A stretch of 64,000 nucleotides of DNA from Salinibacterium sp. Lineage in GTDB: Bacteria > Actinomycetota > Actinomycetes > Actinomycetales > Microbacteriaceae. The position numbers and the translations under genes are program-made. Shown piece after piece: positions 1 to 64,000 of this stretch. Below the pieces are notes generated by a model. It saw only the letters and a program-made list of their open reading frames with translations, was not told where the DNA came from and searched no databases. Each line of letters starts with the position of its first letter. Within the stretch, counting starts at the first letter, position 1. The stretch spans positions 1 through 64,000 of the forward strand of contig JANXVG010000010.1 of the NCBI GenBank assembly GCA_025351795.1. The letters run 5' to 3'.

Positions 1-1105
1 GAAGAGCAAAAATACTGGTGAGTGCAACTGCCGCCGTGTCAACACCAGTAGCAGCCAAAACAGGAGCAGGCGGAGCGACGGGAACCCGGCTGTCGAAGAA
101 GCTCGCCTGCACAATGAAGTTGCTACCGTCGTCGCGTTGCCATACGGCGGTGGCCAAGCCTGACCCATCCACGGTGATCTGCGGGTTGGATGCGTTTTGA
201 CCGGTGGTGGAAAGGTTGGTGGGGGTCGACCACCCCACACCGTTCAGGGACGTACTGGCTTGCACAATGTAGTTGCTGCCGTTGTAGCAATACCATACGG
301 CGGTGGCAAGGCCTGACCCATCCACGGTGACCTGCGGGTTGTATGCGTCTTGACCGGTGGTGGAAAGATTGGTGGGGGTCGACCACGCTGCACCGTTCAG
401 GGACGTACTGGCCTGCACAATGGTGTTGCTACCGTCGAAGCGTTGCCATACGGCGGTGGCCCGCCCTGACCCATCCACGGTGACCTGCGGGTTGTTTGCG
501 TTTTGACCGGTGGTGGAAAGATTGTTGGGGGTCGACCACCCTGCACCGTTCAGGGACGTACTGGCCTGCACAATGTAGTTGCTGCCGTCGTAGCGCTCCC
601 ATACGGCGGTGGCACTGCCAGACCCATCCACGGTGATCTGCGGGTTGTATGCGTCTTGACCGGTGGTGGAAAGATTGGTGGGGGTCGACCACGTCGCACC
701 GTTCAGGGACGTACTGGCCTGCACAATGCTGTTGCTACCGTTGTAGCGATACCATACGGCGGTGGCAAGCCCTGACCCATCCACGGTGACCTTCGGGGCG
801 TTTGCGTTTTGACCGGTGGTGGAAAGATTGGCGGGGGTCGACCACGCAGCACCGTTCAGGGACGTACTGGCCTGCACAATGTTGTTGCTACCGTCCCAGC
901 GGTACCATACGGCGGTGGCCCGCCCTGACCCATCCACGGTGACCTGCGGGTTCTGTGCGTCTTGACCGGCGGTGGAAAGATTGGCGGGGGTCGACCACGC
1001 CGCCGACACTGCAAGGGCTGCCGTTGCCGCCCCGCCGACAGCAATTGCTACTGCCAAGACACTGATGCCCACCACAGCGCGAGAACGGCGTGAAAAGAAA
1101 GTCAA
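1..1105 (-). CDS. Repeat-rich surface protein with LAxTG cell-wall sorting signal (3' end cut by window)
   Basis: Read from a TTG start at 1105 (GAGGA ribosome site 5 bases upstream), the protein has a signal peptide (Arg-rich N-terminus, hydrophobic core ending near ALA-VSA), then six tandem 51-residue units covering about 1003-86, then a Pro-rich spacer and LAATG (44-58) followed by a hydrophobic stretch that runs off the window. LAxTG is the motif used by actinobacterial class E sortases, so the protein is probably anchored to the wall. Each unit carries WSTPxNLSTTGQ, a VTVDGSGxATAVW core and NIVQASTSLNG; six such units could form a six-bladed beta-propeller (inference). Units are nearly identical at DNA level (exact 153-base period), pointing to recent duplication. 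Ligand unknown. Confidence 0.8.
   Translation of the reverse strand, partial: MTFFSRRSRAVVGISVLAVAIAVGGAATAALAVSAAWSTPANLSTAGQDAQNPQVTVDGSGRATAVWYRWDGSNNIVQASTSLNGAAWSTPANLSTTGQNANAPKVTVDGSGLATAVWYRYNGSNSIVQASTSLNGATWSTPTNLSTTGQDAYNPQITVDGSGSATAVWERYDGSNYIVQASTSLNGAGWSTPNNLSTTGQNANNPQVTVDGSGRATAVWQRFDGSNTIVQASTSLNGAAWSTPTNLSTTGQDAYNPQVTVDGSGLATAVWYCYNGSNYIVQASTSLNGVGWSTPTNLSTTGQNASNPQITVDGSGLATAVWQRDDGSNFIVQASFFDSRVPVAPPAPVLAATGVDTAAVALTSIFAL
86..1003. repeat. Six tandem 153-bp coding repeats
   Basis: The block CACCGTTCAGGGACGTACTG recurs at 238, 391, 544, 697 and 850, an exact 153-base (51-codon) period that keeps the frame of the minus-strand surface protein. Unit boundaries are near 1003, 850, 697, 544, 391 and 238; the last unit (238-86) has a diverged end (QASFFDS) leading into the anchor region. 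Substitutions are concentrated at a few codons (residue pairs such as YRW/YRY/ERY/QRF before DGSN). Such arrays can change copy number by recombination. Confidence 0.9.
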
Positions 1106-1147
1106 TGTGTTCCTCAATGGTGAACGATGAAAACCTGAGAACGACCT

Positions 1148-1165
1148 TTAGCGTTCGCTAATATA
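1148..1165 (-). promoter_or_regulatory. Promoter -10 and overlapping inverted repeat of the surface-protein gene
   Basis: On the minus strand a TATATT box (1160-1165) sits 18 bases from TTACGC and about 55 bases before the TTG start. Overlapping the box and the expected transcription start is the inverted repeat TTAGCG-TT-CGCTAA (1148-1161). The position suits a repressor operator, but no regulator gene is adjacent, so this is inference. Confidence 0.4.
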
Positions 1166-1263
1166 CCAGAAGACTGGCGCGCAGCGTAACTAGTCAGGCT
1201 CTGTGGGGTGGCCGAGCGTTTCCCTGACCGGTCGTGTTGTGACCGGTGCAATAGCGGCAGTGG

Positions 1264-1910
1264 TCAGGCTCGTGAGGGGATCCAGCTGTTACCGGTGAAC
1301 GCATCGAGGAGGACTTCGAACTCGTTCACTGCCGGCTTCCTCGCTGTGGAGATCACCGACCGGATACTCACAAAGTGTTCCGCACCTGCCGTTGATTGTA
1401 AACAACCCGAGATTTTTTTGGCGAAGACAGCCTGCTTGATTAACACGACAGTGTCGGCGAGCAGCAGGGAAGTTTTCTGTCCCAGGGAGGACACCCACCC
1501 GGTGGACACCGGGAGCTGGAAAAGATCCTTGAACAGGGCGGCGGTGCGGGCGACCGGCAGGTAGCGCACGTTCAGCAGGATAGGCGCCGACCGCGCGCAG
1601 TCTCGGACCGTAGGACACAGCACACTTCACCTCAGCCGGGAACACACCGGTTGTGACAATGTCGCACCGACATCGTTTCTGAATCCGTTGATGCTCAACC
1701 GTTTCCACCCGGATCGGCGGCACGTCGATGACTTGCCGTATCGCGGCAATGGTCCCGGGAACGCAACATCGCGTTCTCCAGTTCGAGACGATCAACCCGC
1801 TTCTCGAGCCGACCGACCGTCGCCTCAAACTCTGCCCGAACGACCTTGTTTTCCTTCATCAGGTCAGCGACCGCGCGAAGCAACCCACCATACGTGGGAA
1901 CCCAGACCAT
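1264..1910 (-). pseudogene. Degenerate IS66-family transposase (frameshifted, catalytic core deleted)
   Basis: Three reading frames on the minus strand carry successive parts of an IS66 TnpC-type transposase. 1910-1695 encodes the N-terminal coiled coil (LEKRVDRLELENAMLR). A second frame (about 1780-1560) has the zinc-like/YGPR region (CRCDIVTTGVFP, SYGPRLRAVGAY). A third frame (about 1600-1264) gives LPVARTAALFKDLFQLPVS and then jumps straight to the typical C-terminus (KKISGCLQSTAGAEHF, STARKPAVNEFEVLL) with a TGA stop at 1264. The whole DDE catalytic middle is missing, so an internal deletion plus at least two frameshifts have killed it. No terminal inverted repeats were recognised at the edges. 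Confidence 0.75.
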
Positions 1911-2040
1911 GAAGCCATCGTCACAGTCACGCGGGCCGAAACATTTTTATGCCGCCGGTAACACTTAAACCAGCCGCCGAGAAAGAACCTGTCTAGAACT
2001 CAGGGCTAAGAATCCGGCGGGCATCGACTGATAAGCTAAT

Positions 2041-2165
2041 TTTTGCGAAGGGGAGTATCCCACCTCGCTGTTCCCGTCAGTACGAGCCCCATCGTTGCGG
2101 CTCCGGGGCAGCGGCATGCGCGGTCATCACTGGCCGGCGCGTGCGGGAGAGACTTTCGGGCCCAG
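2041..2165 (+). ncRNA. yybP-ykoY (manganese) riboswitch
   Basis: The stretch upstream of the TerC gene carries the hallmarks of this RNA in order: GGGGAGTA (2050-2057), CCGTCAGTACG (about 2074-2084), and GGGAGAGACTTTCGG (2145-2159). The closing stem P1 can form between CGAAGG (2046-2051) and CTTTCG (2153-2158). The family senses Mn2+ and commonly controls TerC/Alx-type exporters, which is exactly the gene that follows. How it acts here (transcription or translation) is not evident; no T-tract terminator is seen. A covariance-model search would settle it. Confidence 0.72.
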
Positions 2166-2186
2166 TCTTGCCCCGAATGGAATCCC

Positions 2187-3191
2187 ATGCAAATCGCACT
2201 CCCCGTCTGGTTCGAGATCTCGTCGCTCGTCATCCTCGTCGTCATCCTCGCCGCCGACCTCGTGCTCGCCTATCGCAGGCCGCACATTCCATCCACGCGC
2301 GAGTCCGCTGCGTGGGTGAGCATTTACGTAGGGCTTGCGCTGGTGTTTGCTGTGCTCATGCTCGTGGTCGGCAGTGTCGATCACGCTGCGCAGTTCATCG
2401 CGGGCTGGGTTACCGAGTACAGCCTCTCCATTGACAATCTGTTTGTCTTCGTCATCATCATGGCGCGCTTCTCGGTGCCGAGGAAGTATCAGCAGGAAGT
2501 GTTGATGGTGGGCATCATCATTGCCCTCGTGCTGCGCGGAATCTTCATTCTGGTCGGCGTACAGCTCATTGAAAACCTGTCGTGGATCTTTTATATCTTT
2601 GGTGCGTTCCTGATCTACACGGCCGTGCGACAGGCTTTTGAGAACCACGAAGACATGGACAAGACGGAGAGCGGTGTCATTCGATTCCTGCGCAAGCACA
2701 TTGCGATTTCGGCACACTTTGACGGATCGAAACTGCGCACCGTCGTCGGTGGTAAGAAGATCTTCACCCCGATCCTCGTCGTCTTTATCGCCATCGGTAC
2801 CACCGACCTGATTTTCGCCGTTGACTCGATCCCCGCAATTTTTGGCATCACCACTGACCCGTTTATCGTGTTTACGGCCAACATTTTCGCGCTGATGGGT
2901 CTTCGGCAGTTGTTCTTCCTTCTCGGAGACCTGATTGACAAGCTCGTCTACCTGCACTACGGCATTGCGTTCATCCTTGCGTTCATCGGCGCCAAGCTCG
3001 TATCCCACGCTCTGCACACCAATGAGCTGTCGTTCATCAACGGTGGCAAGGGCGTTGAGTGGGCGCCCGAGATCGGTACCTGGACGTCGCTTGCCCTGAT
3101 TGTCACCTCGATGGCGGTGGCCACGGCCGCAAGTCTGCTGAAGATCCGGCGAGATAAGCGGCGAGCAGTTCTCCTGGCCGCCGAGAACTAG
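2187..3191 (+). CDS. TerC/Alx-family integral membrane protein (probable manganese exporter)
   Basis: A 334-residue polytopic membrane protein beginning MQIALPVWFEISSLV. It has the TerC family signatures WVTEYSLSIDNLFVF (about residues 72-86), a second acidic helix DLIFAVDSIPAIFGIT, and GLRQLFFLLGDLIDKLVYL near the C-terminus. Family members are linked to Mn2+ efflux or metalation of exported proteins and to tellurite resistance. An in-frame ATG further upstream (2043) would run through the riboswitch, so the ATG at 2187 is preferred. The upstream manganese riboswitch supports a role in lowering excess Mn2+. Stands alone, followed by the leuCD leader. Confidence 0.85.
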   Translation: MQIALPVWFEISSLVILVVILAADLVLAYRRPHIPSTRESAAWVSIYVGLALVFAVLMLVVGSVDHAAQFIAGWVTEYSLSIDNLFVFVIIMARFSVPRKYQQEVLMVGIIIALVLRGIFILVGVQLIENLSWIFYIFGAFLIYTAVRQAFENHEDMDKTESGVIRFLRKHIAISAHFDGSKLRTVVGGKKIFTPILVVFIAIGTTDLIFAVDSIPAIFGITTDPFIVFTANIFALMGLRQLFFLLGDLIDKLVYLHYGIAFILAFIGAKLVSHALHTNELSFINGGKGVEWAPEIGTWTSLALIVTSMAVATAASLLKIRRDKRRAVLLAAEN

Positions 3192-3205
3192 CACTGCACG
3201 GGTGA

Positions 3206-3211
3206 TAACCT
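3206..3211 (+). promoter_or_regulatory. -10 box (TAACCT) of the leuCD operon, leaderless leader peptide
   Basis: TAACCT, preceded by the extended -10 bases TG (3203-3204), ends six bases before the ATG of the leader peptide at 3218. Transcription should therefore start at or next to that ATG, making the leader peptide mRNA leaderless, as is common in actinobacteria. No clear -35 box. Confidence 0.5.
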
Positions 3212-3217
3212 CAACCC

Positions 3218-3259
3218 ATGCGGTTCGATCGACTTCTTCGTCGCCGCGACGAGGCCTAG
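3218..3259 (+). CDS. leuL: Leucine operon leader peptide (attenuator)
   Basis: A 13-codon frame encodes MRFDRLLRRRDEA and stops at TAG 3257-3259. It holds two adjacent leucine codons, both CTT (3233-3238), a codon that is uncommon in this high-GC genome. The peptide ends inside the left arm of a strong hairpin (3244-3281) located just ahead of leuC. Ribosome stalling at CTT-CTT when charged tRNA-Leu is scarce would alter that hairpin, the classic attenuation arrangement. The peptide is too short for similarity to help; the call rests on codon content, position and RNA structure. Confidence 0.65.
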   Translation: MRFDRLLRRRDEA

Positions 3260-3281
3260 TCACCGGCCTTCCTCGTCGCGG
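3244..3281 (+). promoter_or_regulatory. Attenuator hairpin upstream of leuC
   Basis: CCGCGACGAGG (3244-3254) is perfectly complementary to CCTCGTCGCGG (3271-3281), an 11-base-pair stem with a 16-base loop. The left arm overlaps the last codons of the leader peptide. There is no T-tract after the stem, so it may be a Rho-dependent or translational attenuator, or the terminator partner of a further alternative fold. Confidence 0.6.
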
Positions 3282-3336
3282 TGCTCGCTGCTGAAAGCGC
3301 GTTGGCTGGCCCCATCGACAGAAGAAAGACTGCATC

Positions 3337-4779
3337 ATGAGCACTACGGTTTTCGAAAAGCCTCGCACTCTGGCCCAAAAAGTCTGGGATGACCACCTCG
3401 TGGTCAGGGGCGAAGACAGCGCCCCCGACCTCATCTACATTGACCTGCACCTCGTGCACGAGGTGACAAGTCCGCAAGCGTTCGATGGACTACGACTCGC
3501 AGGGCGCCCGGTGCGGCGCCCCGACCTGACGATAGCCACCGAAGATCACAACACCCCCACTATCGACATCGATAAGCCGATCGCCGACCTCACCAGCCGC
3601 ACGCAGATTCAGACGCTGCGCAACAACGCGGTCGAGTTCGGTGTTCGGTTGCATTCGCTGGGCGATATCGAGCAGGGGATCGTGCACGTCGTTGGTCCGC
3701 AGCTCGGGTTGACCCAGCCCGGCATCACCGTAGTCTGCGGCGACTCGCACACGTCGACCCACGGCGCGTTCGGGGCGATGGCCTTCGGTATTGGAACGAG
3801 CGAGGTCGAACATGTACTCGCCACGCAGACGCTGCCCCTGCAAGCGTTCAAGACGATGGCGATCAACGTCGAGGGCGAGCTTCGTGACGGCGTTACCGCG
3901 AAAGACATTATCCTCGCGATCATCGCGAAGATCGGAACGGGCGGCGGGCAGGGCTATGTGCTCGAATACCGCGGCAGCGCCATCCGCTCGTTGTCGATGG
4001 ATGGCCGCATGACCATCTGCAACATGTCGATCGAGGCGGGTGCCCGCGCGGGAATGGTCGCGCCCGATGAGACGACCTACGCCTACCTCAAGGGCCGCGC
4101 GCACGCTCCGGAAGGTCAGGACTGGACCGACGCGGTTGCCTACTGGCAGACGCTGATGACCGATGACGACGCCGTTTTCGACGCCGAGGTATTCATCGAT
4201 GCGAATGAGCTCGAGCCATTTGTGACCTGGGGAACGAATCCCGGCCAGGGCGTATCGCTCAGCCAAACGGTGCCGAACCCCGCCGACTACGATGACCCGA
4301 ACGATCGCGCCACCGCCGAGCGAGCCCTCGAGTACATGGACCTTACGGCGGGCACGCCCATGAAAGACATTCGAGTGGATGCCGTCTTCATGGGTTCCTG
4401 CACAAACTCGCGGATTGAAGACCTGCGCGCATTCGCTTCGATCATCAAGGGGCAGAAGAAGGCGGATGGCGTGCGCGTGATGGTCGTTCCGGGCTCTGCC
4501 CGCGTGCGGATCGAGGCGGAGGCTGAAGGAATCGACAAGATTGTCGAGGAGTTTGGTGGAGAGTGGCGGTTCGCCGGCTGTTCGATGTGTCTGGGGATGA
4601 ACCCCGATCAACTCGCGCCGGGGGAGCGTTGTGCGTCGACGAGCAACCGCAACTTCGAGGGTCGTCAGGGCGCCGGCGGGCGAACGCACCTCGTGTCACC
4701 GCTCGTGGCGGCCGCGACCGCAATCCGCGGCACACTCTCGAGTCCATGGGATCTCGCGGCAGCGGAAGGAAGCGCGTAA
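3337..4779 (+). CDS. leuC: 3-isopropylmalate dehydratase, large subunit
   Basis: LeuC (480 residues) with LeuD isomerises 2-isopropylmalate to 3-isopropylmalate in leucine synthesis. It is an aconitase-family protein that binds a [4Fe-4S] cluster; the ligand cysteines are visible in GSCTNSR (about residue 351) and CSMCLGMN (about 412-415). Other family hallmarks are [21 protein letters not shown] and [16 protein letters not shown]. Length is typical. The gene follows a leader peptide and hairpin, and its stop codon overlaps the start of leuD (TAATG), so the two are translationally coupled. Confidence 0.97.
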
Positions 4780-5390
4780 TGGACAAGATCAGTACGGTCA
4801 CCGGCATCGCCGTGCCGCTCGAGCGCTCCGCCGTCGACACCGACCAGATTATCCCGGCCGTGTTCTTGAAGCGTGTGACCAAGACGGGCTTTGACGACGC
4901 CCTGTTCTACGCATGGCGGCAGGATCCCGAGTTCGTGCTCAACCGCGCGCCCTACGCTGCGTCTGCTGGTAGCGGCGGTCGTATCCTTGTTGCCGGCCCG
5001 GACTTCGGCATCGGCTCAAGCCGTGAGCACGCGGTGTGGGCTCTGCGGGACTACGGATTTCAGGCCGTTCTGAGTGCGCGGTTCGGTGACATCTTCCGTG
5101 GCAATTCAGGAAAGCAAGGGCTACTCGCAGCCCAACTTGCGGAGAAAGACATCGAGACGATTTGGCTCATTGTCGACGAACACCCGGGAATCGAGATATC
5201 CGTCGACCTGGTGGCGAAAACTGTCACGGTTGGCACCGCGGTGTTCCCGTTCGAGATCGACGATTACACGCGGTGGCGGCTGATGGAAGGGCTCGATGAC
5301 ATTAGCCTCACCCTGCGCAACGAGACAGAGATCACCGAGTTCGAATCGCACCGCGAAGCGTGGCGCCCGAGAACGCTTCCGGCCCGCTGA
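4779..5390 (+). CDS. leuD: 3-isopropylmalate dehydratase, small subunit
   Basis: LeuD (203 residues) forms the swivel domain partner of LeuC. Motifs: [18 protein letters not shown] near the N-terminus and [17 protein letters not shown] around residues 70-86, the substrate-binding loop of the family. Start ATG at 4779 shares its first base with the last base of the leuC stop codon. Typical length for the bacterial protein; C-terminus ends WRPRTLPAR. Confidence 0.97.
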
Positions 5391-5425
5391 CGTACCCGGG
5401 CCTGCGTGGCGCGACCTGAACGTAC

Positions 5426-5453
5426 AGCCCGAGGCGCCGTTCGGCATCGGGCT
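5426..5453 (+). terminator. Weak hairpin after leuD
   Basis: AGCCCGA (5426-5432) pairs with TCGGGCT (5447-5453) around a 14-base loop, 36 bases after the leuD stop. There is no T-run, so termination is uncertain. Confidence 0.3.
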
Positions 5454-5481
5454 CTGATCGGGCGAACCTGGCGATTCGCCG

Positions 5482-5487
5482 TAGAAT
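5482..5487 (+). promoter_or_regulatory. Candidate -10 box (TAGAAT) for the murA operon
   Basis: TAGAAT is the best -10 match in the 225-base gap before murA; no convincing -35 is seen at 17 bases. Transcription from it would leave an untranslated leader of about 120 bases. The rest of the gap shows nothing else recognisable. Confidence 0.4.
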
Positions 5488-5615
5488 GACGAGACGACGC
5501 GTGCCGCACAATTGCGCACTTCGGTACGGAGGAACGTATCACCGCGGACCGGTCGCTGGCACGCCAGAATGACTATCCACCGTCCTTCGGCACAGAACCC
5601 AGTAGAGGTGAGTAG

Positions 5616-6986
5616 ATGAATTCGCTTGTCAAAGATGCCCAGAAGGCCGCGGAACGAGTGGGACTCGTGTCTGACAAGATCGTGATCAACGGCGGTAAGC
5701 CGTTGCGCGGTCGAATCGAGCTTCGCGGGGCAAAGAACCTGGCAACGAAGGCCATGGTTGCAGCGCTTCTCGCCGAAACCCCGAGCACGCTCCGCGACGT
5801 TCCAGACATCAGCGATGTTGGGGTTGTCACCGGGATGCTTGAGGCTTACGGCGTCTCGGTGACTCACGGCGCAGAGTCGGGCGAGCTTGTGCTCGACCCC
5901 AGCAACGTACTCAAAGCCCACTTCGCGAAAATTGACGCGTTGGCTGGCTCAAGCCGAATCCCGATTCTGTTCTGCGGTCCACTACTGCACCGTCTGGGCG
6001 AAGCGCTCATTCCCGATCTCGGTGGATGTCGCATCGGCGACCGTCCCATCGATTTCCACCTCGACGCCCTGCGCGCATTCGGCGCCGTCGTCGACAAGAG
6101 TTACGAAGGCATCCGCCTTACAGCCCCGAACGGACTCACCGGCGCGAACATTGAGTTGCCGTATCCCAGTGTGGGCGCGACCGAACAAGTGCTTCTCACC
6201 GCCGTGCGGGCACAGGGCGTCACCGAACTCAAGAATGCGGCGATCGAGCCAGAGATCATGGATCTCATTGCGATCCTGCAAAAGATGGGCGCGATCATCA
6301 CGGTCGAGCCCAACCGGGTGATCTTCATTGAGGGTGTCGACAAGCTCAACGGTTACGACCACCGAGCCCTCTTCGACCGCAACGAGGCCGCCAGTTGGGC
6401 ATCGGCTGCGCTCGCCACCGAGGGCGACATCTTTGTGGGCGGCGCGAAACAGCAAGAACTCATGACGTTTCTCAACATCTTCCGTAAGGTCGGCGGTGCG
6501 TTCGACATTCACGAGGATGGCATCCGCTTCTACCACCCGGGTGGCCCGCTCAAACCCGTCGTGGTCGAGACTGATGTGCATCCGGGCTTCATGACCGACT
6601 GGCAGCAACCATTGATCGTCGCGCTCACCAAGGCCGTCGGCCGTTCGGTCGTTCATGAGACCGTGTACGAGAACCGGTTCGGTTTCACGGATGCCCTCAT
6701 CGAGATGGGCGCAAACATCGTTGTGCATAAGGAGGGCATCGAGTCGGTCACGCGTCGCGTGCCCCGCCGTCCGCTGGAGCAGGCGGCCGTGATCATCGGC
6801 CCGACGCCGTTGCACGGTGCAGACATCGAGATCCCCGACCTGCGCGGCGGCTTCAGTCACCTCATCGCAGCGCTCACTGCTGAGGGGCAGTCGACGGTCA
6901 GTAACATTGGGATAATCTCTCGAGGCTACGAGCATTTTATTGACAAGCTCGATCAACTCGGGGCCGATTTCGTGTACGAAGGCTAG
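5616..6986 (+). CDS. murA: UDP-N-acetylglucosamine 1-carboxyvinyltransferase
   Basis: MurA (456 residues) transfers enolpyruvate from PEP to UDP-GlcNAc, the first committed step of peptidoglycan synthesis in the cytoplasm. An EPSP-synthase-like fold is indicated by GAKNLATKAMVAALL (about residues 38-52) and GGCRIGDRPIDFHLDAL, which contains the active-site cysteine region (Cys rather than the Asp found in mycobacteria, so fosfomycin could in principle modify it). GFMTDWQQP and RGGFSHLIAALTAEG are further signatures. AGAGGTGAG ends three bases before the ATG. It heads a tight run with plsC, gpsA and ddl. Confidence 0.95.
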   Translation: MNSLVKDAQKAAERVGLVSDKIVINGGKPLRGRIELRGAKNLATKAMVAALLAETPSTLRDVPDISDVGVVTGMLEAYGVSVTHGAESGELVLDPSNVLKAHFAKIDALAGSSRIPILFCGPLLHRLGEALIPDLGGCRIGDRPIDFHLDALRAFGAVVDKSYEGIRLTAPNGLTGANIELPYPSVGATEQVLLTAVRAQGVTELKNAAIEPEIMDLIAILQKMGAIITVEPNRVIFIEGVDKLNGYDHRALFDRNEAASWASAALATEGDIFVGGAKQQELMTFLNIFRKVGGAFDIHEDGIRFYHPGGPLKPVVVETDVHPGFMTDWQQPLIVALTKAVGRSVVHETVYENRFGFTDALIEMGANIVVHKEGIESVTRRVPRRPLEQAAVIIGPTPLHGADIEIPDLRGGFSHLIAALTAEGQSTVSNIGIISRGYEHFIDKLDQLGADFVYEG

Positions 6987-6992
6987 ACCAAG

Positions 6993-7751
6993 GTGAGTGA
7001 GCCGGCGACTCGCGCAGTCAAGCACAAGTCGGAGAAGACGCTCGTCTTTCGCACCCTCGCCTACCTGTTATTGCCGTTCATGTACTTCGTAGCGCGCTAC
7101 CGGTTGCAGGGAACCGAGAACGTGCCGACGGAGGGTGCCTTTGTGCTCGCGCCCAACCACTACAGCGAAATCGATCCGATCGTCGTCGGCTTGGCAATGT
7201 GGCGGGTCGGGCGCATGCCGCGCTATCTGGCAAAAGCCTCACTCTTCAGAGTGCCCGTACTCGGCTGGCTATTGAAGGCATCCGGCCAGATTCCGGTTGA
7301 GCGCTCCGGGTCGCGCACTGACCCCATTCTCGCGGCGAAGCATGTTGCAGACAATGGTCTCGCGCTCGTCATCTATCCGGAAGGCACACTCACTCGTGAC
7401 CCTGATTTGTGGCCGATGCGTGGCAAGACCGGCGTCGTGCGCACAGCGCTCGCGACGGGAATCCCGGTGATCCCGGTTGCACAGTGGGGCGCCCAACTGA
7501 TTCTGCCGCGGTACGGCAAGCGCATTAGTTTCTTTCCGCGCAAGACTGTCGATATTTTGTTCGGACCACCGGTTGACCTTTCTGCTTTTCGACACCGAGG
7601 CACGGATGGCGCGACCCTTGCCGAAGCGACCACCGTGGTGATGAACGCCATTACCAAGCTCGTTGAGCAGTTGCGCGACGAGACGGCTCCCGTCGACCGC
7701 TGGGACCCTGCGAAACATAACCAAGAGGAGACGGGTCGTTTTGAGCAATGA
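6993..7751 (+). CDS. plsC: 1-acyl-sn-glycerol-3-phosphate acyltransferase (PlsC family)
   Basis: A 252-residue member of the PlsC/LPLAT family, which acylates lysophosphatidic acid at the membrane. Motif I (H-x4-D) is NHYSEID at about residues 50-56, motif III is YPEGTLTRD at about 129-137, and the N-terminus contains a hydrophobic helix (TLAYLLLPFMYFVARY). GTG start six bases after murA. It overlaps gpsA by 11 bases; gpsA makes the glycerol-3-phosphate backbone, so the pair serves phospholipid synthesis. Paralogues in the genome could be the main LPA acyltransferase, so the precise acceptor is not certain. Confidence 0.88.
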   Translation: MSEPATRAVKHKSEKTLVFRTLAYLLLPFMYFVARYRLQGTENVPTEGAFVLAPNHYSEIDPIVVGLAMWRVGRMPRYLAKASLFRVPVLGWLLKASGQIPVERSGSRTDPILAAKHVADNGLALVIYPEGTLTRDPDLWPMRGKTGVVRTALATGIPVIPVAQWGAQLILPRYGKRISFFPRKTVDILFGPPVDLSAFRHRGTDGATLAEATTVVMNAITKLVEQLRDETAPVDRWDPAKHNQEETGRFEQ

Positions 7752-8793
7752 TGAGAGTGGCTACGAAGCGCTCGCTAGCGCGGCGCGGCCCACCGGTGCA
7801 CACGTTGCGGTGCTCGGCGCGGGATCGTGGGGTACGACGTTCGCAAAAGTGCTCGCCGATGGTGGCGCCGATGTCACTATCTGGGCCCGCAGGCCAGAGC
7901 TCGCCCGGGAGATATCGCAATCCAAGCGCAACAGCGACTATCTTCCCGGCATTAACCTTCCGCGCTCGGTATGGGCTAGTTCACGCCTGCCTGAAGTGCT
8001 CGACGGTGTGCACCAGGTGTACCTCGCCGTGCCGAGCCAGTCGCTGCGCGAGAATCTGCACATCATGCGCGATTTGATTCCGGCAAACGCGATCGTCGTC
8101 TCGCTCATGAAGGGTGTCGAGAAGGGCACGCGCTTCAGGATGAGTGAGGTGATCACGCAAGAACTCGGCATTCACGCCGATCGGATTGCCGTGGCATCCG
8201 GCCCGAATCTGGCTCTGGAGATTGCTAAAGAGCAGCCGACCGCCGCGGTCGTATCTTCTGAAAGTCTCGAGACGGCGACGCTCATCGCTCTCACCGCCAC
8301 TAACCCGTATTTTCGCTCGTTTGTGAACACTGATGTTATTGGTACCGAGTTCGGTGGCGTGCTGAAAAACCTCATCGCGGTGGCAATTGGCATTGTCGAT
8401 GGCGTCGGCTACGGAGAGAATACGAAAGCGTCGATCATCACTCGCGGTCTCGCCGAGATGACCGACTTCGCGGTCGCGTACGGAGGGCGCGCGGAGACGC
8501 TCGCGGGTCTCGCGGGTCTCGGTGACCTCATTGCCACGTGTGAATCATCGCTCTCCCGCAACAACCGGGCGGGGCGCCTGCTCGGTCAGGGGTATGCATA
8601 CGCCGAAGTGATCAAGCAGATGGACCAGACCGCGGAAGGGCTTACCTCGGTTGCCCCCATTCTCGAACTCGCCCTCGCGCGCGGCGTGGACATGCCCATC
8701 GTGAGCCAGGTCGCTGAAGTGCTTGCCGGTACGCTGAATCCGCGGGATATCGCCCCGCACCTCACCACGGATCCAATGCCACAGGGAGAATAG
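7741..8793 (+). CDS. gpsA: Glycerol-3-phosphate dehydrogenase (NAD(P)+)
   Basis: GpsA reduces dihydroxyacetone phosphate to sn-glycerol 3-phosphate for phospholipids. The Rossmann motif VLGAGSWGTTFAKVLAD lies near residue 25, followed by AVPSQSLRENL, LMKGVEKGT, ASGPNLALEIAKEQPTA and the substrate site GVLKNLIAVAIGIVDG. Start taken as TTG 7741, overlapping the end of plsC by 11 bases, with AGAGGAG about ten bases upstream; no ATG or GTG fits this frame without a long non-conserved extension. About 350 residues, slightly longer than usual at the N-terminus. Confidence 0.94.
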   Translation: MSNDESGYEALASAARPTGAHVAVLGAGSWGTTFAKVLADGGADVTIWARRPELAREISQSKRNSDYLPGINLPRSVWASSRLPEVLDGVHQVYLAVPSQSLRENLHIMRDLIPANAIVVSLMKGVEKGTRFRMSEVITQELGIHADRIAVASGPNLALEIAKEQPTAAVVSSESLETATLIALTATNPYFRSFVNTDVIGTEFGGVLKNLIAVAIGIVDGVGYGENTKASIITRGLAEMTDFAVAYGGRAETLAGLAGLGDLIATCESSLSRNNRAGRLLGQGYAYAEVIKQMDQTAEGLTSVAPILELALARGVDMPIVSQVAEVLAGTLNPRDIAPHLTTDPMPQGE

Positions 8794-8822
8794 CGATCAT
8801 TAACGACCAGGCCAAGCTGACG

Positions 8823-9899
8823 GTGGCGCTGCTGTTCGGTGGCCGGTCCAGCGAGCACACCATCAGCTGTGCGACGGCAGGCGGTGTGCTCGCTGCGATC
8901 GACCGCTCGAAATACGATGTCATCCCGATCGGCATGACCAGAGCGGGTGCGTTCACCCTGCACGACGATGACGCGGCGTCGTTGGCGCTGAATCCCGCCG
9001 CGATGCCCGAGGTGCACGATAACGGCTCGCGCCTGCTCTGGCCGGATTCGACGGCGACCCGCGAACTGCGGGTGACGGATGCCGCAGGCACAACCCGTTC
9101 GCTGGGCAATGTTGACGTGGTCTTTCCCATCCTCCACGGGCCGTTTGGCGAAGACGGAACGGTGCAAGGGCTGCTCGAGCTCGTCGGACTGCCGTACGTG
9201 GGTAACGGAGTGCTCGCGAGCGCTTTGGGCATGGATAAACACTTCACGAAGAACGCACTCGTCGCGGCCGGCGTCACCGTCGCTCCGTGGGTTACCGTCA
9301 CGCCGCCAGAGTGGCGCGATGACAACGAACTGTGGCGCGGTCGCGCCCATGGGCTCGGCTTGCCAGCATTCGTGAAGCCGGCCCGTGCCGGATCGTCGGT
9401 CGGGGTGACGAAGATCACGCGCTGGGAAGACCTTGATGCGGCGCTCGACATCGCGTTCGCCGAAGATAGCAAGGCCCTCATCGAATCGGCTGTGATCGGC
9501 CGTGAGATCGAATGCGGCGTGCTTTCCGGCCGTGACGGAGCGCCCGCGCGCGCGAGCGTCGCGGGCGAAATCATCATCGCGGGCGACGGTTTCTATGATT
9601 TCGAGGCCAAGTATCTCGACAGCTCGGCCGCGCAGCTGGTCTGCCCAGCTGACCTAAACGAGGGTGAGCTTCGTGAGTTGCAGCGCATCGCGGTGCGCGC
9701 GTTCGACGCGATCGACGGCTGCGGCCTCGCCCGCGTCGACTTCTTCTTCACGGGCAGCGAGTTCATCGTCAACGAACTCAATACGATGCCGGGCTTCACC
9801 CCGATTTCAATGTTTCCGAAGTGCTGGGAGGCCACCGGACTGGGCTACACAGAGCTCATCGACGAGCTCATCCAACTTGGCCGTGAGGCCGTGCGCTGA
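8823..9899 (+). CDS. ddl: D-alanine--D-alanine ligase
   Basis: Ddl joins two D-alanines with ATP for the peptidoglycan stem. ATP-grasp features: LLFGGRSSEHTISCATA at the N-terminus, PILHGPFGEDGTVQG, FVKPARAGSSVGVTK, and the metal site RVDFFF...FIVNELNTMPGFTPISMFPK. The first GTG (8823) gives a 358-residue protein that begins inside the first beta strand. No ribosome site precedes it; instead GGGAGA (8784-8789) is well placed for a non-canonical ATC/ATT start at 8796/8799, which would add KLTV, a normal start of this family. The end of gpsA is only 2-30 bases upstream. Confidence 0.93.
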   Translation: MALLFGGRSSEHTISCATAGGVLAAIDRSKYDVIPIGMTRAGAFTLHDDDAASLALNPAAMPEVHDNGSRLLWPDSTATRELRVTDAAGTTRSLGNVDVVFPILHGPFGEDGTVQGLLELVGLPYVGNGVLASALGMDKHFTKNALVAAGVTVAPWVTVTPPEWRDDNELWRGRAHGLGLPAFVKPARAGSSVGVTKITRWEDLDAALDIAFAEDSKALIESAVIGREIECGVLSGRDGAPARASVAGEIIIAGDGFYDFEAKYLDSSAAQLVCPADLNEGELRELQRIAVRAFDAIDGCGLARVDFFFTGSEFIVNELNTMPGFTPISMFPKCWEATGLGYTELIDELIQLGREAVR

Positions 9900-9902
9900 C
9901 CA

Positions 9903-10370
9903 CTACTTGAGTGTGTCCTGGGGCGACAGACACGTGCCCGTCGCGCTGATGCGCCCCACGGCGCTTCCGAGGTCGGTGAGGGCCGACAGGCCAGAAACCT
10001 TGTTGTTGTCGACGATTACTTGCACCGCGGGATCACGGCCATATGTCGTAAAGACGTAGTTGGGATCTCCGCTTGCATCCACGAGCCAGTCGATACCTTC
10101 GACGGTGTAGCACTGAAGCGCGGAGGTCGGGTCAGGAACGGGCACTCCACAGCGCAGCAGAACGTTGGCCGGGTTACCCCATGCGCCGGCCCCCTGGGCG
10201 TTGGTTTCACGGGAGGCAAGGCCACCCACGGCCTCCGGCAGGTTCACGACGACGTCTGCGCACTTCGGGTTCACTGCGTCTGCTGCTGGATCCAGCGTGA
10301 CGGCGGCCGAGCAACCAGAAAGAGTGACGACCACGATCGCGCACAGTGCCATGCCGGTCGTGGTTCTCAT
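9903..10370 (-). CDS. DUF3515 family lipoprotein
   Basis: A 155-residue exported lipoprotein: short basic start, hydrophobic segment and lipobox LSGC (Cys about residue 19), then CADVVVNLPEAVGG, AWGNPANVLLRCGVP and FTTYGRDPAVQVIVD, the pattern of actinobacterial DUF3515. Function unknown; the gene is habitually next to ddl and thiL in this group. The ATG at 10370 follows a TAGCCT box by seven bases (10378-10383, minus strand), so the mRNA is probably leaderless. It ends three bases from the ddl stop (convergent). Confidence 0.85.
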   Translation of the reverse strand: MRTTTGMALCAIVVVTLSGCSAAVTLDPAADAVNPKCADVVVNLPEAVGGLASRETNAQGAGAWGNPANVLLRCGVPVPDPTSALQCYTVEGIDWLVDASGDPNYVFTTYGRDPAVQVIVDNNKVSGLSALTDLGSAVGRISATGTCLSPQDTLK

Positions 10371-10377
10371 CACTTTC

Positions 10378-10387
10378 AGGCTACCGT
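10378..10387. promoter_or_regulatory. Overlapping divergent -10 boxes of DUF3515 gene and thiL
   Basis: The 24-base gap between the two divergent start codons contains TAGCCT on the minus strand (10378-10383) and TACCGT on the plus strand (10382-10387), each exactly seven bases from its start codon. The boxes share two bases, so polymerase cannot open both at once. Each gene's -35 region would lie inside the other coding sequence. Confidence 0.55.
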
Positions 10388-10394
10388 GTGAACC

Positions 10395-11372
10395 GTGATC
10401 GCATCCGAACGCCTCGGGCAACTGGGGGAATCGGCGACCCTCGCGCGGATCTTTCCGCGCTTGCCCGCTGCAGCCGCGCAATTGATTGGACCGGGCGACG
10501 ATGCGGCGGTGCTCGTCGCCGCGGACGGTCGTTATGTGGTCACGACCGACATGATGATTCACGGCCCCGACTTTCGACTGGCCTGGTCGAGTGCGCATGA
10601 CCTTGGCTGGAAAGCCGCGGCCACCAACCTGTCAGATGTCGCCGCGATGGGCGCAACGCCCACCGCGCTCGTGGTCGCGATCGCAGCCCCTGCCGACTCC
10701 CCGATTTCGCTCCTTGAGGGCATTGCAGATGGGCTGCGGGACGCCTGCGTCGCCCTCGCACCCGGCTGTGGTGTGGTTGGCGGTGACCTCTCGGTGTCGA
10801 GTGTGCTCACCATCGCAGTCACGGCGTTCGGCGATCTGGGCGGTCGGGCCCCGGTGCTTCGTTCGGGAGCTCAGGTTGGTGACACGGTCGCCGTCTCGGG
10901 TGCTCTTGGGCAGGCTGCCCTCGGTCTGCAGTTGCTGTTCGAGAGTGCTATCGACGATGCGGGCGAACCGGATGCCGCGTGCGCCGCCGCGCTGCGTGCT
11001 GAGCACCCGGCCGCCATCGCCGCCCAGCTCGCGCCGACCCCGCCGATCGCGGACGGTGTTGCCGCCGCACTCGCCGGTGCTACTGCGATGATCGATCTCA
11101 GCGACGGACTCGTGCTCGACGCGCGCCGCATCGCGCTGGCCAGCAGCGTCGCGATCGCGCTCGACTCTGCTGCGATCGGCAGCCGCGCTGCGTTCACTGG
11201 GGGAGAAGACCACTCCCTGCTCGCGACGTTCCCGGCTGGAACGATGTTGCCGGCCAGATTCAGGGCGATCGGCGCGGTCGTGGCGGGCGACGGAGTGCTT
11301 GTCGACGGCACGCCATACGAGGAGCGTGGCGGTTGGGACCCGTATCGCGAATGGGATGGTGCGGTCGGCTAG
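10395..11372 (+). CDS. thiL: Thiamine-monophosphate kinase
   Basis: ThiL phosphorylates thiamine monophosphate to the active cofactor thiamine diphosphate. Family signatures of the PurM-like fold are clear: GPGDDAAVL (about residues 33-41), VVTTDMMIHGPDFR, WKAAATNLSDVAAMGATP, GVVGGDLS and, near the C-terminus, DLSDGLVLDARRIA and TGGEDHSLLATFP. 325 residues, normal length. GTG start placed seven bases after a TACCGT box, suggesting a leaderless message; an alternative ATG is not available in frame. Confidence 0.93.
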   Translation: MIASERLGQLGESATLARIFPRLPAAAAQLIGPGDDAAVLVAADGRYVVTTDMMIHGPDFRLAWSSAHDLGWKAAATNLSDVAAMGATPTALVVAIAAPADSPISLLEGIADGLRDACVALAPGCGVVGGDLSVSSVLTIAVTAFGDLGGRAPVLRSGAQVGDTVAVSGALGQAALGLQLLFESAIDDAGEPDAACAAALRAEHPAAIAAQLAPTPPIADGVAAALAGATAMIDLSDGLVLDARRIALASSVAIALDSAAIGSRAAFTGGEDHSLLATFPAGTMLPARFRAIGAVVAGDGVLVDGTPYEERGGWDPYREWDGAVG

Positions 11373-11399
11373 CTCGGCTCTGCACTGAGCGTGGCCAGG

Positions 11400-11966
11400 C
11401 TAGACCTTTCGCAGCCAGTAGAGGGTCGTGTCACCGTAGTCTTTGCGGCGGTCGAACGTGAGCCCGCGAGGCCACGTGGGTGGTTGCGTGCGCGAGCTGC
11501 GTTCGAGCACAAGCACGGCATCCGCTGACAGATGTGACACGAGTGTGTACAGCGCCTGGCTGATCTCGAGTAGGCCGAGTTCGTACGGCGGGTCGAGAAA
11601 CACCAGATCCCAGGTGGCCGCCGACCCGGCCAGAAACGAGTGCACGGCCTGACCGCTGACCTCGATTGTGAGCACCGAGTCTGCCGGTGCCGCGCGCAGC
11701 ACGATCGCGGCATTGTCACGGCAGGCTTTGGTCGCGCTGCCGCTTTTCTCAACGAGCGTGACCTCTCGAGCGCCTCGGGATGCCGCTTCGAGCCCGAGCG
11801 CGCCGGTACCCGCGTACAGGTCGAGCACTCGGGCACCCTCGATCGCACCGCGCATGTCGAGGGCTGAGAAGATCGCCTCGCGCACGCGGTCACTGGTGGG
11901 GCGCGTGCCGCTTTTCGGCACAGTAAGCTTCAGCGATCCGGCAAATCCCGCGATGATCCTCGACAC
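11400..11966 (-). CDS. rsmD: 16S rRNA (guanine(966)-N2)-methyltransferase
   Basis: RsmD (188 residues) methylates G966 of 16S rRNA during 30S assembly. It shows the N-terminal RIIAGFAGSLKL and RPTSDRVREAIFSAL, the SAM-binding VLDLYAGTGALGLEAASRGA, and the catalytic DPPY motif (VFLDPPYELG). GTG start is seven bases after TAGGCT (11974-11979, minus strand), a leaderless arrangement. It faces away from recG and converges with thiL. In many actinobacteria rsmD sits between recG and coaD; here it lies on the other side and strand. Confidence 0.92.
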   Translation of the reverse strand: MSRIIAGFAGSLKLTVPKSGTRPTSDRVREAIFSALDMRGAIEGARVLDLYAGTGALGLEAASRGAREVTLVEKSGSATKACRDNAAIVLRAAPADSVLTIEVSGQAVHSFLAGSAATWDLVFLDPPYELGLLEISQALYTLVSHLSADAVLVLERSSRTQPPTWPRGLTFDRRKDYGDTTLYWLRKV

Positions 11967-12067
11967 GGTGACCAGCCTATTGATGCAGGCGGTGGCCTGA
12001 GCGCAGCAGGATGCCCGACGTGGTGCTCACGACGTACGGTTGGCGGTCAGCACGCCAGAACCGCGGC

Positions 12068-12802
12068 TCAGGTTTGTGGTTTCAGAATGCACACCACGTT
12101 CGAGGTGGATAGCACGACGGGCAGGTCGGGAAAGTAGAGCCCGCGAGCGATAAGTGCCACCAGCGTAATGAGTGGTACCGCAACGATGCGGTATATGCCA
12201 TGGATCGCCGACGTGGAGAAGCCTTTTCGCCGTGCACCACGAAACCTGACGATCTCTAGCGCTGATCGCTGAGCGAAATACACCATCTTGAGGTATCCGA
12301 TCGCTGTCAGATGGGTGGGGTCGCCGTTCTGCATGGCATTTCCCAACCAACTATCGGCGTTGGGAAAGCGCAAAAATAGAGCGCCGCCGACGCGCACTTT
12401 CGACGACAGCGTCGACAAAAAGTCGGCCATCGCATCTTGGGGAATGTGTTCGAGCACATCAAACGCCACCACGAGGTCAAACGACCGATCGGCAATCGAC
12501 TCGAGTTGATCGGCCGAGTGCACGTCAAACCCGGCGTCGATACCTGCGGTGACAAGTTCCGGGCTGAGCTCAGTGCCCACCACGTTCCAGCCGCGCGATC
12601 GACAGTAGGAGAGAAAGCTGCCGTTTCCGTACCCGATTTCGAGCACATCAGTCACCTGGGTGCCGACCCGGCGAAGGTCTCGAAGTTCATGCGCAAAGTA
12701 GTCTGATTCGCCCGCGAGGAGCGCACCAAAGCCATCCGGAGTACCCCAGCCCTTCCATTCGACGTACGCTGCGCTGTTCTCCGCATCGTGGTTGGGCTCC
12801 AC
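12068..12802 (-). CDS. Class I SAM-dependent methyltransferase
   Basis: About 244 residues. The SAM-binding motif VLEIGYGNGSFLSYCRSRGW and acidic loop VVGTELSPE place it in the Methyltransf_23 group, and FDLVVAFDVLEHIPQD is the post-motif. The C-terminal third has hydrophobic helices (VAVPLITLVALIARGLYF), which suggests a membrane-associated substrate such as a lipid, glycan or quinone; the substrate cannot be read from sequence. GTG 12802 is chosen because CGGAGA precedes it by about seven bases; upstream in-frame ATGs would run into the recG promoter. It diverges from recG. Confidence 0.7.
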   Translation of the reverse strand: MEPNHDAENSAAYVEWKGWGTPDGFGALLAGESDYFAHELRDLRRVGTQVTDVLEIGYGNGSFLSYCRSRGWNVVGTELSPELVTAGIDAGFDVHSADQLESIADRSFDLVVAFDVLEHIPQDAMADFLSTLSSKVRVGGALFLRFPNADSWLGNAMQNGDPTHLTAIGYLKMVYFAQRSALEIVRFRGARRKGFSTSAIHGIYRIVAVPLITLVALIARGLYFPDLPVVLSTSNVVCILKPQT

Positions 12803-12885
12803 AACTAATCTCCGATTCTCGGCCGTGCCGGTGAGTGTATCGCCTCGACACATCATGTCACGCGTCGCGCCGCTACCCTCGAAGA

Positions 12886-15027
12886 GTGACCTCGCCACTT
12901 GATGCTGTGCTGATTGCTGCCCTCGGCAGCCGCACGGCAGCTGCGTTTCAGAAGGGGCTCGGGCTCGCAACCGTCAGCGACCTGATCAGCCACTACCCGC
13001 GGCGCTACGCTCGGCGCGGTGAGCTGACCGCGCTCACCCAGTTGCCGATCGATGAGAATGTCACAATCGTGGCCGAGGTTCTTGAGGTGCGCGACCGGCC
13101 GATGCGCGCCAAGCGTGGCTCAATTCTTGAGGTCGTGATCAGCGACGGTACGGGCATCCTCACGCTCACGTTCTTCAATCAGGCCTGGCGAGCACCACAA
13201 CTGCGGGTCGGCGCGCGCGGAATTTTCGCGGGCAAAGTGGGTGAGTACCGCGGCACGCGGCAGCTCGCGCATCCCGACTACGAACTCTTCGAAGAGTCAG
13301 CGGATACCTCGCCCGAGGCCGCGCAGAAGTGGGCCGAGTTGCCCATCCCGATCTACCCCGCCACGGCCACAGTTGCGAGTTGGCAAATCCAGAAAGCGAT
13401 GGCGGTCGTGCTCGATACGTTACCTGCGCTGGACGATCCAGTGCCCCTCGAGGTGCGCAGGGACCGTGGGCTGCTCGGCTATGCGAAAGCGGTCGAGCTC
13501 ATCCACCGCCCGCAGAAGGATGCCGACTGGGGGGCTGCACGCAAGGCGCTGCGGTTTCAGGAGGCGTTCGTGCTGCAGGCTGCCTTGCTTCAGCAGCGCG
13601 CGCAACTTCGAGCGACCGTAGCGACACCGCGTGTCCCCGGGCCGATCGCCCTGGCCTTCGACGCGGCCATGCCATTCACGCTCACGCGCGACCAGGTGCT
13701 CGTCGGTGAAGAGATCGCGGCTGACCTGGCGTCATCCGCCCCGATGAACCGGCTCGTGCAGGGTGAAGTTGGGTCTGGCAAGACGCTCGTGGCACTTCGT
13801 GCGATGCTGACAGTGGCCGATTCGGGTGGCCAGTCTGCTCTGCTGGCGCCGACCGAGGTGCTTGCTTCCCAACACCTGAGGTCGATCGTGGCGACCCTCG
13901 GCCCAGATGTCGCCGCCCGCCTTCGCCCGACGCTGCTCACCGGTCAGTTGCCGGTTTCGGAGCGAAAGAAGGCGCTCCTCGCGGCTATCTCCGGGAGTGC
14001 GAGAATTGTGGTCGGCACGCACGCACTGCTGAGCGACACGGTGGGGTTTTTCGACCTTGGGCTGGTCGTCGTAGACGAGCAGCACCGCTTCGGCGTCGAC
14101 CAGCGTGAGGCGCTGAGGCTCAAAGGCTCGACTCCGCCGCACGTTCTCGTGCTCACGGCGACACCCATCCCGCGCACGGTAGTCATGACGGTCTTTGGCG
14201 ACCTGGACATCTCGATGATCGCCGAGCTGCCGGCGGGCCGATGGCCCATCGCGAGCTTCGTCGTGCCGCTCGCCGAGAAGCCGGGCTGGGTGAATCGGGT
14301 GTGGGAGCGGGTTGCCGAAGAGGTCGCCCTCGGGCGGCAGGCGTTCGTGGTGTGCCCGGCGATCGACCCGGCCGTCGTGGAGCAGCCGCTGGAGGGCGTC
14401 GACTCCACGAGACCGACCGCCAACGTGACCGATGTGACGGCAAGCCTGCGCGCGAACCCACTCACCACCGACCTGCACATCGCGAGCCTGCACGGACGCA
14501 TGTCGAGCGATGAAAAGGAGGCCGTGATGCGAGCGTTCGCGGCCCGCGAGCTCGACGTGCTGGTCGCGACCACCGTCATCGAGGTCGGCGTAGATGTTCC
14601 TAACGCCTCGGCCATGGTGATTCTCGACGCCGACCGGTTCGGCGTTTCACAGCTGCACCAGCTGCGCGGGCGGGTGGGTCGCGGCTCCGTCCCCGGGGTG
14701 TGCCTGTTCGTGACGGGCGCGGAGGAAGGCACACTCGCACGCGAACGAGTGGAGGCCGTGGCATCCACTCTCGACGGTTTCGAACTGGCTCAGAAAGACC
14801 TAGAACTGCGCCGAGAGGGCGACGTGCTCGGCAGCACGCAGTCGGGCGGGCGGTCGAGCCTGCGCCTGTTGCGGGTGGCGAAAGATGGCGAGCTCATTCA
14901 GGATGCCCGCGAGCTCGCGGCGGGCATCCTCGACGTCGACCCCACGCTCGATTCGCATCCAGCCTTGCGCGAGGCGCTCGCGAGGCGGCTCGATGCGACC
15001 GCTGCGGCGTTCCTCGCTAAGAACTGA
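12886..15027 (+). CDS. recG: ATP-dependent DNA helicase RecG
   Basis: RecG (713 residues) rewinds stalled replication forks and branch-migrates Holliday junctions. The N-terminal wedge/OB domain contains ISHYPRRYARRGELTAL; helicase motif I is GEVGSGKTLVALRAM, motif II is DEQHRFGVDQR (DEQH), motif III TATPIPRT, and motif VI QLRGRVGRG. GTG start follows TACCCT (12874-12879) by six bases, indicating a leaderless mRNA. Stop at 15027; about 200 bases follow before coaD in which nothing clear is seen beyond a short GGCCC/GGGCC stem. Confidence 0.95.
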   Translation: MTSPLDAVLIAALGSRTAAAFQKGLGLATVSDLISHYPRRYARRGELTALTQLPIDENVTIVAEVLEVRDRPMRAKRGSILEVVISDGTGILTLTFFNQAWRAPQLRVGARGIFAGKVGEYRGTRQLAHPDYELFEESADTSPEAAQKWAELPIPIYPATATVASWQIQKAMAVVLDTLPALDDPVPLEVRRDRGLLGYAKAVELIHRPQKDADWGAARKALRFQEAFVLQAALLQQRAQLRATVATPRVPGPIALAFDAAMPFTLTRDQVLVGEEIAADLASSAPMNRLVQGEVGSGKTLVALRAMLTVADSGGQSALLAPTEVLASQHLRSIVATLGPDVAARLRPTLLTGQLPVSERKKALLAAISGSARIVVGTHALLSDTVGFFDLGLVVVDEQHRFGVDQREALRLKGSTPPHVLVLTATPIPRTVVMTVFGDLDISMIAELPAGRWPIASFVVPLAEKPGWVNRVWERVAEEVALGRQAFVVCPAIDPAVVEQPLEGVDSTRPTANVTDVTASLRANPLTTDLHIASLHGRMSSDEKEAVMRAFAARELDVLVATTVIEVGVDVPNASAMVILDADRFGVSQLHQLRGRVGRGSVPGVCLFVTGAEEGTLARERVEAVASTLDGFELAQKDLELRREGDVLGSTQSGGRSSLRLLRVAKDGELIQDARELAAGILDVDPTLDSHPALREALARRLDATAAAFLAKN

Positions 15028-15226
15028 GGCCGCGGTGCAGGCTCGCGGTCCAGATTCGGCCCGGTGTCCTGGTGGCGTGGTGCGCACTGTCGGGTGGTTA
15101 TTTGGTGGGGTGGCACGCGACCGAGGCCCACCGTCGGGCCGTCGCGTCGCGGCCGAGTCGCCATCAAAAAGCACGCGAGCGGGTTAGGGAAGCCGTTCGT
15201 TAACCGACAGGCGGTATCGTGAAGTC

Positions 15227-15709
15227 ATGAGCCGGATCGCCGTCGTCCCTGGGTCCTTCGACCCCGTCACCCTGGGCCACATCGACGTTATCGGGCGGGC
15301 GGCTGGCCTCTTCGACCAGGTGCATGTCTTGGTCGTTCACAACCCAGATAAGGCGGCTCTGCTACCGATTGCCCAGCGTGTCTCGCTGATCGAGCAGTCG
15401 ATTCGGGATGCGGGGCTTCCGACCAACATTCTTGTCACCAGTTGGAGCATGGGATTGCTGGTCGACTATTGCACGGATGTCGGTGCCACCGTTCTCGTGA
15501 AGGGCATCCGCTCCCAGATCGACGTGGCATACGAAACACCGATGGCGATCGTGAACCGAAATCTGGCCGGCGTCGAGACCGTGTTCTTGTTACCGAACCC
15601 TGAGCACGCCCACGTGTCGAGTTCGCTCGTGCGTCAGGTCGCCGCGCTTGGTGGCGATGTGAGTCCGTACGTGCCGAGGAGCGTCGCTCAATACTTGCAG
15701 CATCCCTAG
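15227..15709 (+). CDS. coaD: Pantetheine-phosphate adenylyltransferase
   Basis: CoaD (160 residues) converts 4'-phosphopantetheine and ATP to dephospho-CoA, the penultimate step of coenzyme A synthesis. Nucleotidyltransferase signature [18 protein letters not shown] at residues 8-25, [12 protein letters not shown] around the middle, and the family C-terminal motif [23 protein letters not shown] is six bases after TATCGT (15215-15220), so leaderless translation is likely. Normal length. Confidence 0.96.
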
Positions 15710-15747
15710 ACCACCCGGCCAATTACATCCATCGCAAGGAGCCCATC

Positions 15748-16209
15748 GTGGCGAAGATATCCAACGAGAAGTCGAGCAAGAAGTCCGGGAAGAAGTCGTT
15801 GGCCGCGCTCGCCGCGCACACCAAGAAGCATGACAAAAAGGTGACGAAAAAGGCGGCGGAGAAGGTGGCAGCCGCGGCGAAGGCGAGCCACAAGAAGGCC
15901 AAGCGCGCCGCCGAGAAGACCGTGCTGAAAGCAAAGCACGCGGCCAAGGCCGCGGCGAAAGCAGCGAAGTCCGCCGAGAAGGAGAAGTCCGCTTCGCTCG
16001 AAAAGAAGGCGAAAGCGGGAATGAAGCGAGATCGCGCGCTCGCGAAAGACGTGACGCCTTCCAGCAAGCCGATCATGCAGTGGCCAGCCACAATCGAGCC
16101 GTCCGAGTCATGGACGGTGGTAGCCTTGCGCGCCCGAGCACGCAAGCTCGGCGTGCCTGGCTACTCACGTATGACGAAGGCCGAGTTGCTCGACACGCTG
16201 CGCCCGTAG
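15748..16209 (+). CDS. Histone H1-like Lys/Ala-rich protein with C-terminal SAP/Rho-N-like helix pair
   Basis: 153 residues. Roughly residues 1-105 are a low-complexity tail of lysine and alanine (KKAAEKVAAAAKASHKKAKR and similar), like eukaryotic H1 tails and actinobacterial nucleoid proteins. The C-terminus, SWTVVALRARARKLGVPGY followed by SRMTKAELLDTLR, matches the helix-extension-helix pattern of Rho N-terminal/SAP nucleic-acid-binding domains. It likely binds DNA or RNA and compacts the nucleoid (inference). GTG start with AAGGAG six bases ahead, and only 38 bases after coaD. Confidence 0.75.
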   Translation: MAKISNEKSSKKSGKKSLAALAAHTKKHDKKVTKKAAEKVAAAAKASHKKAKRAAEKTVLKAKHAAKAAAKAAKSAEKEKSASLEKKAKAGMKRDRALAKDVTPSSKPIMQWPATIEPSESWTVVALRARARKLGVPGYSRMTKAELLDTLRP

Positions 16210-16266
16210 CCCCCGCGCCGTCGTCGCGAACTGCGACGACGGCCCGACAGCTAACGTCGCGTCGCA

Positions 16267-16533
16267 TCAGCGCAGTGGCACCGTGAGGCGTAGCGCGCGC
16301 TCGGCCACTCGTTCGCGCTCCAGTCGCGCACGGTGCTGCTCGATGTGGTTCGCACGATGCTCGCGAGACTCGATCGGGTGTGGTCGGCGACCCCACCGGA
16401 TGAGGGCCACACCTACGCGCAGTGCGAGTAAGTCGAGTGGGCGCACCCGACGTGCAGGCTGCACCGTGTGGTCATAGTGCGGTTGGGGTGGGTGGTCGTG
16501 GCGACCGGGGGCGGTCGACAAGATGGTGTTCAT
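16267..16533 (-). CDS. Small basic hypothetical protein
   Basis: An 88-residue protein starting at ATG 16533 with AGGAA seven bases upstream. It has one amphipathic/hydrophobic stretch (RPLDLLALRVGVALIRWGRRP) followed by a charged helix rich in Arg/Glu/His (REHRANHIEQHRARLERER). The codon pattern (G/C third positions) fits a real gene, and this layout resembles small hypothetical proteins common in Microbacteriaceae. No function can be assigned; the hydrophobic part is too short and charged to call a membrane helix with confidence. Confidence 0.6.
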   Translation of the reverse strand: MNTILSTAPGRHDHPPQPHYDHTVQPARRVRPLDLLALRVGVALIRWGRRPHPIESREHRANHIEQHRARLERERVAERALRLTVPLR

Positions 16534-16717
16534 AGTGCATGTTCCTGACTGCTGGCGGCCTGCGGTGCAGGCTGACGCGGTTGCATCGGCGATAGCTGGA
16601 TTCGACGGGACTACTCGTGACGGCAGATACGCGACGGCGTTAGTGGACAGACGTCGTCAATGGGCGGGTGACCCGAGAGCGCACAGAAAAACTGCGGCGG
16701 GTCAGGCTACAAACCGC

Positions 16718-16786
16718 TTAGTCGGTAAAAACGCGGAGGAAGCCGGCGATGGTACGGGACATTCCCGCAGAAATTGCACACATCAT
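16718..16786 (-). CDS. Possible 22-residue small ORF
   Basis: An ATG pair at 16786/16783 is preceded by GAGAGGAG (16793-16800) at ideal spacing and opens a 22-codon frame, MMCAISAGMSRTIAGFLRVF plus two residues. It lies in the 480-base gap before cofE. Evidence is only the strong ribosome site; it overlaps another candidate on the opposite strand, so at most one is likely real. Confidence 0.25.
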   Translation of the reverse strand: MMCAISAGMSRTIAGFLRVFTD

Positions 16787-16880
16787 GCTCGGCTCCTCTC
16801 GTCGTTGGCGTGTCACCACCGTACTGGCGGGCGTGCGGTCGCTGCAAGCAATGACACGAGTTGTGCGCGTCTCGTTATGA
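16749..16880 (+). CDS. Possible 43-residue small ORF
   Basis: ATG 16749 has GGAGGA (16735-16740) eight bases upstream and opens a 43-codon frame beginning MVRDIPAEIAHIMLGSSRRW, stopping at TGA 16878-16880. The product is basic with no recognisable motif. It overlaps the minus-strand 22-codon candidate. Outside these two and the VOC remnant, nothing else is recognisable between 16534 and 17010. Confidence 0.25.
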   Translation: MVRDIPAEIAHIMLGSSRRWRVTTVLAGVRSLQAMTRVVRVSL

Positions 16881-16889
16881 AAACGTCGC

Positions 16890-16982
16890 TTAAGGGCGAT
16901 AGTGCGTAATCTCCCAGATGTGGCCAGCCGGGTCGGCGAGCTCGAACGCGACTTTCCCAGCACGATCAGGTGACGGCCGCAC
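16890..16982 (-). pseudogene. C-terminal remnant of a VOC/glyoxalase-family protein
   Basis: The minus strand encodes GKVAFELADPAGHIWEITHY followed by RP and a TAA stop at 16890. This is the terminal beta-strand block of vicinal-oxygen-chelate proteins, including the metal-ligand Glu in WEI. Upstream the frame is closed by a stop within about ten codons, and the region then becomes the cofE promoter, so the first three quarters of the gene are missing. A truncated relic left by rearrangement next to the F420 genes. Confidence 0.5.
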
Positions 16983-16998
16983 GCGGCCCCGGCGTCCC

Positions 16999-17004
16999 TA
17001 AACT
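16999..17004 (+). promoter_or_regulatory. -10 box (TAAACT) of cofE
   Basis: TAAACT ends six bases before the GTG start of cofE and there is no ribosome-binding site, which implies a leaderless transcript. No -35 match is evident. Confidence 0.45.
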
Positions 17005-17010
17005 GAGGCA

Positions 17011-17787
17011 GTGACTCTTACCGTTTTTGCCGTTGCCGGCATCCCCGAGATCATCGCCGGGAGTGACCTCGCCACGATCATCGGGGATGCGATCGAGGCG
17101 GCGGGCGAGCGGTGCGCTCTCGAAGCGGGTGACATCCTCGCGGTGACCTCCAAGATCGTGAGTAAGGCCGAGGGACGGCAGATCGCCGCGGCGGATCGCG
17201 AAGATGCGATCACGCAGCAGACGGTGCGCGTCGTTGCGACGCGCACGCATGCCGGAGGCGTCACTCGCATCGTCGAGAACCCACTTGGGCTCGTGCTCGC
17301 GGCAGCCGGCGTCGATTCGAGTAACACGCCAGTCGGCTACGTTCTGCTACTGCCCGTCGACCCAGACGCGTCTGCGAAGCGTATCTGCGCGGCGCTCAGG
17401 GCCAGGTTCGGCGTTCGCATCGGTGTGATCATCTCAGACACGCTCGGTCGGCCGTGGCGACAAGGGCAGACGGATGTCGCGATCGGGGCTGCTGGAATGC
17501 GGGTGCTCGATGACCTGCGGGGTTCCACCGATGCCGGGGGCAGGCGCCTCGACGTCACGGTAGCGGCGTCAGCGGACGAGATTGCGGGTGCAGCAGATCT
17601 CGTCAAGGGCAAGGCCAGCGGTTTACCGGTAGCGATCGTGCGCGGACTCGGGCATCTCATAGCCAATCTCGACGAACCGGGAGCGGTCGCTATCGTGCGG
17701 CCGGCCGACCAAGATATGTTTCGGCTGGGTAGCGACGAGGCGTGGCAGGAAGGCTACGAAGCAGGACTTCGGTCGGCGACGACCTGA
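17011..17787 (+). CDS. cofE: Coenzyme F420:L-glutamate ligase (F420-0:gamma-glutamyl ligase)
   Basis: CofE adds the gamma-linked glutamate tail to F420-0 using GTP and a divalent metal. 258 residues with the family motifs [18 protein letters not shown] (about 40-57), [20 protein letters not shown], a [22 protein letters not shown] block and [15 protein letters not shown]. It is the single-domain archaeal-type form; the C-terminal nitroreductase-like domain found in mycobacterial FbiB is absent, so the final reduction/dehydration of the precursor tail must be done elsewhere. It lies 92 bases before cofC in the same direction. Confidence 0.93.
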
Positions 17788-17867
17788 GCGCGGGCTATTA
17801 CCCTGCGTCGTCAGTTCCGTTCTGTGGCCGGTACCGCGCTTCGTGCCCCACCCTGGCAGTCGGCACC

Positions 17868-17873
17868 TAGCAT
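17868..17873 (+). promoter_or_regulatory. -10 box (TAGCAT) of cofC
   Basis: TAGCAT ends six bases before the ATG of cofC, the same leaderless geometry as the cofE box. cofC could therefore be expressed separately from cofE even though both point the same way. Confidence 0.45.
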
Positions 17874-17879
17874 GGGTGA

Positions 17880-18593
17880 ATGACAGGTGGATCGCCCACG
17901 CCGGACGCCACCGGGGCACACCGACAGGCGCCAGCGTCGCGGGGCTGGGTAGTGGTCATTCCGGTCAAGGGAACCGACAATGCGAAGTCGCGGCTCGGGG
18001 CGGCGGTCGAGCTCGCGACGGCGATCGCCCTTGACACCGTAACGGCCGCGCTCGGCGCTGCGCCGGTCGTCGTGGTCACGAGCGTCGTGGCAGCGCCGTC
18101 GTTCGCGGCCCTCGGCGCACGAGTGGTCGTGGATCTCGGTGGCGGGTTGAATGCAGCAGTCCGCAGCGGGATTGCGGCCGCGGAAGGGGAAAACGTGGCG
18201 GTGCTCCTGGGAGACCTGCCGTCATTGCGCAGCGATGAGTTGGTAGCAGCTCTCGACGCTGCCGAAGCGCACCCGCGAGCCATGGTCGCGGATGCGGAAG
18301 GACTCGGCACCGTGTTGATCACGGCACTGCGCGGGGTCGAGCACTCGCCGGCATTCGGTGCCGGTTCTCGGGTGGCACACATCGCGGCGGGCTATCGGGA
18401 ACTGCCCGTTGCCGCAATCAGCGGCCTCAGGCGCGATGTCGACACCGAACAACAACTCCGATCAATTGACGCGAAGCGACTCGGCGAGCGAACTCGCGCG
18501 ATAGTCGCAGCCACGCTCGACGGGGAGGGCCCAGGCACTCCGCGCGTGACGCCAGCGCCGGCGGACGATCCGGGGAGCAACGGACTGCGCTAA
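17880..18593 (+). CDS. cofC: 2-phospho-L-lactate / phosphoenolpyruvate guanylyltransferase
   Basis: CofC (FbiD in mycobacteria) activates phosphoenolpyruvate or 2-phospholactate with GTP, giving the donor used by CofD in F420 synthesis. 237 residues; the MobA-like nucleotidyltransferase fold shows in [16 protein letters not shown] (about residues 25-40), [18 protein letters not shown] and [18 protein letters not shown], and the later [13 protein letters not shown] 20-residue non-conserved N-terminal leader precedes the first strand. Its TAA stop overlaps the fbiC stop on the other strand (CTAA, 18590-18593). Confidence 0.9.
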
Positions 18594-21208
18594 CGCCCGC
18601 TGACGACCTCTATCGGCAGTAGTCGCAGCGACTTTCCCGTTGCGGCGTATCCGGTGGCAGCGTGTAGTCGCGCGGTGGCACGGCGCTCGTCGGATGGTTC
18701 GCCGTAGGTCGTGGTGCGCTGGTAGGCGTCACGACCGATCACCGAGGTGAGTGCCTCCAGCTCGTCCACGGTCTTCTCCGAACCGTTGTCTGCGCCAGCC
18801 ATGCGGCTAATGGTTTCCTCCATGAGGGTGCCGCCCACGTCATCCGCGCCGCCCTGCAGCATGAGCTGAGTGCCTTCGGTTCCCAACTTCACCCATGACG
18901 TCTGAATGTGGTCGATGCGGCCGTGCAGCATGAGCCGCGCCACGGCGTGTACGGCCCGATTCTCCTGTGGCGTCGGACCTGGCCGCGCAACACCGGCCAA
19001 GTACACGGGCGAGTTCATGTGCACGAATGGCAGCAGAACGAACTCGGTAAAGCCGCCGGTCTCATCCTGAATCTGCGAGAGGGTGCGCAAATGGCCTACC
19101 CAGTGTGTGGGGTTGTCGACGTGCCCGTACATCATCGTCGAACTCGAACGAATGCCGAGGCGGTGTGCCGTAGTCACGATCTCGATCCACGCGGATGCCG
19201 GCAACTTGCCTTTCGTGAGCACCCACCGCACCTCGTCATCGAGAATCTCGGCAGCCGTGCCGGGAATCGTGTCGAGCCCAGCAGCCTGAGCCTCGGCCAG
19301 GAAATCGTGATAGCTGAGGCCGGTGCGAGTCGCACCGTTGACGATCTCCATCGGGCTGAACGCGTGCAGGTGGATGCCGGGTTGGCGAGCCTTCACCTCG
19401 CGCGCCAGCTCGAAATACGCCGTTCCGGGAAGGTCGGGATGGATGCCGCCCTGCATACAGATCTCGGTCGCTCCGATATTCCACGCTTCATCGACGCGGT
19501 CGCCGACCTGTTTCATCGACAGCGTGAATGCGTCGGCATCGGTGCGTCGCTGCGCGAATGCACAGAAGCGGCATCCGGTGTAGCAGACGTTGGTGAAGTT
19601 GATGTTGCGGTTGACGACGTAGCCCACGCGGTCGCCGACGGTGTCGTGGCGCACCCGGTCGGCGAGGCTGGCGAGCGCGTCGAGATCGGCACCCTCGGCA
19701 CCCAGCAACGTCAGATACTCGGCGTCGCTCAACCCAGCCGGGTCGGTCTCGGCTTTCGCGAGGGCGGCGAGCACGGCCGGGTCGCCCGTTCGACCCACGG
19801 CGCGCCGGGTGTCGCCGACGGTCTCGCGCAGTTCTGACCAGTCACCGTAGACATCCTCAAAGTCGCTGCGACGGTCGCCCGTTCGCCCGACCGTATCGAT
19901 CTCGGTGTGCAGGTTAACGCGACCGGAGCCGAGCCACTCGGGGTCAGGTTCCTGCCACGGCAAGCCGACCGGAATGCGGCCCTCGACAGCCAGCCCATCC
20001 GAGGAGGCAAGGGCGCGAATATGCGGAAGTACGCGCGGGTCGAGCCACGGCTCTTCGGCACGCACATAGTGCGGGTGCACAGTTAGGCGCTCGCGGAGGG
20101 TGTAGCCGGCATCCGCGGTCAGGCGAGCGAGCTCGTCGATGTTCGGCCACGGTCGCTCGGGGTTAACGTGGTCGGGTGTCAGGGGAGAAACCCCACCCCA
20201 GTCGTCGATTCCGGCGCGCACGAGCATGGCGAGTTCGGGCTGGTCGGTGAGGTTTGGTGGTGCCTGAAGTCGTGCGCCGGGTCCGAGCACGATGCGCGAA
20301 ACGGCCACAGCAGCGATGTACTCCTCGAGCGGCAGATCATCGCGACGCATCATGGCGGTCGACATTTTCGACCGGAAATTCTGGATGATGATTTCCTGGA
20401 TGTGTCCGTGCCGACGTGACGCAGCGCGCAGGGCGAACAAACCATCGACCCGCTCGGCGTAGGTCTCGCCGATGCCCAGCAGTAGGCCCGTCGTGAACGG
20501 TACATTGCTGCGACCGGCATCCTCAATCACTCGCAACCGAACGGCCGGGTCTTTATCTGGCGAGCCGAAGTGTGCCTCGCCCTTCTCGGTGAACAGTCGG
20601 GTCGAAGTGGTCTCGAGCATCATGCCCATCGACGGCGACACCGGCTTCAGCCGCTGGATTTCCTCCCAGGTCATGACGCCGGGGTTCATGTGCACGAGTA
20701 GGCCGGTCTCTTCGAGGATGCGAATGGCCATCGCCCGCAGGTAGGCGATCGTCGAGTCGTACCCGTTGGCATCGAGCCACTCCCGGGCCTCGGGCCAGCG
20801 CTCCTCCGGGCGGTCGCCGAGCGTGAAGAGCACTTCTTTGCAGCCGAGCGCTGCGCCCGCACGCGCGACTTCCAGAATCTGGTCTGGCGACATGTACATC
20901 TCTTTGCCCTCGCGGGTGAGCTGGGCTGGCGTCTTAACGAATGCGCAGTAGTGGCAGCGGTCTTGACACAAGTGCGTGACCGGGATGAAGACCTTACGCG
21001 AGTAGGTGATCACGCCCGGTCTGCCCGCCTTCTCGAGCCCGGCGTCTCGCACCCGGCCGGCAGCGACCAGCAGGCGATCGAGGTCGACACCGCGCGCGTG
21101 CAAGAGTGTTTCGGCTTCGGTGGCATCGACGGTCACGCCGCTCTCAGCACGCTTGAGTGCACGACTCAGAGCGGAGGCGGTCGGAATAAATGACGTGCTA
21201 TCTGACAT
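18590..21208 (-). CDS. fbiC: 7,8-didemethyl-8-hydroxy-5-deazariboflavin (FO) synthase, fused CofG-CofH
   Basis: FbiC (872 residues) makes the deazaflavin chromophore FO from tyrosine and 5-amino-6-ribitylamino-uracil. Two radical-SAM modules are visible: the N-terminal CofG half with [10 protein letters not shown] (about residues 86-95) and the C-terminal CofH half with [10 protein letters not shown] (about 547-556), each a CxxxCxxC cluster site. Other signatures: [49 protein letters not shown] and [15 protein letters not shown]. The fusion is the actinobacterial form. No clear ribosome site. Intact and full length, unlike the neighbouring cofD. Confidence 0.96.
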
Positions 21209-21278
21209 AGTGCCACGCAGCTTTCATGTCGCAGACGAAGCGCCCAAAGCCAGGCGTGGAACCAGATTCGGTACAACT

Positions 21279-21976
21279 CTAACCCCGAGATGTTTCGAGC
21301 GCGTCTCTCGCGAGTTGTGCGCTCGTCGCGAGGTCGCGCATCCACAGTGGAACGACGACGGGTCGAATTCCGCTGGCCTCGATGATGGGGGCGAGCGCAG
21401 CATCCGACTCATCGATGAGCCAGGCGTCGATAAGCCCACCCGCGCTTCGGGCTCCGTAGTGCAGAGCGACGGCATCGGCCGACGTGGTGACGCCGATTGT
21501 TGCGAGGCAAGCGTCTGCCATGCCGCGTATGGCTGCTCCCGCGATGATCGGTGACACCCCGACCACCTGGGCGGATGCCGCGACCACCGCGTCGCGAATG
21601 CCGGGAATGCCGGGAATGCCCAGGATGGTGCCGATCGAGACCACCGGGTTGGACGGCGCCACGAGAATCACATCAGCGCCTGCTATCGCGTCGAGCACGC
21701 CCGGCGCCGGCTGGGCATCCGCGATTCCGGTCTGCACAAACGCCGTTGCGGGCAGCCTAGCGCGATGACGGGTCGACCACTCCTGAAAGTGCATGGTCTC
21801 CCGCTCTCGGTCAGCACCTGGGTTTCGACCTCGTGGTCGGTTGCTGGCAGCAGTCGAACGCCGAGATCCCACCGAGCGCTGACCCGCTCGGTCTTCCCGA
21901 CTCTGCCCCAACCGCGAACCTCGTCGTTTTCGCCCGCGAGGGTGTACATGATGGAGTCAAGGTTAGGTGCAGTGGC
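21279..21976 (-). pseudogene. cofD: Broken cofD/fbiA (2-phospho-L-lactate transferase)
   Basis: The minus strand retains two pieces of CofD, the enzyme that transfers the phospholactyl/PEP moiety to FO. Piece A (21976 to about 21800) reads NLDSIMYTLAG, NDEVRGWGRVGKTERV and then WDLGVRLLPATDHEVETQV, directly after the stop codon of the MocR gene. Piece B, in another frame (about 21800 to 21279), reads MHFQEWSTRHRARLPA, APSNPVVSIGTILGIPGI and SPIIAGAAIRGMADA. Against the family, the first 70-80 residues (GGxGGAR nucleotide region) are missing, about 45 residues between WGR and RWDLG are deleted, and a frameshift lies near 21800. It cannot make a working enzyme. Confidence 0.85.
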
Positions 21977-23305
21977 TTACGCGCGCGCCGCATCGGCCAG
22001 GGCGGAGCCGATGGCGGCGAAATTATCACGGACCAGCCCCACCGTGACCCGCACGAAGTTGCGATCGGTGCCGGGATCGGCGATGAACGCTGTGCCTGCC
22101 GCCACCCGGATGCCCGCGGCGGCGAGTTGTACGACCGCCGTTCGCTCGTTGTCCACTTCGAGCCAGGTGTTGATTCCGTCTGAAGCCGTCGCCGGATAGC
22201 CATTGCGGCGAAGAGCCTCGGCGAGTTCGCGTTGCCTCCCGTTGTACACGCGCCGGGCATCGCTCACTTCGGCGATCGATGTCGCGTCGGTGAGCAGATC
22301 GTTCAGGATGCGCTGGAGTATTCGCGAAGTCCAGCCAGGCCCCAGCATGCGCCTCGCCACTATTCGGTCGATCAGGTCTGCCTCCCCGCCGATTGCAGCG
22401 ATGCGCAGGTCGGGGCCGTGCGACTTGGAGAAACTGCGAATGTGCAGCACACGATCAGGAATCCAGTGCGCGAGACTCACTTCGGGGGAACTGCTGATCT
22501 GGCCCGAGTGGTCGTCTTCGATGACGATTGTGGATGCCGCGTTGCGATGGGTGCTCAGGATGCGGGCGAGTTCTCGCGCGCGCTCCGCCGTCATCGACGC
22601 CCCGGTCGGGTTCTGCGCCCGCGGTTGAAGTACGAGAGCCGCTGGCCGGATGGCCAAAGCGTCGACGAGTTTGTCTGGCCGCATGCCGTGTGCGTCGATA
22701 GCGACCGGAACGCGCTCGGTGTTGAACTGGTCGAGGAGGTCGAGGATGGGGGGAAACCCCGGGTCTTCCACAATCACCCGGTCGCCGAAGCGCACCACTT
22801 GCTCGAGCGCTCTGGATAGCGCGTCGAGCGCGCCGTCGACAACGGTGATGTGCTCGGGATTGCCCGGCCACGACGCTCGTAAGCTGCGTTCGAGTTCGGG
22901 GATTACCGGTACGTCGAGATAGCTCGCGGTCGAGGCACTGAGCGACACCCGGGCGAGTGCTCGCGCGAGTGTGGGAAGCAGGGTGGGGTCGGGAGTACCC
23001 GTGGAGAGGTCGAGGCGTGCGTCAGGAACACCGACCATTCCGCGCGATCGCGGCGGAAGCCAGTTATGCGGGGCCGGTCGTACGAAACTCCCGCTACGCC
23101 CCCGCGATACGATCAGGCCCACACCGTTCAGCGCCTGCCAGGCATGGCTTACTGTGGCTGGACTCACCCCGAGGTCGCGCGCGAGATCTCGCACGGTCGG
23201 CAGCCGGTCGCCGGGCCCAAGCTCGCCAGAGGTAATCAGCCGGGCAATCGCCGCAGCGATTCCGTCCGGGGTCGGATTGGTGATCTGCAGGGCTACCGCG
23301 TGCAT
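21977..23305 (-). CDS. MocR-type regulator (GntR winged helix fused to PLP aminotransferase domain)
   Basis: 442 residues. Residues about 1-70 form a GntR winged helix (GDRLPTVRDLARDLGVSPATVSHAWQAL). The rest is a fold-type-I aminotransferase domain with VVDGALDALSRAL, the proline turn QNPTGASMT, EDDHSGQIS and the PLP-lysine region IRSFSKSHGPDLRIA. MocR regulators sense PLP-bound ligands such as amino acids or GABA; the neighbouring operon yields a beta-amino acid, a plausible effector (inference). It is divergent from that operon across 98 bases. ATG 23305 chosen with a G-rich site upstream. Confidence 0.9.
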   Translation of the reverse strand: MHAVALQITNPTPDGIAAAIARLITSGELGPGDRLPTVRDLARDLGVSPATVSHAWQALNGVGLIVSRGRSGSFVRPAPHNWLPPRSRGMVGVPDARLDLSTGTPDPTLLPTLARALARVSLSASTASYLDVPVIPELERSLRASWPGNPEHITVVDGALDALSRALEQVVRFGDRVIVEDPGFPPILDLLDQFNTERVPVAIDAHGMRPDKLVDALAIRPAALVLQPRAQNPTGASMTAERARELARILSTHRNAASTIVIEDDHSGQISSSPEVSLAHWIPDRVLHIRSFSKSHGPDLRIAAIGGEADLIDRIVARRMLGPGWTSRILQRILNDLLTDATSIAEVSDARRVYNGRQRELAEALRRNGYPATASDGINTWLEVDNERTAVVQLAAAGIRVAAGTAFIADPGTDRNFVRVTVGLVRDNFAAIGSALADAARA

Positions 23306-23403
23306 CCGAACCCCCGTAAGTTTTACTTCACCGTCACAGCATGAAATAAAAAAGAAATGTTTACGCGGCATAATAACAAAAGAACTACAGCCGGAGGTTT
23401 CGA
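23306..23403. promoter_or_regulatory. AT-rich divergent promoter/operator region
   Basis: The 98 bases between the MocR gene and the catabolic operon are strikingly AT-rich for this genome. They contain CATAAT (23370-23375), a good -10 for the operon, and two mutually related patches, GTAAGTTTTACTTC (about 23318-23331) and AAATGTTTAC (about 23357-23366), that could be MocR half-sites. GGAGG lies six bases before the operon's first ATG. Confidence 0.45.
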
Positions 23404-24252
23404 ATGACCGTCGTACGCGCAGCACTCACCCAGACCACCTGGACAGGCGACAAAGAATCGATGATCGCGAAACACGAGCAGTTCGCACGGGATGCGGCAG
23501 CTCAGGGCGCGCAGATCGTGTGTTTCCAGGAACTTTTCTACGGCCCGTACTTCGGCATTATTGAAGACGCCAAGTACTACGACTATGCCGAGCCCGCCGA
23601 TGGGCCCGTAGTGCAGCGCTTTCAGAAGCTGGCCAAAGAATTAGCACTGGTGATCGTGCTCCCCATCTACGAGGAGGAGATGCCCGGTGTCTACTACAAC
23701 ACGGCCGTCGTCATCGATGCGGATGGCACCGCGCTCGGCAAGTACCGTAAGCACCACATCCCGAACCTCGACCGGTTCTGGGAGAAGTTCTACTTTCGGC
23801 CAGGTAACCTGGGCTACCCGGTCTTCGACACCGCGGTTGGCAAAGTGGGCGTCTACATCTGTTACGACCGCCATTTTCCCGAGGGATGGCGCGAACTCGG
23901 GCTCGGCGGCGCAGAAATCGTCTTCAACCCTTCCGCCACCAAGCCCGGTCTATCGAACCGGCTGTGGGAGATCGAACAGCCAGCCGCTGCTGCAGCGAAC
24001 CAGTACTACATCGGAGCAAACAACCGCGTCGGAACCGAGACCGAAGAGTTCGGCGACCTCGCCGTCACCTTCTATGGCAGCTCGTATTTTGTCGATCCGC
24101 GTGGCAACTACGTGGGCGACGTGGCCAGTCACGACCAGAGTGAGATCGTTGTACGCGATCTGGATCTCGACGTCATTCGCGACGTGCGCAACGCATGGCA
24201 GTTCTATCGGGATCGCCGCCCCGACTCGTACACCGCTACCGTGGCGCCATAA
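23404..24252 (+). CDS. Beta-ureidopropionase-like carbamoyl amidohydrolase (nitrilase superfamily)
   Basis: A 282-residue CN-hydrolase. The catalytic Glu-Lys-Cys triad is present: CFQELFYGPYFG (Glu), GKYRKHHIPNLDRFWEKFYF (Lys) and VYICYDRHFPEGWRELG (Cys). It closely resembles N-carbamoyl-beta-alanine/N-carbamoylputrescine amidases, which release CO2 and ammonia from carbamoyl amines. With dihydropyrimidinase next door (15 bases), the likely substrate is N-carbamoyl-beta-alanine or its methyl homologue, third step of reductive pyrimidine breakdown. First gene of the operon; strong ribosome site GGAGG. Confidence 0.88.
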   Translation: MTVVRAALTQTTWTGDKESMIAKHEQFARDAAAQGAQIVCFQELFYGPYFGIIEDAKYYDYAEPADGPVVQRFQKLAKELALVIVLPIYEEEMPGVYYNTAVVIDADGTALGKYRKHHIPNLDRFWEKFYFRPGNLGYPVFDTAVGKVGVYICYDRHFPEGWRELGLGGAEIVFNPSATKPGLSNRLWEIEQPAAAAANQYYIGANNRVGTETEEFGDLAVTFYGSSYFVDPRGNYVGDVASHDQSEIVVRDLDLDVIRDVRNAWQFYRDRRPDSYTATVAP

Positions 24253-24267
24253 GGGTACGAGCGGTCA

Positions 24268-25701
24268 ATGAAGACTCTCATCAAGAACGGAATGGTCGTT
24301 AACTCGACTGGCACGGTATCCGCTGACGTGCTCATCGACGGCGAGACAATCACAGCGGTGCTCGCGCCCGGCTCGACGCTGCTCGGCTTTGACATCGAGT
24401 CGAACGTCGACACGGTGATCGACGCGGACGGCAAGTACGTGATCCCCGGTGGCATCGACGCGCACACTCACATGCAGATGCCGTTCGGTGGCACCGAAGC
24501 GAGCGACACTTTCGAGACCGGAACACGCGCCGCGGCGTGGGGCGGGACAACCTCGATCGTCGACTTCGTGGTGCAGTACGCGGGTGAGAGCGTGCTCGAC
24601 CAGTACGCGCTATGGCAGCAGAAGGCCGCGAGCAACTGCGCCATTGACTACGGGTTCCATCAGATACTTTCTGACGTGCAAGACTCCTCGCTCATTGCGA
24701 TGGACGAGCTCCTGAAGGAAGGTGTCTCGAGCTTCAAACTTTTCATGGCGTACAAAGGCGTCTTTCTTTCGGATGACGGCCAGATCACGAAAGCGATGCA
24801 AAAGGCCGCAACCAACGGTTCGATGATCATGATGCACGCCGAAAATGGGTCGGTCATCGATCTGCTCGTGCAGCAGGCCATTGCCGCCGGAAACACCTCT
24901 CCGCTCTACCACGGGCTTACTCGCCCGTGGCAGGCCGAGGAAGAGGCCACCCACCGTGCGATCATGCTCGCCAACCTCACCGGCGCTCCGCTCTATGTGG
25001 TGCACGTCTCCGCTAAGCAGGCCGTCGCTCAGATCGCTGCTGCTCGTGACAATGGTCAGAATGTGTTCGGCGAAACCTGCCCGCAGTACCTGTACTTATC
25101 CCTCGAGGAGAACCTCGGGGCGCCGGGATTCGAGGGCGCTAAGTGGGTGTGTTCCACCCCGCTGCGGTCGAAAGCGGAGGGGCACCAGCACCACATGTGG
25201 CAGGCGTTGCGCACCAACGACATCCAGATGGTGTCCACTGACCATTGCCCGTTCTGCATGAAGGGCCAGAAAGACATGGGCATCGGCGACTTCTCGAAGA
25301 TTCCGAATGGCATCGGCTCGGTCGAACACCGCATGGATCTGCTCTATCAGGGCGTCGTTGAAAGCAATATTTCGCTCGAGCGCTGGGTCGAGGTGACCTC
25401 GACTACGCCCGCGCGCATGTTCGGGATGTACGGCAAGAAAGGGGTAATCCAGCCTGGTGCCGATGCGGATGTCGTGATCTACGATCCGCACGGCCACACC
25501 TCGATCGGGATGCCTGAGGAGGGTCGAACTAAGACCCACCACATGAACATGGACTACTCCGCGTGGGAGGGCTACGAGATCGACGGTCACGTCGACACAG
25601 TGCTCTCGCGCGGCAAGGTGATCGTTGACAACAACGAGTACATCGGGGCCAAGGGCGATGGCAGGTACCTCAAGCGCAGCCTCTCGCAGTATCTGATCTG
25701 A
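24268..25701 (+). CDS. hydA: Dihydropyrimidinase (D-hydantoinase)
   Basis: A 477-residue cyclic amidohydrolase that opens dihydrouracil, dihydrothymine or hydantoin rings to N-carbamoyl amino acids. Metal site residues: GGIDAHTHMQMPFGG (HxH), the carbamylated-lysine region SSFKLFMAYKG, MMHAENGSVID, YVVHVSAKQA and the Asp in STDHCPFC. Close in length and motifs to bacterial dihydropyrimidinases rather than allantoinase. Lies between the carbamoyl amidase and the LLM oxidoreductase. Confidence 0.93.
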   Translation: MKTLIKNGMVVNSTGTVSADVLIDGETITAVLAPGSTLLGFDIESNVDTVIDADGKYVIPGGIDAHTHMQMPFGGTEASDTFETGTRAAAWGGTTSIVDFVVQYAGESVLDQYALWQQKAASNCAIDYGFHQILSDVQDSSLIAMDELLKEGVSSFKLFMAYKGVFLSDDGQITKAMQKAATNGSMIMMHAENGSVIDLLVQQAIAAGNTSPLYHGLTRPWQAEEEATHRAIMLANLTGAPLYVVHVSAKQAVAQIAAARDNGQNVFGETCPQYLYLSLEENLGAPGFEGAKWVCSTPLRSKAEGHQHHMWQALRTNDIQMVSTDHCPFCMKGQKDMGIGDFSKIPNGIGSVEHRMDLLYQGVVESNISLERWVEVTSTTPARMFGMYGKKGVIQPGADADVVIYDPHGHTSIGMPEEGRTKTHHMNMDYSAWEGYEIDGHVDTVLSRGKVIVDNNEYIGAKGDGRYLKRSLSQYLI

Positions 25702-25741
25702 TGGCTCACTTTTATGCGCGCGAGCGCGGGATGGTCTGATC

Positions 25742-26770
25742 ATGCAATTCGGAGCAGTACTCCAGACCAACCCGCCAGCGTCGCGCACGGTGTATCTCGC
25801 CACGCTCGCCGAGCAGTACGGATTCGAGTACGTGTGGACGTTCGACTCGCACTTGCTCTGGCAGGAGCCGTACGTGATCTACAGCGCGATTCTCGCGGCG
25901 ACGCACCGCGTGATCGTGGGCCCGATGGTGACCAACCCGGCGACCAGGGACTGGACGGTGACGGCATCGGTGTTCGCTACTCTCAACGAAATGTACGGCA
26001 ATCGCACGGTCATCGGCATCGGTCGCGGCGATTCGGCGGTGCGCGTGACGAACGGCGCGCCCACGACCCTCAAAACGCTGCGGGAGTCGATTCACGTCAT
26101 CCGCGAACTCGCGAACTCGCGCTCGGTCGAGTACCACGACGCTCAGCTACAGTTTCCCTGGTCGAAGGGCTCACAAGTCGAGGTATGGGTCGCCGCCTAC
26201 GGCCCGCTGGCCCTCAAGCTCGCCGGTGAAGTGGGTGACGGTTTCATCCTGCAGCTCGCCGACCTCGACATCGCCGAGTGGATGATCACGACCGTTCGGG
26301 GTGCCGCCGAGGCCGCCGGCCGCGACCCGATGTCGATCAAGTTCTGTGTTGCAGCTCCGATGTACATCGGCCCGGATACCCCAGAGTCGATCGAGCACAT
26401 GCGCAATCAGACCCGCTGGTTCGGGGGAATGGTCGGCAACCACGTCGCTGACATCGTGGCCAAGTACGGGTCGGATGGATCGGTTCCGCAGGCCCTCACC
26501 GACTACATCAAGGCCCGCGCGGGTTACGACTACAACCAGCATGGCCTTGCCGGCAACACCCACACCGACTTCGTGCCAGACGAAATCGTCGACCGCTTCT
26601 GCGTGCTCGGCACCGCAGAGCAGCACATCGAGAAGCTGAAGGCATTGAAAGAGCTTGGGGTCGACCAGTTCGCGGGCTACCTGCAACACGACAACAAAGA
26701 AGAGACGTTGCGCGTGTACGGCGAGACGGTGATCCCTGCTCTGCGCGACGTCATCGTTGCCAAGACATGA
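25742..26770 (+). CDS. LLM-class (luciferase-like) F420-type oxidoreductase of the catabolic operon
   Basis: A 342-residue TIM-barrel luciferase-like protein: YGFEYVWTFDSHLLWQEPY, VTNPATRDWTVTASVFATL, and the GIGRGDSAVR loop that binds the cofactor phosphate. It resembles the subfamily annotated as F420-dependent that recurs beside dihydropyrimidinases (TIGR03842 as I recall it). In this operon it occupies the slot of the missing dihydropyrimidine dehydrogenase, so F420H2- or FMN-dependent reduction of a pyrimidine, or oxygenation of one, is the working hypothesis. Cofactor choice is inferred from family and from the nearby F420 genes. Overlaps the first permease by four bases. Confidence 0.82.
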   Translation: MQFGAVLQTNPPASRTVYLATLAEQYGFEYVWTFDSHLLWQEPYVIYSAILAATHRVIVGPMVTNPATRDWTVTASVFATLNEMYGNRTVIGIGRGDSAVRVTNGAPTTLKTLRESIHVIRELANSRSVEYHDAQLQFPWSKGSQVEVWVAAYGPLALKLAGEVGDGFILQLADLDIAEWMITTVRGAAEAAGRDPMSIKFCVAAPMYIGPDTPESIEHMRNQTRWFGGMVGNHVADIVAKYGSDGSVPQALTDYIKARAGYDYNQHGLAGNTHTDFVPDEIVDRFCVLGTAEQHIEKLKALKELGVDQFAGYLQHDNKEETLRVYGETVIPALRDVIVAKT

Positions 26771-27636
26771 GCCGACTTCGCGCGGTCGTATTCGGTGTTG
26801 TCGGCATCGTGCTGCTCGGGGTGCTCTGGGAGGCCTACAAGGCTTTTGGCCCAGCCGCCGGCTTCAGCGCGTTTAATACCCAGCTTTTGCCGCGCACGAG
26901 CGACCTCGCGATGCCCCACCTCGTTGACATGCTGACGCGAACCGTCCAACCCACCAACTCGAGTGCGGATTCGCAGCCGGTCTGGCTTGCCGTGGCGCTC
27001 GCATGCTTGTCGAGCCTCGGTACGGCAGCCGTTGGCCTCGCCATCGGCGCCATCGTGGGATTCGGGTTCGCCCTCCTGATGCTGCGTTTTCGCATTGCTC
27101 AGGCCGCGGTGCTCCCGTGGCTGGTGCTGAGTCAAACAGTGCCACTCATCGCCCTGGCACCGCTGATCGTGGCGTGGGGCGGTCGCATCCAGATTGGTGC
27201 ATTCGCCTGGGATCGGTGGATGTCGGTCGCCGTCATTGCGTCATATCTCGCGCTCTTCCCAGTAGCCGTTGGGGCACTGCGTGGGCTGCAGTCACCTCAG
27301 GTCGCCCACGTGGAGCTCATGCGCTCCTACGCGGCAGGATGGTGGACGACACTCGTCTACCTGCGTCTGCCTGCGAGTGTGCCGTACCTGATCTCAGCGT
27401 TGCGGTTGGCAGCAGCGAGCGCGATTGTCGGCACTGTGGTGGCCGAAGTTTCTACCGGGGCGAAGGGTGGTATCGGCCGCCTGATCATCGAGTACGCCCA
27501 GTCTGGGTCATCCGATCCCACCAAGGCGTTCTCGCCCATCGCGGGCGCAGTGCTCATGGGCCTTGCGGCTGCGGCGATTGTCGCGCTCGTCGGGCTCAGC
27601 CTCGGCCGCTTTCGTAGAAATGAGGTAGCGACATGA
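26767..27636 (+). CDS. ABC transporter permease (first of two)
   Basis: 289 residues of the BPD/SsuC-TauC type, with about six membrane segments and the EAA-like loop near VAHVELMRSYAAGWWTTLVYL followed by RLPASVPYLISAL. An N-terminal helix (VVFGVVGIVLLGVLWEAYKAF) precedes an extracytoplasmic segment. ATGA overlap with the oxidoreductase before it and with the ATPase after it. With the other permease it forms a heterodimeric channel for the operon's substrate, probably a pyrimidine, hydantoin or carbamoyl compound (inference from context). Confidence 0.88.
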   Translation: MSRLRAVVFGVVGIVLLGVLWEAYKAFGPAAGFSAFNTQLLPRTSDLAMPHLVDMLTRTVQPTNSSADSQPVWLAVALACLSSLGTAAVGLAIGAIVGFGFALLMLRFRIAQAAVLPWLVLSQTVPLIALAPLIVAWGGRIQIGAFAWDRWMSVAVIASYLALFPVAVGALRGLQSPQVAHVELMRSYAAGWWTTLVYLRLPASVPYLISALRLAAASAIVGTVVAEVSTGAKGGIGRLIIEYAQSGSSDPTKAFSPIAGAVLMGLAAAAIVALVGLSLGRFRRNEVAT

Positions 27637-28442
27637 GCGCGGTTGATGTTATCGGCGTCAGCAAGTCCTTCGCGGTGAAGAAGGCGACCGTGGTCGCCCT
27701 CGATGACGTGTCGCTCACGGTAAAGGCGGGCGAGTTTGTGTCGCTCATCGGCCCGTCTGGGTGCGGCAAGTCCACGCTTCTGCGCCTGATCGCCGAGCTC
27801 GACAGCCCCACGAGTGGCTCGATCGCGGTGTTCGGAAAGACCGCTCGTCAGGCACGACTGGATCAGTCGTATGGAATAGTTTTTCAGAGTGCGGGACTCC
27901 TGCCGTGGCGCTCCATTGCCGCAAACATCGAGTTGCCACTCACGCTGCACGGGGTTTCGCGAACGGCTCGTCGTGAACGTGTGGCTGAGCTCGTGGAACT
28001 CGTCGGACTCACGGAGTTCGCCAGCAGTTACCCTGAGCAACTCTCCGGCGGCATGCAGCAGCGCGTCGCCATCGCTCGTGCACTCGCCGAGCGCCCTGGT
28101 CTACTCCTCATGGATGAGCCGTTCGGAGCGCTCGACGAGATGACGCGCGAGCGCATGCAGGCGGAGCTTGTGCGTATGTGCGCCGAGACCGCAGCCGCCG
28201 TGATTTTTGTCACCCACTCGATTCCCGAGGCCGTGTTCCTCTCCGATCGGGTGGTGGTGATGTCGCCGCGCCCTGGCCGCATCCGCGCCGTCATCGACAT
28301 CGCGTTGGGCGACGTGCGGGGCGAGAAGCTGCGCGAGGAGGAGAGCTTCTTCGCTGGGGTCACCGCCGTGCGCGAGGCACTGCACGGGGCGCCAGAGTCG
28401 ACCGCAGCAACGAATGCGGCTCGGGGGGTCGATTCGCGATGA
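27633..28442 (+). CDS. ABC transporter ATP-binding protein
   Basis: 269 residues of the nitrate/sulfonate/taurine importer class. Walker A GPSGCGKSTLLRL (about residues 46-58), Q-loop IVFQSAGLLPWRS, signature LSGGMQQRVAIARAL, Walker B LLLMDEPFGALDE and switch HSIPEAVFLSDRV are all intact. The C-terminal 30 residues (PESTAATNAARG) are Ala-rich and not conserved. Overlaps both permease genes by four bases, so the three are translationally coupled. Confidence 0.94.
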   Translation: MSAVDVIGVSKSFAVKKATVVALDDVSLTVKAGEFVSLIGPSGCGKSTLLRLIAELDSPTSGSIAVFGKTARQARLDQSYGIVFQSAGLLPWRSIAANIELPLTLHGVSRTARRERVAELVELVGLTEFASSYPEQLSGGMQQRVAIARALAERPGLLLMDEPFGALDEMTRERMQAELVRMCAETAAAVIFVTHSIPEAVFLSDRVVVMSPRPGRIRAVIDIALGDVRGEKLREEESFFAGVTAVREALHGAPESTAATNAARGVDSR

Positions 28443-29194
28443 CGAATACTGTGGTGCGCCGGGTGCTGCCTCCCGTCGTTCTCGGGCTTGTGGCGCTGCT
28501 CGTCTGGGAACTCGGCGTGACTCTCGCGAGAATCCAGCCGTATCTGCTGCCGGCGCCGAGCGCTATCGGCAAACAACTCGCGGTGGTCTTCCCGTCGTTG
28601 TGGGTCGCCATGCTCGCTACTGGGCTCAACGCCCTCATCGGGCTCGTCGTCGGGTCGCTCATGGCAATTGTCTTCGCGCTGCTGGCGTCGCGGGTGCGGG
28701 TGATCGACCACATCATCGCGCCGATCGTGGCGGCTATCGCGGTCGTGCCGATTGTCGCGCTCGCCCCCGTTCTCACCACGATGTTCGGGGCGACCAGCGA
28801 GTCACCTCGTCGAGTGATCGTGGCGATCGTGGTGTTCGTTCCGGTGTTCGTCAATACCGTGCGCGGGTTGCGGCAGATGCTGCCAGTGCACCGTGATCTG
28901 ATGCAGGCGTATGCGGCATCCAATTGGCAGGTGACGCGCATGGTAACCGTGCCGGGTGCGTTGCCCTACATTTTCACTGGGCTCAACATCGCCTCATCTC
29001 TTGCGGTGATTTCGGCGGTCGTCGCCGAGTACTTCGGCGGGTTGCAGAACGGCTTGGGGTCACGCATCACTTCTGCCGCAGCCAATAGCGCGTATCCGCG
29101 AGCCTGGGCGTACGTTCTCGGCGCGATCGTGCTCGGGCTTATCTTCTTCACCGCCACCCTTGCGATAGAAAAACTCGCGACGCGCCGACGATGA
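28439..29194 (+). CDS. ABC transporter permease (second of two)
   Basis: 251 residues, same BPD family as the first permease, with the EAA-like loop MQAYAASNWQVTRMVTVPGA and about six hydrophobic segments. The ATG overlaps the stop of the ATPase (ATGA at 28439). Two different permeases plus one ATPase is usual for ThiXYZ/RutG-unrelated hydroxymethylpyrimidine-type and hydantoin importers. Followed 87 bases later by the binding protein. Confidence 0.88.
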   Translation: MTNTVVRRVLPPVVLGLVALLVWELGVTLARIQPYLLPAPSAIGKQLAVVFPSLWVAMLATGLNALIGLVVGSLMAIVFALLASRVRVIDHIIAPIVAAIAVVPIVALAPVLTTMFGATSESPRRVIVAIVVFVPVFVNTVRGLRQMLPVHRDLMQAYAASNWQVTRMVTVPGALPYIFTGLNIASSLAVISAVVAEYFGGLQNGLGSRITSAAANSAYPRAWAYVLGAIVLGLIFFTATLAIEKLATRRR

Positions 29195-29281
29195 GCGCCG
29201 GGCTCCATGCATCACAACCGTCCACCTACCGCAGGATCTAGGCGGCCGTTCACCACCCATCCGATTCGACAAGGAGAAGCA

Positions 29282-30415
29282 ATGAAACACAGCACACGTA
29301 AGTTGCTCGGTATAACCGCGATTGCGGCGGCAGTCGCACTGACCCTCGGCGGGTGCAGCGCAAAGCCACCGGCCATCCCGACCGGCAAGCTCATCCCGGT
29401 CACCCTGCAGCTTCAGTGGTTCGCCCAGGCTCAGTTCGCCGGGTACTACGCGGCGCTCGACAAGGGTTATTTCAAGGACGAGGGACTCGACGTAAAGATC
29501 GTCGAGGGCGGCATCGATATCGTGCCGCAGACGGTACTCGCCAACGGCCAGGCTGACTTTGCGATCGCGTGGGTACCCAAGGCGCTCGCGAGCCGTGAGC
29601 AGGGCGCTGGCATCACCGATGTCGCTCAGATCTATCAGCGTTCCGGCACGCTCCAGGTGTCGCTTGCGAAGAAGGCCATCAAGACCGCGGCCGATCTGAA
29701 GGGCAAGGTTGTCGGCAACTGGGGATTCGGTAACGAGTTCGAGATGTTTGCGGGAATCACGAAAGCAGGCCTTAACCCCGCGTCCGACGTGACTCTCGTG
29801 CAGCAGGACTTCACGGAAAGCGCACTTATTGCAGGAGACATCGACGCAGCCCAAGCGATGATCTATAACGAGTATGCACAAATTCTTGAGACCAAGAACC
29901 CTGTGACCGGCAAGCTGTACCAACCAGCCGACCTCAACGTCATCAACTGGAACGCCGACGGAACCGCCATGCTGCAAGACGCGGTCTGGGCAAACACCCA
30001 GAAACTCAATTCCGACGTGGCCTATCAGGCCACCACGGTCAAGTTTCTCAAGGCCGTCATCAGGGGCTGGATTTACGCACGGGATAACGCCTTGGCTGCC
30101 TCGAAGATCGTGCTTGCACACGGCCCGACGCTCGGCGCGAGCCATCAGCTCTGGCAGACCAACGAGGTCAACAAACTCGTGTGGCCTGCCCCAGATGGTA
30201 TCGGCATTGTCAACGCAGATGCTTGGGCGCAGACGGTGAAGGTTGCACTTGGGGCGAAGAACCTGGAAGGCTCCACCGTGATCACGGCGGCACCCGACAA
30301 GGATGCATATACCAACACGTACATCCAGAGGGCGCTCGATCAGCTGAATACTCTGGACACCACCGGCAAGAAGTTCACACCCATCGACGTCACTCTCGCC
30401 GAGGGCGGCAAGTAA
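29282..30415 (+). CDS. ABC substrate-binding lipoprotein, NMT1/THI5-like
   Basis: 377 residues. A signal peptide with lipobox LGGC (Cys about residue 23) precedes the SBP fold: VTLQLQWFAQAQFAGYYAAL and DKGYFKDEGLDVKIVEGG are the hallmark opening of the NMT1/THI5-like family, which binds pyrimidine-like ligands such as hydroxymethylpyrimidine precursors. Later segments ADFAIAWVPKALA, VVGNWGFGNEFEMFAG and YNEYAQIL fit. ATG 29282 has AAGGAG seven bases upstream; the longer in-frame ATG lacks a signal sequence. The ligand class agrees with the pyrimidine-ring enzymes of the operon. Confidence 0.9.
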   Translation: MKHSTRKLLGITAIAAAVALTLGGCSAKPPAIPTGKLIPVTLQLQWFAQAQFAGYYAALDKGYFKDEGLDVKIVEGGIDIVPQTVLANGQADFAIAWVPKALASREQGAGITDVAQIYQRSGTLQVSLAKKAIKTAADLKGKVVGNWGFGNEFEMFAGITKAGLNPASDVTLVQQDFTESALIAGDIDAAQAMIYNEYAQILETKNPVTGKLYQPADLNVINWNADGTAMLQDAVWANTQKLNSDVAYQATTVKFLKAVIRGWIYARDNALAASKIVLAHGPTLGASHQLWQTNEVNKLVWPAPDGIGIVNADAWAQTVKVALGAKNLEGSTVITAAPDKDAYTNTYIQRALDQLNTLDTTGKKFTPIDVTLAEGGK

Positions 30416-30432
30416 CTAACAGGTAATAGTGT

Positions 30433-30465
30433 GAACGGGTGGCCGGTTCTGCTGGCCACCCGTTC
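30433..30465 (+). terminator. Strong hairpin between binding protein and aminotransferase genes
   Basis: GAACGGGTGGCC (30433-30444) pairs perfectly with GGCCACCCGTTC (30454-30465), a 12-base-pair stem with a 9-base loop, 18 bases after the binding-protein stop. No T-tract follows. It may cap the upstream transcript or reduce expression of the aminotransferase; alternatively it stabilises the lipoprotein mRNA. Confidence 0.55.
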
Positions 30466-30484
30466 CACCACGTAAGGACACACC

Positions 30485-31828
30485 ATGAATGACCAGAATT
30501 CAGCCTCAGTGAACAGCGCGACTGGCCAGCTCGCGTACGACCTTGACCGCGCGCACGTTTTCCACTCGTGGTCGGCACAGGGGGCGCTCACGCCCTTCGT
30601 GATCGCAGGCGGTTTGGGCAGTACGGTGTGGGATTACGACGGTACGCGGTACCTCGACTTCTCGAGCCAATTGGTCAATGTCAATATCGGCCACCAGCAT
30701 CCGGCCGTCGTCGCCGCCATCAAGATGCAGGCTGACACACTCGCGACGGTGGCTCCCGCTCACGCCAATCTCGCACGCGGGGAGGCCGCTAAGCGTATTC
30801 TCGGTAAAGCCGGATCGCACTTCGGTAAGGTGTTTTTCACCAACGGTGGGGCGGATGCAAACGAGAATGCAATTCGCATGGCGCGCATCACGACTGGCCG
30901 CGACAAGGTTCTGTCTACCTACCGTTCGTATCATGGCAACACCGGTGCCGCCGTAGTTGCCACCGGAGATTGGCGCCGCATCCCCAATGAATACGCTCGC
31001 GGACACGTGCACTTCTTCGGCCCATTCGCCTACCGTTCCGAGTTTTGGTCCAACTCGCCAGAGCAAGAGTCGGAACGCGCGCTTAAGCACCTCGAGCACG
31101 TAATCCACGCGGAAGGCGCTTCATCGGTAGCGGCGATCCTGTTGGAGACGGTGCCGGGCACCGCCGGCGTGCTCGTTCCGCCGCCTGGCTACCTCGCTGG
31201 GGTCCGCGCTCTCGCTGACCGGTTCGGCATCGTCGTGATCTTCGACGAAGTCATGTGCGGTTTCGGTCGCACCGGTGAGTGGTTTGCCTGGCAGGGTATT
31301 GACGGTGGCGTCGCGCCCGACCTCATCACGTTTGCAAAGGGAGTGAACTCCGGATACGTGCCTACCGGCGGTGTTGCAATTTCCGAGTCGATTGCCCATG
31401 CCTTCGACACGCAGGTGTTTCCTGGTGGGCTCACCTACTCGGGGCATCCGCTGGCGATGGCGTCGATTGTGGGGGCGCTCGACGCGATGGAGACCGAGGG
31501 GATCGTGGCCAACGCCGCGCAGATCGGTCGCGACCAACTGGCGCCCGGGCTTGCTGAGCTCGCGGCGAAGCATCCGCTGATCGGTGATGTTCGTGGACTC
31601 GGAGTGTTCTGGGCGCTCGACCTCGTGGACGATGTCGAGTCGCGCGCGCCGGTATCCGGTGGCGTCGTCATGGATCTCAAGAAGGCGCTCATGAACCGCG
31701 GTTTGTTGCCATTCACGGCTGACAACCGAATCCACGTCGTACCGCCGTGCGTGGTTACCGTCGACGAGGTGGCAACGGCATTGGCGATCTACGACGAAGC
31801 GTTTACGGAGGTCGAGGCCGCGCGCTAG
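30485..31828 (+). CDS. Class III (PLP) aminotransferase, probable beta-alanine/3-aminoisobutyrate transaminase
   Basis: 447 residues, fold-type-I subgroup II. GGADANENAIRMAR, the PLP aspartate in VIFDEVMCGFGRTGEWFA, and the Schiff-base lysine in ITFAKGVNSGYVPTGG are present. In the third position of this pathway the product is beta-alanine or 3-aminoisobutyrate, which such enzymes convert to malonate or methylmalonate semialdehyde; the substrate is inferred from context. Ribosome site AAGGA nine bases before ATG. Last gene of the catabolic run; separated from the transporter by a hairpin. Confidence 0.88.
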   Translation: MNDQNSASVNSATGQLAYDLDRAHVFHSWSAQGALTPFVIAGGLGSTVWDYDGTRYLDFSSQLVNVNIGHQHPAVVAAIKMQADTLATVAPAHANLARGEAAKRILGKAGSHFGKVFFTNGGADANENAIRMARITTGRDKVLSTYRSYHGNTGAAVVATGDWRRIPNEYARGHVHFFGPFAYRSEFWSNSPEQESERALKHLEHVIHAEGASSVAAILLETVPGTAGVLVPPPGYLAGVRALADRFGIVVIFDEVMCGFGRTGEWFAWQGIDGGVAPDLITFAKGVNSGYVPTGGVAISESIAHAFDTQVFPGGLTYSGHPLAMASIVGALDAMETEGIVANAAQIGRDQLAPGLAELAAKHPLIGDVRGLGVFWALDLVDDVESRAPVSGGVVMDLKKALMNRGLLPFTADNRIHVVPPCVVTVDEVATALAIYDEAFTEVEAAR

Positions 31829-31869
31829 CTGGGGCACTGGCCTCAAGCGCACTCAAACCATCGAGTGGG

Positions 31870-31875
31870 TAGAAT
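31870..31875 (+). promoter_or_regulatory. -10 box (TAGAAT) of the DUF177-rpmF-rnc-mutM operon
   Basis: TAGAAT ends eight bases before the GTG at 31884, so transcription begins at or one to two bases before the start codon. It marks the boundary between the catabolic locus and the conserved ribosomal/repair operon. Confidence 0.5.
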
Positions 31876-31883
31876 AGTTGATC

Positions 31884-32453
31884 GTGTCCACACCATCCAA
31901 GTCGCCATACGTGCTGCAGGTTTTCGACCTCATGCACAGCCCGGGCGAGATGCGCGAGCAGCAGCTCGATATCACGGTTCCTGAAGGCTTCGGCAACGCC
32001 GTGATCGGCGTGCGCGAAGGCGCGCAGTTGCACCTCAACCTGCGGTTGGAGTCGCTCCACGACGGTATTTTGGTCTCTGGGGAGGTCGAGGGTAAAGCCG
32101 AAGGTGAGTGTGTTCGATGCCTGATCGACGTCGCTGTGACGATCGATGTCGAATTCCAAGAGCTTTTCGCGTATTCTATGGACGAAGCTTTTGACTATAC
32201 GGTTCACGATAATCAGGTCGACGTTGAACCCGTAGTGAGGGATGCGGTAGTGCTGGCACTGCCCTTCCAACCGGTCTGCCAGGCAGATTGTCTCGGTCTG
32301 TGCCCCACCTGTGGAGTGCGGCTCCTTGACAACCCGGGCCACGAGCATGACGCTCCTGTCGATCCACGATGGGCGGCTCTTGCCGGACTCGACGGCCTGA
32401 GCGACGACCCACACGACCACGAAGACTCCGCAGAAACTGAAGAGAAGAGATAG
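31884..32453 (+). CDS. YceD/DUF177 family protein
   Basis: About 189 residues. Conserved across bacteria immediately upstream of rpmF; implicated in large-subunit rRNA (23S) accumulation. Cysteine pairs CVRC (mid-protein) and [13 protein letters not shown] near the C-terminus look like a zinc-binding knuckle, and the tail is His/Asp/Glu-rich. GTG 31884 is chosen because it lies just after a TAGAAT box; a TTG at 31878 is possible. Only two bases separate it from rpmF. Confidence 0.88.
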
Positions 32454-32455
32454 CT

Positions 32456-32659
32456 ATGGCTGTACCGAAGCGCAAAATGTCGCGGGCAAGCACCCGCATG
32501 CGCCGCGCCCAGTGGAAGGCAACTGCCCCCACGCTCGTCAAGACCGTCGAGAATGGTAAGACCACGTACAGCCTTCCGCACCGTGCGAGGGTCGTTGAAG
32601 ATTCGACGGGCACCCCCTTGTACATGGAGTACAAGGGCCGCAAGGTCGCTGACGTCTAA
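32456..32659 (+). CDS. rpmF: 50S ribosomal protein L32 (bL32)
   Basis: 67 residues beginning [20 protein letters not shown], the invariant L32 start. The later segment [11 protein letters not shown] lacks the CxxC pairs of the zinc-ribbon form, so this is the cysteine-free (C-minus) version that does not need zinc; in genomes with both forms the C-minus gene can be zinc-regulated, but no Zur site was looked for successfully here. In the standard DUF177-rpmF-rnc order. Confidence 0.97.
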
Positions 32660-32666
32660 CTCGCAG

Positions 32667-33374
32667 ATGTCTGGGCCGACGGAGATCAACCTCAGTCGGT
32701 CCGATTTGTCGTCAGTAATCGGTGTCGAAATTGCGCAGGAACTCTTAGAACTCGCCCTCACGCACCGTTCGTTCGCCTACGAAAACGGCGGCATCGGCCA
32801 CAATGAACGTCTCGAGTTTCTCGGCGATTCGATTCTCGGCCAAGCCGTCACGGTGATGCTGTACACCGACAACCCCACCCTCGACGAAGGGCAGCTCGCC
32901 AAACGCCGCGCGAGTCTCGTGTCGAGTGTGGCGCTCGCCGAGGTCGCGCGTGCTATCGGACTCGGCGAATTTATTCGCCTCGGTCGTGGGGAAGAGCTCA
33001 CCGGGGGTCGCGACAAGTCATCGATCCTCGCTGACACAGTCGAAGCGGTCATTGGTGCGTGCTACCTCGGCCAGGGTTCGGATGCCGCCACTGCTCTCGT
33101 GCTGCGCCTGATCGGGCCGCTGCTCGCAGACCCCACCCGGTTTGGCGCGGCGATGGACCCGAAGACGAGTCTGCAGGAACTTGCAGCGCGCCTCGGCAAG
33201 GGCCTGCCGGTGTACGCCGTGAAAGACAGCGGACCCGACCACTCCAAGCGATTTCACGCCACCGTGCTTCTGGGCAAGCAGACGATCGCGTCGGGTGTTG
33301 GCTCGAGTAAGAAACAAGCGGAGATGGCCGCAGCTCTCGACGCGTGTTTGCTGCTGCAACGCCCAGCAAAGTAG
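32667..33374 (+). CDS. rnc: Ribonuclease III
   Basis: RNase III (235 residues) cleaves double-stranded RNA in rRNA processing. The signature NERLEFLGDSILG (about residues 42-54) holds the catalytic acidic residues, with DTVEAVIGACYLGQG completing the site; the C-terminal dsRNA-binding domain has DPKTSLQELAARLG and GSSKKQAEMAAALDA. ATG 32667 is seven bases after rpmF. Confidence 0.96.
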   Translation: MSGPTEINLSRSDLSSVIGVEIAQELLELALTHRSFAYENGGIGHNERLEFLGDSILGQAVTVMLYTDNPTLDEGQLAKRRASLVSSVALAEVARAIGLGEFIRLGRGEELTGGRDKSSILADTVEAVIGACYLGQGSDAATALVLRLIGPLLADPTRFGAAMDPKTSLQELAARLGKGLPVYAVKDSGPDHSKRFHATVLLGKQTIASGVGSSKKQAEMAAALDACLLLQRPAK

Positions 33375-33380
33375 CGGCCC

Positions 33381-34400
33381 GTGCCAGAACTTCCGGAGGT
33401 CGAGGTCGTGCGCGCGGGCCTTGAGCCGGCCGTCACGGGCGCTGTGGTTGCATCCGTGACCGTGTTTGACGAGCGATCACTGCGGCGCCACGACGGTCCG
33501 AGCGAAGACTTCATCGACCGGCTCACCGGCGCGACCCTTGAGGGAGCGGTGCGTCGCGGAAAGTTTCTGTGGCTGCCACTGGCTGATACCGATGTCGTTG
33601 GTTCTCGCGGCACCGGGGTCACGCAGTCGCTGGCGGGATTGCCACACCCTTCGGTGCGCTTGCCACACCCTTCGGTGCACTTGCCACACCCTTCGGTGCA
33701 CTTGCCACACCCTTCGGCGCACGAGGCGGTGGTGCTGCACTTGGGAATGAGTGGCCAGGTTTTGCTGCGCGATCGTCGAACGGATGATGCCCTCACGCGT
33801 ATTCGCCTCGAACTCGACCACCCCGTTCTCGGGCCGCTGCGCCTCAACTTTGTCGACCAGCGCATCTTCGGGTCGATGTCGATCGACGCTCTCGTACCGA
33901 GCGGGGATGACCGAGCCGCTGGTCTCGGCAGCGACTCCAGGCTCATCCCGGCGCAGGTGGCACACATCGCCCGCGATCCGCTGGACCCCGCGTTCGACGA
34001 TCGTCACTTTCTCGCACGGCTCGCCGGCAAGAATACGACCATCAAGCGGGCGATGCTCGACCAGACTCTCGTCTCGGGCATCGGCAACATTTACGCGGAC
34101 GAAGCCCTCTGGGCCGCGCGCATACACTACGACCAGCCGACGACGACACTCAGCCGACCGCGGGCGAAAGCGCTCCTCGTCGAGGTTCGTGCCGTGCTCA
34201 GCAGGGCTCTGGGTGAAGGCGGAACGAGCTTCGACGCCCAGTACGTGAATGTCAACGGTGCATCCGGCTACTTCTCCCATTCTCTCAATGCCTATGGTCG
34301 GCAGGGCGCGGCATGCCCGCGCTGTGGCCGCCCGATCGTACGCGATCAGTTCATGAACCGCGGGGCGCACTATTGCCCATATTGCCAACGCGTGCGTTGA
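33381..34400 (+). CDS. mutM: Formamidopyrimidine-DNA glycosylase with 7-residue repeat insertion
   Basis: MutM/Fpg removes 8-oxoguanine and formamidopyrimidines. Catalytic N-terminus PELPEVEVVRAGLEP (Pro and Glu directly after Met), beta-lysine region RRGKFLWL, H2TH region ISGIGNIYADEALW and C-terminal zinc finger CPRCGRPIV...CPYCQ are intact. At 339 residues it is about 50 longer than usual: residues about 87-114 are four copies of LPHPSVH/R/A (33639-33722) plus a flanking linker, inserted just before VVLHLGMSGQ. GTG start seven bases after rnc. Confidence 0.93.
   Translation: MPELPEVEVVRAGLEPAVTGAVVASVTVFDERSLRRHDGPSEDFIDRLTGATLEGAVRRGKFLWLPLADTDVVGSRGTGVTQSLAGLPHPSVRLPHPSVHLPHPSVHLPHPSAHEAVVLHLGMSGQVLLRDRRTDDALTRIRLELDHPVLGPLRLNFVDQRIFGSMSIDALVPSGDDRAAGLGSDSRLIPAQVAHIARDPLDPAFDDRHFLARLAGKNTTIKRAMLDQTLVSGIGNIYADEALWAARIHYDQPTTTLSRPRAKALLVEVRAVLSRALGEGGTSFDAQYVNVNGASGYFSHSLNAYGRQGAACPRCGRPIVRDQFMNRGAHYCPYCQRVR
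33639..33722 (+). repeat. Four tandem 21-bp repeats inside mutM
   Basis: TTGCCACACCCTTCGGTGCA plus one base, repeated at 33639, 33660, 33681 and 33702 with two single-base differences. Each unit adds seven residues (LPHPSVH), so copy-number change keeps the reading frame. Confidence 0.95.
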
Positions 34401-34431
34401 CAATCGAGACGAACGGCGTCAGTAGGCGCAC

Positions 34432-34515
34432 CGTGTCTCGCGCACCGCGCACCGCGTCTCGCGCACCGCGCACCGCGTCTCGCGCACCGCGCACCGTGTC
34501 TCGCGCACCGCGGCC
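34432..34515. repeat. Four tandem 21-bp repeats downstream of mutM
   Basis: CGCGTCTCGCGCACCGCGCA plus one base recurs at 34432, 34453, 34474 and 34495 (outer copies slightly changed). It lies in the 304-base gap between mutM and the sensor kinase, for which I see no gene: the open frames here on both strands are just read-through of the repeat (RAPRTAS or RGARDAV). The remainder of the gap (34516-34704) shows nothing recognisable. Confidence 0.85.
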
Positions 34516-34704
34516 GACCGCACCTGGGGTGCCCGACGAGACGACAGCGAGTTGCACGCTGGCTGGCGTCGCCGCGAGTGGGCGTGATTCGCGTCTAGTG
34601 GTGCTTCCGGCGCCCCGCGAACCACCACAAGACGCGAGTCAGCAACGGGCCCGGCGCAGCGCGCAACTGCGGGGCCGGGCAGAGGGGGAAGTGGCCCAGC
34701 GCAC

Positions 34705-36036
34705 CTACTCCGGCAGCGTCACCGTGAACACGGCGCCGCCGCCCGTAGCGTTACCCGCGACAATCGTGCCGCCGAGGCGTGCGACGAGGCGCGCGGCGAT
34801 CGAGAGTCCCAGTCCCGTTCCCACCGGGCGGATGTCGCGGTAATGCGCCCGCAGAACCCCGCGGTCGAACGCCACGGCCAGGTCTTCCGTGGCGAGACCG
34901 GGACCGCCATCGCGTACCTCGATGCGAGTGTTGCCGACGCCCACGACGGCGTGCAGTTCGATCGTCGAACCGACGGGCGAGACGCGGAGCGCGTTCTCGA
35001 CGAGGCCGTCGATCACCTGGCGGAGGCGGCGGGCATCCGTTTCGATGGTGGCAGGAATCGCCGAAACGACCAGCGTGACGCCCAGGGTAGTTGCCCGGCC
35101 TCGCCACGCATCCGCGGCTTCCGTTAGCACTGCGGCGACATTAGCTGGGCCGTGTGAAATCGTAAAATCGTCGGCTTCGAGGCGCGCCAGTTCGAGCAGG
35201 TCTGCAACGAAGCGGTCGAGTCGCTCCGTTTCGGCGACGAGCGTGGCGCCGACGTTCACCAGTTGGTCAGGGGGGATCAGCCCATCGGCGAGTGCCTCGG
35301 CGTAGCCGCGCACCGCCGTAATCGGGGTGCGCAGTTCGTGCGAAATGGACAGCAGGAATTCGCGCTGGCGACCCTCACTCGAGGTAAGGGCGGCATCGAG
35401 CGCGGCGAGCGCATCGGACACGGCGGCAACCTCGGCGGTGCCAGCGGTTGGTAGCGAAACGCCGCGCTCGCCACGCGCCAGGCGGCTAGCTGCTGTCGCG
35501 GTTGCGGTAAGTGGTTTCGACAACACGCGAGCCAGAAGAGTGCCACCGAGGATGGCAACGGCGAAGCCGATGGCCAGCGATAGCAGAATGCGGATCGTCG
35601 ATTGTCGAAGCGCCGATTCGATGCTCGTGACCGGGCGAACAAGAACGATGGCGGTGCCGGCGCGCGTCGGTCGCGCCTCGACAATCGCGGCGCCGCCCGG
35701 TCCCTTTGCCGTTGTCGAGACCGCGTGCCCCGACGTGAGTTTTGTGAGGATCGCGTCGGTAACATAGCTCGCCGCCTCGCCATCGACGCTGCCGCTTGCA
35801 CTCACCAGAGCAACTTCGGTACCACCGAGCGCAACACTTGCCCGCTCGCTGAGCTCAGCCGCGCTACTGATCCGGGGGAGTTTTGCGAGCAACTCGGCCT
35901 GGGCGGCGAGCTGCACGCGCGCGCCATCGGTCGTTGACAATCGCACAAGTTGCAACGAGATCAGTGCAGTGACGACGACAGTGACCACCGCCACGAGCAC
36001 CGTCACAAGTGTGATCCGTGCGCGCAACGACGTCAC
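34705..36036 (-). CDS. Two-component sensor histidine kinase
   Basis: 443 residues. Two membrane helices (about residues 8-32, LVTVLVAVVTVVVTALISL, and about 158-180, ILLSLAIGFAVAILGGTLL) flank an extracytoplasmic sensor domain of about 120 residues with no recognised fold. Then a HAMP linker, the HisKA box SISHELRTPITAVRGYAEAL (phospho-His), and an ATPase domain with N box DGLVENALRVSP, DGGPGL and GTGLGLSIAARL. GTG start overlaps the regulator stop (GTGA). Signal unknown. Confidence 0.92.
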   Translation of the reverse strand: MTSLRARITLVTVLVAVVTVVVTALISLQLVRLSTTDGARVQLAAQAELLAKLPRISSAAELSERASVALGGTEVALVSASGSVDGEAASYVTDAILTKLTSGHAVSTTAKGPGGAAIVEARPTRAGTAIVLVRPVTSIESALRQSTIRILLSLAIGFAVAILGGTLLARVLSKPLTATATAASRLARGERGVSLPTAGTAEVAAVSDALAALDAALTSSEGRQREFLLSISHELRTPITAVRGYAEALADGLIPPDQLVNVGATLVAETERLDRFVADLLELARLEADDFTISHGPANVAAVLTEAADAWRGRATTLGVTLVVSAIPATIETDARRLRQVIDGLVENALRVSPVGSTIELHAVVGVGNTRIEVRDGGPGLATEDLAVAFDRGVLRAHYRDIRPVGTGLGLSIAARLVARLGGTIVAGNATGGGAVFTVTLPE

Positions 36037-36713
36037 GATTCCGCCGCCGTGTACCCCACACCGTGCACCGTGCGAATGGGGCTGGCACCCCCAAGCTTGG
36101 CACGCACCTGGGCGACATGAACGTCTACCGTGCGGCCGCTGCCATAGTCGACATGTCCCCACACGCTCGAGAGCAATTGCTCGCGGGAGAAGACCTGACC
36201 GGGGGCACCCATGAGCTTCTCGAGCAGGTCGAATTCGGTAGCGGTGAGCGAGACATCCATCCCGTTCGCGGTGACCGTCCGGCGCGGTGGATCGAGCGTG
36301 ATCGCCCCCACTATCAGGGTCGTGGGTGCGCCAGGGCCGTCATGCCGACGCAGGATCGAACGGATGCGCGCCACGAGCTCACGCGGCGAGAACGGCTTCG
36401 TGAGGTAGTCGTCTGCACCAAGCTCGAGCCCCAGCACGCGGTCAACCTCGTCATCGCGCGCGGTGACAAAGATCAGCGGGGTCCAGTCGTCTGCGGCACG
36501 AAGTGCCCGGCATACCTCGATTCCGTCGATACCGGGCAGGCCCACGTCGAGCACGACAGCGACCGGTCTGAGGGTGCGGATGCTCGCTAAGCCAGCCACA
36601 CCATCCCGCTCAACGTGCACGCCATACCCGGCTTGGGTGAGGTAGAGCCGTTCGACTTCTGCGATCGATGGCTCATCTTCGATCACGATCACGAGCCCAC
36701 GTCCTTCAGCCAT
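36033..36713 (-). CDS. Two-component response regulator, OmpR/PhoB family
   Basis: 226 residues. Receiver domain with acidic pocket IEDEPSIAEVE, phospho-acceptor in VVLDVGLPGIDGIEV and the KPFSPRELVARI lysine; C-terminal winged helix with LTATEFDLLEKLMGAPGQVF and RTVDVHVAQVRAKLG. Partner of the overlapping kinase gene. ATG 36713 is preferred over an ATG six codons upstream because it starts next to the first beta strand. Target genes unknown. Confidence 0.94.
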   Translation of the reverse strand: MAEGRGLVIVIEDEPSIAEVERLYLTQAGYGVHVERDGVAGLASIRTLRPVAVVLDVGLPGIDGIEVCRALRAADDWTPLIFVTARDDEVDRVLGLELGADDYLTKPFSPRELVARIRSILRRHDGPGAPTTLIVGAITLDPPRRTVTANGMDVSLTATEFDLLEKLMGAPGQVFSREQLLSSVWGHVDYGSGRTVDVHVAQVRAKLGGASPIRTVHGVGYTAAES

Positions 36714-37259
36714 GAACCAATTCAAGCCCATGTGCGATCGCTGCAGAGGAGGCTTTACATTTTCCGAACATGAGGTTCCCGCTGCCCGAAGACCGGTTGG
36801 CGAGTGTTGTTGCTGCCGCCCGGCCGTCGTTCGAAAGAAGGTAAGGACGACTCATCTCTCAACCCACCACGAAGGCACCTCGGCTTCTCGTAGAACGTTG
36901 AGTTCTCAGCCCCGGTGCCGCCGCATTACGGCGGTACCGCTCGCCAATGATGGGCTTGCTGCATCCGCTAGTGGGTATGGGCCGGAGATCGAGAAGTTCG
37001 TGAAAGACACCAGGGGCGCCGCATCGAGAGGATTGTCGACGCTTTGGCCGCGCTGACTCGTGCATAACTCATGCTGCGTGACCGGAGTGCAGTCGAGATC
37101 CGCCAAGTTGCGGGGCCTCAGGCGTCATCGTCGTCAATGGAGCATGAGTTATGCGTGAGTGGGTGCGGCGACCAGACGTGCACAGCCACGTGCCCGGTGT
37201 AAACCTCGCTCTCCGGTACCGTAGACCGAGACGATTCGGCACGGGCGAAGGGCGGCGAG
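36714..37259. other. 546-base intergenic region without a recognisable gene
   Basis: Contains the upstream region of the two-component genes and of smc. Frames on either strand have poor codon statistics and no motif. The only structure seen is the long inverted repeat at 37056-37160. The last 40 bases before smc end in GGGCGGCGAG, a plausible ribosome site for the smc GTG. Confidence 0.5.
37056..37160. repeat. Inverted-repeat element (possible MITE) upstream of smc
   Basis: ACTCGTGCATAACTCATGCT (37056-37075) is matched by its complement at 37141-37160 with 18 of 20 positions, including a perfect 14-base core GCATAACTCATGCT. The core is itself nearly palindromic (GCAT-aactc-ATGC). About 65 bases separate the arms. 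No target-site duplication is obvious and no second copy was seen in this window. Confidence 0.55.
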
Positions 37260-40200
37260 GTGTATCTGAAGAGCCTGACCCTCAAAGGGTTCAAGTCTTT
37301 CGCGCAGTCGACCACGTTCGCGTTCGAACAGGGGGTTACCTGTGTCGTTGGGCCGAACGGCTCCGGCAAGTCCAACGTCGTCGACGCTCTCGCTTGGGTC
37401 ATGGGGGAGCAAGGCGCCAAGACGCTCCGCGGCGGCAAGATGGAAGACGTCATCTTCGCGGGTACGGCTACCAAGGGTCCGCTGGGCCGCGCCGAGGTCA
37501 TCCTCACGATTGACAATGCGGATGGCGCTTTGCCCATCGAATACTCCGAGGTCACGATCTCGAGAACGCTGTTCCGTAACGGCGGCAGCGAGTATGCCAT
37601 CAATGGCGAGACCTGCCGCTTGCTGGACGTTCAGGAGCTGCTGTCCGACTCCGGGCTCGGCCGTGAGATGCATGTGATCGTCGGGCAGGGGCAACTCGAT
37701 GCAGTGCTGCACGCGTCTCCCGAGGAACGACGCGGGTTCATCGAGGAAGCGGCCGGTATCCTCAAGCACCGCCGGCGCAAAGAGAAGACGATTCGCAAGT
37801 TGGACGCTATGCAAGCGAATCTGACGCGCTTGTCTGATCTCGCCGGTGAGATCCGTCGCCAGCTCAAGCCGCTCGGCCAGCAGGCGGAGATCGCGAAGGA
37901 AGCCGCATCCATTGCCGCAATCGTGCGTGACGCGCGCGCCAGGCTACTGGCCGACGAGGTGGTTGAGTTGCGGAGCGCGATTACCGACTTCAGCCGCAGC
38001 GAATCTGCGCGCAAGACCGAGCGCATTGTGTTGCAGGAACAGCTCGACCAGAACAAGCTGCGTGAGGGTCGCCTTGAGCAGGCGCAGATCGGCGATGCCG
38101 TGGACATCGCGCGGCGCACGGCATTCGGCCTTGAGTCTGCACAAGATCGCCTGCGTAGCCTGTACACCCTCGCCAATCAGCGTCTAGCACTTCTCGGCCA
38201 GCAGACCGATGGCCCCAGCGTGCACTCGACGATCAGCCAGCAGTCAGTAGAAGATGCCCTCGAAGAAGCTCACCGTCTCGCCGCCGGGGTAACCGAGTCG
38301 GAGGAAGCCGTCGGCCTCGCGGCGGCACAGTCTGCAACTGCGAAGGCATCGCTCGACTCGCTTGATCAGGAGATTGCGGCGCAGAGCGCTCTGGTCTCAC
38401 AACACGACCTTGAGCTCGCAGGACTCGCATCACGCGTGGACGTGGCTGCGTCGACGCTGTCAGCGGCGCGCGGTGAGCTATTGCGGCAACACACCGCGCT
38501 CGAGCAGGCAGAGTCTCGCCGGGATGGAACCCGCAGAGAGTTCGTTGCCCTCGAAGTGACGGCGGCAACGAGCCCAGACGGCGACGGCTCGCTCGACACA
38601 GCCTACGAGTCGGCGGAGGCGACCGTCGCGAGCGTGCAGGCTGAGATTGAGGGGTTGCGCGACGAGCTGCACGCGGCAGAGCGTGAGCGCGACGCGCTTG
38701 CCGCGCGCAGCTCAGCACTGTCATTGGCGGTCGACCAGAAAGATGGTTCGAGCGCACTCGTCAATGCGAGGCTCGGAGGCATCCGGGGGCTGGTTGCCGA
38801 GCACGTGAAGATCGAGCCGGGCTTCGAGGCTGCGATCGCCGCCGCGCTGGGTTCACTCGCCGACGCTGTTCTTGCCGACACGCGCGACGCCGCCTTCGAC
38901 GCGCTCGCGCTGTCGGCCGCGAAAGACTTCGGTCGGGTCGAGGTGGTGGTGGCCGACGCGCGCCCTCCTCGTTCGGAGCCGCTGACTGCGCCGGGCATCC
39001 GGGCAGCGGCTGATGTCATCACAGCCCCAGACGGCGTGCTCGGGCTCCTCGGCGAGGTCTACATCGCCGACGATCTCGCCGCTGCGCGCGCGGCGTGGCG
39101 CGTTCTGGGCGATGAGTCGCCCACCTTCGTGACGATGCAGGGTGATGTGCTCACCCACTACGTACTGCGCGGCGGATCGGGGGCCAAGCGCTCGCGCCTC
39201 GAACTCGTCGCAGAGCGCGATGTGGCGGCGACCAAACTGGCGACCGTCACGACCCAGATTGAGCGCACGCGCTTCGCACTCGCCGAGAAGCGCGCGGCCC
39301 TCGCTACGGCGAAAATGGATGCCACGACCGCCCTGTCAGCGCTCCGCGAGTATGACCTGGCACTCGCCGCCCAGTCCGAACAATTGGGCCGGTTCCGCAT
39401 CCAATTGGAAGCCGCGCATGCGGAATGGGAGCGACTTTCGCAAGCCGTTGCCATCTCGACGGAGAGTGTGCGCGTGGCAGAGGCCGACATCGGACGCGCT
39501 GGGTTAGAGCGCGACGAGTATGCGGCGATGCCACGCCCGATGCTCGACGCAACTGCTCGCGAGGGCATGCTGGCCGAAGTGGATGCTGCACGCGCGGCCG
39601 AGCTGCAGGTGCGCATCCACCTCGAAACCGTCCGCGAGCGGGTGCGCGCTGAAAAGGCCAGGGCCGAGTCGCTCGCGCGTCAACTCGTCGCAGAACGTGA
39701 GGCCGCGCAGGAACAGGCTCGTCTCGTGGTGTTGCGCCAACGGCAGGTCGAAGCGGCAAACACGGTGCTCGCGGCGCTGCCAGCGGCGCTCGATTCCGTC
39801 GACCGCTCGGTGTCGCAGGCGCGCGTCGAGCTCACCGCGGCCGAGGCCGAGCGCGCACGGCAGAACGAGGAACTCGCGACCCTGCGTCGTGAGGAGAGTG
39901 GCCTTCGCGAGCGTCTAACGGCGATCAGCGAGAACGTACACGCACTTGAAATGCAGATTTACGAGAAGAAGCTGCAGCTGTCGACGCTCCTGGAGCGCGC
40001 GGGTGAGGAGCTCGGCCTCGTCGAGGATGTGCTGGTGGCAGAGTACGGGCCCGAGCAACTCGTACCCGATGTCGATGCGCCCGTGGTCGGGTACGAAATG
40101 CAGGATGCGGTGACGGATGCTCCAGCCAGTGACCAGGCGGCATCCGCTGGCGAGGTGGCTGGTCCTGCATTTGACACCGGAGCGACCCGCGCGAACGCCC

Positions 40201-40916
40201 CCGGCACGCCACTGGGCGAGCCGGCGGGACAGCCATTCGTCAGGGTAGAGCAGCAGGCGCGACTGGCATCCGCTGAACGCAAGCTTGCTCAGCTCGGCAG
40301 GGTCAATCCACTCGCCCTCGAAGAGTTTGAGGCGCTCGAGCAGCGACACAAATTCCTCGCCGAACAGCTCACCGACCTCACGAGCACTCGCAAAGATCTA
40401 CTCACGATCATCGGCGAGATCGATGAGAAGATGCAGGATATTTTCGGAAGCGCTTTCGAGGACACCAGGGCGGCGTTCAACCAAGTCTTCCCCATTCTGT
40501 TCCCGGGTGGCACCGGCAGCATCCACCTCACCGACCCCGAGAACATGCTGGGCACCGGCATTGAGGTGACGGTGAAGCCCGCCGGCAAGAAAATCGAGCG
40601 ATTGACCCTACTCAGCGGTGGGGAGCGTTCACTCGCCGCTGTCGCGCTGCTCATTGCGATCTTCAAAGCCCGCCCCAGCCCGTTCTACATCATGGACGAG
40701 GTCGAGGCCGCGCTCGACGACGCCAATCTGGGCCGGCTGCTGACGATTTTCGAGGACCTGCGGCAGACATCCCAGCTCATCATCATCACCCATCAGAAGC
40801 GCACGATGGAGATAGCGGATGCCCTGTACGGCGTCTCGATGCGGGCCGACGGTATCAGCGCGGTCGTCGGCCAACGCGTCGCCACCGAACGAGCGACGCG
40901 CGAGCGCGCGGGCTGA
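37260..40916 (+). CDS. smc: Chromosome segregation protein SMC
   Basis: 1218-residue condensin subunit that loops and segregates chromosomes with ScpAB. N-terminal ATPase half has Walker A VVGPNGSGKSNVVDAL (about 31-46); long coiled coils (Glu/Ala/Arg-rich, about 165-490 and 660-1000) flank a hinge domain (about 500-640, GIRGLVAEHVKIEPGFEAAI); the C-terminal half has signature LLSGGERSLAAVALL and Walker B FYIMDEVEAALDDANLG. Between coil and head is an Ala/Pro/Asp-rich insert (about residues 930-990) that is longer than in most orthologues. GTG start, MYLKSLTLKGFKSFA. Confidence 0.96.
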   Translation: MYLKSLTLKGFKSFAQSTTFAFEQGVTCVVGPNGSGKSNVVDALAWVMGEQGAKTLRGGKMEDVIFAGTATKGPLGRAEVILTIDNADGALPIEYSEVTISRTLFRNGGSEYAINGETCRLLDVQELLSDSGLGREMHVIVGQGQLDAVLHASPEERRGFIEEAAGILKHRRRKEKTIRKLDAMQANLTRLSDLAGEIRRQLKPLGQQAEIAKEAASIAAIVRDARARLLADEVVELRSAITDFSRSESARKTERIVLQEQLDQNKLREGRLEQAQIGDAVDIARRTAFGLESAQDRLRSLYTLANQRLALLGQQTDGPSVHSTISQQSVEDALEEAHRLAAGVTESEEAVGLAAAQSATAKASLDSLDQEIAAQSALVSQHDLELAGLASRVDVAASTLSAARGELLRQHTALEQAESRRDGTRREFVALEVTAATSPDGDGSLDTAYESAEATVASVQAEIEGLRDELHAAERERDALAARSSALSLAVDQKDGSSALVNARLGGIRGLVAEHVKIEPGFEAAIAAALGSLADAVLADTRDAAFDALALSAAKDFGRVEVVVADARPPRSEPLTAPGIRAAADVITAPDGVLGLLGEVYIADDLAAARAAWRVLGDESPTFVTMQGDVLTHYVLRGGSGAKRSRLELVAERDVAATKLATVTTQIERTRFALAEKRAALATAKMDATTALSALREYDLALAAQSEQLGRFRIQLEAAHAEWERLSQAVAISTESVRVAEADIGRAGLERDEYAAMPRPMLDATAREGMLAEVDAARAAELQVRIHLETVRERVRAEKARAESLARQLVAEREAAQEQARLVVLRQRQVEAANTVLAALPAALDSVDRSVSQARVELTAAEAERARQNEELATLRREESGLRERLTAISENVHALEMQIYEKKLQLSTLLERAGEELGLVEDVLVAEYGPEQLVPDVDAPVVGYEMQDAVTDAPASDQAASAGEVAGPAFDTGATRANAPGTPLGEPAGQPFVRVEQQARLASAERKLAQLGRVNPLALEEFEALEQRHKFLAEQLTDLTSTRKDLLTIIGEIDEKMQDIFGSAFEDTRAAFNQVFPILFPGGTGSIHLTDPENMLGTGIEVTVKPAGKKIERLTLLSGGERSLAAVALLIAIFKARPSPFYIMDEVEAALDDANLGRLLTIFEDLRQTSQLIIITHQKRTMEIADALYGVSMRADGISAVVGQRVATERATRERAG

Positions 40917-40962
40917 GCCCGCTCGGCAGCCGGTCGGGAAACGACCGGACTAGCCTCGTACC

Positions 40963-41363
40963 ATGCCTATCGAAATTTCGACGCAGCCCTCAAAAATTGA
41001 CTTCCACGTCATCTGGGGCTAACTCTCCTCGAACGCGTACTGGGGCCGAGAACGTTCTCGCGCTGATGTAGAAATTCAGATCGAACGCTCACGCTGGGTC
41101 GTCGGCGCATACGACAACGGTGCATGGTCGGTTTCGCGCGAGCGATATCCGATGGCATCGGAATCGCGTGCCTAGCCGACCTGTTCGTGTTGCCGACACA
41201 CGAAGGCCGAGGCATCGCCACGCTCATGCTCAACGAGATGATTGAGAACGGGCCCGGCCGCGACATCCACTGGTTCTTATTCACGGCAGATGCCCACGGG
41301 CTATACCGGAAGTTCGGTTTCGAAGCGCCGGACGCCACTGCAATGGTCAGGCCAGCGCGCTAG
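40963..41363 (+). pseudogene. GNAT-family N-acetyltransferase pseudogene
   Basis: The frame opens at ATG 40963 (six bases after TAGCCT) with MPIEISTQPSKIDFHVIWG, meets TAA at codon 20 (41020-41022), continues in frame with LSSNAYWGRERSRADVEIQI and WVVGAYDNG, then shifts frame near 41120 to MVGFARAISDGIGIACLADL, FVLPTHEGRGIATLMLNEM and ADAHGLYRKFGFEAP. Together these form a complete GNAT domain with acetyl-CoA loop HEGRGIAT. One nonsense codon and one frameshift, with the rest well preserved, indicate recent inactivation. Confidence 0.85.
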
Positions 41364-41375
41364 TAGCCTGTCTCC

Positions 41376-42245
41376 ATGGCACCATCCTGGTCACTCTCTG
41401 GCGCGCTCAAGGGCATGTTTTCACGTGCAACGATTGACGCCGACACCTGGGAGGCCCTCGAAGACGCCCTGATTTCCGCCGACTTCGGCACTGGCGTCAC
41501 TGACTCAATCGTTGTCGACCTGCGAGCGAGCGTCGCCAAGTACAAGACCACAGATCCGGCAGACCTCAAGCGGATGCTGCGCGAAACTCTTGAGGAACGC
41601 CTTGCGCGCCTCGACCCCACCCTCAGGCTCACCGCCCGCCCGGCGGTCGTGCTGGTCGTCGGCGTCAACGGCGTGGGTAAGACGACCACGATCGGCAAGT
41701 TTGCGAAGTTTCTTACCGGCTACGGACGAACGGTTGTTGTCGGTGCCGCCGATACCTTCCGCGCCGCAGCCGTGGAGCAACTGGCAACGTGGGCAGAGCG
41801 GGGAGGGGCCGAGATCGTTCGACCGCAGCAGCCGGGCCAGGATCCGGCATCCGTCGCCTTCCAGACTGTCGAGCGGGCACAACGCGAGGGCATCGATATC
41901 GCCATCATTGACACCGCTGGTCGCCTGCAGACGAAGAGCGGACTCATGGCCGAGCTCGGTAAAATCCGCCGCGTGATTGAGAAGCAAACTGAGATCGCGG
42001 AGGTGCTCCTCGTACTTGACGCGACCACCGGACAGAACGGGCTTGCACAGGCGGAGGCATTTATTGAGCACGCTGGGGTGACCGGCCTCGTGATCACGAA
42101 GCTTGACGGATCGGCGAAGGGTGGCTTCGTGTTGGCAGTCCAGGAGAAGACGGGCATTCCCATCAAGCTCGTCGGGCAGGGCGAAGGGATTGGCGATCTC
42201 ACCGGTTTTACTCCGCACGTATTTGTTCAGGGACTCGTCGACTGA
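41376..42245 (+). CDS. ftsY: Signal recognition particle receptor FtsY
   Basis: FtsY docks SRP-ribosome complexes at the membrane. 289 residues, essentially only the NG domain: N-domain helices WSLSGALKGMFSRATI, then GTPase motifs GVNGVGKTTTIGKFAKFL, DTFRAAAVEQL, IDTAGRLQTKSG and ITKLDGSAKGG. The acidic N-terminal A domain present in many bacteria is missing, so membrane attachment probably relies on the short amphipathic start. ATG lies six bases after TAGCCT (41364-41369): leaderless. Follows smc and the dead acetyltransferase. Confidence 0.95.
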   Translation: MAPSWSLSGALKGMFSRATIDADTWEALEDALISADFGTGVTDSIVVDLRASVAKYKTTDPADLKRMLRETLEERLARLDPTLRLTARPAVVLVVGVNGVGKTTTIGKFAKFLTGYGRTVVVGAADTFRAAAVEQLATWAERGGAEIVRPQQPGQDPASVAFQTVERAQREGIDIAIIDTAGRLQTKSGLMAELGKIRRVIEKQTEIAEVLLVLDATTGQNGLAQAEAFIEHAGVTGLVITKLDGSAKGGFVLAVQEKTGIPIKLVGQGEGIGDLTGFTPHVFVQGLVD

Positions 42246-42330
42246 TCGCCCCTAACGGGTGACTGATATTCACCCCCCACAGTCGATAGCGTGGTCAATG
42301 GTTCTTCTTATCCGAACACGGGAGACAACC

Positions 42331-42642
42331 ATGGGCCTGTTTGTCGCGCCGTCCGGCACCACCCGCGCCCTACTCGGGCTCGCGGCGGCCATCGGCGGCG
42401 CCATGCTCATGGCGTGGTCGTTCGTCACCGGTATCGGCGTCGCTCTCAACGGCGGCGGCACCGGCGCTGTCGGATGGGGTTTTCTCTTCTTCCTCGGCCT
42501 CGTGCTCGTGGTTGCGGCTCTCACGTTCGGCATTGTGGGAATGGTGCGTGGGCAGTCTCGGCTTCTTGCCCTTCTCACGATTGTCGTCGCCGCCATCCCG
42601 CTCGTGATCATCGTGGTGGTCTGGGTAGCGGCCCAGTCATAG
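42331..42642 (+). CDS. Small hypothetical membrane protein
   Basis: 103 residues with three hydrophobic segments (GLAAAIGGAMLMAWSFVTGI, GFLFFLGLVLVVAALTFGI, LLALLTIVVAAIPLVIIVVV). ATG 42331 has GGGAG nine bases upstream; the longer in-frame extension lacks hydrophobic or conserved character. No family recognised. Its last six bases overlap the convergent gamma carbonic anhydrase gene. Confidence 0.65.
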   Translation: MGLFVAPSGTTRALLGLAAAIGGAMLMAWSFVTGIGVALNGGGTGAVGWGFLFFLGLVLVVAALTFGIVGMVRGQSRLLALLTIVVAAIPLVIIVVVWVAAQS

Positions 42643-43167
42643 TTCCGGTAAATAGTTGGCGGCTTTATGCGCCGCCCCGGCCTCCCGATAATGTGCCGCG
42701 TTCTGGGCGATTGATTCGCGTTCATCGACGCTGAGCTCTCTTCGCACCTTCGCTGGGACTCCCGCGACGAGAGACCCGGGCGGGATCACTGCGCCCTCGA
42801 GCACGACTGCGCCAGCTGCTACGAGAGAGCCAGCGCCGATCACCGCGAAGTTGAGCACGGTGGCGCCCATACCGATGAGGCAGTCGTTCTCAATCGTGCA
42901 GCCGTGAAGGATCGCGCCGTGGCCGACGCTCACGCCGCTGCCCACGGTGGTCGGCTTGCCGAGATCGCAGTGGATGACGACGTTGTCTTGCAGGTTAGAC
43001 CCTGCGCCGATCGTGATCGCGTCGTTGTCGGCCCTCAACACGGCACCGTAGAACACGCGCGCGCGCTCGCCCAGCATGACCTTGCCGACGAGCGTCGCGT
43101 TCGGCGCGACCCACGCCGAGTCGGGGATCACGGGGGTCGAACCGTCGAAGGAGATGATCAATGCCAT
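42637..43167 (-). CDS. Gamma-class carbonic anhydrase-like hexapeptide-repeat protein
   Basis: 176 residues of left-handed beta-helix hexapeptide repeats (WVAPNATLVGKVMLGERARV, YGAVLRADNDAITIG). Zinc-binding histidines appear in VIHCDLGKPTTVGSG and VGHGAILHGCTI, as in the YrdA/PaaY/CaiE group; these hydrate CO2 or act as maturation factors, and activity varies. ATG 43167 follows TACGTT by six bases on the minus strand (43174-43179), a leaderless start; a longer upstream frame is not conserved. Confidence 0.87.
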   Translation of the reverse strand: MALIISFDGSTPVIPDSAWVAPNATLVGKVMLGERARVFYGAVLRADNDAITIGAGSNLQDNVVIHCDLGKPTTVGSGVSVGHGAILHGCTIENDCLIGMGATVLNFAVIGAGSLVAAGAVVLEGAVIPPGSLVAGVPAKVRRELSVDERESIAQNAAHYREAGAAHKAANYLPEL

Positions 43168-43229
43168 GAACCAAACGTAGAACACATCAGGTGCGTCCTC
43201 GGTAAACCACGCGTTAAACTGGCCTGACA

Positions 43230-44786
43230 ATGGCAACCTTTGGCAACCTCACCGATCGCCTCGTCGAGACGTTCAAGAACCTCCGAAGCAAGGGCAAACT
43301 CAGCGCAGCGGATGTCGATGGCACCGTGCGCGAGATCCGTCGTGCGCTCCTCGATGCAGACGTCGCACTCGAGGTCGTGAAGGACTTCACGAGTCGAGTG
43401 CGCGAGCGTGCGCTCGGCGACGAGGTGTCTAAGGCGCTAAACCCCGCCCAGCAGGTGGTGCAAATCGTCAACGACGAACTGGTGACAATTCTCGGTGGCG
43501 AGGCCAGGCGCATCCAGTTCGCTAAGGTCGCGCCCACCGTGATCATGCTGGCCGGCCTCCAGGGTGCTGGTAAGACGACCCTTGCGGGCAAGCTCGCCAA
43601 GTGGCTTGCCGCTGACAACCACACTCCGTTGCTCGTCGCCGCCGATCTTCAGCGCCCGAATGCGGTCACCCAGCTGCAGGTTGTCGCCGAGCAGGCCGGG
43701 GTCGCAATTTTCGCTCCCGAGCCCGGCAACGGCACCGGTGATCCGGTGAAGGTTGCGAAAGACGCGGTCACGTTCGCGAAACAAAAGCAGTACGACATCG
43801 TCATCGTAGACACCGCGGGCCGACTCGGTGTCGACGCCGAGCTCATGAAGCAAGCGTCCAACATTCGCAAGGCGATTGATCCAGACGAGGTGCTGTTCGT
43901 CATCGACGCGATGATCGGCCAAGACGCGGTGACGACGGCTCGCGCCTTCCAGCAGGGTGTGGACTTCACGGGCGTCGTGCTCTCGAAGCTCGATGGCGAT
44001 GCACGTGGTGGCGCTGCGCTGTCCGTTGCGTCGGTCACCGGGCGCCCGATCCTCTTCGCATCGACGGGTGAAGGTCTGGATGACTTTGAGCCGTTCTATC
44101 CAGATCGCATGGCCAGCCGCATCCTCGACCTCGGTGACATTCTCACCCTCATCGAAACCGCGCAGAAGAATTTCGACGAAGACGAAGCCAAGAAGGTCGC
44201 CGAAAAATTCGCGACAGATACTTTCACGCTCGAGGACTTCCTCAGCCAGATGCAGCAACTGAAGAACATGGGGTCGATCAAGAACATGCTCGGGATGCTG
44301 CCGGGCGCAAAGGGCATGCGCCAGCAGCTCGACAATTTTGACGAGTCGGAGATCACTCGTACCGAGGCGATCATCCAGTCGATGACTCTGCACGAGCGTC
44401 GGGTTCCCAAAGTGCTCAACGGATCACGGCGCGTGCGCATCGCTCGCGGTTCTGGTACGACCGTGACCGACGTCAATGCGCTCGTCAATCGTTTCGAGCA
44501 AGCCTCCAAGATGATGAAGACCGTCGCGAAAGGTGGCGTGCCGCAAGTGCCGGGGATGGGTCCTATTCCCGGTGCCCCGTTCGGCGGCGGGCGCGGCAGG
44601 GTGCAACCGAAGAAGAAAGGGTCGAAGTCGGGCAACCCGGCTAAGCGTGCTGCAGAGAATGCAGCCACCGCGACCGGTGGTGCGGCGAAGCCAGCGGCAT
44701 CCGGTTCGGGGTTTGGGCTCGGGGGTTCTTCCACCGGTCCGAGCGAGGATGAACGTGCGAGCTTGCAGAAGTTTCTCGGGCGCTAG
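43230..44786 (+). CDS. ffh: Signal recognition particle protein Ffh
   Basis: Ffh (518 residues), the GTPase that binds signal sequences and SRP RNA. N domain MATFGNLTDRLVETFKNLRS, G motifs GLQGAGKTTLAGKLAKWL, VDTAGRLGVDAELM and LSKLDGDARGGAALS, then the methionine-rich M domain (DFLSQMQQLKNMGSIKNMLG, QASKMMKTVAKGG). A Gly/Pro/Lys tail extends past the M domain. A TAAACT box lies nine bases before ATG, leaving at most three untranslated bases. Divergent from the carbonic anhydrase gene. Confidence 0.96.
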   Translation: MATFGNLTDRLVETFKNLRSKGKLSAADVDGTVREIRRALLDADVALEVVKDFTSRVRERALGDEVSKALNPAQQVVQIVNDELVTILGGEARRIQFAKVAPTVIMLAGLQGAGKTTLAGKLAKWLAADNHTPLLVAADLQRPNAVTQLQVVAEQAGVAIFAPEPGNGTGDPVKVAKDAVTFAKQKQYDIVIVDTAGRLGVDAELMKQASNIRKAIDPDEVLFVIDAMIGQDAVTTARAFQQGVDFTGVVLSKLDGDARGGAALSVASVTGRPILFASTGEGLDDFEPFYPDRMASRILDLGDILTLIETAQKNFDEDEAKKVAEKFATDTFTLEDFLSQMQQLKNMGSIKNMLGMLPGAKGMRQQLDNFDESEITRTEAIIQSMTLHERRVPKVLNGSRRVRIARGSGTTVTDVNALVNRFEQASKMMKTVAKGGVPQVPGMGPIPGAPFGGGRGRVQPKKKGSKSGNPAKRAAENAATATGGAAKPAASGSGFGLGGSSTGPSEDERASLQKFLGR

Positions 44787-44844
44787 CCCGGCTCGCGTCT
44801 AGCCCTGCGGTGGCACCGCGCAGTCTGGCAACCGTGGCGCGCGT

Positions 44845-44887
44845 GCTGCGGTCACATTCATGTCGCACGGTGACCGGTGACCGCAGC
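44845..44887 (+). terminator. Hairpin after ffh
   Basis: GCTGCGGTCAC (44845-44855) pairs perfectly with GTGACCGCAGC (44877-44887), an 11-base-pair stem with a 21-base loop, about 60 bases after ffh. No T-tract. Probably separates ffh from the LLM gene whose -10 box begins 17 bases later. Confidence 0.5.
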
Positions 44888-44915
44888 GTGCCGGTGAGGC
44901 GAATAGGCTTGAGGG

Positions 44916-45710
44916 ATGAGTGAACGTCGAGTGCGTCTGGGAGTCCAGATCCAGCCTCAGCACGCGCTGTACCCGACGATACGCGACACCGTGCGGCAAC
45001 TCGAAGATCTCGGCGTGGACATCCTGTTCAACTGGGATCATTTCTTCCCGCTGAGTGGCGACCCGAACGGCATGAACTACGAGGCCTGGACGGTGCTCGG
45101 TTCCTGGGCTGAGATCACGAGCCGTGTCGAGTTTGGCACTCTGGTGAATTGCAACAGTTACCGCAACCCCGATCTGCAGGCAGACATGGCACGCGGGCTC
45201 GATCACATTAGTGCTGGCCCCACCGGCACTGGCCGCTTCATCCTCGGCATGGGCTCCGGTTGGTGTGAACGTGACTACGACGAGTACGGCTACGAGTTCG
45301 GCACGGCGGGCCAGCGATTGGATGCCCTCGCGCAGGCTCTCCCACGCATCGAAGCGCGGTGGGCGACGCTCAACCCGGCCCCGACCCGCAAGATTCCGGT
45401 GCTCATCGGTGGTGGTGGCGAGAAGAAGACCCTGAAAATTGTGGCACAGCACGCCGACATCTGGCACAGTTTCACTGCGCCTGCTGAGCTCCCTCACAAA
45501 ATCGAGGTGCTCGCGGAGCACTGCGCGGCGGTTGGTCGCAACATTTCCGAGATTGAGTTCTCGAACGAGCAACGCGGCACGGATGTTCGCGTGGCCGACG
45601 AGCTGCGCGACCTCGGTGTCACGCTGTTCACGATGGGTATCTCCGGGCCGCACTACGACCTCGACACGGTGAAGTTGTGGTTGGCATGGCGAGACGCGCA
45701 GAACGGCTGA
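44916..45710 (+). CDS. LLM-class F420-dependent oxidoreductase (second copy)
   Basis: 264 residues of the luciferase-like barrel: VDILFNWDHFFPLSGDPNG, VEFGTLVNCNSYRNPDLQAD, the cofactor-phosphate loop GRFILGMGSGWCERDYDEYG and IPVLIGGGGEKKTLKIVAQH. Typical of actinobacterial F420-dependent reductases of unknown substrate. Monocistronic; ATG six bases after TAGGCT (44904-44909), so leaderless. Its presence implies the cell uses F420, which bears on the broken cofD nearby in the window. Confidence 0.85.
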   Translation: MSERRVRLGVQIQPQHALYPTIRDTVRQLEDLGVDILFNWDHFFPLSGDPNGMNYEAWTVLGSWAEITSRVEFGTLVNCNSYRNPDLQADMARGLDHISAGPTGTGRFILGMGSGWCERDYDEYGYEFGTAGQRLDALAQALPRIEARWATLNPAPTRKIPVLIGGGGEKKTLKIVAQHADIWHSFTAPAELPHKIEVLAEHCAAVGRNISEIEFSNEQRGTDVRVADELRDLGVTLFTMGISGPHYDLDTVKLWLAWRDAQNG

Positions 45711-45783
45711 CGCTGGCAGTTACCATCGGTGCCCTGTCCGAAAGACGCGGGACGCTGTCGTCCGCCCGTCATAGCCTTAGTGC

Positions 45784-46731
45784 GTGACAATCACGGCACA
45801 GCAGCGACCGGCCCCCGTCCTCACCCCGCTACTGCTCGTGGCGATCGCGGTGACGATTCTCGCGTGGGCGAGCGCGTTCATCGTGATCCGCGGCACCGGT
45901 CCGCACTTTTCGGGCGGCGCGCTCGCGCTCGGCCGGCTCGTCGTCGGGGTGCTGCTGCTCGCCATCGTCGCGTTCCGCAAGAAGTGGGTCGCGCCGACGC
46001 GGCGCGAGTGGTTACAAGTCACGGCCTTTGGCGTGATCTGGTTCGGCGGCTACAACATTGCTCTCAACATTGCCGAAAAGTTACTGGATGCCGGCACCAC
46101 AGCCATGATCGTGAACATCGGGCCCATCCTGATCGCACTCGGGGCGGGGGTGATTCTGCGCGAGCGCATTCCACGTTGGCTCGCGATCGGAGCCGCTGTC
46201 GCGTTCTTCGGTGCTGTGTTGATCAGTATCGGATCGGGTGCGACCAGTTTCGGCACTGGTGTGGGCATCGTCTGGTGTTTTGCAGCGGCGATCGCCTATG
46301 CCGCTGGGGTGCTGTTCCAGAAGCCGGCGCTGAGGCGCCTTCCTAACGCCCAAGTGACGTGGATGGGCTGTGCGATCGGCATGATCGTGTGCGTTCCGTT
46401 CGCCGGTGACCTCATCCGCGACCTGCAGGCGGCGCCCCTTCCTGCCATCCTCGGGGTCGTCTACCTAGGCGCGGTGCCGACCGCCATCGCCTTCAGTACT
46501 TGGGCATACGCGCTCTCCCGGATGCCCGCTGGCCAGCTCGGCGTATCGACCTACGTCGTGCCGCCGCTCGTGATCGTGCTTGGCCTCGTCGTGTTTGGCG
46601 AGGTGCCCACGATCGTTGCAATTGTGGGTGGAGCAATCTGTCTCGTGGGCGTAGCTTTGTCCCGCAGGAAGATCCGGATCCCCGAACTAGTCGAAACCGT
46701 TTCTGGTCCGGGCAAAAGCATGGCAGAATAG
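45784..46731 (+). CDS. EamA/DMT-family transporter
   Basis: 315 residues with ten predicted membrane segments in two EamA repeats (WASAFIVIRGTGPHFSGGAL in the first; VYLGAVPTAIAFSTWAYALS in the second). Drug/metabolite transporters of this type export amino acids or metabolites; substrate not predictable. GTG start six bases after TAGCCT (45772-45777). Ends upstream of the rpsP leader. Confidence 0.88.
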   Translation: MTITAQQRPAPVLTPLLLVAIAVTILAWASAFIVIRGTGPHFSGGALALGRLVVGVLLLAIVAFRKKWVAPTRREWLQVTAFGVIWFGGYNIALNIAEKLLDAGTTAMIVNIGPILIALGAGVILRERIPRWLAIGAAVAFFGAVLISIGSGATSFGTGVGIVWCFAAAIAYAAGVLFQKPALRRLPNAQVTWMGCAIGMIVCVPFAGDLIRDLQAAPLPAILGVVYLGAVPTAIAFSTWAYALSRMPAGQLGVSTYVVPPLVIVLGLVVFGEVPTIVAIVGGAICLVGVALSRRKIRIPELVETVSGPGKSMAE

Positions 46732-46859
46732 CCAGTCGAGCCCTTCGTAGCCCGACCCTCTAATTAGGCGCGGCTGGGCCCCATCAGAGCTTTTGTGCCG
46801 TGTGTGCCCCCACGCCCCCGGCTAGCAGTTCGCCACCAAAACACTTATTCAGGAGAATT
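46715..46859 (+). promoter_or_regulatory. rpsP promoter and leader
   Basis: TGGCAGAAT (46720-46728 region, within the end of the EamA gene) looks like the -10 of the ribosomal operon; a matching TGGCAGAAT stands ahead of rplS (about 51418-51426). The following leader of about 120 bases is GC-rich, and AGGAG (46851-46855) sits four bases before the GTG of rpsP. Confidence 0.4.
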
Positions 46860-47513
46860 GTGGCTGTAAAGATTCGTTTGAAGCGACTCGGCAAGATCCG
46901 TGCGCCGTACTACCGCATCGTTGTGGCCGACTCGCGCACCAAGCGCGATGGTCGCGTGATCGAGGAGATCGGCAAGTACCACCCCACTGAAGAGCCCTCG
47001 TTCATTGAGGTGAAGTCCGACCGGGCGCAGTACTGGCTGGGTGTGGGCGCACAGCCGAGCCCACAGGTTGAGGCGATCCTCAAGCTCACCGGCGACTGGG
47101 GCATCTTCAAGGGCGATAAGAACGCCAAGAGCACTGTGAAGACCAAGGAAGTCCCCGTGGTATTCCAGGCTGACGAGAAGAAGAAGCCTGTTCTCAAGCC
47201 GAAGGTCGAGAAAATCGCTCCAGTGGTGGAGGTTGTCGAGGCTCCTGTTGTCGAAGCTCCTGTTGTCGAAGTAGCGGCCGCACCGGCTGCAGAGATCGTC
47301 GAGGCCGCGGCGGAGCCGATCGTCGAGGCCGCATCCGAGCCAGTCGTCGAGGCCGCGGCGGAGCCAGTCGATGAGCCCGCGCCAGCGGCATCCGCTGAGG
47401 GATCCGCCGGTCAGGTAGTCGGTGAGGCACCGGTGGCCGACGAGGCAGTTGTGGCTGAGAACGCCGCTGACGCTTCAGTTGACGACGCCGTGGCAGAAGC
47501 CGACAAGGCCTAG
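46860..47513 (+). CDS. rpsP: 30S ribosomal protein S16 (bS16) with long acidic tail
   Basis: The first 85 residues are ordinary S16 ([59 protein letters not shown]). They are followed by about 130 residues rich in Ala, Val, Glu and Pro with imperfect repeats ([32 protein letters not shown]), giving 217 residues in total against about 80-160 in relatives. The tail is acidic and likely disordered. First gene of rpsP-khpA-rimM; strong ribosome site. Confidence 0.95.
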
Positions 47514-47516
47514 CCA

Positions 47517-47753
47517 ATGCTCGCTCCAGCTCTCGAGCACCTCGTCAAAGGCATCGTTGATCACCCCGACCAGGTGCAGGTAGTGGCGAAGAACTCAGGT
47601 CGCGGCGAAGTGCTCGAGGTGCGTGTGCACCCCGAGGACCTCGGCCGCGTCATCGGTCGCGCAGGTCGCACGGCGAAGGCGCTCCGCACTCTTGTCTCGG
47701 CGCTCGCCGATGGCCGCAAGGTGCGCGTCGACGTCGTCGACACCGACTACTAA
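47517..47753 (+). CDS. khpA: KH-domain RNA-binding protein KhpA
   Basis: 78 residues, a single type-II KH domain: LEHLVKGIVDHPDQVQV, then VRVHPEDLGRVIGRAGRTAK containing the GxxG loop (GRAG), then ALRTLVSALADGRKVRVDVV. KhpA with KhpB binds RNA and affects cell size and translation in other Gram-positives. Three bases after rpsP and three before rimM. Confidence 0.93.
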   Translation: MLAPALEHLVKGIVDHPDQVQVVAKNSGRGEVLEVRVHPEDLGRVIGRAGRTAKALRTLVSALADGRKVRVDVVDTDY

Positions 47754-47756
47754 ACG

Positions 47757-48359
47757 GTGGCAGACGCGAGCCCCCGGCCCCCGAGTACGCAATTGCGGGT
47801 CGGGCGTCTTACCAAGGCGCATGGGCTCAAGGGCGCGATCAAGGTCGAGCTGTATACGGATGCTCCCGAGTTACGTTTCGTACCCGGCGCGACGTTCACG
47901 TTGCAGGTGCCGACAAGCTCACCGTGGCACGGAAAGTCTCTTGAGCTGATTGAACTCAAGTGGTACAACAGTCACGCCGTCGCGTTCTTCAAAGACGTGC
48001 CAGATCGCTCAGTTGCGGAGAGTCTGCTCAAGGCGATCCTCTGGATAGATCACGACGACTCCGACTCAACCGAGGAAGAAGACGCGTGGTTCGATCATCA
48101 ACTGGTCGGCCTGACCGTGCTGCGCGACAGCGTGCCGGTCGGAACGGTCAGCCAGATCGACCATTTTCCGGCGCAAGACCTCCTCACCGTTGCAACGTCA
48201 CACGGTCCCGTTCTCGTACCGTTCGTGAAAGCCATCGTCACTGTTGTTGATGTGAAGGCCGGCACGCTCACCGTCAATCCGCCGCTCGGGTTGTTTGAGG
48301 CCATTGCTGACGACGCCGACGAGCGCGGCGGGCCGCACGAGGCACCGCACATCGAGTAA
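47757..48359 (+). CDS. rimM: Ribosome maturation factor RimM
   Basis: RimM (200 residues) assists late 30S assembly with S19. The N-terminal barrel shows LRVGRLTKAHGLKGAIKVEL and the C-terminal PRC-barrel DHQLVGLTVLRDSVPVGTVS, LLTVATSHGPVLVPFVKAIV. The C-terminal tail is acidic. GTG start three bases after khpA. Confidence 0.95.
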   Translation: MADASPRPPSTQLRVGRLTKAHGLKGAIKVELYTDAPELRFVPGATFTLQVPTSSPWHGKSLELIELKWYNSHAVAFFKDVPDRSVAESLLKAILWIDHDDSDSTEEEDAWFDHQLVGLTVLRDSVPVGTVSQIDHFPAQDLLTVATSHGPVLVPFVKAIVTVVDVKAGTLTVNPPLGLFEAIADDADERGGPHEAPHIE

Positions 48360-48449
48360 CGGTGGCAGCATCGCGCGCAGCCGCGCATTGGCGGCGCCTA
48401 TCACTGCACCGCGAAGAGTGCGTACTGAGCGGGCGCTAAGGTCGATACC

Positions 48450-49127
48450 GTGCGCATCGACATCGTCACGATATTTCCGGAGTTCTTCTCCGTGCTCGAC
48501 GTGTCTCTGCTCGGCAAGGCCCGCGAGCGTGGCCTCATCGATTTGTCGGTGCATGATCTGCGCGACTACGCGCACGACAGACACCGAACCGTAGACGACA
48601 CGCCATACGGCGGGGGCGCCGGCATGGTGATGAAGCCGGAGCCGTGGGGGGAGGCGCTCGATGCCACGCTGGTTGCGGCATCCGTCGTCGTATTTCCGTC
48701 ACCGGCCGGGGAGCGGTTCAGTCAGGCAACCGCGAAAGAACTAGCCCGGGCCGACCACCTGCTCTTTGGTTGCGGCCGATACGAGGGCATCGACCAGCGT
48801 GTTGTCGACTACGCGCGTACGAAAGCGACGGTGCGCGAGATCAGCCTCGGCGACTACGTACTCAACGGAGGAGAAGTCGCTGTGATGGCGATGATCGAGG
48901 CGATCGGGCGACTGGTTCCCGGCGTGATCGGCAACCCTCAGAGCCTCAGCGACGAGAGCCATGAGGATGGCCTGCTTGAATATCCGAGCTACACCAAACC
49001 CGCGGAATGGCGGGGATTGGAGGTTCCACCCGTGCTGTTGAGTGGTAACCACGGCGCAATTGCCGCCTGGCGCCATGAGCAGAAGGTAGAGCGCACAAGG
49101 CGAGTTCGACCGGATCTGCTGGGGTGA
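48450..49127 (+). CDS. trmD: tRNA (guanine(37)-N1)-methyltransferase
   Basis: TrmD (225 residues) methylates G37 of tRNAs to prevent frameshifting. SPOUT-knot motifs: [73 protein letters not shown] and [16 protein letters not shown] start is seven bases after TAAGGT (48437-48442), so it can be transcribed independently of rimM, 90 bases upstream. Confidence 0.96.
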
Positions 49128-49243
49128 CGTAACTCAATTATCTCGATGCGATGCTGGATGTCTGGCGTGGCCGGGAAATGTGCAGTTGTGAGCCCGAGCA
49201 GCGTCGATCTCCGCGTCGCTCGGCCCACTCGTGCCGGTTTCGG

Positions 49244-49306
49244 CGTCGAGAGTGCGGTTATGCGCAGTTAGGACATGGAAGAGCGTGCGATTCTGCACTC
49301 TCGACG
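49244..49306. repeat. Perfect 12-bp inverted repeat after trmD
   Basis: CGTCGAGAGTGC (49244-49255) is complementary to GCACTCTCGACG (49295-49306) across a 39-base loop, in the 338-base gap between trmD and map. Too wide a loop and no T-tract for a standard terminator; purpose unclear. Confidence 0.5.
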
Positions 49307-49326
49307 GCTACTTCGCTCACGGTCGG

Positions 49327-49394
49327 CGCACCCAATGCGGCGGCCCACCCAATGCGGCGGCCCATACACTGCGACGGCCCCAGACACTATGCGG
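49327..49394. repeat. Four degenerate 17-bp tandem repeats
   Basis: Units CGCACCCAATGCGGCGG, CCCACCCAATGCGGCGG, CCCATACACTGCGACGG and CCCCAGACACTATGCGG lie head to tail. Together with the inverted repeat they fill the trmD-map gap (49128-49465), in which I see no gene. Confidence 0.6.
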
Positions 49395-49465
49395 CCTGCT
49401 AGATCGGCCGCCAAGCCACCGCCGACGCGCGCCGCACTGCGCGGCACCGTCGACGACGGGAAGGT

Positions 49466-50233
49466 CTATGTGCGCGCGGTCAAAACCCGCGGCCCCGCCT
49501 CGGTAATCGCCACGGTGTGCTCGACATGGGCGGCGCGCGAGCCGTCGAGGCTGCGGAGGGTCCAGCCATCGGGGTCGGTGTAGATGCGGTTAGTGCCGAG
49601 CATGAACCATGGCTCGATCGCGAAGACGAGACCGGCGCGCAGCGGAAGGCCGCGGCCGGGCCGCCCGTCATTAGGAATGTGTGGGTCGCCGTGCATAGTG
49701 CGACCGACTCCGTGACCGCCGAAGTCGGTGTTGATGCGGAGGCCTGCCGCGCGCGCGATGGACCCGATCGCGGCAGAGATGTCGCCGATCCGATTTCCGA
49801 CGACCGCGGCGGCGATTCCTGCGTCGAGAGCATCCTGGGCCGTCGAAATGAGCCGGGAATCCTCCTCGCGCAGCGTGCCGACAATGAGGGTGAGGGCCGA
49901 GTCGGCCACCCAGCCGTCGACGGATGCCGCGAAGTCGAGCGAGAGCACGTCACCGTCTCGCAGACGGTAGTCGTGGGGTAACCCGTGCAGTGCGGCGTCG
50001 TTCACCGAGGTGCAGATCACCTTGCCAAACGGCGACCCGCCGAACGATGGGTGGTACTCGATGTAGCAACTCTCGGCACCGCGCGCCCGAAGCAGGTCGT
50101 GGGCGAGTGCATCAAGGGTCAGAAGGTTCACTCCGACAGCGCATGCAGCGGCCGTCTCATCGAGAACGCTCGCGACGAACTCACCCGCCGCCGCCATCCG
50201 CTCGATCTCTTCGGGCGAGCGAATCTCGATCAC
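49466..50233 (-). CDS. map: Methionine aminopeptidase, type I
   Basis: 255 residues; removes the initiator methionine from new proteins. Metal ligands of the pita-bread fold are seen: Asp in VLSLDFAASVDGWVADSALT (two Asp), His in GGHGVGRTMHGDPHIPND, Glu in VFAIEPWFMLG and Glu in AAHVEHTVAI. GTG start overlaps the stop of the TetR gene (GTGA at 50230-50233), so the two are coupled. Because it lies outside the ribosomal-protein map locus, this is probably a second MetAP; regulation by the TetR partner is likely. Confidence 0.92.
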   Translation of the reverse strand: MIEIRSPEEIERMAAAGEFVASVLDETAAACAVGVNLLTLDALAHDLLRARGAESCYIEYHPSFGGSPFGKVICTSVNDAALHGLPHDYRLRDGDVLSLDFAASVDGWVADSALTLIVGTLREEDSRLISTAQDALDAGIAAAVVGNRIGDISAAIGSIARAAGLRINTDFGGHGVGRTMHGDPHIPNDGRPGRGLPLRAGLVFAIEPWFMLGTNRIYTDPDGWTLRSLDGSRAAHVEHTVAITEAGPRVLTART

Positions 50234-50874
50234 GCCGCTGGCAGGGTCTCGTGTTTGTACATATAGTCGCGCACGATCACTCGCAACTTATCGATGAATC
50301 GGATGTCGCCGTCTTTCGAATACTGGAAGGCGCGACGAAGTAGCGCGTCAGCGATCTCAATGATGACTTCCAGATCGAACGAGAGTTCGTCGCTTGGAGT
50401 GAGGCCGTATTTGCGCACGAGCAGTTCGTTGAAGCCGTGTGACAGCAGGCCATTGTTGCTGACGTCTGGCGCGATGAAACGCTCGTCGATAACATCCCCG
50501 AAGCGCAGTGCACGGAAGCCGGGCTCGGTGCGCAGCAGATCAACATAGGTGTCGATCGTGCTGTCGAGTGCGCTGAACCACCCGTGCGGATCTGGCGCCA
50601 TGTTCGAGAAGATGCGATCAGTGAACCTCTCCATATTGCGCGAGGCGAGCGAGCGCAACAGTGACTGGATGTTGGGAAAGTAGCGGTAGACGACTCCGAC
50701 TGACGAGCCCGATCTGGCCGCAACATTGCTCGTGGTGAGACCGTCAATTCCTTTCTCGTCGATCAACTCGGCGGCGACATCCAACAGACGGTGGATTCGC
50801 ACGGCGCTGCGTTGCTGCACCGGCTCGGTGCGCACCTTGAGGGCGACCGTGCCGAGTTCCGGTTGGTTCGTCAT
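50230..50874 (-). CDS. TetR/AcrR-family regulator
   Basis: 214 residues. N-terminal helix-turn-helix: RIHRLLDVAAELIDEKGIDG, LTTSNVAARSGSSVGVVYRYFPN. The ligand domain contains RTEPGFRALRFGDVIDERF and AFQYSKDGDIRF. ATG 50874 has GGAG upstream. It is co-transcribed with map and diverges from the membrane protein at 50927, a probable target (inference). Confidence 0.88.
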   Translation of the reverse strand: MTNQPELGTVALKVRTEPVQQRSAVRIHRLLDVAAELIDEKGIDGLTTSNVAARSGSSVGVVYRYFPNIQSLLRSLASRNMERFTDRIFSNMAPDPHGWFSALDSTIDTYVDLLRTEPGFRALRFGDVIDERFIAPDVSNNGLLSHGFNELLVRKYGLTPSDELSFDLEVIIEIADALLRRAFQYSKDGDIRFIDKLRVIVRDYMYKHETLPAA

Positions 50875-50926
50875 TCTTGTCGTTCTCCGCTTTCGTGGGG
50901 GTGGTGTCGAAGATACCCTTAACAAC

Positions 50927-51412
50927 ATGCTGATCCGCCGAGCGTTGTATTACTGGCAGTTCGCGGCCGCAATCGTGCTGCCGACCTGGATTCTGGTTGC
51001 GCGGGGAATTCTCGGCTCGAGCGTCGGCTGGACCCTTGCCGTGTTCATTCTGCTCTGTCCGATGCTCGCACTCGCGATGTTCGCCATTGCTGGTGTGACG
51101 ACAGCACGTAAGAGCGTGCGCACGCAGCGTGCAGTGTCTTGGGTCGATGCCGCCGTCATCGTCGGCTGGCACGCCGCGATCATCACGTACGGTTTCGTCG
51201 ACGTGAGCGGAGTCGCGGTGCTTGTTGTGCTGGTCGCGGTCGCGGGGTTCTGGATCGCCGTCTACCTGCTGTTCCGCGAAACCCGCACTCGTGTGCGCCA
51301 GGTAATGGCGGGGTTTGAACAGGCCTCGAATACGCCAGCGTCGACGAACAAGAACCCGCAGGATGGTCGAGTCATCATTCTCGAACCGAGCGAGACTCGC
51401 GAGAAGCCGTGA
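50927..51412 (+). CDS. Hypothetical membrane protein (four segments)
   Basis: 161 residues: hydrophobic stretches [56 protein letters not shown] and [20 protein letters not shown], then a charged C-terminal tail ([18 protein letters not shown]). ATG seven bases after TACCCT (50914-50919), a leaderless start. Divergent from a TetR gene across 52 bases. No family assigned. Confidence 0.72.
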
Positions 51413-51548
51413 ATCTGTGGCAGAATTGCTGATTGTGCTCGCGCACCGCCCTGCCACAGGGGGGTCGGCAACGTTACGCGCACACTTCCTTCATCGTGAA
51501 TTACCGAAATCGTGGTCGACCTGTGGCGGTTGCAGAGAGCGAAATACT

Positions 51549-51896
51549 ATGCACATCCTCGACAGTGTCGATGCGGCATCCCTCAAAGACAACATCCCAG
51601 ATTTCCGTGCCGGCGACAACGTCAAAGTGCACGTAAACATCATCGAAGGCACGCGCGCGCGCATCCAGGTATTTCAGGGGGTCGTCATCGGCCGCTCCGG
51701 TGAAGGCGTGCGCGAGACGTTCTGCGTTCGCAAGGTCAGCTTTCAGGTGGGCGTCGAGCGTACCTTCCCGGTGCACTCCCCGATCATCGACCACATCGAG
51801 GTCGTCACGCGCGGTGATGTGCGTCGCGCCAAGCTGTACTACTTGCGTGGCCTGCGTGGCAAGAAGGCGAAGATCAAAGAGAAGCGCGACTTCTAG
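51549..51896 (+). CDS. rplS: 50S ribosomal protein L19 (bL19)
   Basis: 115 residues: [59 protein letters not shown], and the C-terminal [20 protein letters not shown] are hallmark L19 sequence. Located at the subunit interface of the ribosome. A 136-base leader precedes it, beginning near a TGGCAGAAT box shared with rpsP. Confidence 0.97.
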
Positions 51897-51938
51897 TATT
51901 CACCTCGCGCTCGTTAGCGCGCCCGCGTTTCACACTTT

Positions 51939-51977
51939 CCTGAGCTCCCAGCCAATTACACTTGCTGGGAGCTCAGG
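51939..51977 (+). terminator. Strong hairpin between rplS and lepB
   Basis: CCTGAGCTCCCAGC (51939-51952) pairs with GCTGGGAGCTCAGG (51964-51977), a 14-base-pair perfect stem with an 11-base loop, followed by GGTTTAATG. The lepB start codon is only six bases beyond, and the Gs closing the stem double as its ribosome site, so the hairpin may both end rplS transcripts and restrain lepB translation. Confidence 0.7.
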
Positions 51978-51983
51978 GGTTTA

Positions 51984-52724
51984 ATGACAGATGAAATGCA
52001 GGGCACGCGTCGTGTGCCCACCGTTGCGAGGCAGCAGAAGAAGTCGCGTGGCATCAAACTGTTCATCCGTGACATTCTTCTGATCTTCCTGGCTGCTCTG
52101 CTCATTTCTTTCCTGATCAAGACGTTCCTGATCCGTTCGTTCTATATTCCGTCCGAGTCGATGCAGAATACGCTGCTCGTGAATGACCGCATCATTGTCA
52201 ACGAGCTTGAGCCCAAGCTCATGCCGATTGAGCACGGCGATATCGTGGTTTTCCAAGATCCCGGCTCGTGGCTTCCCGTGCAGCCGAAGGCGACTGTCGA
52301 TCCTGTTCTTGGGGCGATCGACATGGTTCTCGGCTTTGTGGGCCTGACCGCTCCAGACAGCAACGATCACCTGATTAAGCGGGTTATCGGCCTTCCTGGT
52401 GACACGGTCAAGTGCTGTGACGACTTTGGCCAATTGCTCGTCAACGGCGTTCCGCTCGACGAACCGTACATCAAGCTTCCGACGGGCGTGACGAAGGCCA
52501 CCCGCGAAGACTTCGAGGTGACAGTGCCAGCTGGCAAGCTCTGGGTGATGGGAGACAATCGGTACAACTCTGCCGACTCGGCCTTCCACCGCAACGATCC
52601 AAACGGCGGGTTTGTGCCGCAGAGCAACGTGGTCGGTCGCGCGATCATGATCACCTGGCCCACTAGCCGCTGGACGTGGCTCGACAACTACCCCGCTGTA
52701 TTCCATGGGGTGGGCTCGAAGTAG
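51984..52724 (+). CDS. lepB: Signal peptidase I
   Basis: LepB (246 residues) removes signal peptides at the outer face of the membrane. One N-terminal membrane helix (IRDILLIFLAALLISFLIKTF), then the catalytic serine in YIPSESMQNTL and lysine in DHLIKRVIGLPGDTVKC; box E is VPAGKLWVMGDNRYNSADS. Only the end of a hairpin separates it from rplS, and its TAG stop overlaps the rnhB start. Confidence 0.95.
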   Translation: MTDEMQGTRRVPTVARQQKKSRGIKLFIRDILLIFLAALLISFLIKTFLIRSFYIPSESMQNTLLVNDRIIVNELEPKLMPIEHGDIVVFQDPGSWLPVQPKATVDPVLGAIDMVLGFVGLTAPDSNDHLIKRVIGLPGDTVKCCDDFGQLLVNGVPLDEPYIKLPTGVTKATREDFEVTVPAGKLWVMGDNRYNSADSAFHRNDPNGGFVPQSNVVGRAIMITWPTSRWTWLDNYPAVFHGVGSK

Positions 52725-53371
52725 TGGCGCCCGTCGCTGATCCGACGATGGCGGTCGAGACGGCGCTGCATCAGAGTGGCGTGCGGTACGTGATCGGTTG
52801 CGACGAGGTGGGGCGCGGCGCGCTCGCCGGCCCGGTTGCCGTAGGTGCCTGCGTCGTAGACCCGAGTGTCGGTGAGCATCCGGTTGGCCTGCGCGACTCG
52901 AAGCTTCTCAGCGAGAAGCGCAGAGAGTCGCTCGCGCCGCTCGCTGAGGCCTGGGTGTTGTTCGCGGCAGTCGGACTTGCGTCTAACGACGAGGTCGACA
53001 CGCTCGGCCTCTCGGCTGCGCTCGGCCTCGCGGGTCGGCGTGCGCTCATGCAGTTACACGAGCGGGGGGCATCGATTCGGCAGAGCCTCGTATTGCTCGA
53101 CGGATCGTTCGACTGGTTGAATCCGGCACTGGGTTCGCCCGTGAGGGTTACGACACGCGTCAAGGCCGACCGGGACTGCGCGTCGGTGGCTGCGGCATCC
53201 GTGGTGGCGAAAGTGCATCGTGACCGTCTGATGATCGAAGCGGATGCCCACCTGCCCGGCTACGGCTGGGCCAGCAATAAGGGCTACGGCTCTGAGGCGC
53301 ACCTCGCCGCGATCACGGAGCTGGGGCCGACCGACTTTCATCGGCGGACGTGGTTGAAAGAGCCACGCTAG
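52724..53371 (+). CDS. rnhB: Ribonuclease HII
   Basis: RNase HII (215 residues) excises ribonucleotides from DNA and RNA-DNA hybrids. Catalytic acidic residues: YVIGCDEVGRGALAGPV (Asp, Glu), LLDGSFDWL and VKADRDCASVAAASVVAKVHRD, with GYGWASNKGYGSEAHLAAI at the end. GTG 52724 overlaps the lepB stop by one base; ATG 52748 is an alternative eight codons on. Confidence 0.95.
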   Translation: MAPVADPTMAVETALHQSGVRYVIGCDEVGRGALAGPVAVGACVVDPSVGEHPVGLRDSKLLSEKRRESLAPLAEAWVLFAAVGLASNDEVDTLGLSAALGLAGRRALMQLHERGASIRQSLVLLDGSFDWLNPALGSPVRVTTRVKADRDCASVAAASVVAKVHRDRLMIEADAHLPGYGWASNKGYGSEAHLAAITELGPTDFHRRTWLKEPR

Positions 53372-53383
53372 AATCGACTGGTT

Positions 53384-53707
53384 ATGGACGAAGACGAGTT
53401 CGAAGACTACGACCGCGAAGTTGAGCTGGCGCTGTATCGCGAGTACCGCGATGTCGTGAGCCAGTTTCGGTACGTCGTCGAGACCGAGCGTCGCTTCTAC
53501 CTCGCCAACGAGGTAGAACTTGTGCGTCAAGATACCGACCACGATTTCTACTTTGAACTCACGATGAACGATGTCTGGGTGTGGGACGTCTACCGTTCAG
53601 ATCGCTTCGTGAAGTCGGTTCGCGTGCTCACGTTCAAAGACGTCAATGTCGAAGAGCTCAGCGCCAAGGAACTCGAACTGCCTAAAGAACTCGCGCTCGA
53701 CGAATAG
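53384..53707 (+). CDS. DUF2469 family protein
   Basis: 107 residues, strongly acidic, beginning MDEDEFEDYDREVELALYRE, with RYVVETERRFYLANEVELV and VWDVYRSDRFVKSVRVLTFK. Conserved in actinobacteria directly after rnhB; no known function. A TAGAAT box lies nine bases before the ATG. Ends 69 bases before the convergent phosphoketolase. Confidence 0.92.
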   Translation: MDEDEFEDYDREVELALYREYRDVVSQFRYVVETERRFYLANEVELVRQDTDHDFYFELTMNDVWVWDVYRSDRFVKSVRVLTFKDVNVEELSAKELELPKELALDE

Positions 53708-53776
53708 TGCCGTCAGCGCGGCGGTCGCGACAGTGATCACACGACGCTAACGCCGAGTCAGACCGCGAGATCGGTG

Positions 53777-56209
53777 CTACGTATTGTCGCCTCCCGTGCT
53801 GTCCAGGCGCGTGTTAACAGCTACCCCGAACGGCAGCCCCAAGATGCCAGCGACGTCCGCCGGGTCTTCGCCGACCTCGCGTGTGTACGCCCGGTGCGCC
53901 ATGCGCTCGTCATCCATTCGTTGCGACAGCGCTGCGTAGGTCTGTTCGAGCCCGGGAACGCGGCGGATGACATCCATGACGAGTCGAAACCGGTCCAAGC
54001 TGTTAAGCATCAGCATGTCAAAAGGCGTGGTGGTGGTGCCCTGCTCGGTGAAGCCCCGCACGTGGATGTTGGCGTGATTGGTGCGGCGATAGGTGAGTCG
54101 GTGCACGAGGGTTGGGTAGCCGTGGAATGCAAATATCACCGGGCGATCGCGCGTGAACAGGGCATCGAACTCGTCGTTCGTGAGACCGTGTGGATGCTCG
54201 GCGCTGTCTTGCAGGCGCATCAGGTCGACCACGTTGATGAACCTCACCCGTAACTCGGGAATCTCCCGCTTGAGGATCTGAACGGCCGCCATCGCCTCGA
54301 CCGTAGGGATGTCGCCCGCGCAGGCGACCACGACATCCGGTTCTTCTCCGGCCTTCTCGCTGCCAGCCCACTCCCAGACTCCCAGGCCTCGCGCGCCATG
54401 CGCTCGCGCCTCGGCGAGGGAGAGCAGGCTCGCTGTCGGCTGCTTTCCTGCGACGATCACGTTGACGTAGTTGCGCGTGGCGAGGCAGTGCTCCATCGTG
54501 ACGAGCAGAGTGTTCGCGTCTGGTGGCAGATAGACGCGCACAATGCTCGCCCGCTTGTTGACCACGAGGTCGAGAAAGCCGGGGTCCTGATGCGAGAAAC
54601 CGTTATGGTCTTGGCGCCAGACGTGGGACGACAGCAGGTAGGTGAACGATGCGACCGGGCGGCGCCATTCGACATCTGAGCTCGACTCGAGCCACTTCGC
54701 ATACTGGTTGAACATCGCGTCCACCACGTGGATGAATGCCTCGTACGACGTAAATACTCCGTGCCGTCCGGTAAGAATGTACGCCTCAAGTAGCCCTTGG
54801 GTCAGATTCTCGCTCAGCACTTCGATCACTCGCCCGTCGTGGCTCAGGTGCTCATCGGTAGCCAGCACCTCGCCCTGCCAGGCCTTCGCTGTTACCTCAT
54901 AGACGTCGTCCAAACGATTGGATGCGGTCTCGTCCGGCCCAAAAATGCGGAAGTTTTTCGGGTTGGCGACAATCACATCACGCAGCCACTTGCCCAACAC
55001 GCGCGTTGGTTCGGCGAGCACACCGCGTGCTGACGAGACGTCGATTGCGTGATCAGTGAGCGGCGGCAGTGCCAATGCGTGCAGAAGAAGCCCGCCGTTT
55101 GCGTGCGGGTTGGCGCTCATCCGCCGGTCACCGGTGGGGCGGATGGGCGCAAGCTCGGCCACCGGTCGGCCCGCTGCGTCGAACAGCTCATGCGCGCGGT
55201 AGCTCTGCAGCCAGTGCTCAAGCAGCTTCAGGTGCTCGGGGTTCTCGCGCACGGTGGAAAGCGGCACTTGGTGCGCCCGCCAGGTGTTCTCGACGGGCAC
55301 GCCATCGACGAATCTCGGCCCCGTCCAGCCCTTGGGGGTCTTGAGAATGAGCATGGGCCACAGCGGGCGTTGGGTGTTTCCCGCTTCGCGAGCATCCGTT
55401 TGGATTCGGGTGATTTCGTCGGCAGCCCACTCGAGGTCGGCGGCAAAGCGCTCGTGCACGAGCATGGGGTCTTCGCCGTCGAAGCCGCCTGAGACGATGC
55501 GCGGCTGGTAACCATAGCCGTGGAAGAGGTCGAGCAGTTCGCTCTCGGGGATGCGGGCGAGCACCGTAGGGTTTGCGATCTTGTAGCCGTTGAGATTAAG
55601 AATCGGCAGTACGGCGCCGTCGGTAGCCGCATTGAGAAACTTGTTCAGATGCCAACTCGTGGCGAGGGTTGCAGTTTCGGCCTCGCCGTCGCCAACGACG
55701 CACGCCACGATGAGGTCGGGGTTATCGAGCGCAGCACCGTACGCGTGTACGAGCGAATAGCCGAGCTCCCCACCCTCGTGTATCGAGCCAGGAGTCTCTG
55801 GTGCAGCGTGCGAGGGAATACCGCCAGGAAAGGAGAACTGCCGAAACAGTTTCTGCATGCCGGTCGTATCTGAGGTGATGTCGACGTAGAGCTCAGAATA
55901 CGTGCCGTCGAGGTAAGCATTTGCGACGATACCGGGACCGCCGTGGCCCGGGCCTGCCACGTAGACCACGTTGAGGTCACGTTCAACGATCAGGCGGTTG
56001 AGGTGCGCCCAGACCAAATTAAGCGCCGGAGTTGTGCCCCAGTGCCCGAGGAGCCGCGGTTTGATGTCGGTGACCTCGAGCGGTCGATTTAGCAGTGGGT
56101 TGTCGAGGAGGTAGATCTGCCCGACCGCCAGGTAGTTGGCGGCACGCCACCAGCGGTCGACGGTCTTGAGTTGATCAGCACGGGAGCGCTCGGTCTTAGG
56201 GGAAGTCAC
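53777..56209 (-). CDS. xfp: Xylulose-5-phosphate/fructose-6-phosphate phosphoketolase
   Basis: 810 residues, thiamine-diphosphate enzyme that splits xylulose 5-P (and often fructose 6-P) with phosphate to acetyl phosphate. Landmarks: [73 protein letters not shown], the ThDP motif [10 protein letters not shown] and [20 protein letters not shown]. It gives a pentose-to-acetate bypass of glycolysis. GTG start seven bases after TAACGT (56217-56222, minus strand). Stands alone, inserted in the conserved run between DUF2469 and yraN. Confidence 0.95.
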
Positions 56210-56348
56210 ACGGGCGACGTTACTCGTGACTGGCGCTGTGGGCGACGCGTTCTCTCAGCTAGTCCGCAGCCGCGGCACAAAGAGCGCGGTTTCCACCGTC
56301 AGCGCCGGGGTGCGATTAATGACCGGGCTCGGTCGCCATCCTTGACCC

Positions 56349-56705
56349 GTGGCAGCAAAAGACGAATTAGGCAGACGCGGTGAAGTTATCGCCGCCCGGT
56401 ACCTCGAGGGTGTGGGCTTGCGTATCGTGGAGCGCAACTGGCGCTGTGCCCAGGGCGAGATCGACCTCGTCGCGGGTGAGGGCGATGAACTGGTGTTCGT
56501 CGAGGTCAAGACCCGATCGAGCGTGGCATTTGGGCATCCGCTTGAGGCGATCACGACCCAGAAACTGGCGCGACTGCGGCGGCTCGCCGCGGCGTGGTGT
56601 GCGGCGCATCCCGGCAATCACGACCGCATTCGCATCGACGCGGTTGCCGTGATCGCGCCCGCTGCTGGCCCGATAGCTGTCGAACACTTGCGCAGGGTTT
56701 TTTGA
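56349..56705 (+). CDS. YraN/UPF0102 family endonuclease-like protein
   Basis: 118 residues of the restriction-endonuclease-like fold: DELGRRGEVIAARYLEGVGL, RNWRCAQGEIDLVAGEGDEL and VFVEVKTRSSVAFGHPLEAI hold the E-x-D-x-ExK core. Found next to comM and dprA widely; role in DNA processing suspected but unproven. GTG start. Overlaps comM by one base (TGATG). Confidence 0.92.
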   Translation: MAAKDELGRRGEVIAARYLEGVGLRIVERNWRCAQGEIDLVAGEGDELVFVEVKTRSSVAFGHPLEAITTQKLARLRRLAAAWCAAHPGNHDRIRIDAVAVIAPAAGPIAVEHLRRVF

Positions 56706-58240
56706 TGGCATTGGGGCGTACGCACTCAATTTCGCTGCTCGGGTTGCAGGGCGCGATCGTGGAGGTCGAGGCCGACATCTCAAGCAACCTACCGGCGTTC
56801 GTGCTCATTGGACTGCCAGATACCGCTCTCAACGAGGCGAAAGACCGGGTGCGTGCTGCCGCCACAAACTCCGGATGTGGGTTGCCGAACCGCAAAATTA
56901 CCGTCAATCTGTCTCCGGCGGCCCTGCCCAAGCATGGGTCTGGCTTCGACCTCGCGATTGCGGTCGCCGCTCTTGCCGCTGCTGGCTCGATTAGCGCGGA
57001 GTCGATCGATCAGGTGGTGCATCTCGGCGAACTCGGGCTCGACGGGCGGTTACGACCGATCGACGGAATTCTTCCCGCGGTGCTCGGAGCGTCGCGCGCC
57101 GGGTTTACGACGGTGATGGTGCCCACCGGCAATGCAGTCGAAGCGAGCCTGGTGCCTGGAGTTCGTGTCGTGTCGGTCGCTTCACTGCGAGACGCAGCGA
57201 TCTGGCATGGTGGTGCCTTCGAACCCAAACCCGTCGAGGCGCTGATCCGGCCGCAGGCAGACGCCGTTGCCGACGACAACGGTGACCTCGCCGACGTCAT
57301 CGGCAATGCAGATGCCGTAGAGGCCATGATCGTTGCGGCTGCCGGTGGTCACCACGTCTTCCTGCTCGGCCCGCCCGGTGCCGGTAAGACGATGCTTGCC
57401 TCGCGACTGCCGGGGCTCCTACCCGACCTCGATGCGCGGGCAGCGCTCGAAGTGAGCTCGGTGCGATCGCTCTCTGGGCTACCGATCGGGTCGTCGCTCA
57501 TCACGCGCCCACCGATGGAAAGTCCGCATCACACGGCGACGGCCGCAGCGCTTGTCGGTGGAGGCAGCGGAGTGATTCGTCCGGGAGCGGCGGCACGCGC
57601 GTCGCACGGTGTGCTGTTTCTCGATGAGGCACCCGAGTTTGCGAGCCCCGTGCTCGATGCCCTTCGGCAGCCGCTCGAATCCGGCGTCATCAGCATTCAT
57701 CGGGCCAACGCGGTCGCGCACTTTCCCGGCAGTTTCCAATTGGTCCTCGCGGCAAACCCGTGCCCGTGTGGCCAGTACGGGGCACCCGATTCGGAGTGCA
57801 CGTGCCCTCCGTCGGCACGACGCAGATACCTTGCGCGGCTATCTGGCCCTCTGCTCGATCGCATTGACATCCAGTTTCGAGTGCAGCGCATCACCTCTGC
57901 GCAGTTGCGGGTCGCGGGCGAGTCACCGCGCCTGTCTACCGCGGAGGCGCGTGCTCGAGTGACCGCCGCGCGAGCGCGAGCGCGAGCACGCCTAAAAGAC
58001 ACGCCATGGACCGTGAACTCACAAGTGCCTGGCGCTTGGCTGCGCGGTCCGCTCGCGCGGCTGACTACGAAAACCACCGCATCGATCGATCGCGCACTTG
58101 AGCGGGGCGGAATCACCATGCGCGGCTACGACCGAGTGCTCCGGTTGGCCTGGACTATCGCCGATCTCGAATCGGCCGACCGGCCAACCCCTGACCACGT
58201 CGGTCGCGGTCTCTACCTCAGGAAGGCGATGTCATCATGA
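56705..58240 (+). CDS. comM: ComM-like AAA+ ATPase (Mg-chelatase family, YifB)
   Basis: 511 residues. ComM is a hexameric helicase that promotes branch migration in natural transformation. N-terminal ChlI-like domain (GLPDTALNEAKDRVRAAATN, LPKHGSGFDLAIAVAALAAA), Walker A LLGPPGAGKTMLASRL, Walker B GVLFLDEAPEF, zinc-like AANPCPCGQYGAPDSECTCP and sensor RLSGPLLDRIDIQF. Start ATG 56705 shares a base with the yraN stop; its end overlaps dprA (ATGA). Confidence 0.93.
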   Translation: MALGRTHSISLLGLQGAIVEVEADISSNLPAFVLIGLPDTALNEAKDRVRAAATNSGCGLPNRKITVNLSPAALPKHGSGFDLAIAVAALAAAGSISAESIDQVVHLGELGLDGRLRPIDGILPAVLGASRAGFTTVMVPTGNAVEASLVPGVRVVSVASLRDAAIWHGGAFEPKPVEALIRPQADAVADDNGDLADVIGNADAVEAMIVAAAGGHHVFLLGPPGAGKTMLASRLPGLLPDLDARAALEVSSVRSLSGLPIGSSLITRPPMESPHHTATAAALVGGGSGVIRPGAAARASHGVLFLDEAPEFASPVLDALRQPLESGVISIHRANAVAHFPGSFQLVLAANPCPCGQYGAPDSECTCPPSARRRYLARLSGPLLDRIDIQFRVQRITSAQLRVAGESPRLSTAEARARVTAARARARARLKDTPWTVNSQVPGAWLRGPLARLTTKTTASIDRALERGGITMRGYDRVLRLAWTIADLESADRPTPDHVGRGLYLRKAMSS

Positions 58241-59460
58241 CCATGTTTGGGCTCAAGGAAGCGGAGGTCTCAACGCTCGTGCGCGAAATCGCGGGGGATG
58301 AGCTGGATCACGAAGCCGTCCGTGACCGATTCGCGCGTGCGACCTGGACGGGTGTTGCTGAACCGGGCGACCGAATGGCCGGCTTGCTCGCCGCCACACT
58401 TGGCGCGGCGACCGCGCTCGACGCCGTCGTTGAGCACTGGACGGTCGAACGGCTGCACGCCGCGCTCGATGAGGCGGGTGTCACGGAAGGCACCAGCGAC
58501 GAACTTCGCCTAGCGCTCGATCGGTGGCACCCGAGGCTCACTTCGGCGACGGCGCTGCTCGCTCTTCGGCAGGCCGCGCGATGTGGTGCGCGACTGCTCA
58601 CTCCTGAGAGTCGCCTGTGGCCGAACGGACTCGCCGATCTTGAGCTGCACGCGCCGCTCGCGCTGTGGGTGCGCGGCAATGATGCGGCGCTCGTGGCAAT
58701 CAATTCGTCGATCGCACTGGTCGGCGCACGGGCGGCGACCGGGTATGGCGAGCACGTGACCATGGAGGCATCGGCCGGACTCGTCGACCGCGGCTACGCG
58801 ATCGTGTCAGGGGCCGCGTATGGCATCGACGGTATGGCCCATCGAGCAGCGCTGGCGAGCCGCGGCCAGACGATTGCCTTCCTCGCAGGCGGCGTTGACC
58901 GTTTTTACCCGAGCGGCCACGAGGCACTTCTCACGCGAATCATCGACTCCGGCGTTATCATCTCCGAGCTACCGTGTGGCTCACCGCCGACAAAGTGGCG
59001 GTTTCTGCAGCGAAACCGACTGATCGCCGCGTCGGCTGGCGCAACCATCGTGCTCGAGGCCGGGTGGAGATCGGGGTCGCTCAACACCGCAGGCCACGCC
59101 GGGTCGCTCGGTCGTCCCTTGGGAGCAGTGCCCGGACCGGTTACCAGCGCCGCGTCCGCGGGGTGCCATCGACTCATCCGCGAGTTCAACGCAGTGCTCG
59201 TGACTAACCCGGACGAGATGGCCGAGCTATACCCGCGTGAGACACGCGCAGGCCCCGCGGAGCCGATCGCCGAGCCGCCGAGCAATCACGTGCGTGTGAT
59301 GGATGCACTCAGCTCGCGTGCCCCCCGCGCAGCAACGGACATTGCCGCGCGGTGCGGTCTCTCCGTAGCGAGCGTGCAGGCCGTGCTGGGCGTTCTCGAA
59401 CTCGAGGCGCGCATCGTGGAGCGTGAGCGCGGCTGGCTGAAGAAAGCAAAGAACACCTAG
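58237..59460 (+). CDS. dprA: DNA processing protein DprA
   Basis: 407 residues; loads RecA onto incoming single-stranded DNA. N-terminal helical domain, then the Rossmann-like core IALVGARAATGYGEHVTMEA, IVSGAAYGIDGMAHRAALAS, FLAGGVDRFYPSGHEALLTR, FLQRNRLIAASAGATIVLEA and GAVPGPVTSAASAGCHRLI, ending with a winged helix (ALSSRAPRAATDIAARCGLS). Overlaps comM by four bases and runs tail to tail with the next gene by four bases. Confidence 0.94.
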   Translation: MTMFGLKEAEVSTLVREIAGDELDHEAVRDRFARATWTGVAEPGDRMAGLLAATLGAATALDAVVEHWTVERLHAALDEAGVTEGTSDELRLALDRWHPRLTSATALLALRQAARCGARLLTPESRLWPNGLADLELHAPLALWVRGNDAALVAINSSIALVGARAATGYGEHVTMEASAGLVDRGYAIVSGAAYGIDGMAHRAALASRGQTIAFLAGGVDRFYPSGHEALLTRIIDSGVIISELPCGSPPTKWRFLQRNRLIAASAGATIVLEAGWRSGSLNTAGHAGSLGRPLGAVPGPVTSAASAGCHRLIREFNAVLVTNPDEMAELYPRETRAGPAEPIAEPPSNHVRVMDALSSRAPRAATDIAARCGLSVASVQAVLGVLELEARIVERERGWLKKAKNT

Positions 59461-59822
59461 TCAGCGACTCGATCGACGATGCCCACGAACCGGCTACCGA
59501 TGCCGTCCACCTCGAACCGGCTGAGACCGTCGGCGGGCAGTGGCAACTCGTCAATGCCGTGCTCTTCGCAGCTAAGGTAGCCGAATGCTGGCCACCACTT
59601 CTTTGGCCTGGCGACTTCGGTGAACCCGCAAACATCGCAGGTGAGTTGCACCCAGACCGGGCGAGCGCCCGTGCGGTTGGCCTTGGATTGCACGAGCCAG
59701 CCGGGCGGGTTGGATTGCAGCGCCGTAAACTCCGCCTCTGACATTCGCGCGGGAAGCCGATGGCGCTGTGCCATTTCGAGCGGGATATCGAGACGAAGGG
59801 CCGCCTCGCGTCTGCTGATCAC
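59457..59822 (-). CDS. Conserved hypothetical protein with Cys/His cluster
   Basis: 121 residues: LRLDIPLEMAQRHRLPARMS, NPPGWLVQSKANRTGARPVW, LTCDVCGFTEVARPKKWWPA, YLSCEEH and a terminal FEVDGIGSRFVGIVD. CxxC plus CxxH suggests a zinc site. The pattern looks like a conserved actinobacterial protein of unknown function. GTG 59822 is coupled to the TetR stop (GTGA), and the 3' end overlaps dprA (convergent, CTAG). Confidence 0.72.
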   Translation of the reverse strand: MISRREAALRLDIPLEMAQRHRLPARMSEAEFTALQSNPPGWLVQSKANRTGARPVWVQLTCDVCGFTEVARPKKWWPAFGYLSCEEHGIDELPLPADGLSRFEVDGIGSRFVGIVDRVAD

Positions 59823-60463
59823 GCGTGAGCGCCGTTCGTACGCGCGACAAGTCCCACCAGCAGATTTGTCAATGCCTCGCAGAGATTGCTCTCGAAAGAC
59901 AGCGTGAGCTCGTGCATGCCGGATTCGACTGTGACTTTCGCGATTGTTTCGGATGGAGTGTTGTACGGCCACATGCCGGCAATGATGATGAAGGTCGCAG
60001 CGGAGAAATGTTGGGCAGCCTCCACTGTGAGCATGGGCAATTGCGCGCGCACGAGGCGGGCAAGGCGGTTGGTGTTGTCGATGCCGCGGCGCCTGACGCT
60101 GCGTGCATAGTCGAGCGAGATGTTCCTCTCGAGCACGCCAGCCATTGCGCTGACAAGCTCACACAGCAGCGGTCGGGCTGCGAGGCTCGACGAGACGACG
60201 GATGCAACGTGCTCTTCGACAACGAACTGAGTTGCCGCGGTCGGGCCGACGCCGATGATCAGCTGCAGTGCGTCGAGCCAGGCCGACCACTCGGCATCGA
60301 GTACTTCGAGAAAGACTGCTTCTCGGCTTTCGAAGTAGCGCAGCACATTTGACTTGGCGAGGCCCACCCGATCACTCAACTCGCGCAGGCTGATGTCTGA
60401 CACTGCCCGCTCGGTCAGCATCGCGCGCGCCGTCAACAGGATCGTGGCGCGCCGCGCCGCCAC
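59819..60463 (-). CDS. TetR-family regulator
   Basis: 214 residues from GTG 60463: ARRATILLTARAMLTERAVS, then the helix-turn-helix DISLRELSDRVGLAKSNVLR-YFESREAVFLEVL. The frame is open for about 15 more codons upstream, and that part (EFQRARSPEQV) looks like a normal TetR N-terminus, but the only possible initiators there are ATT codons. Translationally coupled to the Cys/His hypothetical. Palindromes at 60496-60564 are likely its operators. Confidence 0.85.
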   Translation of the reverse strand: MAARRATILLTARAMLTERAVSDISLRELSDRVGLAKSNVLRYFESREAVFLEVLDAEWSAWLDALQLIIGVGPTAATQFVVEEHVASVVSSSLAARPLLCELVSAMAGVLERNISLDYARSVRRRGIDNTNRLARLVRAQLPMLTVEAAQHFSAATFIIIAGMWPYNTPSETIAKVTVESGMHELTLSFESNLCEALTNLLVGLVARTNGAHA

Positions 60464-60495
60464 CTGTTCGGGGCTTCGCGCGCGTTGAAATTCAA

Positions 60496-60564
60496 TGACG
60501 TTAATGTCAGAAGATTATCAGACCACCGGGCTTTTGATCAGAGGCTGACGGTCTGATGACGTCA
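60496..60564. promoter_or_regulatory. Cluster of palindromes upstream of the TetR gene
   Basis: TGACGTTAATGTCA (60496-60509, 12 of 14 symmetric), ATCAGACC...GGTCTGAT (60517-60524 and 60550-60557, perfect 8-base arms) and TGACGTCA (60557-60564) lie in the 300-base gap 60464-60756. The plus strand then opens MKTRAAIAVAERAG at 60573, which resembles only the first nine residues of zinc alcohol dehydrogenases before losing similarity, perhaps a relic of a divergent target gene. The rest of the gap shows nothing. Confidence 0.5.
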
Positions 60565-60756
60565 CCCTTCGCATGAAGACACGTGCAGCTATCGCGGTTG
60601 CCGAGCGTGCCGGGCTCACCGGCTCGCCCTCACCATCTCGCCCAAGCACGTCAGCCGGCCGAAGTGCGCGCTCAGTAGCTGGGGGTTCCGCTCGCCTCTG
60701 GCGGGAGTCTGAGCCGCTCACCGCGTTCAGCGCCCCGACCGCGTACCGTTGGCTGT

Positions 60757-61371
60757 GTGACCGCGATCGATTTTCTACGGCGTCCGGCAGTGGTATCTGC
60801 CTGGCTCGCGCCCATCCTCTTCATCGGTGGTACGACCGCTGCCGGCTTGGCCTGGCCGGCCTACAGTCCCGTGCACCAGACGATCAGCGAACTCGCAGCC
60901 GGGGATGCTCCCACCCGGGCGTTCATGACGGCGATCTTCGCACTGACGGCACTCTGTCACGCCGTGACCGGTACCTTCGCCACGGGCATCGGGGTGCCAG
61001 GGCGAGTGACACTGCTGGTGGCATCCATTGCCCTGTTCTCGGTCGCGGCGCACCCGCTGCCGACCGTCGCCGGCACATCGGTCGACCACACAGTGAGCGC
61101 GATGATCGGGTTCGTTCTGCTTGCAGCGTGGCCGCTACTCGGCATCCGTACCGTCGGCAGCATGCCGTCGGCGGTGCGGTCGCGCGGGGGCATCACCGGC
61201 ACGCTACTGCTCACGGCACTCTGCGTTGTATTTCTCGTGGTGTGGGCCGGCCACGACTCCGGTTCCCTCGGAGTCGTCGAGCGCGCCGCCGCCTACGCGG
61301 AGACCGTGTGGCCGACTCTCATTGTTAGCGCGTTGTTCATAGCCGCACGGCGGCAGAGCGCCGTAGTCTGA
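60757..61371 (+). CDS. DUF998 family membrane protein
   Basis: 204 residues with six hydrophobic segments. VSAWLAPILFIGGTTAAGLA and YSPVHQTISELAAGDAPTRA match the start of DUF998 proteins, followed by LTALCHAVTGTFATGIGVPG. Function unknown. GTG start seven bases after TACCGT (60744-60749); leaderless. Four bases separate it from the phosphoesterase gene. Confidence 0.83.
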   Translation: MTAIDFLRRPAVVSAWLAPILFIGGTTAAGLAWPAYSPVHQTISELAAGDAPTRAFMTAIFALTALCHAVTGTFATGIGVPGRVTLLVASIALFSVAAHPLPTVAGTSVDHTVSAMIGFVLLAAWPLLGIRTVGSMPSAVRSRGGITGTLLLTALCVVFLVVWAGHDSGSLGVVERAAAYAETVWPTLIVSALFIAARRQSAVV

Positions 61372-61375
61372 TCGC

Positions 61376-62302
61376 GTGATTCAAGTCGGCCAGTACCCAG
61401 CCCCCAAGCACGTTATCGCCCACGTGAGCGACACCCACTTTTTGGGTGGCAAGAAGCCGCTCTATGGCACGGTAGACACCGATGCGCACCTCGTTCAGGC
61501 GCTTCAACAGATCGAGCGTTCCGGTGCGAAGCCCGAGGCAATCGTCTTCACCGGAGACCTCGCCGACCTTGGCGAACCGGATGCCTATTCACGCCTTCGA
61601 AAGCTTGTCGAGCCGGTGGCCGCGAGGCTCGGTGCCACGATTGTCTGGGTCATGGGTAATCACGACGAGCGTGCAGACTATTCAAGCCTGCTCTTCGACG
61701 AGGTCGGCTCAGACCAGCCGCAAGACCGGGTCTACAACATCAATGGCCTGCGCATCATCTCGTTCGACTCGACGGTTCCCGGCTACCACCACGGTGAGGT
61801 GACGGATGCCCAGCTCGCTTGGCTCGCTGACGTGCTCGCGACCCCGTCGCCGGATGGCACCCTGCTTGCACTGCATCACCCGCCCATCCCCACTCCACGA
61901 CTTGAAGCGATGGGAATGTTGGAGTTGCTCGAACAGGGCCGCCTCGAAGACGTTGTTCGGGGAACAGATGTGCGCGGCATTCTGGCCGGGCACCTGCACT
62001 ACTCGACGCACTCGATGTTCGCGGGCATTCCGGTGAGTGTGGCCTCTGCTACGTGTTACACGCTCGACCTTACGCGCGATGACCGCGTGCTGTCTGGCGT
62101 GGATTTCGGCCAGTCAGTCAACCTCGTACACCTGTATGACGATCGTGTGGTGCACTCAATCGTGCCGATTGGCGATTCGGCGGAGGTCACCGGTTTCTCG
62201 TCGGATGCGTGGGTGCAGATCGAGGCGATGAGCCCAGAGCAGCGACTCGAAATGTTCTCGAGCAAAACGTCGTCGTTCAACACGGGTGCGAACGGGGAGT
62301 AA
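61376..62302 (+). CDS. Calcineurin-like metallophosphoesterase (CpdA/GpdQ type)
   Basis: 308 residues. Binuclear metal motifs in order: HVSDTHFLGG (DxH), VFTGDLADLGEP (GDLAD), VWVMGNHDERADY (GNHD), LALHHPPIPTPR and ILAGHLHYSTHSMF (GHxH). This set matches class III cyclic-nucleotide or glycerophosphodiester phosphodiesterases. Substrate not determinable. GTG start six bases after TAGTCT (61364-61369), inside the 3' end of the DUF998 gene. Confidence 0.9.
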   Translation: MIQVGQYPAPKHVIAHVSDTHFLGGKKPLYGTVDTDAHLVQALQQIERSGAKPEAIVFTGDLADLGEPDAYSRLRKLVEPVAARLGATIVWVMGNHDERADYSSLLFDEVGSDQPQDRVYNINGLRIISFDSTVPGYHHGEVTDAQLAWLADVLATPSPDGTLLALHHPPIPTPRLEAMGMLELLEQGRLEDVVRGTDVRGILAGHLHYSTHSMFAGIPVSVASATCYTLDLTRDDRVLSGVDFGQSVNLVHLYDDRVVHSIVPIGDSAEVTGFSSDAWVQIEAMSPEQRLEMFSSKTSSFNTGANGE

Positions 62303-62312
62303 CGGCGACGAA

Positions 62313-63080
62313 TTACCTGCCGCGGTTCGCACCCCACGCCACGAGTTGGGCGGGAAGGGCAAGCGACAGCCAGGAGAGCACCTTATAGCGCAGGCTCGGA
62401 ATAGAGATCGCCCGACCGCGCTCTACATCTCTCAGTGCCACGCGCACGACGAACGAGGCATCGAGCCACATGACTTTCGGTACCCGCGTGGTCGACGCAT
62501 TCATTCGTGCATGGAACTCGGTGTGCACGAAACCTGGCGCGACGCCGGATACCCGCACGCCGCGCTTCTTGTAGTGGACGTGCGCCCAGCGAGTGAAGCT
62601 GACCACCCACGCTTTCGCCGCGCCGTAGGTGTCGCGCGGCGTGAAACCGGCCACACTCGCGACGTTGAGGATTGTGCCCGACCGTCGGGGGATCATTTGC
62701 GACAGCGCGGCATGGGTGAGACGCATCGGAACCGCTGCCAGGATCTCGAGGAGGTCACGTTCGGTCTCGATGTCATTTTCGTCGAATGGCTTGAGGAGTC
62801 CATAGCCGGCGTTATTGACGAGGTACGTGACGGCCGACTCGGTCGACGCCAGGCGTTTCTCGACCGCTGACAGCCCCTCGGCAGAGAGCAGGTCGGCCCG
62901 CAGCACCTCGACCGCGATTCCATGGGCTGCGACGAGGGCGGCAGCCACCTCATCGAGTCGCGCGCGGTCGCGCGCCACGATCACCAGATCATAGTTTTTC
63001 GCGGCCAGTTGCTTGGCGAATTCGGCGCCGAGCCCCGCGGTCGCGCCCGTAATGAGTGCCAGTCCAGCGCGTTCAGTCAT
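62313..63080 (-). CDS. Short-chain dehydrogenase/reductase
   Basis: 255 residues, classical SDR: nucleotide motif ITGATAGLGAEFAKQLA (TGxxxGxG-like), NNAGYGLLKPF, catalytic Ser in VASVAGFTPRDTYGAAKAWV with YxxxK, and GFVHTEFHARM. Resembles the DltE/YqjQ-like group acting on acyl or keto substrates; substrate unknown. ATG six bases after TAGCGT (63087-63092), which also contains the stop codon of the GntR gene upstream. Confidence 0.9.
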   Translation of the reverse strand: MTERAGLALITGATAGLGAEFAKQLAAKNYDLVIVARDRARLDEVAAALVAAHGIAVEVLRADLLSAEGLSAVEKRLASTESAVTYLVNNAGYGLLKPFDENDIETERDLLEILAAVPMRLTHAALSQMIPRRSGTILNVASVAGFTPRDTYGAAKAWVVSFTRWAHVHYKKRGVRVSGVAPGFVHTEFHARMNASTTRVPKVMWLDASFVVRVALRDVERGRAISIPSLRYKVLSWLSLALPAQLVAWGANRGR

Positions 63081-63089
63081 TCCCTAACG

Positions 63090-63752
63090 CTAACGGCCTA
63101 CGACGGGAATTCCGTGCGCTCGCAGCGAGAGACGGCTCGATGAGAGGAAGGTGAGGAGCCGCTCGGAGGTACCGCGCAGGTGCTCGACCGCTGCGAGTTC
63201 TGCGCTGGCAGAATCGCGCGCGATCATGGCAGCTGCCACCTGTGCGTGTTCATGCAGGGCGCGGTCGCGCGCCTCGGGGGATTGCACTTCGAGCCAGCGC
63301 GTGCGGTACAGGCGCGTCATGACGCCGTCCATCGCGGCGAACAGGAAGTCGTTGCCAGAGAGGCGTGCGAGCTCGAGGTGAAAGCTCGTTCCGGCGTCAA
63401 GGCTGTGTTCGGCAGTGCCCGCGGCAGCTGCCGACTTGGCCACGTTGGCCAATCCCTCGAGGTCGTCATCGCTCGCTCGTTCGGTCGCACGACGCACAAT
63501 CGCCGATTCGAGCGTCTCGCGAAACTCCGCGAGGGCGCGCAGCTCATCGACGTCGATGGGGGCGACCGCCCAGCCACGCACGTCCCGACGCACGAGGCCT
63601 TCCACCTCGAGGCGCATGAGGGCGGCCCTAATCGGAGTGCGGGATGCCCCGAATGTGGGCTCGAGTCCGCGTTCGCTCAGGCGTTCACCGGGCGTGAGCG
63701 CGAGCGACAAGATGGCTTGGCGCATGCGCTCGTGGAGGGACTGGTCGGTCAT
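63090..63752 (-). CDS. GntR-family regulator, FCD (FadR-like) type
   Basis: 220 residues. Winged helix LTPGERLSERGLEPTFGASR, PIRAALMRLEVEGLVRRDVR, then the all-helical FCD effector domain with LAEFRETLESAIVRRATERA, FHLELARLSGNDFLFAAMDG and the His-containing EHAQVAAAMIARDS that binds metal/carboxylate ligands. ATG 63752 has CAGGAG five bases upstream. Divergent from an MFS transporter across 61 bases holding a double GGTATACC operator. Confidence 0.92.
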   Translation of the reverse strand: MTDQSLHERMRQAILSLALTPGERLSERGLEPTFGASRTPIRAALMRLEVEGLVRRDVRGWAVAPIDVDELRALAEFRETLESAIVRRATERASDDDLEGLANVAKSAAAAGTAEHSLDAGTSFHLELARLSGNDFLFAAMDGVMTRLYRTRWLEVQSPEARDRALHEHAQVAAAMIARDSASAELAAVEHLRGTSERLLTFLSSSRLSLRAHGIPVVGR

Positions 63753-63768
63753 GCCTGCTCCTGAACTA

Positions 63769-63793
63769 CTGGTATACCAATATGGTATACCAG
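63769..63793. promoter_or_regulatory. Double-palindrome GntR operator
   Basis: CTGGTATACCA (63769-63779), ATA, TGGTATACCAG (63783-63793): a perfect 25-base inverted repeat whose two arms are each a TGGTATACCA palindrome. TGGTATACCA-like sites are typical of FCD-type GntR regulators. Centred between the GntR gene and the MFS gene, it should control both. Confidence 0.8.
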
Positions 63794-63813
63794 CAGACGA
63801 TGGGAGGATCGAT

Positions 63814-64000
63814 GTGAAAGGCCCAATCGACGGGACAGTCAGGCTCGGTGCGCGACCGTGGGTCATGCTCACGCTCGGCACGCTCGCTCAGACAGCTGGC
63901 ACTGTCGTGCTGAGCACGCCGGCGTTCCTTATCCCCCTGCTGCACACGCGGCAGGGTATGCCACTGGCCACCGCCGGCCTCCTCGCATCCACGACGACGA
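63814..64000 (+). CDS. MFS transporter, N-terminal part (runs off the window)
   Basis: GTG 63814 with GGGAGG (63802-63807) six bases upstream opens a frame that stays open to the window end: MKGPIDGTVRLGARPWVMLT, LGTLAQTAGTVVLSTPAFLI, PLLHTRQGMPLATAGLLAST. The first membrane helix followed by the T-x-x-x-A-G-L loop is the usual start of major facilitator transporters. Substrate probably an organic acid or related compound sensed by the GntR neighbour (inference). Confidence 0.75.
   Translation, partial: MKGPIDGTVRLGARPWVMLTLGTLAQTAGTVVLSTPAFLIPLLHTRQGMPLATAGLLASTTT

Follow-up and report, generated by a model that had tools for sequence, protein, structure and literature searches.

The window, that is, the whole stretch of DNA analysed here, comprises bases 1 to 64000 of the 69686-base contig C88, which belongs to an assembly of 97 contigs and 2.52 Mb that is most likely the metagenome-assembled genome of a Microbacteriaceae bacterium. 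It carries a cluster of F420 genes in which fbiC, cofC and cofE, as stated in the earlier note, are intact; the three score above the cut-offs of their NCBIfam models (NF006687, TIGR03552 and TIGR01916). Next to fbiC and a MocR-type regulator gene lies what is left of cofD. The features of this locus, and those of a second contig, C56, are listed in Table 1.

Table 1. Features of the F420 locus in the window and of contig C56. Positions refer to the window unless C56 is named.
Feature	Position	Strand	Basis
recG and coaD, conserved locus anchor in relatives	12835..15709	plus	CoaD 168 bits, cut-off 103; synteny
coaD-cofE interval, position of FGD and of a second LLM gene (LLM2) in relatives	15710..17010	no strand	synteny; FGD and LLM2 both absent
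cofE, F420-0:glutamate ligase, intact	17011..17787	plus	TIGR01916 221.6 bits, cut-off 180.65
cofC, 2-phospholactate guanylyltransferase family, intact	17880..18593	plus	TIGR03552 116 bits, cut-off 105
fbiC, fused CofG-CofH FO synthase, 872 aa, intact	18590..21208	minus	NF006687 1445 bits, cut-off 1018
cofD relic (pseudogene)	21279..21976	minus	tblastn and translation; Pfam CofD and TIGR01819 in C-terminal half only
MocR-type regulator, GntR and aminotransferase domains; stop 6 bases from relic	21977..23425	minus	profile matches, translation
Carbon-nitrogen hydrolase ('amidase'), dihydropyrimidinase (TIGR02033) and TIGR03842 LLM F420-type oxidoreductase	23404..26770	plus	profiles, synteny
FGD, last 249 residues, cut by contig end	C56, before 769		TIGR03554 447.6 bits, cut-off 420
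LLM2 scrap, 27 N-terminal residues	C56 769-849		
fbiC scrap, 32 N-terminal residues	C56 936-841	opposite to LLM2 scrap	
Intact cofD	C56 2063-1086		
Cupin-like frame, below Pfam cut-off	C56 2815-3147		
Nitronate monooxygenase	C56 3180-4259		

The cofD of the window had been called a pseudogene, and it is a real one: it carries more than one disabling lesion, and intact homologues stand at the same place in relatives. With the intact CofD of C56 (325 aa, described below) as tblastn query against window positions 18001-24000, the relic falls into two pieces on the minus strand that lie in different frames. Piece A (21970-21782) covers residues 56-162 apart from a 44-residue gap, and piece B (21797-21285) covers residues 158-325 with 68% identity; the stop codon of the relic is at 21281-21279. 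The damage agrees closely with what the earlier note had described. The N-terminal region is indeed missing, as residues 1-55 find no match within 18001-24000; the internal deletion, estimated at about 45 residues, measures 44 (132 bases) and is flanked by short imperfect direct repeats encoding ERVSA and DRITA; the frameshift reported near 21800 falls in the overlap of the two pieces, 21782-21797; and the MocR stop codon (TAA, 21979-21977) precedes the start of the relic by 6 bases. The homology to CofD is not a chance one, since both Pfam CofD (profile positions 133-253 of 290, E 8e-21) and TIGR01819 match the relic; the TIGR01819 match is confined to profile positions 144-300 of 301 and reaches 136 bits against a cut-off of 257.

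The metal-binding aspartates of FbiA are given as D45 and D57 (PMC7253369). The relic has neither ligand, the site of D45 being deleted and that of D57 reading N (APNLDS), with residue numbers transferred by counting along the alignment of C56 CofD with FbiA 6uvx. Lesions of this kind might be errors in a fragmented assembly (97 contigs), but the lesions are three in number and independent in position, a metal ligand has been replaced as well, the internal deletion sits at a natural repeat pair and the neighbouring genes are intact, all of which makes this explanation extremely improbable. Over 155 codons of piece B, comparison with ten intact genes (that of C56 and nine of relatives) gave a mean pN/pS of 0.31, a blunt measure in that the compared history mostly predates the decay; six intact genes, measured likewise, gave 0.27-0.34, and the value of the relic is not raised. 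This fits recent decay, and the loss of the window cofD is probably recent.

On the other side of the cluster, the interval between coaD and cofE, a tblastn search of window positions 15700-17020 for relics of FGD and LLM2 gave a best E of 0.02, within a Lys/Ala-rich gene, and no credible trace of either. That gene (15748-16209) encodes a 153-aa protein with a Rho_N-type domain and occupies the position that FGD and LLM2 have in relatives. The recG product is RecG-type, yet below the cut-offs of the RecG models, and the carbon-nitrogen hydrolase likewise scores below the cut-off of its best model, TIGR03381. The amidase-dihydropyrimidinase-LLM block, of which this hydrolase is part, is found at the far side of cofD in relatives. 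As to the two LLM F420-type enzymes ascribed to the window, one is clear (25742-26770; TIGR03842 576 bits, cut-off 295), whereas the other candidate (44916-45710) has a Pfam Bac_luciferase match only.

In relatives with a full set of genes the order is recG, coaD, FGD, LLM2, cofE, cofC, fbiC and cofD, followed by MocR, amidase and hydantoinase. This ancestral order was seen in loci L103, L106 and L112, and also in L109 as far as its stretch extends. In these same four loci the genes run amidase-MocR-(other genes)-cofD-fbiC-cofC-cofE; the expectation that sister strains would show MocR in line with cofD and fbiC is therefore upheld as to order, but not as to direct adjacency of MocR and cofD. 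Seven loci have 4.7 to 7.7 kb between the two genes, and the Herbiconiux locus L116 has about 0.8 kb. A MoxR-DUF58-transglutaminase module lies between them in six of nine relatives' loci (L101, L103, L106, L107, L109 and L112) and was not found in the other three (L098, L116 and L128). With the nine relatives' loci as controls, tblastn found none of this module in the window, in C56, in eight further contig pieces of the genome or in G002. Because spacing and module content vary in this way among relatives, the deletion that joined MocR to cofD in the window may have removed anything from less than 1 kb to several kb. The joining itself, as proposed in the earlier note, holds, and its extent is perhaps larger than was noted there. 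G002, the other member of the genus with an FbiC over the cut-off, has an intact cofD next to the amidase gene and no MocR gene there.

A second cofD elsewhere in the genome had been put forward as one way out, and a TIGR01819 search of the whole assembly indeed revealed two places, the window relic and an intact gene on C56, a contig of 4865 bases. Its 325-aa product matches TIGR01819 over essentially the full profile (positions 1-299 of 301) with 305.6 bits against the cut-off of 257. Residues 1-322 align with FbiA 6uvx (E 6e-90), and both metal-ligand aspartates are present, as D46 and D58 when counted along this alignment. The protein is predicted to be active. That the match might be a YvcK-type relative of CofD was considered and rejected, as it passes the CofD equivalog cut-off.

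The remainder of C56 is a damaged version of the same cluster. Its LLM2 scrap is 59-77% identical to the LLM2 of L103, L109 and L106 and 63% identical to an intact LLM2 homologue on contig C86 of the same assembly, and its fbiC scrap shares 26 of 32 residues with the window FbiC. The two scraps overlap by 9 bases, as expected of a single deletion joint; given the gene order of relatives, C56 is explained by one deletion with its endpoints near LLM2 codon 28 and fbiC codon 39. Judged by their genes and gene order, C56 and the window locus descend from the same ancestral cluster. Their contents are complementary, with fbiC, cofC and cofE kept in the window and FGD and cofD kept on C56. Elsewhere on C56, a 174-base stretch (L031 2549-2722) has an 89% identical copy at positions 4922-5095 of contig C84 of the same assembly, and neither C56 nor any of three further pieces of this genome's contigs matched an Rfam family at gathering scores.

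C56 did not arise as a recent copy of the window locus. When the 96 bases of its fbiC scrap were compared with 16 sequences, the window fbiC was the least similar (58/96) and L108 the most (76/96), and this makes transfer more likely than recent duplication and leaves some room for contamination. In the CofD tree the relic and the C56 gene are not sisters, and both are poorly resolved; the trees were quick searches with SH-aLRT support only, built from about half of the 80 loci after matches below set limits of identity and length had been left out. The origin of C56 would be either transfer or an old duplication. A duplication inside the lineage followed by complementary loss, which differs from the reading that we prefer in origin only, would account for the single ancestral gene order behind both loci and for their complementary losses. 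It is quite unlikely, as the relic and the C56 cofD are 68-70% identical in amino acids, about as cofD of different species are, fail to pair in the tree, poorly placed though both are, and as the C56 fbiC scrap is closer to other genera than to the window fbiC.

Does C56 belong to this genome? Its terminal 141 bases recur without a mismatch at the end of contig C25, and an identical 99-base stretch is shared with the start of contig C65. A common metagenome assembler works with word sizes of 141 and 99, and the shared ends look like a repeat that interrupted several contigs in a single assembly. Third-position GC of the C56 FGD and CofD genes is 0.79, which lies within the range seen for genes of the window (0.72-0.83) and is lower than in relatives, whose medians are 0.90 (26 loci) and 0.91 (78 loci), although at least six relatives' cofD have equal or lower values (0.71-0.78). 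The right half of C56 stands at 0.62-0.63, below the window and similar to genes of C25 (0.63-0.72). When 100 sequences were ranked by tetranucleotide similarity to C56, contigs of its own genome took the first four places and two other own pieces came 17th and 25th; as a yardstick, an own contig ranked first for each of 13 window pieces of C56 size. The gene half (positions 1-2100) taken alone is nearest to relatives' loci, a comparison that is biased by homologous genes. What places C56 in the genome is binning, composition and shared ends, three lines of evidence that partly depend on one another; composition probably entered the binning.

If C56 were instead a contaminant from another Microbacteriaceae member of the sample, the genome would be without CofD and make FO at most, or its real cofD would be located in the few percent that were not assembled. 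The small size of C56, the distance of its fbiC scrap from the window fbiC and its affinities speak for this: loci of Glaciihabitans/Lacisediminihabitans and the like come closest to its CofD, FGD and fbiC scrap, whereas the window CofE and CoaD find their highest identity in their own genus (80% to G008 and 87% to G004, respectively). However, three products of the window, FbiC, amidase and CofC, likewise find their nearest counterparts in Glaciihabitans/Lacisediminihabitans, so that this affinity alone does not single out C56. The exact end matches with C25 and C65, the low, window-like third-position GC, the listed contamination of the assembly (0.11) and the near absence from the family of genomes with fbiC and without cofD (1/68; see below) also stand against contamination, which we consider unlikely. 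Both loci would then reside in one cell.

We therefore consider it probable that the genome tolerates the loss of the window cofD by virtue of C56, which contributes another version of this ancestral cluster, truncated in a different way, and that the F420 pathway is split between the two versions. In the window, cofD is dead through a deletion that reaches from just behind MocR to cofD codon 55, the repeat-flanked loss of 132 bases and a frameshift. On C56, a single deletion from about LLM codon 28 to about fbiC codon 39 would have removed cofE, cofC and most of fbiC, leaving FGD and cofD. F420 would then be made by FbiC, CofC and CofE of the window locus together with CofD of C56. The pathway is most likely still working, and the window pseudogene is most likely harmless, with the second cluster, perhaps a foreign one, supplying cofD.

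To place this locus in its family, we surveyed 299 Microbacteriaceae genomes, in which cofD was found in 131 and a strong fbiC match in 68. Both genes occur in 67 genomes, cofD without fbiC in 64 and fbiC without cofD in a single one, G306, counts that are not independent because the genomes are related. Put differently, fbiC is absent from 64 of 131 cofD genomes and cofD from 1 of 68 fbiC genomes. The states are nested: fbiC, cofD and cofE in 67 genomes, cofD and cofE in 63, cofE alone in 31 and none in 136, with G306 and G265 as exceptions. For fbiC, 73 matches were listed, five of which (G181, G183, G224, G233 and G257) had a best E weaker than 1e-20 and were counted as absent; 13 of 174 cofE matches were set aside by the same limit; and 128 of the 131 cofD genomes are over the family cut-off, three below it. 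The genus table omits the fbiC-only G306 (95% complete, contamination 6) and counts G265 (82% complete) as cofD plus cofE, though its cofE was not found. Single-contig genomes of at least 99% completeness make up 12 of the 64 with cofD and without fbiC, and 6 of the 31 with cofE alone. Since the states are mixed within 15 of the 50 genera that have any of the three genes, F420 genes must have been lost or gained many times. As side observations, the cofE-alone genome G224 has a short, stop-containing fbiC fragment (C142:2965-3204) that matches 94 profile positions with E 9e-15 and may be a relic, and G299 has two cofD matches over the cut-off, on contigs C136 and C50, which may reflect redundancy or contamination. 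The F420 locus of Glaciihabitans tibetensis (L102) contains no fbiC.

These counts bear on the proposal, made in the earlier note on account of the dead cofD in the window cluster, that the strain produces FO or a new deazaflavin and is on the way to losing F420. We found no support for it and rejected it: an intact CofD is encoded on C56, cofC and cofE are intact, and the family loses fbiC without cofD (64/131) far more often than cofD without fbiC (1/68). Such a course of events is very improbable here.

In the genus of the window, all 27 genomes have cofE, 14 have cofD and 6 have an fbiC-type gene, 2 of them over the cut-off. Strong cofC matches, with E values of 4e-25 or lower, are present in each of the 14 cofD genomes and in no others; 10 of the 14 exceed the cut-off. 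We read the loci of 6 of the 13 cofE-alone genomes; in five, an FGD-like gene (75-79% identity to that of C56) and a second LLM gene lie near cofE, and in the sixth, G003, the second LLM gene was found and the FGD-like gene was not. The five loci that keep both are L078, L080, L082, L083 and L084 (G001, G005, G017, G009 and G015, respectively), and the FGD of G001 is over the equivalog cut-off (640.9, cut-off 420). Among four cofE-alone genomes, pN/pS of cofE is 0.09-0.13 in five pairs, with synonymous sites near saturation; among cofD-bearing genomes it is 0.19-0.32 in three pairs. Four members of the genus carry a divergent FbiC with 48-50% identity to that of the window (L067, L072, L073 and L074; G016, G021, G022 and G024), which was perhaps re-acquired; in three of the four it is remote from cofD and cofE and has an FGD-like gene (58%) in its vicinity. 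A homologue of the FbiB C-terminal domain (dehydro-F420 reductase) over the cut-off was found in none of the 27 genomes, which leaves the last reduction of the mycobacterial route unaccounted for.

The simplest reading of the nested pattern suggests salvage of FO or F420-0; a novel FO synthase or a new role of CofE are the alternatives. Tentatively, and with somewhat less than even confidence, we propose that F420 biosynthesis in Microbacteriaceae is being dismantled from the top, repeatedly, because neighbours supply many members with FO or F420-0, and that the window genome is a snapshot in which one damaged cluster has been patched by another with different damage. In such a dismantling fbiC would go first and cofC and cofD next; what would stay is cofE together with F420 enzymes, for instance FGD. 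FO genes are said to co-occur with F420 genes in most organisms in a review (PMC8498797), the main text of which makes no mention of salvage, uptake, auxotrophy or scavenging. A limited literature search, covering few subscription papers, found nothing on F420 or FO auxotrophy in Microbacteriaceae or on F420/FO salvage. Were repeated dismantling to prove true, F420 precursors would be shared goods in soil and water communities, and the nested loss makes F420/FO salvage directly testable in cultured strains. Taken alone, the window cofD is an ordinary pseudogene neutralised by a second copy. The main interest lies in the complementary damage of two clusters and, more so, in the family-wide nested loss of F420 genes; the case also cautions that a pathway judged broken at one locus can be whole across two remnants.

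Compared with CofD/FbiA proteins (TIGR01819; 6uvx and others), C56 CofD keeps the N-terminal GGVGG, NxSDD and PDLD motifs, unlike the window cofD, which is without the first 55 residues and a 44-residue stretch, is frameshifted and has N at the second metal ligand. Compared with the F420 cluster of Microbacteriaceae, the window and C56 each represent a truncated form: the window is without FGD, LLM2 and a working cofD, and C56 is without cofE and cofC and has only scraps of LLM2 and fbiC left. Complementary loss in redundant gene clusters is a general evolutionary pattern. The window and C56 resemble it in that each keeps what the other has lost, and depart from it in that the second cluster, on C56, looks foreign or old and not like a recent duplicate.
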